Positions 1 through 64,000 of a stretch of DNA of 64,000 nucleotides are shown piece by piece. Position 1 is the first letter of the stretch. Every line of letters starts with the position of its first letter. Position numbers and translations under genes: made by a program. The stretch lies in the NCBI GenBank assembly GCA_037903475.1, contig JBAJFG010000030.1:248001-312000 (forward strand). Direction: 5' to 3'. Under the pieces are notes generated by a model. The model was not told the DNA's origin and ran no database searches. It saw only the letters and a list, made by a program, of their open reading frames with translations. The stretch comes from Ancylostoma caninum (lineage: Eukaryota; Nematoda; Chromadorea; Rhabditida; Ancylostomatidae).

Positions 1-1889
1 TGGCCATAAGATCAGAGACCTAGTGCCTGAGTGTGGATTTAGTCATTCATATGGATTCATTCATTCATTCAGTCTTCATCATCAGGATATGTCTTCTGCA
101 CTATGTTGGTGAAATCGCTCTTCTTCAGGCACAGTATATTAGTTTTGTCAAATTCTAGAAACTAAATGCTGGTCCATTGAGACGTATTACTGCCTTAGAA
201 CTTTTAACTTATCAGGTATATGGATAAACCTGCTCATGATCATCCATTCAGTTGGTACTACAAACTAATTGTACTTATTCTTTTAGCTTCGAACTCGTTG
301 CTTCACATATTTGAACTGGAATCATTTGTGAGTATCTTTTTTTTCACACGTCTGTTCTATACTGTATAGTAATATGGATCTGCGTTCATCCAAGAAAATA
401 AAATAGTGTTGGAAAATTTATAGAAGAGCATATGTGGAAGTACCTATGGCGATGCTAAAGTTCTACAAGGGATAAATTCTGTTCAGATGGAATAAAGATG
501 ACCAATGGTTGTTGTGATACTAGCTCCAGTGGCGGTGAGTGTTGACTGTTTTCGAAGGAGCGCAGGCGGTGAATACTACTGAGATACGCATGATCACGTG
601 GGAATGTGAATTTACGAGCTACGATAAACTCACAGTCGAAAACATGAGAATAATGATGAAGAAAATATGCATTCAGCCAAACTACACGCATAAACATTGT
701 GGAGATACGTACTATTAAGTGATAAGAGCTTCACTTATTCAACGTACATACCTAGCCACCCTCTGTGATAGAGGAAACTTGTCAGCGTGGTGAAGATGCA
801 CTCAAGGAACGATGGAGGGATAGCGAATATCAAGGAGTTAGGATTTCGGAACCGCTCCTGGAAAAGGGACCTAAAGCAGTCTCATAGGAAGGAATCCTCA
901 AGGTACGTACCTAGGTCCAAATTCAAATAGGTAATGAATATGAAACAGTGTTTTCGAACGCGCTTCCTAGAATTAATGAGAGTCCAGTGGTCTTAAATAT
1001 TTGGTTTTCGCACCTCTGTTCTCTCAATCTCATCTCCCAGCTATGTACATTGGCCAGAATTTCAGAATGATCAACATTTCAAACGCCAATAAAAACACCT
1101 GAAATAGGGTATAAATGCTTCCGAGTGCTTCTAATGAAGTCTTTTTCAAGATCAAACGAGAGCATTTACTACGTGCCCAATGAATAGATGATGGAAATCG
1201 TTTTCAGTTCTTCTTAAATCTTTCTTTTCCTGATGCACATCTTCTATTGAGAGTTTTACATTTGGAGGTGTAGGTAGGGCTACATAAGCGCGTACAGTAA
1301 CAAAGATCATTGTGTCAATGAAGACATGTCTATCATCACCAGCATCATTAACTGAACGCATGGGGAAGATTCACTTGTAGCGTGCTGGCCAGGTGGTGCA
1401 GAAATCGCGTTGACTCAGGCTGCGACCTTTTGGCCATTTGGGCGGAAGCCAGCGGTGCCGGAATCGGGCCTTGGGAGCTTTTTTTCGCTGATCCAACTGA
1501 GAGACGCTATGCTATTTGTTTCAGGCGCGATTTTTAGCCCAGTAGGAAGGGAAGCACCAAATGCTTTAAACCATCCTAAACAAAATAAAATGTCCAGTGA
1601 AAATCATTTTTCAGAGATGTCCCATTTTCATGGTTATTTCCAAGCAATCGCATAGGATAATAGAGCAGTTGCGTATGGGAATCTATTACGAAGCAAGCGG
1701 ATAATAGTCTGAATCCCGACTTCTCAAAATTGACGAGAAATACCAGAAAACGCGTACATCTCCTATACCCTTTCACCCTAGCTTAAATACCCTTCCATCC
1801 CAGCTCACCCGTGTCCATGATATTCCGGTTCTTGTGACTATTCTGAATCGTGAAGAAGACACGCATTATTTTTCCTTCACACACCTTCT
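1..1889. other. no gene seen
   Basis: Only short chance ORFs. Near 1385-1440 GGCCAGGTGGTGCAGAAATC is faintly tRNA-SINE-like but lacks a B box. Confidence 0.5.
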
Positions 1890-2238
1890 TCTTCTTCTTT
1901 CCTTTAGCGTCTATCCCGCGCATTCGCGAGGTCCTTTTGGTTCTTCCTCTCCATAGAGCTCGATCTGTGTGTCATCCATTGCAACTTTTACCTCCTCCAC
2001 GTCCTTGCATACGGCATCCTTCCATCGCTTTACGGTGGCCCTTAGGGCGCTTTCCGGTAATATCCATCTTCAAGACTTGACGCGTGGGGTGAAGCGATGG
2101 CCTTCCCATTACATGGCCATTGCATCGTAACCTTTGTTCACGTAGCTTCAGCTGAATGGACGCAGTCTGCATTATCGTTCTTCTGCCTTCATTTCGCACT
2201 TTGTGACACCACGTGAGACCGCACACCCATCTAAGCAT
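1890..2238 (-). pseudogene. RTE-type LINE 3' relic (RT C-terminal domain)
   Basis: The minus-strand frame reads MLRWVCGLTWCHKVRNEGRR, then LKLREQRLRCNGHVMGRP and ITGKRPKGHRK, the conserved tail of RTE-class non-LTR RTs (usual form: RMLRW..G....D..RN, LREARLRWYGHV.R, RPRGRP). A frameshift near 1975 leads into WRGRTKRTSRMRG, the last conserved block. The upstream RT and endonuclease are missing, as expected of a 5'-truncated LINE insert. Confidence 0.7.
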
Positions 2239-3550
2239 ACCAAATGGACTTAGAACAAAAAAAATTGGCTAAACGCTTCGATGAAATTCAGAATCTGTGA
2301 GCATTTCAGTTACCGGAAATAAGCTTGAAATTGCTTTAGGCACCTCTTACCTCGGTTATACGTGACAAGAAGGACATCACTTCACAGAATTGACCGGAAA
2401 AAGAATGCGCGTCGGAAATTTTGAAGAAAAACAAGAACATAATTGCCCAGAACTATTGAACCTCTCATGGAAAAAGGTAACTGGCTATCATGATAAGAGA
2501 TACGAATTCGAGAGCTAAGCGAATAATGTTGAACCTTTGAATTTGTTGTCATTTAAGCAAAACTAATGAGAATTCCCACTGCCAGATTCGTTTAGCCTTC
2601 TGATATTGTGTGGATTTTCTATCAACGAGCGTTTTAACGCTTTAATTCAAACAGGAAAACAACCTGAGATGGTCAGTGACAACGTAATATAATAGTACGG
2701 AGTAAGGGGATCTTCAGCAAAAAAAAAAACAAGCCTTGATCAGTCGATGACAGAAGTCAACACCAGGCATAACATAGGACAATTACAGGGCAAAAGTGTT
2801 TTTAGTACATCTTGCACCACCGACCTTATCCCAGAGCATTGCAATAGGTCAACTACCACAGTTGTCATCGCAGACAGTGATTTGTGGTCTACACGAAGCC
2901 GTGCCGCCTTTAACTGATGACGGAAGATGTTTTGTTCGTAAATAGAGCAACCGCAAGAGAATTTCTGGGAAAGCGAACACCCCTTCGAGACAAATGAGTC
3001 CTTAGAGAGGGAAATGACGTCGCTTCTCAGGAAATTCATCAAGTCAATGTAGCATGATAGAGAAACGGGGGCATAGGAGAAACAAAGCGCTGAGCAACAG
3101 TGAAGAAATGATGTTTCTGGAAAGGGTTTGCGGCTTAGTCATTCTGAGCAGGGGCAATGTGTCGTCCCTGACAAGTGATACAACGGTGATGGCTTGTTTT
3201 GACTAATCATTGCGGAAAGAACGTTAGCCGTTCTTTTGTGCATGTAAAAGAGCATTCCAGGAACAACAATCTGATGGATGTGTCAGGAAGAAGAGTCAGC
3301 TGACTACAGTTTATCAGAAAGTATGAGCTCTAGTCATTTTTTAAAACTGTGACTGACGCCTTTGAGCGCAAATCTTTATGCATAGGTGGGTGAGTCCTCA
3401 AACTTATGCATTTAAACTCTTGATTTCCTTTCATAAATAAATGAAGATTTTACATAGAGAAAGATGGAATGAAAAGAGAAACTACTAATCTGATCATCGC
3501 TCGCGCACCTTCATGTTCGCGGTGGGATTTGTTTCGGTTGATGCTACATG
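2239..3550. other. no gene seen
   Basis: Unique-looking DNA; the 100-codon minus ORF at 3042-2740 has no recognisable motif. Confidence 0.5.
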
Positions 3551-3582
3551 TTATTTATTTATTTATTTATTTATTTATTCAT
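3551..3582. repeat. (TTTA)n microsatellite
   Basis: Seven perfect TTTA units after ACATG. Confidence 0.95.
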
Positions 3583-3844
3583 ACACTCAGGGTGCACCAA
3601 AAAAAACAGAACACTAAAACTTAGGTGGAATAACTTCATCCGCATCTACCCTTGTACTACAGTGAAGATTTGTCCCCGGTTATGTCATCCTCAAGGAATA
3701 AATTCAACATGGAGCATGAAAAAAGAGCTCATGCATCCCGAATATAGTGATTTGGTCACTTTGTGATCAAGTTGTTGGAGTTGTGGAGTTGTAATATTTT
3801 TCAAAGACGAGATAAAAATCCAGGATACTTAAGAACCGTGTTTT

Positions 3845-4476
3845 CCATGGGACTGGAAGATGCAAATCCCATGATTATGACATGTATGCCCGTGCAAAAC
3901 ACGGTTCTTTTCTAGATCAATACCTCTACACTAGCAATGGTCAAATCCAGGCAAAACCCATGCATGTCCATGCAGAACACTTGCATGAGATTGAGAAAAT
4001 CGTAGGTTTTGCATTGAATCCGCATCGGATTAGGAGACGCATGGGTTCTGCGTGGATATGCGATGAACGGCAAGGCGCTGGCCCATCTGCTCTGCGGCCT
4101 CGAGAAGGACGCAGTGCGACCGCGCCGCGCGCGCCAGGATCGGTGTCGTCTGCTGCCGGAATGCTTTTGCTAGGCTCTTTCCTTCCCGATTTGGTCGAAA
4201 ATCCTTGAGCTCAGGTAGAAGAGCTGGTAGAAATAGCACAACAGCAGCAGAGACATCATTACGGCGCGCGCGGCGCGGTTGCGCAACGTCCTCCTCGAGG
4301 CCGCGAATGGGCCAACGCCATTGACGTCCACTGTACATACATGGGTTTTGCATGGACATGCGTGGATTTTGCACGGATTTGACCATTGCTGTTAAAGAAC
4401 TACTGACTAAAAAAACCGTGTTTTGTACAACTACACATGTCTTAATTGTGGGATTTGCATCTTGCAATCTCATGCC
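3845..4476. mobile_element. GC-rich foldback element, 630 bp
   Basis: Left arm 3845-4200 and right arm 4210-4476 are reverse complements: AAGATGCAAATCCCA, GCAAAACACGGTT, AGCAATGGTCAAATCC, CATGCATGTCCATGCA, GGCCTCGAG, CGCGCCGCGCGCGCC, with the turn near CTTGAGCTCAGG at 4205. The left arm carries about 90 extra bp near 3980-4065. Its 108- and 147-codon ORFs on opposite strands are consequences of the palindrome and high GC. The terminal sequence differs from the TTAAAGG family; no clear target duplication. Confidence 0.7.
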
Positions 4477-6692
4477 AAAAAATGGTACAAACGTTTCCTG
4501 AGAATCTTATAAGTCCTATAGAATGAACTTCCATTTTTATTCACCCTTTGACATCAAAAGCTGGGATCGTGCTAGTACGATTTTGCCAAGTTCGGCTTCT
4601 GAGATTTGTACGACTGGAAGCTGTACAAAAATTATCCCAAACTAAAAACTCTGGAGATACGTAATCCAACTTCGGGTAGAGAAACCATGAGAAGCTGTTC
4701 TCATTCGGAAGAAATACACGATGGTAACTTTTTTCCACGATGAAAAAATTAACAACTGATTACGTGGGCGCACTGCAATCCCAATACTTAAATCTAAAAG
4801 AAAACGCATCAATCAATTGCCATAGAAGTGACATACACAACTGTCTAGATGAGTATGACGTCAGACATCCGACTTGGTGTAATGACATTTGTACGAGGGC
4901 CTACAAGAAGTCGGGCACTTACGTACGTACTCGGGCAATTTAGTTTTTTTTTTCATTGTCAGAAGAGACTAGCGTAAAAACTGTAGTCATTTACGCATGC
5001 CCATTTATTTATTTCACCTGGAATGCGTAAAATCTCACTCTAGAAATTGTGCAGTACAATAAGTCCACAGCAGGCACCCCCATACACTCCTGCAGTTGGA
5101 GCAACACGTCATTTCAGCTCTGATTCTTGAAACGGGCAAGGTTCAGTGCTACATATTTGGGTGTGTTTGGCAGGACAACAGCACAACTCTTCAGCGAATG
5201 AAAGATTTCACAAATGCGACGTGATTTGCCACAATATCACATTCGCCACCCTTATGAGATAAGTCCAAATCCGTGAGCTTATTCTTGTTGCTTGTTTCGG
5301 GAAAAAAGGCTTTGTCGCCAAGATCCCTGATACTTTCCCTCCCAACAATGAGGCTGTAGAGACTCATGTCCCTATTCGTGATCTATTTTGTCCATTTTAT
5401 TTCATGCTGTTGTAATGACTCATACTACAGCTTAGTTTTGTTATCAGCTTGCTGATCAGTGAGTGCTAGGAATAGGAAACAAAGTTAATCAAAGGACGAT
5501 CAGCAATCAGCTCTACTCCGTACTCATCTGCAGTATAAAAGGAGAGAGCTTGATCACATTGAGCATTTTTTGCCCATTTCTTATGCTTTGTGACGGCCGA
5601 CGTGCGTCGGAATAAAACTGTCTTTCTCAAGGCGTATCAGACCAAGTCCCCCGTGGAGATATAGAGGCCTTATATGAACTGAATAACAAAGTAACTTTAG
5701 TCGCAGTAGGTCCATACCATCAAACATGACGATACACCGTCGTAGTATTATCCAACTTGGGTATCACATACTATAGGTGATAGAAGTCCGTCGTGAGAAC
5801 TCCTCCCCTTACTTTTCTAACCCCACTCTCTCGACATGAGTCTAACGCACGCACCTATTTACTATAAATTGCCCTAAGGAAGTTAGAAAGCTTTCTCACA
5901 CCTGTCGACATAATGTGGTCGCCTTTTCTGTTTACGTTCCACTGCGACTTTTTTCTTATAAGGCTACAAATTTTGAAAAGTAGAGTTACGCAGAAAGAAG
6001 TGAAAAACATATTTGCTCTACACAGTCGGAAAATTCGCTTGTGCACTCCCTCATACATGAGAACAAAGAACTTCGAGGATGTTCCTACTTGCAGTTTATC
6101 GATACAAAGAAGGTCACGCACGGTTAGTTAGCTGTCCGCCCAAATTATGCACAGCGCAATTAGGAAATGGGTCTGCGAACCATGTTTAACCCTATTTTTC
6201 ACAATCCCAAAGAGGAAAACAAACATGTCATGTAGCAGAGAAGAGTAATTTGTGTTAGTATCAACGTTGCGGAGCAAGCAGTGCAATCTTGCGCACGCAA
6301 GCTGGCGCATGCTAAGGTCTTCTCGAAGTTTTCTGGATCATTTCAAACAACCGCTTTTTTTGAAAAGGGCTAGCGCCTAGGAACGGAGCCGAAGGTGAGC
6401 AACTCGGAATTTGACGGGTCTTCGAATTCGGACGCAATAGGAAGCAAGAAGAAGATTCAAATAAAATTGGCTGTCGCAGACACCACCAATTTGCTTGCTT
6501 AATAATCTTCCAGGAAATTACCAGGTCATCGGAAAAGTATCTCGCCACTTTCCCACTTTCTTTCCGATCTTGCCAAAATTTTCGAGATTGGCTCAAAACT
6601 TTCTATCCAAGACATCTTCACATTCAATCACAACTACGGCCGAAAGAATCGTCATCGCCACCAAGCATGTTCGGCTGCTCCCGCTTTGCAAA
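4477..6692. other. no gene seen outside the LTR-like block
   Basis: Short ORFs with no motifs; a CGTACGTAC palindromic run at 4922. Confidence 0.5.
5408..5688 (+). repeat. LTR-like block (possible solo LTR)
   Basis: TGTTGTAATG at the start, TATAAAAGGAG at 5533, AATAAAACTG at 5611, and a TAACA end: the TG, TATA box, poly(A) signal, CA order of a retrovirus-like LTR. No second copy, primer site, gag or pol in the window, and no clear target duplication. It could equally be an unrelated promoter-like block. Confidence 0.3.
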
Positions 6693-7319
6693 TTAAAGGC
6701 AACACCTACGGAAAATTCCGAGGTCGCAGCGGAATATTAGATCTTTGACCATGACGGTTATGAGTGAACTGTCTAATTCCGCCAGAACTCATGGAAGAAC
6801 GGTTTTGGATACTTCTGTCTCGGCAGCTTAGAGCAGTGCGGTCGAGTTATACGTATGGGGTCGAACAGAAAAGTCGATAACGCTGTCATTATTGCTAACT
6901 AGTTCCTTTGCACAATCGGATACTTTGCTAGTAAAGCAGGTTCATTGAAACAGAAAGAGTACAAAAAGAAAGAGAATGGGATGTTTACTGTAAAGCGTTA
7001 ACTCGGGAAAAAAAACAAAATCATATGAAAATAACAAATCATTTCAAAAACTAAACAATTCAGATACACGCAATATTTGGAAAATTGGATGTTCTGAATG
7101 AGAAAAGGAGTTTATAGAGATTAATAACAAGTGAAAAGAAGTAAATGCAGGAAAGCTGAGGAAGAAAATATACTTATGATCGGAATGAGCTATGAGAACG
7201 TAAATATGAAGGACCGCCATTCGCAATCATTGCCCAATCAGCTGATAATTGCTATTTCTCGCGCTCCAAGGATTGCATGAAGAACTAAGAAGCAAAAATT
7301 TCCGTGGTGCTGCCTTTGA
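6693..7319. mobile_element. possible 627-bp TTAAAGG-ended element
   Basis: Left TTAAAGGCAACACCTACGGA and right (other strand) TCAAAGGCAGCACCACGGAA pair over about 25 bp. Unlike the foldback members, the interior is not palindromic. No ORF of note. Confidence 0.45.
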
Positions 7320-8229
7320 GGAAACACAGCAACGCCAGCGGTGCGAAAAAAAACATATGCTCTACGATAGGCCTCTCCTCTCTCCTACTATACTGTGAAG
7401 GTTTGGTCCTGAAAATTCAAATGCGGCCACCCCCAAAAGCTCACTGAACAGAATACACAAACTGATATCTGTATGCTAGTAGGGGAACTTCATTGCTATC
7501 ACACACTTTAGCTGTGTGATGGATTCACCATGACCTGGGCCCCCACCCGCTACGAAACTGGAGAAATGCATGATCGATCTTCATGGCTTTTCCGCAGACA
7601 AATACATGGCTCAACAACTCGGATATCGGTAAAGTCCCTTAATAAAATCCTCTTACAAAAATCATGGAAGTGGAACTAAACTTTCTAGAGCGCAGGCGGT
7701 GGGGAACCAGCACGTGATCGCGTGCTTTCATCATGAGGCTCAATTATAGACATTGCTCGCGAGGATGCGAAGCTGGCGGAGCATGCGGCCGATGTTTCGC
7801 TATAGGTGGATAGACGTAGTGGAAATCGGGTGCACTCAGGATTTCGCGCTGGGACCCAGCGGCAAGCGGTCTCGAGCCCTCCTGGCGAGAGAGTGTTTAC
7901 AACGATTTGACGTTGCATAGCAGCAAAGTACGGAACAGAGTTGCCCCTCTGCAGGAATTTTGTTGTTCACTTCACTTAATTTTGAAACACTGGACGATAA
8001 CCGCTTCGAAAGGACGTGTGCATGCTGTGGAGGCCGTAGTGATAAGACTCACTTGGGATATGCTCTTTGCGCACCCCTCATTGAGGTCCCATAGGGATTA
8101 TGCAGGCTGAGGATCCGTCTGTTTTTAAGAAGGGCAATCAAACATACAGGATGAACAAACAAAGAACGCGTCATCATAAGCATCATTTCCTGAAACCACC
8201 TAATGAATAGTTTTGCTTATTTGCTAACT
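7320..8229. other. no gene seen
   Basis: Contains a small hairpin TCACACAC/GTGTGTGA at 7498 and a GC-rich patch at 7690-7890 with no family match. Confidence 0.5.
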
Positions 8230-9035
8230 AGACAGTGTACCCGGCTTCGCTCGGGTGTTCAATTTCTCCCGGCCATTTAAAGCTGATGCCAAAATTTGTT
8301 GAATCAAAAAATTCTTTCAAAATGTTCATCATTTGGTGATCAGCTCAAGTGACCCTCCTTCACCCTGCCCCCCCTTCCCTCAATAAATGGGGTGAAGTTG
8401 CTTGACTGGTAAATAAATTCTTATACAGTGCTTGCCTCATCCACGTTCAGCGTTTCGGAAAGTCCCAGAAGGCACGTTTACACCGGCCCGTGTGCAAGAA
8501 AGTCGAAAAATCAATATAACAGATAAATCGATGTTTCGGTCAAAACGGTTACCATATCCGTGTTCAGCGCATTGCGACACCCCGGCAGACATGTCTTTAC
8601 CGCTCAGTGGGCAACAATAGCGAAAAATCAATAAATCGATATTTTGCCCAAGATGGTTGCCATCTCCGCGTTCAGCGTATTGAGGTGCCCCAGTAAGACA
8701 TGTCCTCATCGCCTCCTGGGCAAGAATAGCAAAAATTAATAAAATCGATAAATCGATAATTTGGCGCAAAGTGGTTGTCATATTCGTGTTCAGCACATTG
8801 AGGTACCCCAGTAGGCATGTTCTCTCTAGTCCCTGGTCAAGAAGAGCGGAAAGTCAATAAAATCGATATAATCGATAAGCCAATCGATAATCCCAGGTGC
8901 AAACTAGCCTATAACCTCCGCCGTCCCCCGAAGAACCTACATGCAAAATTTGGTCCCGATCGGTTCATCCTCCGCGATTTCTATTCCGAACATTCAAACA
9001 TACAAACAAACAAACACACACACACACAAACTTTC
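8230..9035 (+). repeat. repeat with four ~110-bp tandem units and LINE-like 3' tail
   Basis: Begins near ACCCGGCTTCGCTCGGGT (8240). Four units start at about 8430, 8548, 8654 and 8772, each with a CCGTGTTCAGCGCATTGAGG-like start and a run of AATCAATAAATCGAT near the end. It then reads CATGCAAAATTTGGTCCCGA and ends in ACAAACAAACAAACACACAC, a form common at 3' ends of non-LTR elements. A 119-codon minus-strand ORF (8796-8437) only reflects the in-phase repeats. Confidence 0.55.
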
Positions 9036-10047
9036 GCTTCTGTATATACAGATTTTCTCAGCATTTGCACACACCCCAAAAGGCTGCCCCACCCCACTTT
9101 CTAGCGCTAGTTACTGGAAAAATTGTGGATGGTCGGACACTGGTAACCTTGCCTTCCACTCCCAGAATTAGAACTACCTCCTCAAAATGCAATGCTCAGA
9201 GTTTGGAGAAATTGCAATGGGACTACGCACTCGCGGCTGCTGCCATCCAACCTCTCTGGTACTGCTGGGGTTCCTGTCAATAACGATAACATGTACATAC
9301 ATATATGGCGCAATCGCTAGTTCCACAGGAAAAGAAGAACAAATTCGAAAAGGTAGCTCAAAAATGGCAGTGATTTATTCCTACAACTTAACATGCGAGC
9401 ATTTCTCATCCCAAGGCATTTTCTATGAATATCCAGCGGTACTTTTAATGGAATCAATTCATAGAAATCATCACAAATAAGCAAGAAATACAATTTGGTG
9501 GGCCTGCACGTGACGGCCTATACACATCATGTCAGAAGCATGAAAATGTCACGTTTGTTTGCTACATATTCTAATTGAATTCGTCCTTTAATCAGACCCA
9601 TTTGATTAATTTCTGCAAGTATTCCGGAGCCCTCTAAATTTCAACTGCGCGGGTAGAACACATGCGGCTCTTGCCGAGGGATCGTAGGCTTTCCAAAAGG
9701 ATTATTGCTCTTCCTGGATAAAGCATGAGTAGAAATAGCAGCGAATTCTAAGTCAGCTAGCTTGAGAATGGCTTCATAGCTCAAGCCAGAAGGAAATAAG
9801 GAGGAGGGGAAGAGTCTTCAAGGATGATTAAAAGATTAGTCACGAAAATGACGGCTGCCCAGAAATAGATTAAATTCTAAGGGGGCGTTGCATCCAGGAA
9901 GTGGAGGTGAAACTTCCTAGCGTGACGAGAATTGCACTGCGATTAATTTCAAACAAAATTACTGGGTGAAAAAGCGATAATAAGACACAGACACACTCAT
10001 CTTATTGTCAGTTCCATAGGGGAACTAATTTACAGTTGTTCCACGAC
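9036..10047. other. no gene seen
   Basis: Overlapping 70-97-codon ORFs in three plus frames, all without motifs, so none is credible. Confidence 0.5.
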
Positions 10048-10563
10048 CAGGGGTGTGCGGAATTTTCCGTTTCCCGTTTCACGCTTTCCGTTTTCCGCCC
10101 ATTTTTGGCCCCCCGTCTTACGTTTTACGTTTCACGGGTTTTTGGCCCGGAGAACGGAAAATCCCGGAAAATTATGGAAAGAGAGGGGTCGTTGTTTCCG
10201 TATTTTTCTATCCTGAGAGGGTTCACGTGTTTCGATGCGCAATGTGCATGCATGAGTTCACAATAATGGCGCCAAATTAGACGTCCAAACGACAATTACC
10301 AAATTCGAACTATTTTGTTATATTTCATGCGTTTGAAGTAAGCACCATCAGTAGTCTTGAAGCTACTTAATTGACAGAGTCATCACTTTTGCTCATGAAA
10401 AGATACCTGGAAAATCCAAGGTTGAAGATGACTCTTGATCGCTAACCTATGCTTGGGCAAAATTTTCCGTTTTCCGTTTTACATACGCTTTCTGTTTTCA
10501 GCCCATTTTTGGCCTTCCGTTTTCCGCTTTACGGAATTTAAGATTTCACTTCCGCACTGCCTG
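10048..10563. mobile_element. hAT-like MITE with repeated subterminal motif
   Basis: Ends CAGGGGTGTGCGGAA and, from the other side, CAGGCAGTGCGGAA; the flanking octamers TCCACGAC and TTCGTGAC match at 5 of 8 positions, consistent with a decayed 8-bp hAT target duplication. Both ends hold arrays of TTTTCCGTTTTCCG-like words, and a ~90-bp block (10062-10155 and 10459-10545) is present in the same orientation at each end. No transposase ORF. Confidence 0.6.
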
Positions 10564-12240
10564 TTCGTGACACTGCATGCATCGTATTCTGGAATCTCCT
10601 GGTTTTTTCTTCGCACTAAGCCGAGCCTTATAAAAAAACGTATAAAAAATTATTAATTTTATCTTCTACAGAGTCTTTTAACTGAATTACGAGCGCAAAC
10701 TTCACTCGATGAGAACTTTCCAACCACATTCGTCATCTCCTTCACTCTTCCTCTGGGCCCGTAGTAAAGTACCCCATGACGTGACGTTGAGATGCTGTCA
10801 TGTAGGCAGGTGCTCCCGGCATGTTGGCATCTTTGCTCCCAACATGTCGGCATCTACGGCGGCATCTAATTCATTCTCATTCATCAGTGTGTAAGATGCT
10901 GGTTGGATTCATTCCACGGCTACAAGCTTCGGAGAAGGTTGCTGCACCGCTGCACTTAGTAATCCTGCCCAAACCAAATCTTGGCGACCTGCGGTAAGGG
11001 TTGATATTAAGCATACTCTTTAGTGTATAGGAGAGAACATTAGATGAAAAAACGAGTAGTGCAGTCCTTGTCGAATAGAGAGACTGGTCCCATAACTGCA
11101 GAATCGCGATGGAACCTGAACGACGTATGTGGAGAAAGCATGCCTCAGGTGAGAGAGTCGAGTAGGCCCCGTCGCGATTCTGCGGCCGCGAGGCTTTGAA
11201 ACCGCTTATGTTATTTTATGTTATGTTACGTTAAGCAGGTGCAGGTAGCCAGTAGAGCGAATCGAGCGCATCTTTCAGATCATCAGGGTATCAATCGAAT
11301 TTGTGCTACCAGCTCTGAGCCTAGAACTGTCCTTCTAGCCAAACTATGCGTCCATCTCCCTAGTCTAGAACCGGGAAACACGAAGGCTAGAGAGGCTCTG
11401 AATACCACATCTCTGAGCTTTTATCTTCCGCCACTATACCAAACACAGCAAACAACTGAACTGGAGTACCAGGAAGTGCCGAGACGAGAAAACTGGTACC
11501 GAGGGAGTAATTGAGCGTCTGCGAGCTGCTCAGACGGCTGAATTTCCATATTTATTGACTTATATAGTACTGGTGCAACAAAGCATTTCTTAGCGCTTTG
11601 CAAAAACATGGCCCAAGACGTGGTTCTCGGGTTGTCAATGAGGACTTCAAAAAAATAGAGTTAAAATCAATAGCAGGATCCAGTAGCTGCGCGCATCCCC
11701 ACTATAAACTTTTGACCCTAGTCCTGCAAGCACGCTTTTCTGTTGCGTTTTTATAGATCTACGATCTCCTGGAATTATTAATGAGAAGCGATTCAATATT
11801 AGCTTCATATCTTCCCTAGAAACCAATTTGGCCGCGGAAGTAAGCGGCGCAGAAAAAAAGAAAAAAGAAAAAAGAAGCGCAGTGAAAAGGGCGGCAAATG
11901 GAGTTTCCAGCAATAATTGGATCCTGGAGACAGAAGCGAAAGCGAAGAAAGTCCAGAAAAATAACAATGCTGTCCTCAGAAGAAAAAAATTACTCGTGAG
12001 AATCGTTTTTCTTCTTTTCCTCATGGTTTTTTACAGAAACAGTACTTCCTGGCAACTTCAGCTGTTTGAACCGATGCCAGATTACTAGGGGGGGGGGATT
12101 GATGGCAAGTACTAGAGAGAAGATGAGAGAAAGAAGAAAAAGATAGTGAAGGTGAAAAGTATTGTAAATAATGCGAATAAAAGTGAGTGCCATAGAAGAA
12201 TTTGTTAGCATATTCGTTAAGGTAATAGAATAAAGAAAGT
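10564..12240. other. no gene seen
   Basis: Short TTATG-type repeats at 11206-11233; a Lys/Arg-rich 86-codon ORF at 11828 looks like low-complexity DNA. A 10-G run at 12088. Confidence 0.5.
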
Positions 12241-12426
12241 GAATGAATGAATGAATGAATGAATGAATGAATGAATGAATGAATGAATGAAATGAATGAA
12301 ATGAATGAATGAATGGAATGAATGAATGAATGAATGAATGAATGGATGAATGAATGAATGAATGAATGAATGAATGAATGAATGAATGAATGAATGAATG
12401 AATGAATGAATGAATGAATGAATGAA
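12241..12426. repeat. (GAAT)n microsatellite, ~186 bp
   Basis: About 45 tetramers with a few interruptions (GAAAT and GGAAT near 12290-12320 and GGAT near 12345). The His-Ser-Phe-Ile-rich minus-strand ORF across it is spurious. Confidence 0.98.
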
Positions 12427-15400
12427 ACTGGATCCCTTTCGCTGTGTCTCACTTCAGTGAGTTTGAATAACTTCCATCCTCGTTCGTTTTTTTTGAAAAG
12501 TCATTCGCATAATTAACTTTCCAGTTGTACTTGTCTCGCAAATTACTCAACAAGGACGTACTTTAAAGGAGAGTGCACAGAATGACAAAAATTATGTAGC
12601 ATGACGTGATACAATGTGTAACATCCGATGAACATGGACATTCTGATTATTTCCTTCTACTATTGTAGTTATAAACGGAAAGTAGTTGTAGGCAAAAAGC
12701 CTTTAGAATATTTCTTCAATCAAAGTAATCACAACGGCTGTTGTTTGAATAACTGTTATCATTTTAATTGAGGCGAGAACTGGGCCACTAGGGATAATAT
12801 CGCACATATCACGGGCGGCACGTCAGAAATTGTGTATGTTGTTGCAAGAGACCCTCAGCGAGAATTGACTGAAAGCAAAAAAAAAATAGTTGCGCACTAG
12901 GGACTACTAAGGCTGAGGGGGGGGGGGAATGCTCGTGAGGTCATATTGAAATTAGAAATGGGAAAGCCAGTACAATAAAATAGGTGAGGAAAGCCCCACT
13001 GCTGGTCTTATTTCCCACTAGAAAAATAGCTTAGGAAATGGAATTCAATATCCTGAAGGTTATATCCCTTTCCGATCAATTTCTCAAAAAAAATTATTCT
13101 TGCAGTATTCCGGCCAGAATCTTCTCAGCACCCTGCTACTTACTATCATGCTGAAGTGCTCATTTTTTTACGATATAGGTTGAACAATTTTTATAGTCAT
13201 GATTTAATATTTCGTCATCGAAATCAAATTCCAGAGTCATTCCTGCAAGAAAATCGAGGGAAAAAGCGGGAGCAAAAGACAGCAATAGGGAAAAAACCAA
13301 GGGTGAAATAGCGGAAACTTCGCAAACGGGGGCGTTCAAACAAAACATTAGAGGTGGAAATAATCAAAACATTCTTGATCAAATTTAGAACTCTTTGTTT
13401 GGGGAATATAATGGAATTCTTGGAAGGAATCCGAAGAGATTTCTGCGAAAAAAATCTACATAATAGAAAATATAAGAGCCGAAAAGATTCATATATTCTA
13501 TGCCCCTATGTAGAAGCGCTTAGAAAGTACGAGGAGGAGAGGTTGAGGGAGATCATTTACATATCCAAGCCCGGGTGTGGAAGGTGTTCTGTGAATAGAG
13601 TGACTAACCAGTCGAGTCAAAGGAGACCAAACCCATGAAAAATCAGGTGGTGGGAAGAAAAAGGCGGGATCTCCCTCGCTGTTGAACTATTCATAATATT
13701 TACGCTCTAAAATAGCTCCCGCAAGCGTTTGCGAGTTCCAAGGTTGAGTAAAGAGCGGTCTGGCACACGAAACCAAAGAGTACACAAATTTCGAATGGGT
13801 TTTCTATATGATCACTGCGATATTAGCTCGCGGGATAGCTGTTTAAACAACCAATTGCGCTTGGGAACCAATTGCGAATTGAAAAGAGGCAGGGAAATCC
13901 ATTTGAATAGGCGTGAGACTTCTGGATAAAAACATAAGTAAGCAGCAAGATTTTTGCTGCCTAACGGAAGTCGGAGCTCATTAGACGCAAGCTAAAGTGC
14001 ACCTTTCCCTTGCATTTACTTGAGGAGTCCAGTCGGAAAGGGATGTCCTTAGCAATGGAGCATGCAGTTTACCAAATAAAACCCTTATTTCAATGCTGGC
14101 TGATTTTTGGAAAGTTTGAAAACAAAAAGGACATCAAGTAGAAAAAAAAACAAGTCGAGCATGAAAACAATTGGCCGTAAATAAACGAAGGGTGCAGCTA
14201 GACTCTCGACCATGTTGTAATTAGCATGAATACCTGAAAATCCTTAAATTACCTTGTTGACCTTACAAATGTGCAAAGAATGTACGAAAATAGCGAAAAT
14301 ATAGAGAATGACGACTGAAATGGGGTGATAGGCGAGCTCGCTTGAGAGATGAGTAATTCGAAGAAGTATAAATGGATTTAATGGATGAGAAATCAGATTT
14401 GAAGTGAATATGAAATCGTAAATTAAATTTTCTCCAGGAAGAGTATTCTAGAACTCCATGTTATACTAAAATTGAGCTGGATGTGCCAATTTGAAAATTC
14501 CTTGTAAAAAAAACTTAGATGCACACCGGCCCGCATTATTCGAACAGATTCTTGCAACAGTAAGCCAGATGTTTCTATGAGAATTTTCAGGAGAACACAA
14601 CTCAAGCAAAAGCTCTGTTTACAAAAAAAAGAATATATTCAATACCGAATAAAAATCGAATAACTCAATTCATCTTATTTTATACAGGACTAGATCTGAA
14701 GAATTCACATCTTCAAAAAAAAGGAAAAGAAAAGAAAGAAGGATCTAAATGCCTCCTTATAATTCTCAAAGGATTGTATTGGTTCCTCTTCTTCATATAT
14801 CCGAACTATGGAATAATTCGAAGTCGATTTTTTGAATTTCGAATTAACTGAAGGTATCTAATGCATTATTCGGGCCTAGATATAGAGAAGAATATCTGAA
14901 GTTTATGGATCCCACAAGGATCATGTGAAAATATAAGGGGAAATTTTTCTCATACTTTCGTCCTACAACTTTTTTTCGAATTTTTTATTTTATCAGTTGA
15001 GAGTTACGCGAATTTATTTGAGTGTAGCCTCGGCCAGTTAAAGGCAACAGCCACAGAAATTCCCTGGAGTTTTTGCGTAACGTGTGTGGATAGAGTGCCA
15101 ACATGAAGTTTTGTTTTTTGATAATGATGTTTTGTACAAAAATGCAACGCCTTAACGTAAAATTAGACACATTTGGTGGTTCTTAGCTGAGTTGATATAT
15201 GTATCTTTCTTCGATGACAGCCAGACTATTTTTATTACGTAATCTAGCTCGATTATGTAATAGTATGTCTCTGACCGTCTCTTAGAGGAGCAACTTCAGC
15301 ACATTCAATAAAATAAAAATAAAAATATTGGGGTCTTTTTTCAATAATTTTGAATAAACACTACCACTATGTACGTCATGAATGATTGCTGCCACATCCT

Positions 15401-16395
15401 GAATTGTTTCCACTGAGAAGGGTAGTAGGAAATACGGAGAGGTCCTGATATTGCAATGAGGTTGCTTCACTTCACATAGAGAAAACAAAACATCGTGCCT
15501 TGGATAGATGTCTTTTGAAGCACAGCCGATACATGCAATGACATCGAGAGCTCCGAAGCACAGACCGAAGAAGAAATTGCGATTTAGAGGCCTATTTCGG
15601 CACACGGATTACTCAAAACACCGTTCAATTGGCCATCTACTTTGTCATTACGATGATAGATGGAGCCGCCGCGTCACGGGATGCCCTCCAGAGAAAAAGA
15701 AGGCACTGAGATGATCGTCTACATGAAGCGCCGACTCTTTTCCACAATTCCTGAGAGAATTTCATTCAGGATGATTCAGTAAAAATACGTTAAGCAGAAC
15801 AGAATCGAATAGCAGAGAATTTTTTCTGACGTTAAAAAGTGCAGTACGTAGGAGTTCTAGTCCTTTCCAAAAATATTAGGAGGACCAGCAGTGGGATGGA
15901 CACCTATATGAAAAGCCTGCCTGTTTTTAAACTAAATCAAAAGAGCTTTCTGCTTCTAAAACGACTTATTAAGACTATCAAATTAAACAAAACAAAAAGG
16001 TAGAAGTAGAAAAACTTCAAAAATGTCTTATGTCTCATAGAATCGGAAAGCAGCAGTGTATGAGCGAATGATCGCATTTACATTGCCTTGCTCTCCAAGT
16101 TTTCGCCCCTCAATCTTGCATCATCTTCCCCAAGTGCTAGTGCTGCGCAGAAATGCTAATAATCGTCCAAAATGAACGAAGAGCATATGCTTATTATGTA
16201 AATAACCACTGCATTTCAGCAAATAAAAGGCGTAATGAATGAACTTAAGCGTAAACGACGAGCTCACAAATACCCGCGAGGGATTTGCCTTGCCAATGAT
16301 AGGCGAAATTTTAGTCTTTGATTCTAGAGCGCTTATGGCTCTTTAGCCTCTTTATTTAGGCTCAAGGCCAGACGCCACATGTGTTTTAATTTCAG
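12427..16395. other. no gene seen
   Basis: AT-rich with an 11-G run at 12917 and the orphan TTAAAGG end at 15038. The 94-codon ORF at 13354-13638 is Lys/Glu/Arg-rich without a known motif. Confidence 0.5.
15038..15070 (+). repeat. orphan TTAAAGG family end
   Basis: TTAAAGGCAACAGCCACAGA resembles the left end at 6693; no partner end was found within 1 kb. Confidence 0.3.
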
Positions 16396-16472
16396 TGTAG
16401 TCTGTTAGCTCAGATGGGGCCGATGGGGGGACATTGGCTGCAATCACGGCAGAAACAGTGTGTGCACCTCAG
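16396..16472 (+). other. possible isolated exon
   Basis: TTTTAATTTCAG before and CAG|GTAAGTGG after a 77-bp segment with one open frame (CSLLAQMGPMGGHWLQSRQ). Splice signals are strong, but no partner exon or family is recognised. Confidence 0.18.
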
Positions 16473-18130
16473 GTAAGTGGATAAGGTAAACGCAGCAGAA
16501 TCTGCCGAGCCATATCCCCAAGAAATGGAAGGCAGACATTGCTGCAAGAGGAAGAACTGCTGCACTCCGACTGCTAAGAGCAGCAAACGCTGTGTTTCAG
16601 CTGCACTGATGGGGCTAGTTGCTGCCCGATTGACTGTAATGTCGTTCAACCTACGTTCTGCCCCTTATGCCCCCGTTCTACCTGCTCCTTGCCACGTATC
16701 AACCAGCCCCCTGGGAGGAGTATATACGTACATACGTCGGTGGTTGAGCACCAGAGCTCAGTCGTGTCTCCGCTTCGGCGGAAACAAGGCGAGCTCTGCG
16801 AGACTCGTCAGGCCGGCTGAGGCCTGGGTAAAACCGTGATCCAGTGCAATAATCGGTCAGATGAGATCCGTGCGGCGCGGATGCGTGCGGGTGCGGCGCG
16901 GATCTGGAGGTCCGCACGGGACCGCTGCGTCTACCGAGAGCTGCCGCGGCAAGCGCGTATGCGTTTGCGACTATTTTTGGGTGAGCTTAGATAAGTACCC
17001 ACTTACCCAAGTCTACAGAATGAACACAGCCCTGCACCCAGATTGAGCGGCGATCCTAGTTTTGAGACATGCAAGCAAAAAGTTCATCGCCCCGCAACCC
17101 AGCTTTTACGGGACGAACGCAGCACGTGGCGCGACAAAATAAGCTTTCACCTCGCGGTGTAACTGCTGTTGAAACGTGTTCGGCATGTGTTCGCTGTCCC
17201 GGAATCTCTGAGACGGTCCTTCGGAAGCTTTTTTTCTTCACTTTCCCACACGCTCACATTGTGTCTGTCGCGATTGCGGCCAAAGTCCCTCCATTGGCCT
17301 TCTTTGAGCTAGCAGACTATAAATCCACTGGCTTGCTAACTAACTGTAATGTTAGTACTCACTAATTTATTTCGTCTGTGAAGTCGTTAGACTCTCCAGA
17401 GGAACGTAGTGTCTAATAAATACTATTTAGCTTCTGCAAGGTTGCAAGTTTTCTCAGTGAAACCAAACCAATAATAAAAATTCAGAAAAAAATCTAAAGA
17501 CTTGCCAAAGTCTATGCCATATCGACTACAATAAATAGGTACATGTGGAGGGCGTATGTATATATTGCAGAACGTTTCCATAATAATACCTACACCAGGA
17601 AAGTATACTTTGTTGTGCTCTTTCTTTTGCTGAACTGAGAAAGGCTCGAATTATGTTGAAGTGAGACAGATCTTCTTTCCGCTTCGAAATGAATGGCCAT
17701 GGAACAGAAAAAATGAAAGGATTTTGAAAAAATGAGGCCATTATTACAAATTTCCCTGCAAAATCCGAAAATGTTTGAGGAGAGCATTTTTCACAGCTGA
17801 AATGATTCGCAAGTCCCAAGGGCCTAATTTTTCCATGATAACGCTTCTAGGAAACAGAAGAGAGAAAAACTATGGCCACGCCATGCTCGGATGACAGACG
17901 CATGCAATTTGATTCCAAAAAGCTTTCTCACATGGAAACATGAAAACAATCAGTGGCTGGATGTGATCTACGAGCTGAACAAAAAATGCTAAGAATTGGC
18001 TTGAGAATTCTTTGAATGGGCATGGATATGGGTGGTTCGTTTCAGGGATCTACATCGAGATAAGACAGCAAAACTGTGCAGTAGATTAGATTTCTTCTGT
18101 GCCACACAGGCCATACGGACATGTCTATTA
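16473..18130. other. GC-rich patch, no gene identified
   Basis: 16.7-17.3 kb is GC-rich with GTGCGGCGCGGAT twice (16869 and 16891). The 120-codon ORF at 16477 has a Cys-rich stretch (CCKRKNCC) but no family match. Confidence 0.4.
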
Positions 18131-18170
18131 TGGCCTGACGTTTCGACTCAACGTCGTCTTCAAAGGCCTG
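18131..18170 (-). ncRNA. hammerhead-ribozyme-like motif, copy 1
   Basis: Read on the minus strand: helix I 5' strand GGCCT, core TTGAAGA (C3 changed to T), helix II CGAC-GTTGA-GTCG, GAAA, self-complementary ACGT as a minimal helix III, cleavage-type triplet GTC, and helix I 3' strand AGGCC. Helix I pairs over 5 bp. It lies about 620 bp downstream of the Penelope-like RT on the same strand. Known: Penelope-like elements carry type I hammerheads with very short helix III that work best as dimers. The core C3 to U change and a bulged helix II base may weaken or abolish activity. Confidence 0.45.
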
Positions 18171-18412
18171 GAAGTGGTTCAAGTTCGCCTAGTTACGCTC
18201 TACACCACTAAAGACCTCCATATTCTCGTTCAGTCAACTCATCCAAGCCAGAAAACACCAAGCATCCACTCAATGGACGAACATGATCAGTGCTCACATA
18301 TGTATTTTCTTGGACTTCTCCGCAACGCTCACTTCTCTAGCCTTAACCACATCTTTTTCTTTTTTTTTTCTTTTTTCCCTTGAGACTTTAATGTCCACAT
18401 TACTTGACAGCT

Positions 18413-18504
18413 TGGGAACTACTGATGAAAGGGCGCTATACCCGGAAGCGGCAAGGAAGCCGTACTTTCGTAGTTCAAGCCCCGAAACCAGTTAAGTACG
18501 AAAA
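18413..18504 (+). repeat. copy of the Penelope-associated 3' repeat
   Basis: About 92 bp shared with 26141-26220 and 45733-45830: GGGAACTACTGATGAAAGG at the start, GAAGCC/GCACTTC in the middle, TTCAAGC..CGAAACC..TTAGT at the end. This copy keeps an intact CTGATGA (18422-18428) and CGAAAC (18483-18488), the two core strings of a hammerhead, separated by a GC-rich segment that can form a helix (GGGC/GCCC). The other copies carry a point change in the first core (CTGATAA at 26 kb, CTTATGA at 45 kb). Confidence 0.55.
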
Positions 18505-18788
18505 CTATTGTCTTCTCCATATAGGCCGCACTATGTTTCCCTTTAGAAGGACTTATGGCTTGTTATATCTAGTGTTGTGGTGGTAATTCTGTTTTGCATC
18601 AAAGAAGAATTGGTGGGCTTTGGACATTTGAATGTGATGTAAATGGCTCACAAATACGAACAATGGACGAGGTGACAGAAATGGATACAAACGGCAAGCA
18701 ACTTGTAACTTGAATATTTGCTATTTTGAATATATATTATCAGAACAACTGCTCTATAAATCTTTTTGGTTGACAATCTATTCTAAAC

Positions 18789-19885
18789 TTATGTATGTAT
18801 GATGAAAATGTTTTTGTATAAGCAGCGTAAATAAGAGCTTTCAATAAAAAATCGGTCATATCCTAGTGTTGATAAGAGATTTTTTGTTTGTTTCAGTCGA
18901 TTTATGAAATCATCCCTATTACAACAAGTACGCGCTGTTCTTAGAACTTCGGTATATATAGTTGCTTTCTTAATTGCTGTTGAGATGTTTGTAGACGAAT
19001 GTGGGAATCTCTTTATGGGAAAGCCGAAGAAGACAGTTTTATTATACATTCTTGTAATTATTATATTGTTATTTATACTAATGTCTAAATCTAAGTAATT
19101 GCATGCATAATCAGTTATATGTGTGGTTTCCAATGATAATACTCTTCGATATACATCTGTCAATAATTTTGAAATAATATCGTCTGTAGTATTATGTACA
19201 ATGAGAAGATCATCCATGTATCTGTATGGGAAGAAGTAAATATCAGAATATGGGTAATTTTTTGTATAGACGTATTCGTAATATGATAAGGTGAGGTCCG
19301 CTAAAAGTGGACTGACATTGCCACCTTGTGGAACGCCAATATTTTGTTTAAATATAAGAGGACCAAATGAACAAAAACTGTTATTTAGAAGGTAGTCAAC
19401 CAAATAAAGAATATCTACAATAGTATAGTATCTACCCTTGCATCTGTCATTATTCTCAGAACAAAATGCTTTTTTCTTTTTATGTCCATAACAAACTATG
19501 TATTGTTTGTTAGCGTTACCAAAGCAGATTTTAAGGATTTCTCTAATATTTGCAAGAATAGTTTTATGAGGAAGATTTGTGAACATGTTAGTAAAATCAG
19601 CTGAAAATAGCTCCATATTATTCGCGTTATGTCGTCTTAGATGTTCGCTAATGTTTATATTATTTATCGACCAATATCCGTGAAAAGAATTATTTCGGAA
19701 TGTAATAGATTGAACATAATTTTTAAAATGGTTCTTGATAAAAGTGAAGATGTTTGTAAGTTCTAGCGATAGCGGTTTAATGGTACTGTTGAAAGCTCCA
19801 GTAACTCTATTTTATCAAGACCTCTTTTAATCAAGTCTACGTTTGCATCCGTTTGCTTAATGTCACGTAATAATTAATAATGATA
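18789..19885 (-). pseudogene. Penelope-like reverse transcriptase, mostly open, one frameshift
   Basis: The first Met (19616) gives 275 codons, but the same frame is open from 19811 to the stop at 18789 (about 340 codons). A further 24 codons continue in another frame to about 19885, implying one frameshift. RT motifs in order: FSADFTNMFTNLPH (motif A Asp), IGVPQGGNVSPLLADL (motif B), PYRYMDDLLIV (motif C, Tyr-Met-Asp-Asp), then NYLDLDISI, RFPHSSTNIS and the Arg/Cys-rich EVLRTARTCC. This resembles RTs of Penelope-like elements more than LINE or LTR RTs. No GIY-YIG endonuclease is seen downstream. The region is notably AT-rich compared with its flanks. The copy looks young: all three catalytic Asp are intact. 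Two plus-strand relics of the same RT family lie at 25.6 and 45.4 kb. The class assignment is inference. Confidence 0.75.
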
Positions 19886-22800
19886 TACAGCCAAGGTAAG
19901 AATGCGCAGCCCTTATGACCACAGAGCATGGAGACTGAACAGGTAATTATGAACGTAAGCAAATTGTCGTATCTGTTCCAGCTAATTCTTCATCTTCCAC
20001 AGAAGTGAGCTTCGAAGGAGTTATCTGGTTTTTATTCAATAATTAATTCTAAAGAGCATAATTAATTCTAGAGTGCATAATTAATCCTTGGGTACATAAT
20101 TAATTCTAAAGTGTTAACTCCTTACGTCGTTTTGACGCAAGGTGCAGTCCTACCTAGGGCCGATTACTTGCAGTTAACTGCAGGCTGGTATGGAATTCAT
20201 TTTTCTCCCATGGATGAAACGTAAAAGTGCTAGAAAAGAAAATTTCTCGTCAAATTGCTTTTCGGCTTATGCCGGAGATGATTCTCATTCCCTTCTTCAT
20301 TTCCTTGAGAGGTTTTATTTTGTTTCGAAGTTTTGGAGATAACGATGTCCTGATTTCATTTCCTCGAAGACCTCAGTCGCCCTTCTTTATTCCTTCTTTA
20401 TTTCTCCAGCATATTTGTGCAAGTTGATGTTTCAAAATTCATTTATGAAAAGCTTTAGGTCCATCGCTTTAATAACCGTAATGTTGCTCCGTGGGCTTGC
20501 AAGTGAAAAGGAACAGACAAAACGGTGGGTCCTGAATCTGTCGTGATATTATTCTTCTCTTAAGATTAACCGAGTCGAGGTTTTTCACTGGAAACAGTTA
20601 CAAGAGCTTTGCATTACCAGTAAGAGGAGCCACTTTGCATAGCGCAGCATCAAAAAATACGTAGCAAACTTCATTGAATGTCGCTCGATGAATAAGAGTT
20701 GTTATTGATAAAAACGAAGGATTTCCGAGTGCTTTGAAACTAGTCGGGACAGTCACTGTTTGTGGAGCTATCTTACGAGTATTTCCGCTATCGTAGCTAG
20801 AAATGTAGCCAACGAAGGCTACAATATTAAACAGAGAATAGAGGAAGGTTTAAAGATGTTGACTGGATCGTTGAAAAATTGTTTCACTACGGTTATCATT
20901 GACCATCGTGGAGGTACAATTTTTTAGTTTATTGAAATTAAATGAGATAGAAGACAATGAGCTTCTTATTTACTTTTAGTAAAGAGTGTGGGGAGTATGT
21001 CTCATTTCTTTGATAATGGAAAATCTATGGGTGAAAAACCTTAACGAGGTTTTTATTTGTTCATTTATTATGTTTTAATTATTTTATTCCGATTTGAGCA
21101 ATGAATCGAACCTCTCTTATAAAAACCCTGCACAAGAGCTTCCCTCACCATCAAGTAATGATCCCTTCGGTGTTCCTTCAGGTTCTCCCTCTTTTCAATA
21201 AGATACCGGAAAGATGGGATACAAAAAAGATGTGCATCTATAGGGTACGGTTCTAAAGGCAGGAAACCTATAAGCAAGTTTTTGCTCATTTAGACGCCAG
21301 AAAGCGTGCGTCAACATTGAGAATCTTGGGCGTTCATAAAGCTTTGCCCTTGATGAGGGATAGCGCCTTTAAAAATGATGGAATTTCTGTGTCAGCAGCC
21401 TATCTCTTTTTGAAAATCAAAAAGGACATGAGGTGAAGTGCTTCTTGCGCAAGAAAAAGTTTCTTACATTTAATACATGAACGACGTGAAATAAATAATT
21501 AATTGTGTGAAGAAAATTAAATAAATGCTATGAAATAGATGAAATGCGGGATAGAAAAAGGTAGGGAAAGGAAATTTCAGTAGAAAAATGAAGAAATGAG
21601 AATTTCAAACCAAGCTAGGGCCTATAGACAACAAACCGTTGAGCAAGCCCCACGTACTGCGCCTATGGAAAAACATCCAAATGGCCGACGAAGCTCCAGC
21701 TCCGCCCATTTTATATCTTGGACTAAATGTTAGGCTAAAGAACATGGAGCTATCTGCTAGCGTGTCAACAGCTCGTTTATCTGGATTGTGTCTCTAATGA
21801 CCCGTGTTATCATTACATCTTCACCTAATCACCTGAGATATCGTTAGGGTAGAAAAATTGCGTTGATCCCTGGTCATCCACGACACTAGGACATGTACAG
21901 AACTTTGGGAAACTCGTCCGGGAAAATCCTGGAGAAATGGTCGTGTCGAAGCTACGTAAGTATAAGTTTCTGCTACTAACAGGAAGCGGCAGAGAAGGTG
22001 TTACGAAGTGATGACGTCATCAAGCTTGGAAACGGTGTTGAGTTTCGCTTAGAAAACGAAAATTGTACTTATATGGTAGTTTACAAGCAAAATACCACTT
22101 CTAAACGTCAACTCACACAATTCTCTAGTAAATAATACGAAAGAAAAAACAAAAAACAAGGAAGTGGTTTCGCTAGGAAGCTAAAAACCAATCCATTTCC
22201 TGCTCTGAAGCGCCAACCACAAGGCACGGTAAGCTCGTGATTGCACAGCTTTAGGCAATAAACCTATGGGAGCAGCTGGAAAAGACAGCTGAAGTCATTC
22301 TCCGGGAGAATATTGGACTTTTTTCTTTGAAAAACGGCTTCTGAGTCACCGGGACTGCACACTAAAGTTTAAAATGGACTTTCTAAAGCAATGCTCTCGT
22401 CACATAAAAATTGAAACTAAATATATAGCTTTGCAATGCCTTCTATTTATACTTACCAAGGTGAAAAATGCATCGAATTAGCGCTTGAGGGCGAACGCGG
22501 ACAGCGGATAGCTTTGCTAAGGTTTGGAAAATGCTTACAGATTGGGACTCACTTCCCAAAATAGCATTAGAAATAAGCGGAGGTAAACAAGCCAGACGAT
22601 TTTTACATAATTTCGTAGTTACAGAATTTAAGCACATTTCAGCTGCGGCGACCCTTACACAGGCCCCAGCGCCGCTTGTCGATGGGCAAGCAGGGCTTCG
22701 TAAAAGGGTCAAAAAGCAAAAGGGGCTTCGTACGGGTTCGGGGCCGAGCCCCAGAAAAACTTTGAGGTGTTCGTTGGTCCAAAGAAAAGAAATGCGTCGA

Positions 22801-23977
22801 TAAAGGCGATGAAAGACGAAAAACGCTCGCAAAAGAACTGCTCGTAGCTTTAGCAGAGCAATTGCGGCGATCGATGTTGAAAAGTTCGATTGGAGCAGAT
22901 CATTTACAGGTTCCCATAATCCGGAGGACTTAAACGACTCTTGCGCCGTGGCATCTGCATGGATGGAGCTGGAATCTTCAGTGAGATAAGAACTAAGGGA
23001 AAACTAGAAGATTTTGGGAGAGACAATCTAAACTTATGTGAACTAGAGAAGTATACGCCCACATTTTGAGTCTGAGTGATTGCAAGGCTCTCCTTTTAAC
23101 TCGAAGCTTAACCGATTGACACCAAATTTGGGGTGAAGAAGCGTCATAGCACTCAAAATAAATGTATGCTATCAGATCACAAAACTTATGTGAATCCAGG
23201 AATTGTATGCTCGGTAAAGGGGTCAGCCTGTTTCAGACTGGCTGGGGTACAAGCTGAGCCTGTCGGGGCATAATTTCCCTATTCAAACACATAAGTTTCC
23301 AACTTCCTACCATGCCCCCTACACTTGTAGGTATGTGCTATCATACGCCTCACATACTATCACTTATCATCTCCTATCTTGTGAGTATTCGCCCTTCTCC
23401 GCTCGCTCCAAGGCACTATCGCAAGCCGTTTAGCCGCGCTCCAAAGCGGAACGCCGATCCAATCGAGCCTGCGCTGGAACTGAAATCATTTGAAAGCTCC
23501 TTTGAAAGCCTCGGTCCTTTTTTTTCTAAGAAGACTACTGTCATTAGTTTGGTCTCTACTTTTTCTCCAGAGTTTTTATTCCTTTATTCTCGATTAGTTT
23601 GTTGTTCTGTTCGGCTTTTGGCGACCAATGTCGACCTTATCGTTTCCTGATTCCGTCAGTATAATTTCTGCCGCAGTGTGGAATGGTCCATTCATTGATT
23701 GCTCTCGGTAAAGAATTATAGTTATGTTTTGTCGGTTTACACTGGTTACTGCAGTTATGTTTTGTGGTCTCACAATGGGTTATCGTCCTTTAATTGCTAC
23801 TTATTGTTTTAATTGCAATCACGGAGAATGCTTGTAGAATCATCGGATGCGGTCATTCCCTTCTATCTATTGTTATTTTCAGAGGGGGCTTCGTAAAATC
23901 TGCATTTTTCAAAGGGGGCTTCGTTGTGGCTACGACCCTAATACAGGCTCGTGCCGGGGCCTGCCCTTGCACTTCCC
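19886..23977. other. no gene seen apart from the 20.03-kb tandem repeat
   Basis: Short ORFs only. GGGGCTTCGT words at 22.7 and 23.9 kb and CGACCCTNAYACAGGC at 22650 and 23933 form a weak direct repeat about 1.3 kb apart. Confidence 0.45.
20028..20110. repeat. four tandem ~19-bp AT-rich units
   Basis: ATAATTAATTCTAAAGAGC repeated four times with small changes (CTAGAGTG, CCTTGGGTA, CTAAAGTG) just upstream of the Penelope-like RT. Confidence 0.8.
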
Positions 23978-24330
23978 TTAAAGGCGCCGTCCCACATCGG
24001 AATCTTTCTTGAGATTTCCACATTGGAAGAATCTCCAGAAGCTGCTGAACGCAATGATATGCGTGATTCCGAACGAAATTGCCGGAAAACTCACATTCGA
24101 GCCCCGATTCTTGGGGAGCTTATGGGCGGAAGTGGCCAGCAATGGTGTGACGCAAAAAATCGTCGTTCCACGGCTCCGCTTACGAACTCTCCGAGAGTTG
24201 GCGTTCAAAGACGGGTTTTTTGGCATTTTTGTAGAGAGCCACGTATGTATACCGTTGCGGTCAAAAGCTTTCGGAGATTCTTTTCATGCGGAATTCTCGA
24301 AGACAATCTTGAAGTGGGCGGTACCTTCAA
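23978..24330. mobile_element. 353-bp foldback element, TTAAAGG family
   Basis: Starts TTAAAGGCGCCGTCCCACAT and ends GGTACCTTCAA. Arms of roughly 150 bp pair (AGAATCTCC, CGCAATGATAT/AACGGTATAC, GGCGGA/CGGAGCC). The sequence is clearly related to the element at 55983, especially the first 20 bp and the GAATCTCC block. Long ORFs here are palindrome by-products. Confidence 0.6.
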
Positions 24331-25609
24331 GTACTGGAGTGAATTTCCTCCATGTCATATTCAACTTAATTTCTCGGCAAAACTAATACCGATTTCTGCA
24401 AATCGCGCAGAACACAGGGGGAGAACCTAAATAATTTGACTTCAGCAGACGAAAATAGGAAATGAAGTAATTCAAGAAAAATCGTTGCGTGCGACACGAA
24501 GCAAAAGTCTGGGATTATTTCGGTGAAGCTCTAGCTCTGAAACGTCTGGATGAGAGGAATGAACAAGAGGGATCCTTGAGAATAATTCACGGAAGAAAAA
24601 CTCTAGCCCACAAGGATGAGGATGACCGTTGACTTTGAATAGACGCAATGCATAGAAAGTTCTTTATATTCCAAGGTGAAACATGGTTAATATGCTATTC
24701 CAATCCAGTGGCCAATAAGAAAACGGCGGTCAAGTGTAAAAATATGACGTATTTTGATCCTGCCTGATGAACCCCTTTTGAATTCGGGCTCTAATGTATG
24801 TACATATTTGAACGGTGTGCCGCATAGATCACTGGCGAACGGAGCATCAGCCGCTCTGCTGAATACTTTATGGCAAAGGTTTGGGTGGTTAATGGAGAAC
24901 TCTAGTGGTGGAATAAGTACTCCAAACTTGGTAGTACATTTATTCAATATTTGGTTTGAAAAATGGTAATATGGAAAAGACGGGGAAACGCAGGTAAGAC
25001 AAAAAAAAACTAGGGAATAAAGGAAGGAAGTCGAGATGGTTCGATAAAGCTGAGAGGGAAGCGCTCTGAACTGCCTTGAACTAGAAGGCAGAGGGAAGGG
25101 AATTAAAAAGGGACATCCTATTTACATACGACAAAACAAAGATCAAGAAAGAAGAAAAGTTCTAGACAAGAAAAGAGGAAAGGGAAGGTTAGATTTAGTA
25201 AGTGGAAATAAGCATAAGCCAGGAAGAAATTCAGAGAATAAGAAGAGATGGGACGGCGACAGCAAGGAAAGCAGGCAAGGGGGGGGGGGCGAAGCGATGA
25301 AGCCCACTCAGCCATCAAGAGGAATAATATGCCTTTTGCAGTGTAAAGCCCAAAGTACGAATAAATGAGAGAATTGAAGAAAATCAGGAGAAACGATGGA
25401 AAGCAATGATGCGGAAGGTAAATATGACCTCTGTGTTTTCCTGTGAAAAGTTTTAAAAAGCAAAAGGGAACAGAGGGAACACGAGAATTCAGAAGGAGCT
25501 ACTGTGAACTAATTTTAGAAAGGTCAGCTACGGGAGGGGGAAGGGGGCGGGGAGACAACCGCCTCCTGAGTTATCCCAGAAATGTGCTGGGGGCGGGACA
25601 ATGTAGGAA
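24331..25609. other. no gene seen
   Basis: A purine-rich stretch at 25.0-25.6 kb with an 11-G run (25279). The 70-codon ORF ending at 25655 runs in frame into the RT relic. Confidence 0.45.
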
Positions 25610-26220
25610 AAAGATTCGAGAGTTCGAGAAACCACCTGATCTCAGAATAACATAAAACAGCGATAAAGTCATTCATAGTCTGTACAACAAAAGAGATGAC
25701 TACGAATTCAGCGTTATTAGGCACCCCAATAATACGTCTAACATTCCCAGGCACATAGTTACTAATGCGATTGTTGTAGAGGTAATATGAATAAGCAGAG
25801 CTGTAAATTTGAAGACTTTAGAAGCAGAATTCTAGATTTGTGTGCGGTAAATGTTAGAAACGGCTGGACCATATCAACAATACATAGTCATAGGCCTGTG
25901 ACATGCCTTTAGAAATAGACCAACAATAATGCGAAAATATGGACTCCAAAGCGTGATAAATTTCCTACTCATACAAGAAGTAAAGAACAGATTGCTCGCT
26001 CCAAATTACAAATGCGTGAACGCCCCTAGGTGGGAAATTACAAGATACGAATATCAATTATTATTCTCCATAGTTTGTACAATTCTATTATTTCTTCTGC
26101 ATACATCTTATATTCTAGTGATCACCTTTTAAAGTCTCCTTAGAAACTACTGATAAGGGGTGCCAAGGAGACCACACTTCCCGTCTAATTCAAGCTTCGA
26201 AACCGGATTAGTGTGAAAAA
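25610..26220 (+). pseudogene. Penelope-like RT C-terminal relic with 3' repeat
   Basis: A broken plus-strand frame reads FEKPPDLRIT, a stop, then SLYNKRDDYEFSVIRHPNNT and SNIPRHIV, matching MYNKTVFFGFPIKRFPHSSTNIS of the RT at 19 kb. It is followed by stops, a frameshift and FRSRILDLCAVN. The last 80 bp (26141-26220) are a dispersed repeat that also occurs at 18413-18504 and 45733-45830. A 67-codon ORF at 25929-26132 with a hydrophobic tail lies between and is probably chance. Multiple in-frame stops show this copy is dead. Confidence 0.6.
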
Positions 26221-28923
26221 TGTCTGTCTTCATCTCAACGTTTTCTCGCCACTTACTTGTTTATCGAGCTCAGATCGTAGTCGTAAATTTGTATATTTCA
26301 AGAAATGACCATTGGTTCCTTGGAAATTTTTCTATAGGACATTCCTGAGAACAGATACTCAAGGATTAGATGTTTAAAAAATAGAAAACATTGAGCAAAA
26401 GTCAGGAGTTGTGAACATGCTCTGTAACGGACGACTCCTTGGCAGCTTCTTCGCTAAACTACCGGCACGGACAGAGCAGCTTCAGAAACCTCTGTGAAAT
26501 TGCTGATCAATGCTAACAAAATAAACTGCTGCATTGCTGATTCCTAGCATCGCTGATTTTTCCAGCAAAGATGTAAAATTGAAATATTCCCCCAGAGTAC
26601 AAAATTTCGCCGCAAGTGCTTACTGTTGTGAGGGCAGCTTGAGAAAACGGCTGCCACCACGATAGCATCGGGGTTGCTGGGTCTCTATTATAGACAACTA
26701 TGCCTCAGGCTAAAGTACGTTTGACCAATGTAAACCCAAAGTGTGAGCAATAACGATAAGTGTCAGATGGATAGGAGGGTCAAACCCTATGTTTCGATAG
26801 CGACCACAGAATAAGTTGCTTGTCTAGCGTTTATCTCGCTCTTAGAACAAAATACCTTGTAGGAGGACGAATAAGGCGAAGACGATATAGGGGTTTAACT
26901 TTGGACACAGCTGCCACCCGATGAGAATGGAGAAGACCGGGTGGCGAAGACGGTAGACGAAGACTGAGGAGGCTCCAAGCGATGGCCGGTACATCGACGT
27001 GGGCGCGGGAGCGTTCGCGCCAATGGCGGGGTATCGGAGATCGCAAGTAGGTCGTGGCGACGTTCACGACACCTACTCAGCGCATGAAAAGAACATGTTT
27101 TAGCAGGACGTGCAGGAGCTGCTATGAAGAAATACACAAAAATTTCTAGGAATTCCAGAGATCTTATTGCCGCTGCTATTACTGGTACAACACAGCATTA
27201 GCACTATTAATTCTGTGACTTCTGAGAGTCACTATCACTATTAATCCTGTGACTTCTGAGAGTAGCTCTCTTTTAGGTCATTACAAGAAGATTTACACTT
27301 CCGTAATCGCATTAATCTACGGATTTGCAGAGTTACAGTATCGTAAGCCTGGTAAGGCACCAGAAATCGTGCGTAGTTGCAGCGATCTTTTGTGCTGTAG
27401 TGTACTTGGGAGCGAATAAAAGCCGAATAATCTAAGAGCTGATCCAAGAGATACGAATTTTCGGAAATGCGGGAGCCCGAGAATCTTTCTTACAATTCGT
27501 CGAGGGATGCACTGCACTCTGTCTTTATTTGAAAATGTGAACTTTTGGCTCATTCGGAATCAAATTTACGAACTCAAATTTATCCTATGCATTATTCGGT
27601 CCTTACTATATCCTATAGCTGTTACTGTGGTAGCTTAGAGACCTTCTCGTCCTTCTCATCTCCAAAGATTTGAGAGATTTTCTTTCTAAAGATGTTTTCC
27701 GAGAAATTCATGGCAAGATAATGTTAACGCCATAGTGGATCCAAAAGAGGATCTCAAGCTCCGAACGAGGACTGCTGTATGTCCGAATATCATGTCGTTG
27801 TGATCCTTTTCGTTAATAGAAGGCAATGGAAGAAGCACGAGCGACCGCGGCTGGGGTAAAGTTACCTTTATTTTCAAATATTTACTTTTACTATTTTTTT
27901 CGAAATAATATTCTTATCGATCATTTATTATTATAATTAATCTTTTCGTCAATTTTGTTCTCCTCCCTCTGGGTCCCTGAAGCTGCGGAGACTATATTTT
28001 TTTCACTCCTGCCACCCTCCTCCCACCCCCCCCCCCGCTCTGCCCACTTTCTGCCTCCGATGCTGATGAGGCATTAGGATAGGTACTACCTGGATTGTTC
28101 TAGCTCTGGCTCACGTCCATCATGGTGTGAAATACAGTGATGTGTCAAATGAAGCAGTTGGCGCGTTGAAGTCCATATCAACTATAGGTGAATTTGTGTG
28201 TTCTTAGCGCGTTAACCCTGGGTAACCTCGACAATATGCCTGACTACAGGTCTTCTTGGGATAAGTAATGAAGGGTGCGCGTTTTTTTCATAAATGTTGT
28301 TATAGTTTTGAATCGTCGTCGTCATATCGTACGAACCTACTCACCGGTTCCGTTTGGAGCACGCCCACATGTCTAGTTTGAGTCCCACGGAACCATAAAG
28401 CAGCACACGGAATCCGCCAATGATTTTGAGACAGAATGAGATAGAACAACTAGCCACATTTTTTTTTGTGTGATTGCAGAATTAAATGCGAAATGGAACG
28501 ATGCCAGGAATTTAATAGGTCCGCCACCATTTCATTGTGTTTTCGATCTCTTTCTCACTGAGTGAAAAAAGTGTCGTTAAGAGCGCCCTAGTACTAGGGT
28601 GGTTATAAAGTCTTCAGCTGATTTTTTTTTGAAAGTTCTAGAACTTTCGATTAGTGATCGGTACCCATGATCTATTATATGATAGTTGTAGATCGCTCTC
28701 GGAACTTCTCCATAATAAGTGTACATAAGCGGCTTGCCTTCCTTAACTTTAATCACGATGTCAATTCCACAAGAACACCTAGGAGCCATAATCAGTCTTT
28801 CCTTCTCTTCCCTCATCGAAGGAGTTTCTGGAAGACCTGATTATTGGAGATGAGAGTTGTGGCTTCTATGATTCCACACGCATGGCGCTATGTGGCTCGC
28901 TCGAATAGAACACCTACCAAACA
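26221..28923. other. no gene seen
   Basis: A GC-rich patch at 26.9-27.1 kb, a two-copy 34-bp repeat at 27.2 kb, and an 11-C run at 28026. Confidence 0.45.
27203..27270. repeat. two tandem ~34-bp units
   Basis: ACTATTAATTCTGTGACTTC and ACTATTAATCCTGTGACTTC, each continuing TGAGAGT. Confidence 0.85.
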
Positions 28924-29274
28924 ATGTGTCTCCTTTGCTACTCCTGGGATTCGCGAGGAATTACAAGCTGCTCTTGCAAGCACACTCAATTACCAGTAAC
29001 ATTTACGCCAATCAACTGCAGAAAGGCGCAGATGCTGTTCGAGAAGAATGACGAGTTTTTTTTTGTAAACCTACGCCATGATGACGATAGGCCCCATATA
29101 GCTAAGGAGACCAGTGAAAAATTGGAGGAGCTAGGCTGGGTCAGGGTTCCCTATTTTTCTGACATTGCCCATTCCGACTACTGTTTATTTTGCTCCTTCA
29201 ATAGATTCCAAGCTAAGAAAAAATCCTCCAAAATTGAAGATGTAGAAAGAGTAGTCAGCTATGTACTTTATTGA
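28924..29274 (+). pseudogene. mariner transposase C-terminal relic
   Basis: The frame reads LRHDDDRPHIAKETSEKLEE, LGWVRVPYFSDIAHSDYCLF and IEDVERVV, matching HDNARPH, YSPDLAPSDYHLF and the C-terminal block of mariner transposases. Just upstream, in another frame, is ITSNIYANQLQKGADAVREE, the block that normally precedes it, so a frameshift lies near 29050. Catalytic Asp positions are partly retained. A possible left end with TA before CTAGGGTGGTTATAAAG lies at 28595, but no matching right end was found. Confidence 0.7.
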
Positions 29275-32200
29275 CTCCCAGCTTCCCAAGTTAAGGAGAA
29301 AGGGGTTGTTGACCATTAGTTGGGATACTGCAGTGACTAACCATGGTTATTTTATTGTTCAGTAAATTCCACTGTATGTTGGGTAATAAAATAACGCAGA
29401 AAAAAGTCTCAAGCTCAGAAAGAAGAAAAGTCGAAGAAACAAGTAGTTCAAGACTTTCTTACAATCCTAATATTTGTGATTTTTCCTTTATGTAAGTTAT
29501 TTAATGAACAACTCGTCCTTATCGTGAACTCCCACCAAGTTTATTGACACGGTTGTACGTAGGAATTGCCCACAAAACGACTTGCCGACCGACACCCTAG
29601 AAAAAATTGCTGGTGGAGCATGGACAAAACGCTGGTTGTGTATTTGACAGGAGACGAATATGTCGAGCACACTGATGCATGGACGGATATAATTAAAAGA
29701 GATCCGTTTTGTTCGTATTAAACATGAATTTGAAATGAAAATGGCGCTGCCGGCCGGCGTTTTGCTGGTTCTGGGACAAAACACCCGCTAATAAATGCTA
29801 CGAAGCCCAGGATCAGCCTATGTTTCTAGGGATTGGGTGAGGATCTCTCCCCGTCAATTTTTTCTTCTCTTTTTCATCTTCCTTCGTTGTGAGTGACAGT
29901 GAACAGTCGGAACGTCAAGTGCTGCTGATTAATAACTCGATTTCTTCCTGAAAAGTTCATTCCACGTCGACCAAGGGAAAAACTTAATCATATTCTCAAG
30001 GGAGGTGCCACTTTAAAGCTTGAATATCAGGAAGCTTTTTCTTTTTGTACGATAATAGAACGGTTGTGTAATTACGTGAAATTGGATTGATGATGAAGAG
30101 AATCGCCTCCTGTACTACTGTACCTGTTCTCATCATAGCATAGTAGTTCGATTGGAGCGTGATAATATCTAATATGCATCAAATCGTAGAAGTAAGGCGT
30201 ATAACAGCGCTTTACGTCGTAATGTAACGAGTTTAAACAACAGCTCCAAAATGCTCATCTCCCACTACTTAAAGGACTAACGGACTAACGAAACTTCCAA
30301 TAAAAATTGTCATTCTTCAGCCCAACGGTACTGTACTTACCGTCAAAGAGGTCCGTTAACGCAAATCATTCGAAGATTTTAGCCATTACAAATTTTCTGC
30401 ACCAAATTTCCAGGAAAAAAAAAACTACTTCCGCCAAAAAATGCCTATGGATGCTACTTGGTGGGCGATGAAAAAAACCCGTACTTTTTTGCACCGTAAC
30501 GTCATTTTTGTCCGATTACGGTAAGTATACGATAGATACGGTATGCAACAGGATTTCCAATACACATATAATGTAATTTGTGGCGTCATTATTATAATTA
30601 TGCATCTTCTTTTGATTTACTCAATCTAATTACTAAAAATCACTTCTTTTTCAATCCGTCATATTTAATTAATCCATTTTGTAAGAGAATGGGCACTGTG
30701 AGGCCAAAAGTAGTGAGTCATATTTCTGTGATTGGTCAGTTCAAATTAGGGGCCAATCACCGAATCATGACCCGCTCCCTCTTGGCTCAGCGCGTCTTAC
30801 CAGCACTTTATGAACGACTTCAAAAAAATTATATCGCTAATTCGGCCTAGGTAGATTTCCTCATCCGTGGAAGCCTCAGTTTTACCCTATGCCTTTTTTT
30901 GGGCCGGCACTGATAAGCAACAAAAAATTTTTTTATTTTCCAAGCCTTGCTCCAGACTCAGACAAAATCTGTGCTGCAGATGAGAAGTCTCGTTAATCAG
31001 TCACTTTCAATGATAGGATTCTGTTTTCTTCTCATTCGCCATGTTTACAAAAAACCACATTCTTCAAGAGTTGTTTATGTCAACAAGTCTGCATAGCTGT
31101 GCACATACCAAATTACTTTTAGTTTGCATAATTTTCTGCAGAAGATGCTTCTAGAATTCCTTCCAAGAATTGGAAGAGGTGCAAGGATAACTATGAGCCA
31201 GTATTGGTGATTGCTCTCGGGATTCCAAGCTCAGCCAAACGTTTATGATGCCAGTGACATTGCATAGGATTTCTGCGAAACAGCTATTCATAGCATTGCT
31301 CTAATAATCGCAATCAAGCCTCGATGGAGCAATCTAATGTCTGGAACGTCATGCTCGTGGAGAAGAGGGGGGGGGGTGAGTATGCTTTGAGAATTTTCAT
31401 TGCGAAAGTTTGACGGATTCCAGGTTCTAAGCTAGTTCTTATGTCCACATTGAGTGTAGAAAACACCTATTGCAGTTTAGAATCTGCTAAGGGGCAATGC
31501 CAGACGTGATGTTTGAACATTCCGAAAATAGACAGCCACTTCCATGAACACTTCCAAGCTTCCCTACCATAAATGCTACATAAAATGTTTTTTATAACCT
31601 GTCAGTGCGTTAAAGATGCAAAATTTGATTGGAGCCTGTTTTACTGCTTGTTAAACAGAACAAATTCGGCATCTGAAATATTGTTCACTAGTGAGAATTA
31701 AATAGAGCCAACCTAATTAATCTACGTAACTGTTCTTTAATAGTTTCACATGAAGTTATCCAAGTTTAGAAAGGCTCGAGTAGATGGAAAAGCTACCGGA
31801 ACACTTTCTGGAGGAAAAATTCAGCAGAATAAATCCTGCAAGCTAAATTCTGCTATGTTGGTTGACCCAGAATTCAACCTCAGTAATCTTGCCATACGCT
31901 TATGTTTCAGCAAATTCACCATAAAAATTGTGACACTACCAACAATGGGCTAGGGAGCTAGGATGATCACAGTATTTTGTTGGACTGGAAAAGTAACCAA
32001 ATAAAAGCTTACAGGTCGTTGAACGGTAGGATAAGCTAAGTACAGGATACGATCGGAATCCCAAAACGACCGCGGCCATTCTACTATCCTCAAGACAACC
32101 TATGGAGCTAGTATGTGACCCCTCCTCCATGTGGAACAGACGCGATCGCCCTTTTATAAGGGGGATTCTTCAATCTTCCTCTAAAAAGGAACCCGTCATT

Positions 32201-34006
32201 TTTTGTAGACACATTCATACCATGCTGTCAATGGAATTTTTACTCTCTCGCTCTCTCTCCCGCTCTCTCTCTTTCTCTCTCTTTCTCCCTTTCTCTTTTT
32301 TCTCTCTCTTCTAAGCTTTCCAAAAAAGTTCTTGAATTAAATAATGTTGTTGTACTGATTTCATAATATTAGTATTCTATTCTACTAGCTAAATATTCAA
32401 ATAAACACATATGATATTAAACCACTATATCATGTTCTTTTATTTTCTATACTGAGAAGTTTGTTGGGATAATGGACTCAATTACTGGCCTGACCGTCGC
32501 AGAAGGGGCTCATTGGAGAGCCGCGAGGTAGTCATTTGTTGAGACTGTCTTCATTTCACTAGTACCATAAACGCTCTAAACCTGCTTTGCTCCTCAACTT
32601 AACACTTGAATACATAACTGCTACTATAAGACTGAGTCCTTCGCCTAGAAAAATCCACCAATCCGACGCACTATCTTCGGAAGTGCTCCATCTAAAAAAT
32701 ACACTATTTATCAGCAGGTACTTTTGCACTATTCTTCACGAACATCGCAAGTCAAAAAAAGAGAACAGTGCCGTTAAACGTATATAGAAGCAGATTCAAA
32801 AACGTCAGAAAGGAAACTGTTCGTCATGTATGTAATCAGACATCTGAATTTTCAGTCTCTCTTTTTGTACCTTAAATTGTAGAGCCTCAGAAGTGCAAAG
32901 TACCAATAGTCAGAATTTTCCGACTATACTACGACTCCAGTGTTTCAACGAAACGTAGACGACAATCCAGAACAACACACTATTGTTAAAGAAAAGGGAG
33001 GAATGGGAAAGGATTAGCTCACAAAGATCTCAGAGTACAGGACGCAGTCATTGCCAGACTACAAAGGCCTTGTGCACGTACATAACTATTGTCTGGGCTT
33101 CTCACAGGTATTATCTCTTCATAGGTGTTCAAACAAAGACTTCCTCCACTACTATGTTCCTGCTCAAAGATTAGACATGTCTCGAGGCTGAAAGGTGATT
33201 GGAGGGCTTACCTACGAGGGGCTACGGTTAATGTGCTAGGCTTTGAGTACGGTCACAGGTGGCAGGGGTCGCTAAGGACTACAAAAGTAATGTGTAAATG
33301 TTGTAGGTGGAAATAGTCACGCATTCGCCGTTCTTTCCACCTGGTTTTGAGCTACATACGAAGTAGAAGAAATAAAGGAATTGTAACTTGTAAAAAATTG
33401 ATTTCCTCAGAAAAGCAAATTGAACATGAAGTTGTTTCGACCTTTCCATTCATTAACACCCCCCCCCCAGAAAAAAAAACTAATTTTTTATACGCGAGTA
33501 GTGATCAAAAATTGACAAGTTTCAGGTTAGCCCACTGAGGAGATGTAATTATTTTAAATATTATATTTCAATTTATGCTAATATACTTGAATCAACATTT
33601 TACATTTTATTTTACAACTGAAATCTATTCAGTCGCAGTAAACCTTGAATTGATCAACATAATTTCGTCAACAGACTCATCCCAACTTTCACAGAATACA
33701 AAAGAGATGCTAAAAACAAATCCAGACATGTACAGCATACCAACAAGTGTTTACTTGCGTTTACTAATTACCACCACATACTTAGCTGTAGGTAAGCAAC
33801 TGCACGTGATGAATAGGATATGAGCCAGAATTACGCTACCATCGAGATGTTAGAAATTTTTGAGCACGGAGTGGAAAAAGACGAAAATATCGGCATTGTG
33901 TATTAGTTCCCAAGTCGTCTTTAGATCTCAGTATGGTACTTCAGTGTAGTTTATAAACTTGTTACCTGAACATAAGGCTGTCAACTTGCTAGAAACTATG
34001 CTTTCA
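29275..34006. other. no gene seen
   Basis: Only chance-length ORFs; a 10-G run at 31367, CT tract at 32.25 kb and a 10-C run at 33459. Confidence 0.45.
32248..32312 (+). repeat. CT-rich low-complexity tract
   Basis: CTCTCTCTCCCGCTCTCTCT followed by TTTC/CTCT mixtures. Confidence 0.9.
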
Positions 34007-34046
34007 AGCCCTGACAAAGGCGGTCCTACCGAAATGTTGGCCAATA
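34007..34046 (+). ncRNA. hammerhead-ribozyme-like motif, copy 2 (decayed)
   Basis: GCC helix I strand, CTGACAA (the G of CTGANGA is A), helix II GGCGG...CTACC, GAAA, ATGT where other copies have ACGT (CpG decay), T, then GGCC helix I partner. It has the same order as the other copies and shares the downstream GGCCAATAAAC with copy 4 (GGCCAGTAAAA). Likely inactive. Confidence 0.35.
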
Positions 34047-34226
34047 AACTACACCGACAACTCCATATTCGGCTGACTAGATCATGAGTTATACTGGAGT
34101 ATCAACAATCCTTATGAATCGATAGATCAGAAAATGATTGTTCGATCTACGCTCTGTTCCTGATCTTTGCGAAAAAGGAGAAAAGCGCATTGACTATCTT
34201 TCCTTTTTCCTCTCTTTGTTTTCCTT

Positions 34227-34290
34227 TTTTAGAGCATGTTATGCACATGCAACGCATTGACGGGTTGCATGTGCATAACCTGCTCTAAAA
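34227..34290. repeat. 64-bp near-perfect hairpin
   Basis: 27-bp arms with a single mismatch: TTTTAGAGCATGTTATGCAC... pairs with its complement ending TGCTCTAAAA; the loop is about 10 bases. Too long and too exact for chance. It could be a tiny MITE or the two ends of a deleted element. Confidence 0.8.
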
Positions 34291-34764
34291 TGGAACAGTT
34301 CCGAAGGCAAGTCCCTTCTGAGAAATTCACGGTGAAACTGAATGTATTTGCATGTTAGCGTATTCTGTCTAGAAAATTTTCGACAATCTGTAGGAAATTC
34401 TCTTCTTAGGCCTTTTTATTTATGATTATGCACACCACATACAACTCCGCCGTATGTTTGCTGTTTTTCAACTTTAGCTTCCGTACGAAAGGCAGAAAGC
34501 TGTTTCAATGCTTTCTTGGAGAAACTTGGTATCGGCTCGCCTGACACGACGATTCGCGGATGACGCTAGATGGATGTATTTAATGCAGAAGCTACAAGGA
34601 TCTCCGAACAGTAAAAGCCTGCAAAGGTGGCTTGACGACAAAATGAAGAAAACTCAAGCATATATTATCAAAGCTGAAGTAACGTGTGTGTGGAGATGGT
34701 ATGAAAACGCTGGACTCTTCGCAAATTCAATACGATATCAACCGTACCGTTGCGATGTAGAGAG

Positions 34765-34791
34765 TAAATAAATAAATGAATAAATAAATAA
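34765..34791. repeat. (AAAT)n microsatellite
   Basis: TAAATAAATAAATGAATAAA, one interruption. Confidence 0.9.
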
Positions 34792-35304
34792 TGTAGCTAA
34801 TTTTTTTCAGTCTTTCCTTTGCCGCCAAGCTGAGCGGCCGAGCCTACCTCCACTAGCTTCAACGTAATGCGAGCTATGTGGAGAGAAGACTTCGACCAAC
34901 ACGCGGTCAGCAGGCATGGGTCGTACGCCCGTATATTCAACAGTTCGCCTTCACCTCCGTATGATGAAGTTAAAGAGTAGAGAGAAATGCTCAACATCAA
35001 GCTGGACATCGACAACTGGAGCAACTGGAGATTCTAGAGCTACTGTTGATCTCTACGCAATAACAGACCGATGTTAATCGTTCTTTTGCGATACAGAGGT
35101 GTAGTAATGATAGTTAGAATTGGGTGCTAGAAAAAGAGATTTAATGTGTATTGCGCAACTGGGGTACCACGAATGACGCTATAGTGCCGTTGCCTAGAAT
35201 TCAAGACTTTTTGGATTTCTTTTTTCGTTTTTGTGCGGTTCTGTGTAGTTCTGTGTTGTGTTTTCTTTTTCAATCAGTGTTTGGAGCATCATGAGTGCAT
35301 TTGA

Positions 35305-35329
35305 CAAATAAATAAATAAATAAATAAAC
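35305..35329. repeat. (AAAT)n microsatellite
   Basis: Six AAAT units followed by AAAC. Confidence 0.9.
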
Positions 35330-36829
35330 AATAATTCAAGGGTTGCGTCGGAATCGGAGCTAGGTGAGAAGTAAGCTTCCTCTTGGTGGCGAATCTGCTA
35401 ATTTGCTGTCAAACACGGAAGTTAAGCTATGTACGTATTCAGCCTATACATATTAGTATGATTCTTCTAGGGTCAAATTTCATTCGTGCCAATAAGTACT
35501 TTGCTGATACTCTTCCCCTTCAGTGGAACGCAGTGAAATAGCTAATTGGGTGAATCACATGGAGCGATTCATATTTGGATTGCTCAAAACGGAACATTCT
35601 CAGAAACTATGCACTCCTCCATTGAAAAGAAAAAACGTTAGCTATGTCTACGCTTTTAATCTGAATAAGCAGCCTTGTTTGTGTAAAAACCAATTTATTG
35701 ATGTTTCGCGGTACAGAAACTTAGAAAAAGAAACCGTGGCTGCATTCCATCTCGTAGAAAGCGCTGAGGTTCTATACCTCGTCGAACAATGGACCTATAC
35801 TAAATTCCTCAATTACTAGGTGCACCTCTCTAGCCTTCGCAACACTTGTCTTGGGGAGATCAATAATTCAGTCCCCCGCTTTCCTAACGTTGTACAGTAA
35901 TTATCATAACATAAGTACTAATTTCCAGCGGAAACCAGTGATTAAGAAAGTACTTACGTAAGAAGCAGGTTTACTAAGAAGTTGAAAAGATGTTGATTGT
36001 TAGTGACAGGAGTTGTAATCAGACAGTTTTTCGTCTTTTTAAAACCGAATCTTTAGACTTTCATTTCAGTGCAGATAATTGCATCAGTACTTGTGTGATA
36101 TACGACGACGAGAACTAAAAGAAAGGCTCTGAGGGCCATATTTTCATCAAGGCAATGTACTGCTAGGAAAATAAAAAATAAAATGCCCCAATTGTTCTTC
36201 TAGAATTAGCTACAACACTTAATCATCTTCTATTTAAAGTAAATAATAAAAATAAAATGAGAAATAATTGCATAGAGCTAGTTATCTCTAATTACGCAGA
36301 GAGGTTTGAAGCAAAGTGAAGTTGCTACAACAATTTGCGAGAATTGACGACTGCAACCCTTGCCGGGCCGAACAGCTCGGCTAGGACGATGAGAGGAGCG
36401 ATTTCACACTCTTCAGTGTAAGTCTATTGAAAAATGTGATACGGATCAAGATAGGGAACCTTATCGAACGCTCAAACAGACGACTTTTGTTGCATAGTGT
36501 TGAAGAAGTCATTCAACTCTCCTGGGTAAAAACTGGAGTTGTCTCCGATGCTTATTGACTCGTACACTCACTGCACAGAGATTGTTCTTTACCTGATAGA
36601 AACTGAAAGGAACATGACATTGAAAATGAAAATCTGCCTGACTTCGGATACTTTAAGAATGGTGCATCAGGTATCAGGTAAAGGACAGAACTAACGGCGC
36701 ATACATATATAATATTTTCCGATCCCTAATAGAAACGGTTGAGCGAATTCGCCAGCAATCTTGCAAATATGTACTGGATTGTTCGGAAGGTAACTGGGAT
36801 TTTCAGATGTTTTAAAAAAATTTATTTCC

Positions 36830-37470
36830 TCATAAGAAGGAACACGAATTGATGAATTTCCATATTGTTTGATTTGCTTTTGCCATCTTTCTGGTTATTT
36901 CATGACTGCTCTCTCGCAGAACTTCCGGTCTTTCTCAGCAAAAAAAAACTAGGCTTCATGAGATTCGATATCCTCACATTCGGTAGAAGTTTTCCCATCC
37001 AGGTAGTTCTGCAACGATCGAGTTATGTAAATGGTTGTCGGATGGCGCAAGATCAGCGCTATATGGTGGATATAACGTAAAATCTCAACCAAGCTCTATT
37101 ATTTTTTGCCGAATCGCCAAAGATGTATGTGGTCCATCATAGAGCTCGGAATTGACATTCTGGTCCCTTGGAAGCACCTCAAAATATATTACACCTTTGT
37201 GGTTCCACTGAAATGATAGCATGAAATTCTTTTGATGGCGATCGGCTTTGGACATCGTTTGAGCAAAATCAGCTTTGATCATGATCGCTTATTATTATTG
37301 TACCATTATGTAAATAGTCCATTTTTCATAACCAGTTACCATTAGCTCCAAAAACAGGTAAAATAGGTCGTTTTCATCGCGTTTGAAATGCAAATCGTAG
37401 ATACTAACTTGCTGCGTTAAGTAAATTTCCATCAATTCACCGTGGCACCCAAACATTTTTTACCTTTTTT
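36830..37470 (-). pseudogene. mariner transposase relic with internal deletion
   Basis: Minus strand: HFKRDENDLFYLF, MVTGYEKWTIYI (TGDEKW with Asp to Tyr), SFQWNHKGVIYFEVLP, NVNSELY joined directly to DGPHTSLAIRQKIIELG, then YPPYSADLAPSDNHLH. In complete mariners about 35-40 residues separate NSELY from the HDNARPH block, so this copy has an internal deletion there. Several stops and frameshifts. TIRs were not found. It is a different copy from the 57-kb element. Confidence 0.75.
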
Positions 37471-38772
37471 GTTGGGTCAAGTTCCTATTATGAACTTGAT
37501 AAAACTATGAACATGAACTGTTTCAAAGGATGCGTTGATCTTCTCAATCCATCTTTTTAAATCTTTTCAGTTCATCGCACGATTTCAGCAGTAGGAACTT
37601 AGCCCTAAACTACCATATATAAAAACGTCACAATTTCGCAAAAGAAAACGTGGGAGGATATGATAGGAAATGGATAGGAACCATACGCGACTCAAAATCG
37701 ATTCCACTAACCAGTGACTTCGAAGTTTCCCCACGCTGTTGCAGATGCGAAAAGGCGTCAATTTTGAATTTAACCACTGTTTACCGTAGAAATGGCTTGA
37801 GCAAACAGACCTACGAAATGGCTAATGAGTCTGTACATTCGTCACAGTTTGAGACAGTTCGAGACTGCGATACGTATGCGCAGGTAATTTGGCACGCTCT
37901 GTGATACCAATCAGCTTAGTTTTTTGGAATCAGAAGCGCGAATACCACAGAATACTGGAAATATCTGCAAGTGTAATAGTAATCGAAGTGTAGTATCCCA
38001 CTTATCCCTGATGCGCACTGCATGCGCAGAAAGCGGACAACTTCTGGCACATTGTTTGCCTTATATGTCGACGACATTTTGGTTGCAGTGATACTATTGA
38101 AAGACGAAGCCCAACCCAAGAATCTTTCCAAATTTCGCGAGAGGAAGAGAAGGTTCAGGATCTGCTGATCACAATAATACATGCAGTTTCGCTGAAACTT
38201 CCAGAAAATCCGACCTTAAATCCTCTTTTGGGGAGATTCTGGGCGGAACCAAAGTGGGAGCTCAGATTTCCGCACAATGTACTCTTGGCTGGCTACACCC
38301 CAAAAGCTTGGACTGCATCGAAGGCAGCAGTGAAGCAGTCATGGAATTTGGCTCATTTAGGAGTACTAGTGCTGATAGATCTGTATCTCGTCTGGGGAGC
38401 TAATGAGCTGCTTAGGGTCGTGTCCTAAGGCAATAGGAGAACGAAGAAACAAGGAAGAAGATTACTTTAGATGTAGCTAGAAGGGCATTTCTCTTAGGTG
38501 TAATGAACCTATTCCCATCGAGGAAAATTGTCTGCACTGATGTGAATATGCTAACAAGATTCTAAATTTGTCTGCTCCTACTTGTGGAAATTTGCAGAGG
38601 AAGGGATTAAAAACTTCCTTCTTACAAGGGAAGTGCACGAACTTAAGCTGCGAATTCGAGATGACACCTATGTATATGGTTCGAGATCCTGTCCAAAATG
38701 ATGTTCAATTATGTACTTCAAGTTTTGGTAAGATGGTGCTATCCCGGAGTCTCATTTAGTATAAGTTTCTTA
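37471..38772. other. no gene assigned; RT-like YVDD peptide
   Basis: A plus-strand frame at about 38045-38160 reads GTLFALYVDDILVAVILLKD, an RT motif C look-alike with no motifs A or B recognised upstream. Confidence 0.25.
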
Positions 38773-38948
38773 GTGTCGTGAATATTTAGACTCCTATTTC
38801 AATCTTTTATTGGCTAGCTCATTCGTCTACTGGCTTGCTTACTGTGCTGTGTGTCATCTTGTTTGCCTAGCCTGGCCTGACGAAGGTGTTAATCACCGAA
38901 AGCTAGCCAGTAAAGGATTGAAACAGGAGTCTACAATATTCACGACAC
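38773..38948 (+). repeat. 176-bp inverted repeat enclosing a hammerhead-like motif
   Basis: Outer arms of about 46 bp: GTGTCGTGAATATTTAGACT at 38773 pairs with the complement of the end at 38948, with only a few mismatches. Inside the right half lies CTGGC-CTGACGA-A-GGTG-TTAAT-CACC-GAAA-GCT-A-GCCAG (38872-38910): helix I is 5 bp, the core is intact, helix II is 4 bp plus a bulged A, AGCT is a self-complementary helix III, and GCTA provides an N-U-H cleavage triplet. This is the best-preserved copy in the window. No coding sequence is nearby. Confidence 0.5.
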
Positions 38949-41577
38949 GAAGATAGTTCAAACCTGCTAAATGGTCAATAAAAGCTCAGAAAAAGCGCGA
39001 AACGGACGCACACTGCAAGATTTGATCCTGCGAGCATGCTTACGACGAGCGAGAAATTACCTATGCGCCATTAACCATTTGCCAGTGCCATCTCGTGCTC
39101 CTGCACTCGTAGAGCTCCTGATAAAACCACGCGTAACTCCTTACAGAGACAAAACTCAGGAACGATGAAAACAGATTTGAAACCAGCTTCGCGAGCTGCA
39201 CAAGGCAGTGTACACCAAGCCACAAATCCATAGTATCCAATGTGTCCTCCGCTTGCTCCATGTGGTATTCTGAGCTCCTGTAGACCATTTAGCAGATTTT
39301 AAGTACAGGTCGTAACATTACGTTGGACACATATAGGTCACCTTATGGATTAGCAGCTTTTCTCAGTGCACTTCTCTTGCACCATTTTTAGCCCTGTTAT
39401 CAACCTGAGGTCGCAAGAAGCAAACCTATCATGATCCCTCAAGGCAAACAGCAAGCAAATCAAAATTTGTACCACAAATAAGAGGATGCTTTTCACGTGA
39501 AGGGGTATGATTCTTCTAGTCAAAGCTATGTAGTGTTTGGTGCTAAAAGAGGCAACAATCACGACATTCTATGAAGAGTGGCGCTTTAATCGGTGAAATC
39601 TTTGAATTTCTGCAGAACATTATTGTAGGATACAGAGAATATATGGGAAAGCATGAATTCTGCTCTGTTAGGGTAGAAAATGAGGGCAGCATTGCTGAGA
39701 ATAGGCTGGTAGCAATTATTACGAAACGATTACGTGAAAAACAGCAACAGTGTGCGAATGAAATGACGCTCTAGAATTTGCAGTGCTTTTTACGAAAGTT
39801 CTGCCATCGTTCGTGTGAATTTGTGAGGTACGTAGCTAAAAATGAAGTTGACTGCCCATTTAAAGCCGATGTGCTCTGAACATTGATCTTTTTTAAGTTA
39901 GTAACCTGTAAGCGTGGTAATAGCTACAAGTGAGATACAGGGTTGAGGCACACACTCGAGACAGGTATTGAAGGTGTGATAAATGAGATAATTGAGATAA
40001 AATACAACAAATTACACAAAAAAAATACAAAAATATGCGTGTGTCCATTGGCGGTGGTGCGGCTCAACACATTTTTGGAGAAACAGGTCACTGCTAAAGT
40101 GGAAGACGTGGACCAATTTGGAGAGGAATATAGGGGGCTAGTTCTCCATGCTTAGATAGTCCAATTGTTGCTGAAAGCTTGATATTTATCTCCTGATCAG
40201 AAGGCAACCGTGCAGAAACTATATACGAACCCCCTCATTCTATTTGAAAAAAAAAACCCCACAGAGTGACACAGTCAATTGACAAAGAAAGATTAAATGA
40301 CAATCAGTTCAAACTCTTTAGTAATGTGGTAAGTTATTGATGAATTGTATGTATGAATTGTATGTATGAATTCTTGATGTTTTGACTTCTGCTTGATAAA
40401 ATTTCCTTATCAAACAACTTCAAACTCTCAATTTTTTTTCTGACGTTTGAGGGACAATTATCATGGTATTAAAGTGTTATACACTTTTCTTGTCATTTAT
40501 TGTTCAAGAACGGCTTTTCAAAGTCACAAAAGTCTCGAAAAATGAGGGTTTAGTGAGTTGTTATTCACGTATGCTATCGGTTACCAGTTTACAGAACGAA
40601 GTGAGGGACAAAGTAACGTCAAAGACATTCAGGAATCGTTTCCGCTTATTCCATTTATTCGTGGAATGAACGGGGAATGTTTTGAATGGGGTCGGCCAAT
40701 CGAGTCCATAGGGGGGGGAGGGGTCACAAGCGCTAGTAGCCCTTGTGTGGGCAGAGACGAAACGTAAATGGTTACTTCACACAGTTGATAATCTGTGAGT
40801 TATTTATGAAAAGGAGAAAAATGTAACAACATATTATGTTTTTCCTCCCCAGCAAGACATACTGCGGTGTCGTCTGGACCAAAAAAAAAACCCAACTTCC
40901 GAGCAGGCTTTGATAAGAACATTAGTGACGTACTGGCAATTAGAAATTTATCTGCCATATTTCCTCGTTTTAGTGAATGGCAGCACCCATGGAAATTTCT
41001 GCCTCTAAGATCTTGATCCGGTCGTGATCCAATCGATTGATGGGTCGAGTTTGCAAAAAAACACCAGAGAACTTTCCCTTTCGCAAGCAATAACAGGTGT
41101 TACCTAGATCAGCAGGAGCAGTAAGCAGTAAGTTTCACGAGTTTCCATTGCTAGCAGTGAGCTCTAGAATCTTCATTGGAGCGCGAAAAACAGCGATTGC
41201 CAGCTGATTGGGCCATGATTTCAAGTAGCGGTCTTTTGTGATAGCCTTTCCCCCGCTCTCTTCGACCAGGATTGAATTGTTATGGTTCCATTATTTATTT
41301 CGTGTTTGCTCATTATTCAATTCCATTCTCCCTATAATTTTATTTTTCACACAAACATCCGCTCCCTCAAATTTCAAGTGCATTTACGTCATTTTTCTAA
41401 ATTCATCATTAGGTTTGGAATTCTCCTGCGCTATGCCCTATAAAATGAGCACTATATCCCCACCTTTTCTGCTTCAAGAAAGCTGTCTTCCTTTTGAATC
41501 ATCCAACTGTGTCGAGAAAAGGTGACAATGTTGGCAGCGTTACCATCTCTTTTCGTTCGACCTGATTCGTGTAACTA
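38949..41577. other. no gene seen
   Basis: Short ORFs without motifs; GAATTGTATGTAT duplicated at 40345-40370; an 8-G run at 40711. Confidence 0.45.
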
Positions 41578-42480
41578 CAGGGTGCGTCAGAATTATTGAC
41601 GCACCTAAAATGAGTCTGTAAAAAAGGCAAGATGCAAAAACATTCCAAATGAGCATATGCAGAATAAAGCCCATGTCTTGGCGATCCGAATAAATGCACT
41701 CTTGTTCACAGCAAGCTCCTTCCTTGCCGAACCAGTCACAGAGATGACGAGGGATCGCACAGCCTCTGCGCCGCAACTAACTCAGGTCGACTTTGTCCCA
41801 GATGTTGAATAGATAAGCCTTTGGGAGCTCGATGTTCCTGTGGATTATAGCGCAGCTCTTGCTTCCTAAAATATCCATATGGGGTCATCCGTAGACTGGA
41901 ACACGGTTCACAAGAAAGACTATTCTCCGCCAAATTGAAGTGCCTCAAGTAGATTTTTGAAACTAGGCCCGCACCACTTTTGTATTCTGCACCATAGCCA
42001 AGCCCTGCCAAAGTACCTGTGAATTCTTCTTGTGATGGGAACCAAGATAAGCAAGAAAATGGGCCCTGAGAAGATTGCTTGAATGAGAAACGATGAAAGG
42101 AAAAAATTTCCTATAGTAAAACATAGATGCCTTTCTTTGGCGGGAACACGACAAGACTTGCGAACAAGGACATGCTTTCATGTGATACTTGGAGAGCAAG
42201 ACCTGCCCTACTTTCCATAGGAAAATGGTTCTCCTAAAGCTTACCCGTTTTATAATATGGAAGAATTATGGACGAACTTCAGTTGCGGCGCATCGGCAAT
42301 ATTCTCTACTGACATCTTCGTGGCTGCTTCTACAAGGAGAGAGCGCTCTCCGGACAGGAGTGGATTTTTTGTATTCGCTAAGACATTACCTTCATTTTGA
42401 ATATGCATATATAGTGGTTTTCAGGATGTTGTCTTTTTTACAGCATAAGTTCAGTGCGTCAATATTTATGACGCACCCTG
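41578..42480 (-). mobile_element. Tc1/mariner-type element relic with palindromic TIRs
   Basis: 903 bp with TA on both flanks. The ends start CAGGGTGCGTCA; each end contains its own small palindrome (GTGCGTCA...TGACGCAC). Similarity between ends continues to about 85 bp (CTGTAAAAAAG, GCATAT). The minus strand encodes a degraded transposase C-terminus: ILGSKSCAIIHRNIELPKAY, then IWDKVDL, a stop, and CAIPRHLCDWFG, which follows the usual W..L..K.....H.N...LK..L...WDK....LR....A.P.RL pattern. Confidence 0.75.
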
Positions 42481-44559
42481 TAGACCATTTTGGTATAATC
42501 TAGCCAAACTAAAGCATCTGAAAACTGGTTCCTCATGAATTTTAGCAAAATGGAGCGCTTTGCTTATGCTTGTCATAGTATAAAACCCAAAGTTAGGTTA
42601 AGAATTCAGTGATGGAATTCTCCAGCGGTGGTGCCTTTAAATATGTAGTATGACAGTAATAAATTAGTTATAAGTAATTTAGTATTTAGATAAGTAATTT
42701 AAATAGTAATAGTATGTGCACATTCTCAGACAGTGAAGGCATCAAGATGGAGAAAGTGCGATACTAGCCGGAACGGGCCCTTTTCTGCTTCAAGAAAGCT
42801 TAGAAATGGATTCGCCTACGAGCCCCATTTTTTTCTCCAAAGCAGAACGTGTGGTCTTCAGAAACCTGCTTCTTTCATCGAATGCACATATCAGGAGCTC
42901 GTTAGCAGCACAGGGCTTTCTGTGGTCGCACATTTTCATTCGCCTGTCTGCGTTTGAGCATGCCGACAAGAATGTCAGTAACAAAGATAGCGAAATTTTA
43001 TGCGGGAAAAGAACTTGAGCCAAGGAATAGGTAGCGAGTTAATGATTCCTTACAAACAGAAGCTTACTTACAGAATAATGTTGTACCTCAATTGTGCAGT
43101 GAACTAGCCAACATGTCGCGCCTACTGCATGTGCCACAGATAGGGCCGAATAATGAATGCTTTTGATATAATGTATTCGAACTGAAAAACTCGATTGCAA
43201 TTTTAAAAAAAAGCGGATTTCTCAAGAAGTGGCATGAGTATTATACAACCCATGCGGAAAATAAGAACGGGTCCTCGGGTTTTTTTAAACTTTCATTTTG
43301 TCTTTGAACGTGTTCTGAATTATCGATCAAATTGTTCGAGCTATTCGGTTTTTTCTCAGTCCTAAGAACAGTGTAGCATATGCTTCGGAATTTCCAAATT
43401 TTCCGGGAAGGTCCTGCCCTTTCTACTATGCTGAACTCATTTGAACAAATTTGAACAATTCTTGCCCGGGAAACTCGTCCACTTCCGGGAACGAATGGAT
43501 TAAAACCCTCCCGGGGATGGCACTAACTCTGGCCAATGGCAACACTTTCAATATCTACATAGGCTAACAAGAACCTCACCTATTATCTTGATAATCGCAG
43601 CGCCCCTCAAAGAGCTTGATAAGGGCTGATGCGTTGGATAGTCCCAAGGGGCAATAACCTAACTAATTAAACTGCGTTTCGCTAAAAAGAACTTCGATGC
43701 ATATTCTCAAAAAGGCGACACAGCTGGGCGCATTGGAACATCTGCTTTGGATAAAACATCACGAAAGCAATTTGGATCTTGTCAGAATGAAGGATTATGT
43801 GATGGATGTTCGTAAAAAGCTTCAAAGCAACAGCAACACGCATTAGAAAACAAACTTTACTGCGCCGACGGGTTTTAAAAAACCGTCAGGGCAGTGAAGT
43901 ACCTTTTCCATTGCATGTCAACATAGGAAAATGTTCTGCAAAAAAAAAACAAGAGTGAAAATAAAGTCGAAATGTATTTAAACAACATTTCCTGTGTTGT
44001 TAGTTCCTATGAGTTCCTATGAGGCCTCATTGGGTTGATTAGAGAACCTTATTAGGAGCGTATCGTGCTGGGAGCAACGAACAAAACACAGAAAACAACA
44101 TAATGAGCTCAAAATTTCAAAACAAGTATACAACCTGAAGTAATGAGCACGTCATTATTAAAACGCTCCTTGGTGAGGCTGTCTCGAACAGATGAATTGA
44201 TGGGTAATAGCAACTTCTCATCTGATGAAGCATGATAACATTTGTACATATAGCATAGCAACATCATGACAAAACAGAGTGTTGCAATAGGAGCGTGAAT
44301 AATGAATGAATCAAAGGAAAAGAAAGCTCAAAGAATCCCGACTGTCGGCAAGAAAGCAGAAGGAATGCCCATCCTTTATTAGCCCACTCATCTAACCTTA
44401 TCGGAATCTTATCTTGAGATGAATCAGACCAGGTTTGTCCATAAGAAAACTTCGGCGAAGTGGTGTGGAAGGTCTTTTCCTGCGGTGGGAAAATTATCCA
44501 GACCGTCAAATAGATATGGAGCGCGAAATTGACGACTACACTTCCAATGTTATTAGATA
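42481..44559. other. no gene seen
   Basis: AT-rich, with the orphan TTAAAGG end at 42640 and no recognisable coding motif. Confidence 0.45.
42610..42640 (-). repeat. orphan TTAAAGG family end
   Basis: On the minus strand TTAAAGGCACCACCGCTGGA, like other family ends; no partner end was found. Confidence 0.3.
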
Positions 44560-45350
44560 CCCCTATTGTAAATCAAGGATAGGACTGCGAATGAACAGGA
44601 CAAAGACCAAGTTCATGAGGAACGTCTTCTGTGAAGGAGAAGGAGTAGAACTTGAAGGATCCCAGATAACGGAGACGATGTCCTATGTGTATCTTGGACG
44701 TTCAATGAACATGGAGAACGACCTTAAAGAAGAGTTGGATAGAAGAAGAAGAGCAGCGTGGACCGCGTTCGGGCCTCTCAGGGAAGCCACAGACCAGCTG
44801 TAAGATCCCGGCCTCCGTGCTCAGCTTTTTGGTTCTACGGTTCTTCCTGCACTCTGCTACGCTGCGGAGACGTGGGCAGACACGACGACTACGTCAAAGA
44901 CACTACGCACTGTGCACAGAGCGCTCGAAAGTTCTCTTCTGAGGTACAACCGACGCACACAACTGCGAGCCGGACTTCACAGCTCCGATTCACGGCGAAT
45001 ATCCCGTCTTCATGATCCAGCGGAATACATCTCGAAAGCGAAACATCGATGGGCCGGTCATACAATGAGAAAGGAAGATGATAGATAGACAAAAAGGACT
45101 CTGGAGAGGATCCCAAGAGAGACGAAACGACCTAGAGGGAGGCCAACAACGAGATGGGCAGACGTATTCGCCACACGAATGGACCAGCTGAATGCTCAGC
45201 TGGAAACGAGTCAAATTTCTCGTCAGCGTCGTCCACGGTGCTCCTGGATGACGATGGCGAGAGAAAGAACCGAATGGATGCGATGCTGGGGCTCGCACAA
45301 CAAGTGAAGACGGGCCATCTAAGTATCTAAGTACGTAAGTATTGTAAATC
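44560..45350 (+). pseudogene. RTE-type LINE 3' fragment with two in-frame stops
   Basis: One continuous frame to TGA at 45305-45307, interrupted by TAA at 44801-44803 and TAG at 45086-45088. It reads GLRMNRTKTKFMRN, YVYLGRSMNMENDLKEEL, STVLPALCYAAETWAD, SRRISRLHDPAEY, AKHRWAGHTMRKEDDR and RPRGRPTTRWADVF, an unambiguous RTE RT C-terminus. The 3' tail is a CTAAGTAT/CTAAGTAC/GTAAG repeat typical of this LINE type. The 5' part is missing. It sits directly against a Penelope-like RT relic on its 3' side. Confidence 0.85.
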
Positions 45351-45364
45351 AAATATCCCGGTTT

Positions 45365-45830
45365 TATAATAACAAACCATTTAAAGCAGAAGTTATTAGA
45401 ACAGGTAAGACCTGTACTAGGACTGAGAACTTTAAAAGTAGGATGATGAAGCTGTGTGATATTAGCATATCTAATGGTTGACTCCTTCGGGCATAATCAT
45501 ATCGGTATGCAACGCGTTTAAATATAGGCCATCTATCCACCTTCCTCTTTTTCACGTATAAGGGCTGGAGTGGCAGAGCACTTTTTTTCCGAATAACTAG
45601 GTCATTTTCACAGTACTTATAAAGAGAAGGAGGCTCACTGCTTTACGTTGTTCCCTCTTTCACCAGATCATGCATATCTCACATTCCCACTCTCATCTTC
45701 ATCATTACTGCATTAAACACTTATGAACTTTCACTGGGAACTACTTATGAAAGGAACCATGACCTGGGTTGCCAAGGAAAGCTGCACTTCATTCTAGTTC
45801 AAGTTTCGGAAACGGTTAGTGTAAAAACCT
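45365..45830 (+). pseudogene. Penelope-like RT C-terminal relic with 3' repeat
   Basis: The plus-strand frame reads NKPFKAEVIRTGKTCTRTEN and FKSRMMKLCDISISNG, aligning with EVLRTARTCCNRDDFINRLK of the 19-kb RT, then breaks. The dispersed 3' repeat follows at 45733-45830. The left end abuts the tail of an RTE element (44.57-45.35 kb), so the RTE copy probably inserted into it and separated it from the rest of the RT gene. Confidence 0.5.
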
Positions 45831-46858
45831 TGGAATATGTCACCGGTGTGTTCTTGATATCATTCTCTTTTTCAGTCATCCCTTGATCTCAAGTTAGATA
45901 AATATTTCAACTGCTTTTCCTCAGTAAACTGCAAGAACACTCTGTCCATTGCACACGTCCTCAGCAGTAAATGCGAGATTGTTGACATAATTGCGATTAC
46001 ACCACTGGTTGGTAAGGCAGGGTTGTAAGCTTCGTAAGTTCTTAAGTCAAAGTTCCAATAATGTGAAGATTCACAAACAGAATATATTCACTCGTAATCA
46101 CTACCACAAGATATGCTTGTCACGCCCAGAAGCAAGAGAATGGTGTTTGTATTGTATGAAGTGCTGTTAATGTTTCCCAACATGTCCTCTTCAATAAAAA
46201 GCTCTTATCACAAGCTAACCCAGATGCCTTGTCTGTGCTCCCAATTTGACTTCGCTAGAGCTTGCGCAGACTTGATCACGCGTAGCCAACTGTCTTTTAG
46301 TAAGACATTTGTACGGGAAAGGATAAAGCTCCTTCCGTTTTCTTCCTTGTTTCGCACAATTAAGTTATTTGTTCATTTATCTCTCCAAATACACTCAAAG
46401 ATGCTCCAAAAAGAAGAGAAGACGTGGGTTTTAAAACTCTGATCATCATCCCAATAAATAACAGAATAAATTCTATTCTGTTCTATTGGTGGATCAGCAA
46501 TATGCTCTCCTCCCACAGAAAGTGAAAGATCCCCCACTGGGACCTCATGTTCACACAACTAGAACACATTATGTGAGCATACATATACCAGGACATGGAT
46601 GATCAACTTATCCAGGTTAATGAATGCTGCTCATTCAGAGCCCCAGATTACGACAAAGCTCCGAACACTGGATGTCCCTGTAGAAAATACAAGGACGAAA
46701 GGTATGTAGATCATATCTAGCCAAATGCCTTTTTTGCTCCATTGCTCCAACAACTGCAATTTATGAGTTATGCCTATACTCAAATGAATTTGCACCTAAA
46801 ATCTATTTACAATAATGTCTAATGCACGTGCAGGGTGGCTGAAAAGTACTGACGCATG
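45831..46858. other. no gene seen
   Basis: The 109-codon ORF at 46113 has no motif. CAGGGTGGCTGAAAAGTACT at 46831 resembles a Tc1/mariner end, but no partner end or TA flank was found. Confidence 0.4.
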
Positions 46859-48101
46859 TTAAAGGCAGTGTCTCAGCTCAGGTTCGATTTCGAGCATTGG
46901 GTATGAGAAGAATCTCGGGGATGTGATGATTACAAAGGTGTAGGAATCTCGGCTCAAAATTGCAAAAAAAAACCCCTTCTTTAACGGTTTCTTTTTGGAG
47001 CAAACTTCCAGCCGCCGCATCGAAAGAAGGCGCCACTCCATGCCACTCCACGCGGCTCCTTGCATTCGACCTCTCGTGCATGCAGCTGTGTAACATCCTC
47101 GCATTCTCGTCGACTTCGTCCAAGCGTCCTACCGTGCTAGCATTCTCGACCATACCCTTAGCGCTTGTAAAACATTGTACGGTACTATTCTAGTTCAGCG
47201 GCCACACTATCGACACAATCAAAGCCATGGATTTCTCCCAAAACTTGCATATTGGGGTAATTCGATGTGCTGATCACGAATATCACATTAATTTCGCATG
47301 ATAGTACCGATTTTATTGATTGTGTCGATTTTTTGCAAGTTCAACTAATACCTCTAATCGCTCTAAAAAGTGCATGTAGAGGTTTTTGATTTGCGATTTA
47401 ATTTCGATTCCGTTGATTTTCTTCAGATTCTTCTCTGTAGGGCGGTGTAGTTTCCGACTTTACTGAAGTTTTCCACATTTGGTCGACATTTTCTTGCGAA
47501 GCCTTCATCATATCTGCCACTAGCACTTTCAAAAACCCCCGTATGCAAGTTTTCAGAGAGATACAAGAGGAGGTCAATGCCTGGGAAAAAATCGATAAAA
47601 TCAATAAAGTCGATCCTATAAAAATACTGTGAATGATAATGGACATGATGTTCGTGGTCAGCACCTCGAATTAGCTCTGTATAAGTTCTCGTAGAAATCC
47701 ATGACTTCGAGTTTTAGTTCGATAGTGGGGCCGCTGAAGTACAATAGCACCGTACAATGTTCTGCAAGCGTCAAGGTTATGGTTGAGAGTACTAGCACGG
47801 TAGGACGCTTGGACCAAGTCGACGAGAATTCGAGGATATTACATAGCTGCATGCACGCGAGGTCGAATGCAAGGAGCCGCGTGGAGTGACATGGAGTGGC
47901 GCCGATCGATAGCGCCGCGTCGCCGTGTGGACGAGCTTTCGATGCGGCGGCTGGAAGTTTGCTCCAAAAAGAAACCGTTAAAGAAAGGGGTTTTTTGCAC
48001 TTTTGAGGCGAGATTCCTACACCTTTGTAATCATCACATCTTCGAGATTCTTCTCATACCCAATGCTCGAAATCGAACCTGAGCTGAGGCAGTGCCTTTA
48101 A
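46859..48101. mobile_element. 1.24-kb foldback element, TTAAAGG...CCTTTAA
   Basis: The left half is the imperfect reverse complement of the right half almost to the centre near 47.48 kb. Paired landmarks: TTAAAGGCAGTG/CACTGCCTTTAA ends, GTTTCTTTTTGGAGCAAACT (46988/47968), GTCCTACCGTGCTAGCA (47126/47796), ATCGAATT next to GTGCTGATCACGAA (47257/47650), and TTTATTGATT..TCGATTTTTT (47313/47590). The ends are compatible with a TTAA target site. ORFs in it are shadows of the palindrome. No transposase. Confidence 0.8.
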
Positions 48102-48480
48102 GCACCCAATTATATGAAAAACAGTAGTCTGAATTACAAAGCTGTTCTATTTCAAAGTACATTTTTATTGAAAAATAAAATTCACAGGTTAATTGATAAG
48201 AACGCTCTGTCATGTGCCATAAAAATAGGAAATTAAGTGTTACCTAAAATAAAATGGAACTTACACAGTTGTTAAAATAAGTACAATGAAGTCAGGTACG
48301 CATATAATGACTGTAAAAAAAAGCGAAATGTAATTTTGTTTTGTTGTCACCGTTCGTACATAATTCAACAATCACGCATATTCTCCCTAAAAAATTTCGG
48401 AGTTCTTGTTTCCATATAAGTCGGATGAAGGTCAACATATTTTTTGATTTTTCAGTAGTCTACTGTCAATACCTAAAATA

Positions 48481-48959
48481 TCAGGACTCAAATAAAAAAG
48501 CGACATGGACAGAGATTGGAAATGGGACTTCCTTTTGAATAGAACAGTGCATGCACACCAGAAAATTGCAAGAGCCAGGATGACGGGAGGCCATGTTTGG
48601 AGGTGGAAAATCCCCGTTTTTCTTCAGCGGAATCAATTCCATAATGGTTCTTTTGCTGAACGAACCGGCAAGTTCAACTAATGTGATGGGGCGCCGCAAT
48701 AACAATGTGTCTCGGCTGCAAGATTTGGGAATAAATCAAAAATCTGAAGTGCTTTGGTGTTTTGGCTGGAAGTCATGAAAGAGGACCCGTGTGTACGAGT
48801 GATGAACGTTTCCACCAGAGGCACTACTATGCTAAAAAAGGCCCCTACAGGCTTTATTGTAGCATTCTTTTCGATCCATTGTGGAATCATCAGTGAACTG
48901 GGGACATAAGGGTAATTTATACCAGCTGCGTGCGTCAGTCGCGCATCAGTCGCACGCAT
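48481..48959 (-). other. two overlapping unknown ORFs
   Basis: 93- and 74-codon minus-strand ORFs (48959-48678, 48705-48481) overlap by 28 bp in different frames and could be one decayed gene. No motif is recognised. Confidence 0.12.
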
Positions 48960-49143
48960 CCATTTGAAAGGGATTTTGCATGAAGACCGGTCAACACGGC
49001 ATGTACATCCTCAATGAGAAGAACGCGCGGCCGCCATGAGGCCGTAAACGCGTGCGTCTGAGCTGCGACTGCGATGCGACTAGGCCCTATTCTTCATCAT
49101 ACAGACGCACGCGCGTCAGTCGCACGCATCGAGTATAAATTGC
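48912..49143. repeat. 232-bp inverted-repeat element
   Basis: Ends GTAATTTATACCAGCTGCGT and (other strand) GCAATTTATACTCGATGCGT. The word CGCACGCATC and its variants recur several times inside both ends. No ORF. Confidence 0.5.
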
Positions 49144-49380
49144 TCTATAGAGATATCTGCGTTGAGTTGTAACGAGATTTCTATTGCACTCTTTTCTTCA
49201 TCCAGAACACAGTTTTCTACAGTGTTCTTCACATTCCATTCAATTCTTTCCCCGCCCTTGTTTGTTCTACCCATACAGGCAAACCTGGTTTACACTATTA
49301 CATGGAAGGTCAGTAAGAACCATAAAGAAAAAAACCTATTCGACGTGTGGTTTTCTTCGCCTAGATTTTTCACAGATGAA

Positions 49381-49890
49381 TTAGGAGAGCGCTCGGTTTT
49401 GAAGGAAAAAAGAAGCTTTTCTTGCGACAGCAGCTAAGTCAAGCTCACCTATAGAGATGTAGGAATTTTCCTTTCTGCCGTGAAGTTCGTCAAAGACGCA
49501 AAATCTCTGGAGCTTTTCAGTGTTGCACTCGAAGATACTCCAAGAAGTTTTGTTTGCAACAGAAAAGGTATCAGTGTTGACGGCGAATAGGCCACTTGCA
49601 ATCTGCGGACAATATCGTTTTGTTGTAATGTCAATAAAGCATTGGTTATGCAGAAGGGACTTGAGTAGTTGAGCAAAAGCATTGGTATTTGCACCAGCGA
49701 GGTGTTTGAGTCCGAAAGCATTGCTAATTAACTGCACTGAAGGAGGAATTGCTGTAGGACCTTGATTGTTGTATCCTTAAAATGGTCTAGGAGGTCTATC
49801 TACTGTTGATCGTCTGTGATCAATTCTGCTATGTTCTGGAACCTCACCTCTCCGGGTATAGAAACCCTGTCATTGTCGCTGTATGTATTT
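49381..49890 (-). pseudogene. broken ORF of unknown family
   Basis: The minus strand reads MDANTYSDNDRVSIPGEVRF from 49896, reaches a stop after 32 codons, and another frame stays open from about 49777 to 49381 (contains KHLAGANTNAFAQLL, DELHGRKENSYISIGELDL). The two pieces overlap in a way that suggests frameshifts plus stops in one former gene. No family recognised. A second frame (49721-49449) is also open, so chance cannot be excluded. Confidence 0.25.
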
Positions 49891-49934
49891 GCATCCATAG
49901 TCTCGCTTCGTATCCGCTCGCATGTGCTACTATC

Positions 49935-51197
49935 CTGGGGCCGTAGTAATTGCGCTATAACTGCCGGTTAACCAGAAGGTTGAACTGGCAGTTATACACT
50001 TTATAACCAGGAACCATTACTATCTTGAAATAGTCTGAAAGAAATGGATTTCGTCTTGGTTTTAATAACCGTGATATAACCGGCAGGTTATACCAAAGTT
50101 TGTATGCTGGTCTCGAGCGCTGCAAAACCGTCGGCTTGTTGGATCGCAAAGGCACTGCCATATCGATATTGATAGAGCGCGCGCAGAGTGCGCGCAAATG
50201 TCTCAGACGCAGACAACGGGACATCCCGGTTATTAAAAAGTCCTCCAGAGGACTTTTTAGATCACGGTTATACAAGTGTGTAAGTGGCATTGCAGCATGA
50301 TTGTGCGTTAAAATTTGGGCTTTCCTAACTATGCATTGTAACCGTAAAGCCGATATTTTAAATATTTAGGAAAATTAAGCAGTTTCCTTCCGTTTTAAGT
50401 TCCAAATTATTCTTTTTGCATTTAAAACAACCGAATAGCTCTACCAATGCATTCGGTCTCATTTCACAGCTGCGAGAAGTTAATGAAACAGACTGAAATG
50501 AAACCTACATGGTTTGAAGGTTTGACTAACAAGGTTCTACATCATGTACACCAGTAATTGGCCAGTCGCTATTATAATTCACGGTTATGAGGCGCCTCCA
50601 CCGAAAAAGACAAGTTGCTGTGTGGTAGGGTGGGTAAGATGATAGGATGTGATCGAGAGGATACGGGGTTCAAATCCTGCCGGTATCCGTAGTTTTGCAT
50701 TTCTGCGTTTGCGCCGTTAACACGACTGAAATGACCAAAAAGGTTCGAACACATTAGTTATGCACGTAATTCTGCACTATCTGCGAAATAGTTGCAATAT
50801 TAGGAATGTAGTTCAAATCCGATGCGCTACTGCTTCAGAATTGTAAAATGAACATCCTTTCATTCGAAACAGGAAAAGGATTAATCGTGGAGAACATCTC
50901 CTAACAGCGGCGAGGTGTACACCATTGAATTCTTTCGTCATTGCCTGGGTTTGAAATAGTATGCCGATGAATACTGTGGCTCAGTGCGATGACTGTTGCC
51001 ATGCACGCAAGTCTTCGCGTTTCCTCGCTAAGGCCGTCTTTTGCAAATAAGTGGAAATGGAGCGGATGGTGTTCAAGTGATGACAAGTATTTGGTTATAT
51101 CTTGGTTATAAGTCGGTTAACCTCGAAAACCGACAGTTGTTCGAGGCCACAACTTTCTCCATAACCGTCGGTTCCAGCGCAATTACTACGACCCCTG
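49935..51197. mobile_element. 1.26-kb TIR DNA transposon, non-autonomous, superfamily uncertain
   Basis: Left end CTGGGGCCGTAGTAATTGCG and right end (other strand) CAGGGGTCGTAGTAATTGCG, matching over about 37 bp. Many copies of CGGTTA/TAACCG lie near both ends (49962, 50063, 50077, 50228, 50265 and 51110-51170), a typical subterminal arrangement. The CAGGGG start suggests hAT, but no convincing 8-bp target duplication is visible. The interior ORFs are not recognised. Confidence 0.55.
50620..50690 (+). repeat. tRNA-like Pol III box pair (SINE-like)
   Basis: A-box-like TGGTAGGGTGGG at 50623 and B box GGTTCAAATCC at 50667-50677, about 44 bp apart. The B box sits in a hairpin GGATACGG/CCGGTATCC rather than a normal T arm, so this is not a functional tRNA. 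It lies inside the 1.26-kb TIR element. Confidence 0.35.
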
Positions 51198-54100
51198 GTT
51201 TTTCTAATAAATTGTTCATCTACTACTACCGGGCAACTTTGAATTGCATGAAAAGGTAGTAGCGACTTTGCGACCAATTGTTAGTTCGAAGAATCATAAA
51301 CATCCGCAGCCTTCACTTCCATACATGATTTCAAATTTTTTGTGGTCTCATGTGAGATCACTCTGAAGGTTGTCAAGAATCAAGTTCTCCTTGGGGTAAT
51401 TGAATTCAAGAGCTTGATTAAGTGACTACAAGAAATTACCGACGGAGAGAGTCAGCGTATAAAATGAAAATTCATATCTTGGCATAAAGCGATGCCTTAC
51501 ATATTTAACGATTTCACGAAGGAAAAATGATTTCACCTCCCACTTGCCTCATATCCCACATCTTGGATCGTTCACTTTCGGACTATCCTGCGTAATACAC
51601 GTTTTTTAAAGCAGCTGAAAGCAGACATGAGGAAATGTTCAATAGAAATGAGCATTGTGCAAAGTGTGTACGCTACGGTCTGGTGAATTTCCTTTCTTTG
51701 GAAGAAGCCTCTTGCAAGGACAGACGGCCTGTTATTGCTCCTAGCCGCTATAATTAGCGAAAAAGTGTTGCAGTCTTTGCAGGATGCATCTTGGGGAGAT
51801 ACCAAAGTCAGTTCCTTGTTCCCCAAGAGCAAGACATATACACAAGTTAGACATGCACAAGTTATTCATAAGAAGCAGGAACTCACTAGCGTTCAGAGGT
51901 GATTTTAAAAAAGAGGAAAAAGAGGAAGATCCAAGAGCTTCGACAAGTGGGATTATTGAAGAACTGCTGAAAGGAAGGCATGGTGGAATTACACAGTTGG
52001 GAAGTTCTAAAAGCGATCCTAGGTTGTATAGGTATAGCGTACACGGGGTGTCATCTAGTATTCATGTACAAGATACTACCGGTTTCTAAAACAGCATTAA
52101 CTGCAACCATGTTGAGCATCTGAACTAAAAACCACTGATTCCAACCGCAAATATTCACCCTTCTGAATCTGAACCTGAAACCGTAGGTACCTGACGCCGG
52201 AACCCATGTCATTTTGCCAGTTAAGAGAGAAAATTCTGGGAACCAAGAAGTAGAACAAAGCGCAATCGTGAACGAGAGGCTCTGCGGTCATCTCGTTCTC
52301 CGAGCAATGCCCCGCCTACTCTTTCCAAACAAAAAGCTGCAGCAAGAAGGTTACCGAAGTTCCGCGCGACATTTCACATGGTCCTATGAGGTAACGCTAG
52401 TGCTTACGCCTACGCTTACGCAGGCGTTGGTTGCGATGCGAGATCGGACTCTGGAGATCTGTAGGTATTCTTAAGAAGAAATGGAGGTTTTTCCACGGTG
52501 CATCGTGGATATAGTGTAACTTCCCATACTCTAAAGGGTTTTCTGCATGGTACATCTTGGTTTCCACCATATCTAATTGTTTGAGACTTCAATATTGTCC
52601 TTATTTGGCACAATGTAGGATCCGTAAGGCCCCGAAATCCTCCTGCCCTCATAAAGAGTGCAAATTACTATCGAGTGCATTTAGTAGTCCCGAATAGAGA
52701 CCCGTGGACAAGACTGGAAACCATATCATGCGAATGTTGGATTAAGCTAATTTTATCGTGAACAATAGCTAGTTTTCTGAACGATCTCGTTTTACGTCTG
52801 TACAGCCGTGAAAAAGCCTTCGGGTTGCAATTCTTCTAGCACGTAGGATAATTTTTCGCGAGATTCGTACTAGATTCTCTAAGAAGCGAGAAATCTAGGC
52901 ACCTTGTGAACCTACCTGGGCAAGGACGTATATGGTGGTAAGGGCTGGATTAACGGTAACAATCTCTACGCTTTTTTTGGAGACTTTCCCATGGAGATCA
53001 GTTTTGAACGAGTTTCTCTATATAGAAGGCACCCAAAAAATTACTAGTGCGGCAACACTTTGATGTTAGAACCGTACAATGACTTACCATAAGCTGATGT
53101 TTCCGTGACTGCAGGTGCGTCCTCCACTAAATGGTGGTTCCTGAACAATTTCCGAAACATTCTTCGTTAACGGGGGCGAAAGCTCTCAGAAACTGAAAGA
53201 CACCCTCGCATGATTCCCGTGGAGGGAACTAAAACTCTCTTTTGTGACAGGGTTCCATTACAACAAATTTTTGAGAGGCCTAGTTTTTGATGTGAACCGA
53301 GTAATTTTTGTACACCAACGCTAACCACGCAGAGAACTCAATACGTCTGAAGAGTGTCTATTTGGAATAGTATAAGTATTTGAGATTAAAATTAAAAAGA
53401 TTAAGTCCGCGAAATCGTGATTGGACGATATTACTCTGCACAGCTGCAGCAGCATGTTCCGCGTTTGGGCTACCCAACACCCTAATCAGGTTGTTCGTAA
53501 GAGGTCCCTTGTTCATGGTTTCATTGAATTTAAGGTAGGTGCGCGAGTAATTTTCGGTCACCCTGCAAGTTAGTCTCGAATTTGTTTGCACGGAACACAT
53601 TCTTTTTTTGGAATTTAGAGCCGTTCGAAATTTTGAAACACTTTACTTTTAGTTTGAACTTCTAAGCTCACGGAAACCAGCTACGTCGCTCCACTGAATT
53701 TCCTGCACTTTTACTTTTGTTACAACCACATCAGTAGTGAAGATTTAGCACAAGCTACCAGATGCAGTATTCGGGCTTGTGGAAATTTCTCCGCAGGAAA
53801 ATTTATAGGGAGTTGGAACAACACCTGCATATCTGTCTCTGAGGATTACAGAATGATATCTTCGTAGTTCTGGGCGGCGCAAGAAGACCTAGCTTCAAAA
53901 ATTATGCGTTGTGTATGGTGGAAATGCTTCAGGTAAACATGCATACCTACTACATGGTTCGTAGATTTGGATAATAGTTTCTACTTCTGCAAAGAGGACA
54001 AAAATGCTATTATATATTAAAGACATATCAGAGAAAGCCTCTCCGATAAAAGATATCTGCACATCTGAGCAGTGCGAGGTCGAAGAACAGCAGGGCGAAG

Positions 54101-55982
54101 CCATAGATGCGTGTTTATTAATGATGAGTATAGAATTATCGGCGATACATAGGCGCCTCAGACTTAGTTACCACATATTATACTCGAGACACAGCGGATA
54201 ATCATGTGCCTTCATATCTTAGTGTGACGAAAGCAGTCTCTAAACTTAGTGTTTGATATGCTGCAAACCATACTGGGTGGCCTTTTTTAGCAAGCATGTG
54301 CTCATAGATGTCAAAACGAACCGCGTATGGGGACAAATGATTTTCCCAAAAACTCACTGCTCAAAATTAGAGTAAAGGGTGTGAGGAACAGAAATGGACC
54401 AACAACTAAAATTCACGATGGCTGGGATTCATGAGAATTTATACCTGCGAACTAGCGGTGATAGCACCTGGAAAGATAGCCCTATAACGGCACTAGACCT
54501 GATAAACGGCAGCTATTGCAATAATCCCCATGACTTTTGTGGATACCGAAAAATTTTATGGTCCAATAACCCAGCCGCCTTGCAGCCGATTGAAAGCAAA
54601 AACTCGCAATCTTCTCCAGTGACTCAAAATTACAAAGTAAAAAGGTGGATTAAAAGTTTTACGCTGCAGACGAAGAGTTCAGATAGGAAAAGAAATGCAG
54701 GCCATGAAATTAAGACGAAGGTGGGGAAGGAGAATTGTACATAGTAAAGTGGAGGATATGAGATTTTTAACATGAAATGGACTGCAATAATAATAATAAC
54801 ATTAATATTAATATGTATGTATTTTCTCTGCTACTGTGTTGTCATAACATTTTTCAAAGTCATTATTGATAACAAGCAATGGATATCAGAATGACTTTCA
54901 AAAATCCTGTGTCAAAGAAAAAAAACGTGCCGTTATGAAGTTCCCCAACAGTCGTCATAAACATAGACATTTTCTCTGGACAAGTAGCACGCACGTAAAC
55001 ACAGGCCTGAAAAATATGGCCTTTACACAAAATACTGTGAAAAGTGACGAGCGAAAGCATGCGTCAAAGCCAAGAGGAGAACAAACGGGACAGGCGAGGT
55101 GTCAGAAAGGCATCAACAGTTTGAAAAATCAGACTTGGAGCCTCTGAGCGTTCATAACCAATCAATGATGAATCCAAAAAAACATCTCCTCTATTTCAAA
55201 TTATCTATTAAACAGACATACATATCGCATTCCCTTTAATACTAGCCTCACTCAAATGGTCAAGAAGCAATAGGAAGGAAGGAAAAAGGAGAGTAAAGGC
55301 TATAAACTGCTCAGCACACGTATCTCAGAGCGCAAGCCTATGGCTTTTCCAAGCACTCGTGCGTGAGGCAGGGGGGGGGGGGAGTCAGTAATCCGGAACG
55401 AAAACAAAGAGATATTCCAAAACACCAAAATATGGATGTACTTGTCCTCCTCCTAGAACAGCGAACACAGATGTCCGTAACAGAAAGGTTCTATTGGACC
55501 TTATTTGCTAGACTTTCCAAAACCATGAATCGTAAAACTTAGAAAACTAGCGAGGATGGCCGCAATTCGTAATTCGTAAATAGTATATCGTATCGTACAT
55601 CTCTGTCAGCGAGAACAGCGAAACGCGAAAAGTAAGACTAGTGGAAACACTAGCTGGGAATACTAAACTTTCACAACAGTGGCGAGTAACTTTAGCTTTT
55701 TCCATGGCCGAAAATATTTGTGCCAATTAAAAAGGAAAGAAGACTTTGAAATTAAAAGGAAGATGCGCAGAACTTGACGAGAAACAAGTAGTCCATTAAC
55801 TACTGGTAAAATAATGCTTCTAATGAATGCTCTGTCCACAACGCATATGTAGTGGACAGCAGTATAATACATGTAGCATTTTGATAGCATCTTCTGAATA
55901 TCACTTCACCTGTGAAAGCTCATTGGCCCAAGGTAAGAAGCTATTGCTTTAGATGGTTGCTAAACTAGGACTTTTCACCTTC
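51198..55982. other. no gene identified
   Basis: Several plus-strand ORFs of 65-116 codons (51784, 52214, 54004, 54394) and a 40-codon ORF with one hydrophobic segment (54772-54894, starts MKWTAIIIITLILICMYF). None is longer than chance predicts or recognisable. A 12-G run at 55371. Confidence 0.4.
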
Positions 55983-56622
55983 TTAAAGGCAGCGTCCCAC
56001 GTCAAGATCGTTTTTGAGATTTAAACGTTGAAAGGATCTCCAGCAGCTGGTGATGACAACGGTATACGTGATTCCATGCAAGACTGCTGAAAAACCCCAT
56101 TTCCAAGCCCCAATTTTTAAGGAGCCTTTGGGCGAAGCAGGGGGCGGAGCTAAGAAACTTTCCGGATAATTCACTCCAGGAAGCGCATCTCCTGAGGAAC
56201 TTCGCATTCCTCGTGAGAGTTCCTCATCAACTCCCTAACAGAATAAAAAATGTCTTCCATGTATGACCAGCAAAGGAGTTCACGGTTCGGGAACCAAGCA
56301 AATCCGCCTTGGCTCTGTGCGGGATTGCAGGGATTCTACCCAACGTACTCCCTTGCTCGCCGCAAGTGGGGCGCAGTTTCTACTTATTTAAGTAGTTGAT
56401 GGGTAACTCTCACGAGGAATATAATTTTTCTCAAGAGTAAATTATTCGGAAAGTTTCTTAGCTCTGCCCCCGGCTCCGCCAAAAGGCTCCTTAAAAATGG
56501 GGCTCGGAAATGGGGTTTTCCGCAGTTTTGCATGGAATCACGTATAGCATTGCACCAGCTCCTGAACATTCTTTTAACGTGGAAATCTCAAAAACGATCT
56601 TGAGGTGGGACGCTGCCTTTAT
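55983..56622. mobile_element. 640-bp foldback element, TTAAAGG family
   Basis: Arms of about 230-260 bp (55983-56241 and 56390-56622) pair through TTAAAGGCAGCGTCCCAC, GATTCCATGCAAGACTGC, AAGGAGCC and CCTCGTGAGAGTT; about 150 bp in the middle is unpaired. Related to 23978-24330. It ends 14 bp before the mariner element. Confidence 0.75.
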
Positions 56623-56636
56623 TCTTCGGCAATATA

Positions 56637-57829
56637 TTGGGTTGTTCGATAATTTACGCTGTTTTTTTTCATATTTTTCAGAGCAAATTCGCTTATATCG
56701 ACAACAAACATTAATCAATGACATGTATGTTGGTCATTTTGTTGGATCTGAACCTTTTGCCGTCTTTTGGTAAGTCGAAAAATTCCACATTTGCAGAAGT
56801 CTTGGTATTTAGAAGCGAAAAACTTGTCCAACTCATTTTTAACAGCCTGATTGGAATCGAAAGCTTTACCATTCAAGTGATTATCTGATGGTGCCAAGTC
56901 AGGGCTATAGGGTGGATGTGGTATCAGTTCCCAATTGAATTCTGTTAATTTTTGACAGGTTATCAAACGGGTGTGGGGTATTGCGCTTTTATGATGGGAC
57001 ATCACCCCTTTGCCATTGGCCAGTTCAGGTTGTTTTTTTTTCTGATTTCTTCGTTCAGTTTCGATAGTTGGCGACAGCAGACATTTGAATCAATATTTGT
57101 TCCTTGGAAGCAACTCAAAGTAGACTATACCATTGCAGTCCCACCACACAGGAAGCATAATCTTTTTTGGTGAATATTGGCATTGCATGTCGATTGATGG
57201 GGATCATTTTGCATGGCTTGTAATCGTTTTCAGACTACGTTATCGTGAACAATCCTTTTTTCTTCACCCGTGGTGAGTATTTTTAGAAATGTGTCGTTTT
57301 GGTTACGATTTAGCAGAGAGTCGCATATGTTAATGTGTTTGGTGAGGTGAGTTTCCTCTAATTTGTGAGGAACCCAAATATCCAGTTTGTTTAGGTAAGC
57401 AATTTGTTGTAAGTGCAAGTAAACGGAGTTCGATATGTCAGGCTTTTCTGCCATCTCTCGAGTTATCATACGCAGGTTAGCTTCGATTAACTAATTTATT
57501 TTATCAGTAGTAGTTGGACGCACAGTATTTGGTGCATCTTGCACGTTAAAATTTCCAGGACGAAGGAGAGCAAACTAACGCTAACTAACTTCGCATAATT
57601 CTTCCAAACTTGCACCGCATTTTTGCCCTTTCGGAAGTAGAATGATAAAAAATGCAAATAATGCTCTCTTTGATTGCCCATTTTCAACTTAATTTTCAAC
57701 CAATTTGTTTTTTCCTAATGACGCTCAGTTTTTGATTGAAGGCTGTCGAGAGTAATCTTCAGAACGGTGTATAATAATGTAAACCATGCACCTGTAGGAA
57801 AAAAACGACATTAATTATCGAACAACCAA
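56637..57829 (-). mobile_element. mariner element, near full length, transposase inactive
   Basis: 1193 bp flanked by TA on both sides. TIRs: TTGGGTTGTTCGATAATTTA at 56637 and, on the other strand from 57829, TTGGTTGTTCGATAATTAAT. The transposase is on the minus strand in fragments: an N-terminal HTH-like block (57699-57496, with FRKGKNAVQVWKN), a middle block (57469-57230, PDISNSVYLHLQQIAYLNK then TTGEEKRIVHDN) and the C-terminus (57005-56715, ELIPHPPYSPDLAPSDNH then ELDKFFASK). The first catalytic Asp of the mariner TGDEKW motif is Glu, and the HDNARPH block is changed, so it is dead even apart from frameshifts. Confidence 0.9.
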
Positions 57830-58845
57830 TAATTCTTTATTTCTCCCGTGTGATTTTTTGGATCTACGATTTCTGTTCTGCTGCGAGAACAGCAGGTGCG
57901 TGCAGACAGCCAAGCAACGCATACGCTCATTTTCTCGATAGCTGTTTCAAAGATGAAAAAATCGCAAACATATGGAGTGATTCATTCAGCGTGAGAAAAA
58001 GTGAAATTCTATTAGGAACCAGTTAATACATTCATCCATGCTGCACCTGCGCTACTTTCTGAAAAAGTGGCTAACAGGGATTATGAAAGGCATTAAAGAG
58101 AATGTTCTGAAATACATCACGGAAATTTTCTAGGAAAACTTAGAATTGCGTCATTCATTTAGTCTGTAAAAGACAGAAGAGGCAAATTTTCATCTATTCC
58201 ATACCTAGTTTTTAATTTTCGAATGGTACTAGTTCCTCCCACTAAGGCAGGATACTAGACCACAGAGCATCTATTCTATCGCTCATGAATGGCTTTCAAA
58301 CAATATGGGAGAAACGACCCAATAAATGGAAAAGCTCTACGTTTTACAGCAGTTACCATGGACAGACGCCAATGGTTATCCATAGAATAACGGAGGAATA
58401 CTCATTTTGTGCGAAAGAAACGCATAACGCTGTTTCACACTTGTGTTTCGCCCATTGAGCGGTGGAAATAGGGCAGGTTACAAGAAAAAAATTTGCGCTG
58501 CATAGCGGAGGAGTTGCTGCTTCAGAGAATTCACAGAAATTTACCACGCGCACTCATCAGGCCCCGGTAAAACAGTGCTTAGAAGATCGTTTTTCCAGGT
58601 TCTTTCCTTGGAAGAACATGTCATTTTTGAGTGGGAGAGGCCGTTCTTCAGCACGGCGAGCGAAAAACATTGATTCATCCTACAGCTAGCCATCTATGGA
58701 GAAATATTCTCAAATAAGCTCAATCGTCTGCTCTTGTAAACATGCCATGCTTGAGCAACTAAAGAAGCAGTTTGAGAGAATTCAAAATGCCACAAAATGT
58801 AACATTGAAGAATGTTTATAGGAACTAATGGTCTTTTGTAAAATA
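57830..58845. other. no gene seen
   Basis: Unique-looking DNA with a small CTGTTCTGC/GAGAACAGC hairpin at 57874. Confidence 0.45.
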
Positions 58846-59373
58846 CAGAGTGGGCTATAAATACGGTAACACAGAAAATTGTACGCAGAAAAAGCATCTA
58901 TATGTAATTTGAAACGTAGTTGTAGGATTTATGTTTACTAGGTCACATCTAACATAAGGCAACCATTCACCTCGCGTTATCCCCTTTCAATTCCGATAGA
59001 GACCCAAATATGCTGAACGAAGTTGGTGACCGCGGCGCGCAGGTGGTGGTGGTTCAGCTCAGCCAATGTTTTTAGAGTGCTTGCTCAACTAATCCAAATT
59101 CTTTAGAGGTTATGAACAAGCCCTGGTGTCACGTATCACCGAAGCCTACTGACCCTACTGATTGAGATCCAAGCAAGTGGGTGGTCAATCGATGAAACCA
59201 ATAGGACCTAAAATATTATTTAGGCGTGTCTTAAATCAAGCATGACCTGTGAGCCGTAGCACTGTTCCAGTAAAACGTTACGAAAAGCCATCCCAACTGA
59301 GTTTAACCTCGAGGCAAAACAATTCTCTGCAAAGAAGAAACGAGCGTTGTTACCGTATTTATGGCCCACCCTG
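58846..59373. mobile_element. Tc1/mariner-derived MITE, 528 bp
   Basis: TA-flanked. TIRs CAGAGTGGGCTATAAATACG (left) and CAGGGTGGGCCATAAATACG (right, other strand), about 26 bp. The interior has no recognisable transposase; a 79-codon ORF crossing the right end is likely chance. Confidence 0.7.
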
Positions 59374-59940
59374 TATACAAATTTACGACACTGATCTGAA
59401 CTCGATAAACAAGTAAGTGGAAAGGAAACCTTAAGATCAAGACGGACATTATTTTTCACACTAATAGGGTTTTGAGGACTGAACTAGACCACAGGCGTGT
59501 AAATTTTCTAGGACAAGGACCAAACATCAGTCTAGTAAAAACGCTCTTCTTTGTTTTGGTAGAGTTCCTTACATGAGGTGAACGGATGTAATCGGAACCA
59601 AATCTCATCAACATTTCTTACGTAAGCGCGGCTGAGATAATTCGATAATTGGAGGAAAAAAACGACAGTGCCCTTTTCGAAAGTGTCCTTCTATGTGTAC
59701 TTATTACATTATATGTAGAACAAGAATAATTCAATAGAGGAGAAGCAAGTGCGAGAAGACAGCTGAAAGAAAGTGCACATACCCTCTGAAGGTCCTAGGT
59801 GAACTGAATTTCAGATAGCAAATCAGAAAGCTTGCTCGTAGAAATCCGAAGTGATATGAACACGAGATGTTGAGAAATGAACAAAGTAAAATATTGTGTT
59901 GTTAGTATTGGAACAGAGCACGAGGTTGCTAACAGCTTTT

Positions 59941-59980
59941 ACTGGCCAACGTTTCGGCGGGAACACCTTCTTCAGAGCCT
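59941..59980 (-). ncRNA. hammerhead-ribozyme-like motif, copy 4
   Basis: Minus strand: GGCT helix I strand, intact core CTGAAGA, bulged A, helix II GGTG-TTCC-CGCC, GAAA, ACGT palindrome, cleavage-type GTT, then GGCC helix I partner. Four helix I pairs, one of them G-T. No RT remnant was recognised next to it. Confidence 0.45.
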
Positions 59981-60103
59981 GCAGTGTTTGCGTCAAAATG
60001 TAATCTATCCCGACAAACGTCTTTTCCATCCCACAAAAGAAAATCTGAGGCCAGTTTTTAATCACACATAGAGCCTCATGAAACGATTGAAACACATCTC
60101 ATC

Positions 60104-60553
60104 TTGGTATTGCCGTGCATGGGACCCATCAATCTTGTATCTATTGGACGAAGCTATATGTTTGGCAAGTGCTCTAGACATGGACCTCTGCATCTTGACT
60201 GCAGACATCTACTGCTGTTGGAACATGTTCTTCACAACAGCCCTCTTCATCTGCTGAGGATGTGCGGAACGGTAGTGAACGATGGGGTTCTTGTTGCTAA
60301 CTTTTCTATACCATTTGGTAACGCGACCACCTCTACGAGTACGAACCTAGACATTTACGAAGTAAATATTGTTCCAATTACAAGAAAAGCTATGAACGCT
60401 CCTTGGAAAAAATACGAATGTAGTCTTACCGGGCTAGTTTATTTTAATTTGACAAATACGGCGGTGGCGGTTCAGAATATCTACTACAAATTAAAAATGA
60501 GGTTTTTTTTTGCAGAAATACTGCAAAAATTAAATATTACGAATGCGATGTAA
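60104..60553 (+). other. 149-codon ORF, unknown, may be chance
   Basis: Open frame just right of the hammerhead-like motif at 59.96 kb and left of the membrane-protein exon. The second half has several Asn-X-Thr/Ser sites and beta-rich composition (around NFSIPFGNATTSTSTN). No family is recognised, and about one ORF of this length is expected by chance in 64 kb of this composition. It could hold an exon of the gene whose last exon is at 60.9 kb, but no matching donor site was identified. Confidence 0.15.
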
Positions 60554-60895
60554 TTGTTCATAAGGATGGTTTTTAATTCAGAGATGATTACCCATGAAAC
60601 GTTAATGGAATTTATCCGTTTACTTTTGCTCCATGAAAGCTTCTGTCGTCACAAATAGGTAATTTTGGCATTTTCTTCCAAAGAATACGAGATGAAATAC
60701 TATCACTAACTTCTGTCTACCAATCACCCCAAAACAGAGAGATAGGTGTTTTTGCCTGGATTCTCCTCTTAACTGCAAATGGAATTTTTGGATGCCCTCT
60801 TCCATAAACTTTCATCTCTTTCTCATTTTATCGAGGGGAACTTCCAAACGGGGTGCAATCGCTATCCATGAATGAAAAGGATCTATTTTTTCTAG

Positions 60896-61016
60896 GTACA
60901 TACTGTGGGTACTATGGGCTCTCTTGCTTGTGAGCGTGGCCTACACATACATGAAGGCAGAAACGGGATACGGATTTGTGAACGCTATTTCGTACCCCGT
61001 GCTCTACCCAGATTAA
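60896..61016 (+). CDS. 3'-terminal coding exon of an unidentified membrane protein
   Basis: A pyrimidine-rich acceptor (ATTTTTTCTAG at 60885-60895) is followed by one nucleotide of a split codon and 39 codons ending in TAA at 61014-61016. The peptide starts YILWVLWALLLVSVAYTYMK, a single hydrophobic membrane-spanning segment, then has a short polar tail ending SYPVLYPD. Codon choice and composition look coding, unlike the flanking DNA. AATAAA follows at 61204-61209. I do not recognise the family, and the upstream exons were not found with confidence (they may lie more than 1 kb to the left). The gene converges on the TTR-like gene. An ORF could arise by chance, but the acceptor, TM segment, clean stop and poly(A) signal together argue for a real last exon. 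Confidence 0.5.
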
Positions 61017-61203
61017 CCCTCTATCACTTTTTAATCCCCTAATTACTTTTTGGTCACACTTAAACCAAATTTTTCACCGAAGATCTGTAGGTCTTATCGT
61101 TTGCCCTTTCGTTCGCTCGAGGAACGAACTAATGTACAGAGAACTTCTACAGCACCTTACATGTTTGCTGCCAGAAGTTGGAATCATCTGTGTCATCATC
61201 TCG

Positions 61204-61209
61204 AATAAA
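61204..61209 (+). promoter_or_regulatory. polyadenylation signal after the 60.9-kb exon
   Basis: AATAAA on the plus strand, 188 bp past the stop of the membrane-protein exon, in an A-rich stretch. Confidence 0.4.
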
Positions 61210-61566
61210 ACTAAGAGAAAAAAATTAATAAAAAGAAAATTAATAACAAATACCCGCCGGGTGCTTCGAAAAAGAAAACCCAGGCTCTATTGTCTTGATG
61301 GTGACATGTAGGGACGGTTTTTTTTTCGTGAAAACAAGCCATAAAACATAAACTTCGAGCTCCTTGCTGACACCATTACGAAAACGTGTTTGAGAAAGGA
61401 GTAGCGTTAAGATTCACCGAGATAATACTGTGAATTTCTTTTATTCTTTTTTGACTGCCTGTCTTATTCTTGTTCACATGTCATCGACCCTTGGGGGAAT
61501 AACTTGAAATAGTTTACAGTCTTCTCTAAATCATAAAGGAGGTCTTCCTCGTCATGCTGAATACTC

Positions 61567-61857
61567 AGAAACTTTGGGGCACCGGTGCGCACCCAGACTG
61601 ACACCGGTGCCAGTGACGAAATTGACCGCAGCGACGGTAAAGATCCCGGGCCGGCACCACTATCCACTGGCGACAGGTATGGCGACACATCAATGACCGC
61701 ACAGCGCATGAAAAGTCCACACATGGATTATTGCTCTTGTCGCAATGCGAAGAGGCGCCGTTCCAGGATTTTTACTGTCGCCACGAGTAGTTCCACTACT
61801 GGCACCGATAAGGGCACATGTGCCCGTTTGAGTAAGCACCGGTGCTCAGAAGTTTCT
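61567..61857. repeat. 291-bp inverted-repeat element between convergent genes
   Basis: AGAAACTTTGGGGCACCGGT at the left pairs with AGAAACTTCTGAGCACCGGT read from the right on the other strand, and a second block CACCGGTGCCAGT/ATCGGTGCCAGT pairs inside. GC-rich compared with the flanks. Confidence 0.55.
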
Positions 61858-62107
61858 ATGTAGTCTCCGGGAAGACCTAACACTTTGGGCTATTTACCCG
61901 GTCACGAATAAGGGAAGCGAAGCGGACAAATAGGCGACATTCCCTTAACGAAATTTGCCATTCTCATGTGACATTTTACATCTTATTAACATTTTTCTCC
62001 TTTCTCTAACTACCCTTTTCTTTTCACACGAATGCACCTATTCCACAGCAGTGAATCCTGAAGATGTTGTCCTAAGTAAAGCGGATCTGCCGTCATCAAA
62101 TAAAGGG

Positions 62108-62113
62108 TTTATT
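62108..62113 (-). promoter_or_regulatory. polyadenylation signal of the TTR-like gene
   Basis: AATAAA on the minus strand, about 68 bp past the TAG stop of the TTR-like gene. The position fits a short nematode 3' UTR. Confidence 0.6.
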
Positions 62114-62180
62114 TGAGAAATCATGTAAAATAGAAGTTATTAGTTATCATGGTATAATTCCTGTTGTCCGGTGAGTCTCT

Positions 62181-63983
62181 CTAGCACTTCTCCTTCTCGC
62201 CGTGGACGTTGATATCGAGGGTGACGTAGGTCATGTCATAGACTCCTCCGATCTTGTCGTGTGGTACAACATAGTCTCCAATGCGCATGCAACCCTGGAA
62301 TGATCGGCGAACATAAACATATTAATGAAATATGCGGTAAACGTTGGAATGTAATGCTTACTTCGGACGTTGAACAGGTACATACTTATCAACATGAAAA
62401 ATTGCTCCTACTTACTCTTGAAACTAATATTACTTCTACCAACCAAGGCAAAAATAACAACAATTCTAATGGGTCTCAGCATGCGAACACATCTGTGAAA
62501 ATTCTTGCTTGGCTTCATGTTCTCTGTGTATGTCCATTATTCTTTCCACTTGTACTCTCATACCTATACCTTTGTATTTAATTCCAGGAATAATCAAAGT
62601 AACTGAGAAATCTAGGACTGCACACTTTCAGCATGAAATGACCAGAAAATTACGTCAATACCGGGATACAGACTTCAGCTAGCCAGAAACACATTTCAAT
62701 TAGCTACAAATGCCTTTTTTTCTAGGACGAACGAGGATCCATTGGAGTAAAACGTCGAGTGTGAAGTCTATGGCAATCTCCACCATTGACAGCCGTATTC
62801 CCCTCAACTGCTGTTCAATCTTCTTTCCTCTAGGCAGCAATTTGACAACAACGGCCGCCACTGAGGGGAGAATGTCAGGATGTAGGGGAAATGTTTTGAT
62901 AGACTTTGAGTTGATGGTATTACGCTACTCTGGTAGCATTACTGCTGCTCTTCTTTTTTGCTATTTGAAGCACCATCTCGTCGATTAAATGTACGCGTTT
63001 GCAAAGTGGCAAGAAGCGCAGCTGCAGTGCGCTGGGACTGTGGTTCGATCTCTGCCCTAGGCTGCCCAAAGGATACCACCTCAAGTCATTGTGTAGGGTT
63101 ATGCCATTCAAATGCCTGTACGCTTCTACATGATGTGAAAAGGAATGCATGGCTAATTTCAGAGATGCTCAAAGATGGATTGGTTAACACCGGACACTTA
63201 AGAAATTGAAAGTAGGCTATATTTATTTATTCATTTCGTTTACTTGTTCATATTTACTGGTAGTATAAGACTTATCATAAGTTATGTCGACAGTTGGTGA
63301 CAGATACCGTGATTACAGATCCTTTGTTTTTTTTCGACGCCTAGCTGGAATGAGTTGATATTCGAACGTAATTGGCGTGGGATAATACTAGTACAAACCT
63401 ACTGCTACTAGCATAACTTAAGAGTGCCTAGGGAGCTAATTCCTAGGATTTTCTGGAATGCATAACCCTTCTGTACACTGCCCCTCTGCTCTGCATGTTT
63501 CGATTCCCTGAATGACTGATTGCCGATCGCTTACTGTCGCTTATGCTCGCCGATTCTCGTCAGCTGATGTAAACACGGTTGTTTACGCAGTGGTTAACAA
63601 TTATTCGCAATGAAGCGTAGCACACGCCACTGACCTTGGTATTCGTCCATGCGGACAGCATAACTATTATATAACCATTGCTAAGCAGTACAAAGACCAA
63701 TAATGCGGGTGCTACGACCGTATCACTGCTTTCATTACTATAATCATATCATGGTAGCTACAGTATGCTTAATCTGAACTAACCGGTTTCGAAACCATGC
63801 AGTTGTGGGTGAGGCGAATGAAGGGCTCAATGCTGCCGACCTGGAATTTTCACACATCCTGTTCAGGCTCCTCACCAGGAAAACTCGTCCATATTTGATA
63901 CCGTACCTCGTCTTCTTGACCGAACAATTCGAACTCTCCCTCAGAATTGGTGTGCATCTCTGCCAGCAAATCGTTGGGGTCCA
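62181..63983 (-). CDS. transthyretin-like (TTR-like) family protein, 3' part, three exons
   Basis: Partial gene running off the right edge. Exons read on the minus strand: 63983-63907 (77 bp, 2 nt of a split codon then 25 codons), 63840-63784 (57 bp, 19 codons) and 62294-62181 (114 bp, ending in TAG at 62183-62181). All junctions are GT...AG (acceptors CTTTAG, TTCCAG, TTCCAG) and the frame holds through all three. The protein shows [19 protein letters not shown], then [11 protein letters not shown], then [17 protein letters not shown] and [19 protein letters not shown], which is the order and spacing of the nematode transthyretin-like family. Family knowledge: small secreted beta-sandwich proteins, many of them excreted/secreted by parasitic nematodes; TTR-52 of C. 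elegans bridges apoptotic cells and phagocytes. The N-terminus, including any signal peptide, lies outside the window. Introns are 66 bp and 1489 bp; the long one holds only repeats. I do not assign a specific paralogue. Confidence 0.93.
62990..63080 (+). repeat. tRNA-like SINE candidate in TTR-like intron
   Basis: GTGGCAAGAAGCGCAGCTGC, then GCGCTGGGACTGTGGTTCGA with GGTTCGATC as B box and a CCCTAGGCTGCC end, the usual form of tRNA-derived repeats. No foldable intact tRNA. Confidence 0.25.
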
Positions 63984-64000
63984 CTAAAGAACAAATTAAT

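Follow-up and report, generated by a model that had tools for sequence, protein, structure and literature searches.

A short repeat insertion occupies roughly positions 38722-38953 of the window, the term used here for the whole analysed stretch of 64,000 nucleotides of Ancylostoma caninum DNA. It consists of two pseudo-LTR copies of one element arranged head to head, and in the right-hand copy lies a hammerhead motif of the minimal type I kind, enlarged by one additional base. Further hammerhead motifs and a reverse transcriptase (RT) frame lie elsewhere in the window. The features are as follows.

38714-38721, + strand: left flank TACTTCAA, a possible target-site duplication (TSD), 7 of 8 bases identical to the right flank, score 5.
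~38722-38953, no strand assigned: whole insertion, two pseudo-LTR copies head to head, from consensus mapping (listed as L001 in the locus tables) and the same layout in sister loci.
38722-38819, - strand: inverted pseudo-LTR copy whose 3' end, the outer one on the left, retains the tail, from consensus mapping of L001.
38820-38953, + strand: direct pseudo-LTR copy, with 5' end ATTCG..., hammerhead and 3' end cut at GAAGA, from consensus mapping.
38872-38910, + strand: minimal type I hammerhead motif, from the window sequence, helix scan, fold and covariation.
38884, + strand: extra unpaired base between the CTGACGA core and helix II, from the window sequence and motif scan.
38954-38961, + strand: right flank TAGTTCAA, a possible TSD, from flank comparison.
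59944-59979, - strand: second-family hammerhead motif with an intact core and the same extra A; no surrounding element identified.
18132-18168, - strand: third-family hammerhead motif with C changed to T in the core; an intact relative lies at L043:2094.
18792-19811, - strand: RT frame of 340 aa (RVT_1, E 2.2e-07).
34006-34042, + strand: decayed hammerhead motif akin to those at 59944 and 38872, from sequence matching.

The motif at 38872-38910 reads, in order, CTGGC, CTGACGA, A, GGTG-TTAAT-CACC, GAAA, GC, TA and GCCAG, which corresponds to a helix I of 5 bp, the core, the extra A, a helix II of 4 bp with a 5-nt loop, a U-A site and the second strand of helix I. The CUGANGA core, the GAAA, the UH site and helices I and II of a hammerhead are all present, with one base extra, and a single-sequence fold of the 39-mer forms both helices as expected. 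The first-pass annotation of this DNA had described the motif in the same way, and the window sequence confirms it. The helix I that it gave, CTGGC/GCCAG, is paired throughout in the window copy, but the fifth pair (C-G) is absent from the family consensus, which reads GCCAA and leaves a helix I of 4 bp in the short form of the repeat and usually of 3 bp in the long form. By the general hammerhead rule, cleavage is predicted after A38905. The self-complementary AGCU of this motif, like the ACGU of the other families, would permit dimers of the form described for the hammerheads of Penelope-like elements (PLEs). Minimal type I hammerheads are already known from PLE ends; the extra base and the helix I of 4 bp (usually 3 bp in the long form) make this one a predicted weak ribozyme.

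The long inverted repeat around the motif is a back-to-front copy of the same PLE end, made at insertion. Its outer arms had been noted as 46 bp long and foreign to the standard motif; they do lie outside it and represent the second, inverted pseudo-LTR copy, but they extend over about 57 bp with mismatches. The left copy, whose 5' end precedes the predicted cleavage site by ~5 nt, reaches ~98 bp because it keeps the tail that is missing from the right copy. The duplication flanking the insertion is weak (7 of 8 bases), and its score of 5 falls below the set threshold of 8.

The stretch 38780-38960 has at least 98 matches in the genome (348 Mb, 638 contigs), from which 38 loci were fetched together with 12 longer stretches around long-form copies; small loci nested in larger ones were removed before motifs and units were counted. 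Two forms of the repeat exist, the short form lacking ~74 nt that are present directly upstream of the core in the long form. Many insertions of the family contain two units head to head, with the RNA 5' ends in the centre and the 3' ends outermost. A TSD score of at least 8 was obtained for 10 of 16 such pairs, compared with 5 of 238 mismatched flank pairs used as a control, the 16 including both L015 and L016, which duplicate a single arrangement on C269. With L045 (score 6) added, the count becomes 10 of 17, with duplications of 9-13 bp, and the seven pairs below the threshold include the window copy. Single units reach the same score in 4 of 22 cases (control, 7 of 462). The outer ends of the 58 mapped units comprise 26 that are full, with a tail of ~47 nt, 27 that are cut at GAAGA and 5 of other kinds. 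One tailed and one cut end occur together in 12 of the 13 pairs in which both outer ends could be classed, a count made without L015/L016 and without L033 (= L048) and L043, each of which has one outer end unclassed; the exception, L013, has two cut ends. If ends are assumed to be independent and at even odds, the chance of at least 12 such pairs in 13 is ~0.002. The family displays the pseudo-LTRs, inverted copy and inverted pairs, and tail at one end expected of a PLE, together with a short TSD that is evident at the family level but not in the window copy.

Coding sequence lies upstream of the long form in 6 of the 12 extended loci, with an endonuclease in all six and pieces of RT in four. 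The distance from coding sequence to repeat is within ~60 nt in five loci and 409 nt in L052. Among the 38 small loci, endonuclease sequence accompanies 6 of the 14 long-form and none of the 24 short-form copies. The RT and GIY-YIG frames upstream of the long form are broken or truncated. The frame in L035 has 14 homologous proteins, on which its reading as RT rests; five of them carry a precomputed RVT_1 domain, several are named reverse transcriptase, and the named relatives come from Ancylostoma, Haemonchus and Heligmosomoides. Pfam RVT_1 gave no match on the L035 frames, and Pfam GIY-YIG on the L038 frame fell just below its cut-off (E 0.00035; 21.3 bits versus 22.6). RT and a GIY-YIG endonuclease, the combination typical of EN+ PLEs, are found in one element with an end of the 38872 type, the Pfam evidence by itself being weak. 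None of the protein matches of the element frames is named Penelope, and the designation Penelope-like, EN+ is drawn from RT, GIY-YIG and the head-to-head layout together. Neither a complete coding PLE nor a direct tandem of pseudo-LTRs was seen among the loci examined.

Apart from the family at 38872, hammerhead motifs of two other sequence families are present in the window. The first-pass annotation had counted three further copies without giving coordinates, here taken to be 59944-59979 (-), 18132-18168 (-) and 34006-34042 (+). The first of these has an intact core, but the other two are damaged: the core at 18163 reads TTGAAGA, while the motif at 34006-34042 has the core CTGACAA at 34011 and a broken helix II, and the lowest-energy folds of both are not hammerheads. 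The RT frame at 18792-19811, with relatives in Cooperia and Ancylostoma, lies ~0.62 kb upstream of the third-family motif and seems to be PLE-like, although apparently of a different group from the 38872 element. The relatives of this frame and of the element frames point to a strongylid nematode. Around the intact third-family motif, no RT or endonuclease was found in L043 and L059, including 3 kb of adjoining sequence in L059.

Several other repeats were recorded in the window. A hairpin at 34220-34296 (+), 84% palindromic with itself and weakly matching the MIR1511 model (35.1 bits against a cut-off of 100), is probably a small foldback element. A 638-bp palindrome at 55984-56621 is 76% identical to its own reverse complement, and part of it recurs at 23979-24130. 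An inverted repeat pair at 46859-47389 and 47529-48101 is 80% identical over 579 columns, and 8427-8878 holds a tandem repeat of ~110 bp in two rows of about two copies each.

The bare core pattern by itself is no commoner in the window than expected by chance, with 7 matches against a mean of 3.99 and 12 of 100 shuffles reaching 7. A scan of the whole window that also requires the helices returned three matches, namely 38872-38910, 59944-59979 (-) and one of poor quality at 8103, whose helix I has 4 bp and whose helix-II stretch is long; across 20 Markov-resampled windows, 10 matches were obtained in total, or 0-2 per window. Over the 236,036 bases analysed (window plus fetched loci), 28 motifs were obtained, 25 of them from the 38872-38910 family, whose loci were fetched deliberately, and three (window 59975, window 18163 and L043:2094) from the two other families. 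Ten resamplings of equal length produced three motifs altogether, none with one extra base. The extra base, said earlier to occur in every copy, is present in 27 of the 28 motifs but not in L023. That sole exception, at L023:1095 (-), reads as a plain hammerhead. The full motif is kept in 19 of 50 family units (18 of the 19 with the extra base), a proportion in keeping with decay after insertion.

Covariation was assessed in seven motifs, comprising three from the 38872 family, one from the second, two from the third and the decayed motif at 34006. Paired states fill 92.6% of helix cells, and 6 of 8 pairs show double changes; when the partner is slid by 1-3 columns, pairing drops to at most 48.5%. 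None of 500 shuffles reaches either the pairing score or the covariation score, a result that leans in favour of the structure because some of the seven motifs were picked by the scan demanding helices. The 34006 motif and the likeness of the families around the motif come from sequence matching alone, with no demand for helices. Two other measures are unremarkable, the number of pairs changed on both sides being reached by 114 of 500 shuffles and the number of pair types by 66 of 500. Five motifs were also aligned with MAFFT, but the helix-II loop came out misplaced and this alignment was discarded. The three families resemble one another only over the motif and its near flank, ~40-70 bases, and across them the core is kept while the helices compensate, which is the outcome that the earlier proposal of a check for compensatory changes had looked for. 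The accompanying claim of covariation rather than copying holds between the three families, but differences within one family are drift. The assignment to the minimal type I hammerheads of the Penelope kind is upheld by this between-family covariation and by the RT and endonuclease coding upstream in other copies. The stretch 38872-38910 is a genuine hammerhead motif of the minimal kind, well preserved, within the pseudo-LTR of an element read as Penelope-like.

The Rfam hammerhead families gave no match at E values up to 10 in the whole window and two short stretches, which is the outcome that the first-pass annotation had specified as counting against the motif. The Rfam models appear to expect helix III, so that a variant without this helix would escape them. 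No Rfam model is known to have been built for the hammerhead form without helix III, and a covariance-model match is therefore not regarded as defining for the PLE form. The missing match nevertheless bears on the possibility that the hammerhead is a dead relic, that is, that the pseudo-LTR is genuinely of PLE origin but its extra-base, short-helix motif does not cleave. The extra base, the absence of helix III and the observation that the Anolis PLE ribozyme does not cleave when the protein is absent (PMC11167929) agree with such a relic, but the core, helices and extra base have been kept across three families that are alike only over ~40-70 bases, and the relic reading is considered unlikely.

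The 5' ends of the units bear on how the insertions arose. Twenty-six of the 58 units, a count that includes those of L015 and L016, start at consensus positions 43-50 (ATTCG), and in the short form the 5' ends cluster ~85 nt before the predicted cleavage site. In the table of 5' ends, coordinate conversion produced seven spurious entries at position 99, and seven at position 2 mark the edge of the typed long consensus, with the true starts further upstream. A start no more than 5 nt from the predicted cleavage site occurs in only two units, one in L001 (in the window) and one in L009, so ribozyme cleavage is not the usual maker of the template, and a ribozyme-cleavage origin of the insertion 5' ends was rejected. 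L001 and L009 are inserted between different flanks and are lopsided in the same way: in each, one unit begins at this site or no more than 5 nt from it.

These ends also weigh against a retrozyme, a non-coding element that moves via self-cleaved circular RNA derived from tandem hammerheads. The unit is short (~130-180 nt) and carries a type I-like hammerhead, as do animal retrozymes (PMC7229834). Such an origin is nonetheless quite improbable: the 58 mapped units include no adjacent head-to-tail tandem and no tandem units bounded by cleavage sites, the short-form 5' ends cluster ~85 nt from the predicted cleavage site and just the two units above start close to it, the motif has no stable helix III, and the 3' end is shared with a PLE. 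A MITE-like foldback DNA transposon, bounded by long terminal inverted repeats and resembling a hammerhead by chance, is very improbable indeed, since although inverted arms and short TSDs occur in MITEs too, it is largely refuted by unlike ends (one tailed and one cut in 12 of 13 pairs), a TSD length varying from 9 to 13 bp, pair centres that vary in spacer and extent, single units with TSDs (L017, L019 and L024), and the RT and endonuclease coding that precedes the long form.

The insert in the window is very probably a short, non-coding PLE pseudo-LTR insertion with an extra-base minimal type I hammerhead motif. The following course of events is proposed for it. The PLE protein would cut both target strands and prime reverse transcription on each, with one start at the RNA tail and the other internal, at GAAGA; the two cDNAs would then meet with their 5' ends in the middle, yielding a palindrome. 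The hammerhead would process PLE transcripts that are tandem or read through; it would probably act as a dimer formed via the self-complementary AGCU (or ACGU), perhaps assisted by the PLE protein. In short copies it would be carried along without being needed for their formation. For the Penelope insertions of Adineta vaga, self-priming on an antisense template has been preferred (PMC3846280), whereas two-strand priming, at the tail and internally, may explain the one-tail rule more simply. The recurrent 5' end (ATTCG) suggests a defined short RNA, and on this basis the short form may tentatively be viewed as a SINE-like ribozyme element in its own right, a reading held with less than even confidence. 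Its RNA would have a constant 5' end (ATTCG...), would reproduce the 3' end of the PLE and would rely on the PLE protein for mobilisation in trans. If this is true, the head-to-head insertions would show that PLEs usually insert by two-strand priming, with one start at the tail and one internal, and extra-base hammerheads would form a subclass specific to PLEs and possibly assisted by protein.

The mobilisation of PLEs is poorly understood (PMC11167929). Clean head-to-head insertions, mostly with one tailed end, may offer a natural record of reverse-transcription starts on both target strands, and the family allows the role of the hammerhead to be tested against recurrent 5' ends. It also provides a candidate case in which a short hammerhead element and an autonomous-type PLE of one genome have their 3' end in common; for retrozymes, such a link has been proposed (PMC7229834).

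Among known systems, the closest likeness is to GIY-YIG PLEs of the Penelope/Poseidon group such as Penelope of the rotifer Adineta vaga, which also have pseudo-LTRs, an inverted copy and a single tail (PMC3846280). In that element, an inverted pseudo-LTR lies at the 5' side with head-to-head junctions, the tail is optional and restricted to one end, and a TSD of 8-10 bp accompanies several copies (PMC3846280). By comparison, many copies here consist of two pseudo-LTRs only, with no coding part, their TSDs measure 9-13 bp, and no direct tandem pseudo-LTRs were seen. The lizard PLE protein cuts and extends both target strands and starts reverse transcription inside the RNA; the hammerhead of this element requires the protein for cleavage and is dispensable for insertion in vitro (PMC11167929).

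PLE minimal type I hammerheads (Cervera and de la Pena 2014; Lunse, Weinberg and Breaker 2017; both cited in PMC7761336) do not contain helix III, reside in the pseudo-LTR and are thought to cleave as dimers (PMC7761336). The motif described here is of the same type and placement, but has a single additional base following A9. PLE motifs with a comparable extra base are common elsewhere among animals. Passages of PMC10085705 that were searched contain nothing on this base. A precedent is provided by the plus-strand hammerhead of CChMVd, in which an unpaired A follows the conserved A9 (PMC3705267), although this is a viroid RNA and an unrelated element. Animal non-LTR retrozymes likewise are short non-coding elements with a type I-like hammerhead, but they form tandems with canonical hammerheads, whereas the insertions described here are head to head or single (PMC7229834).
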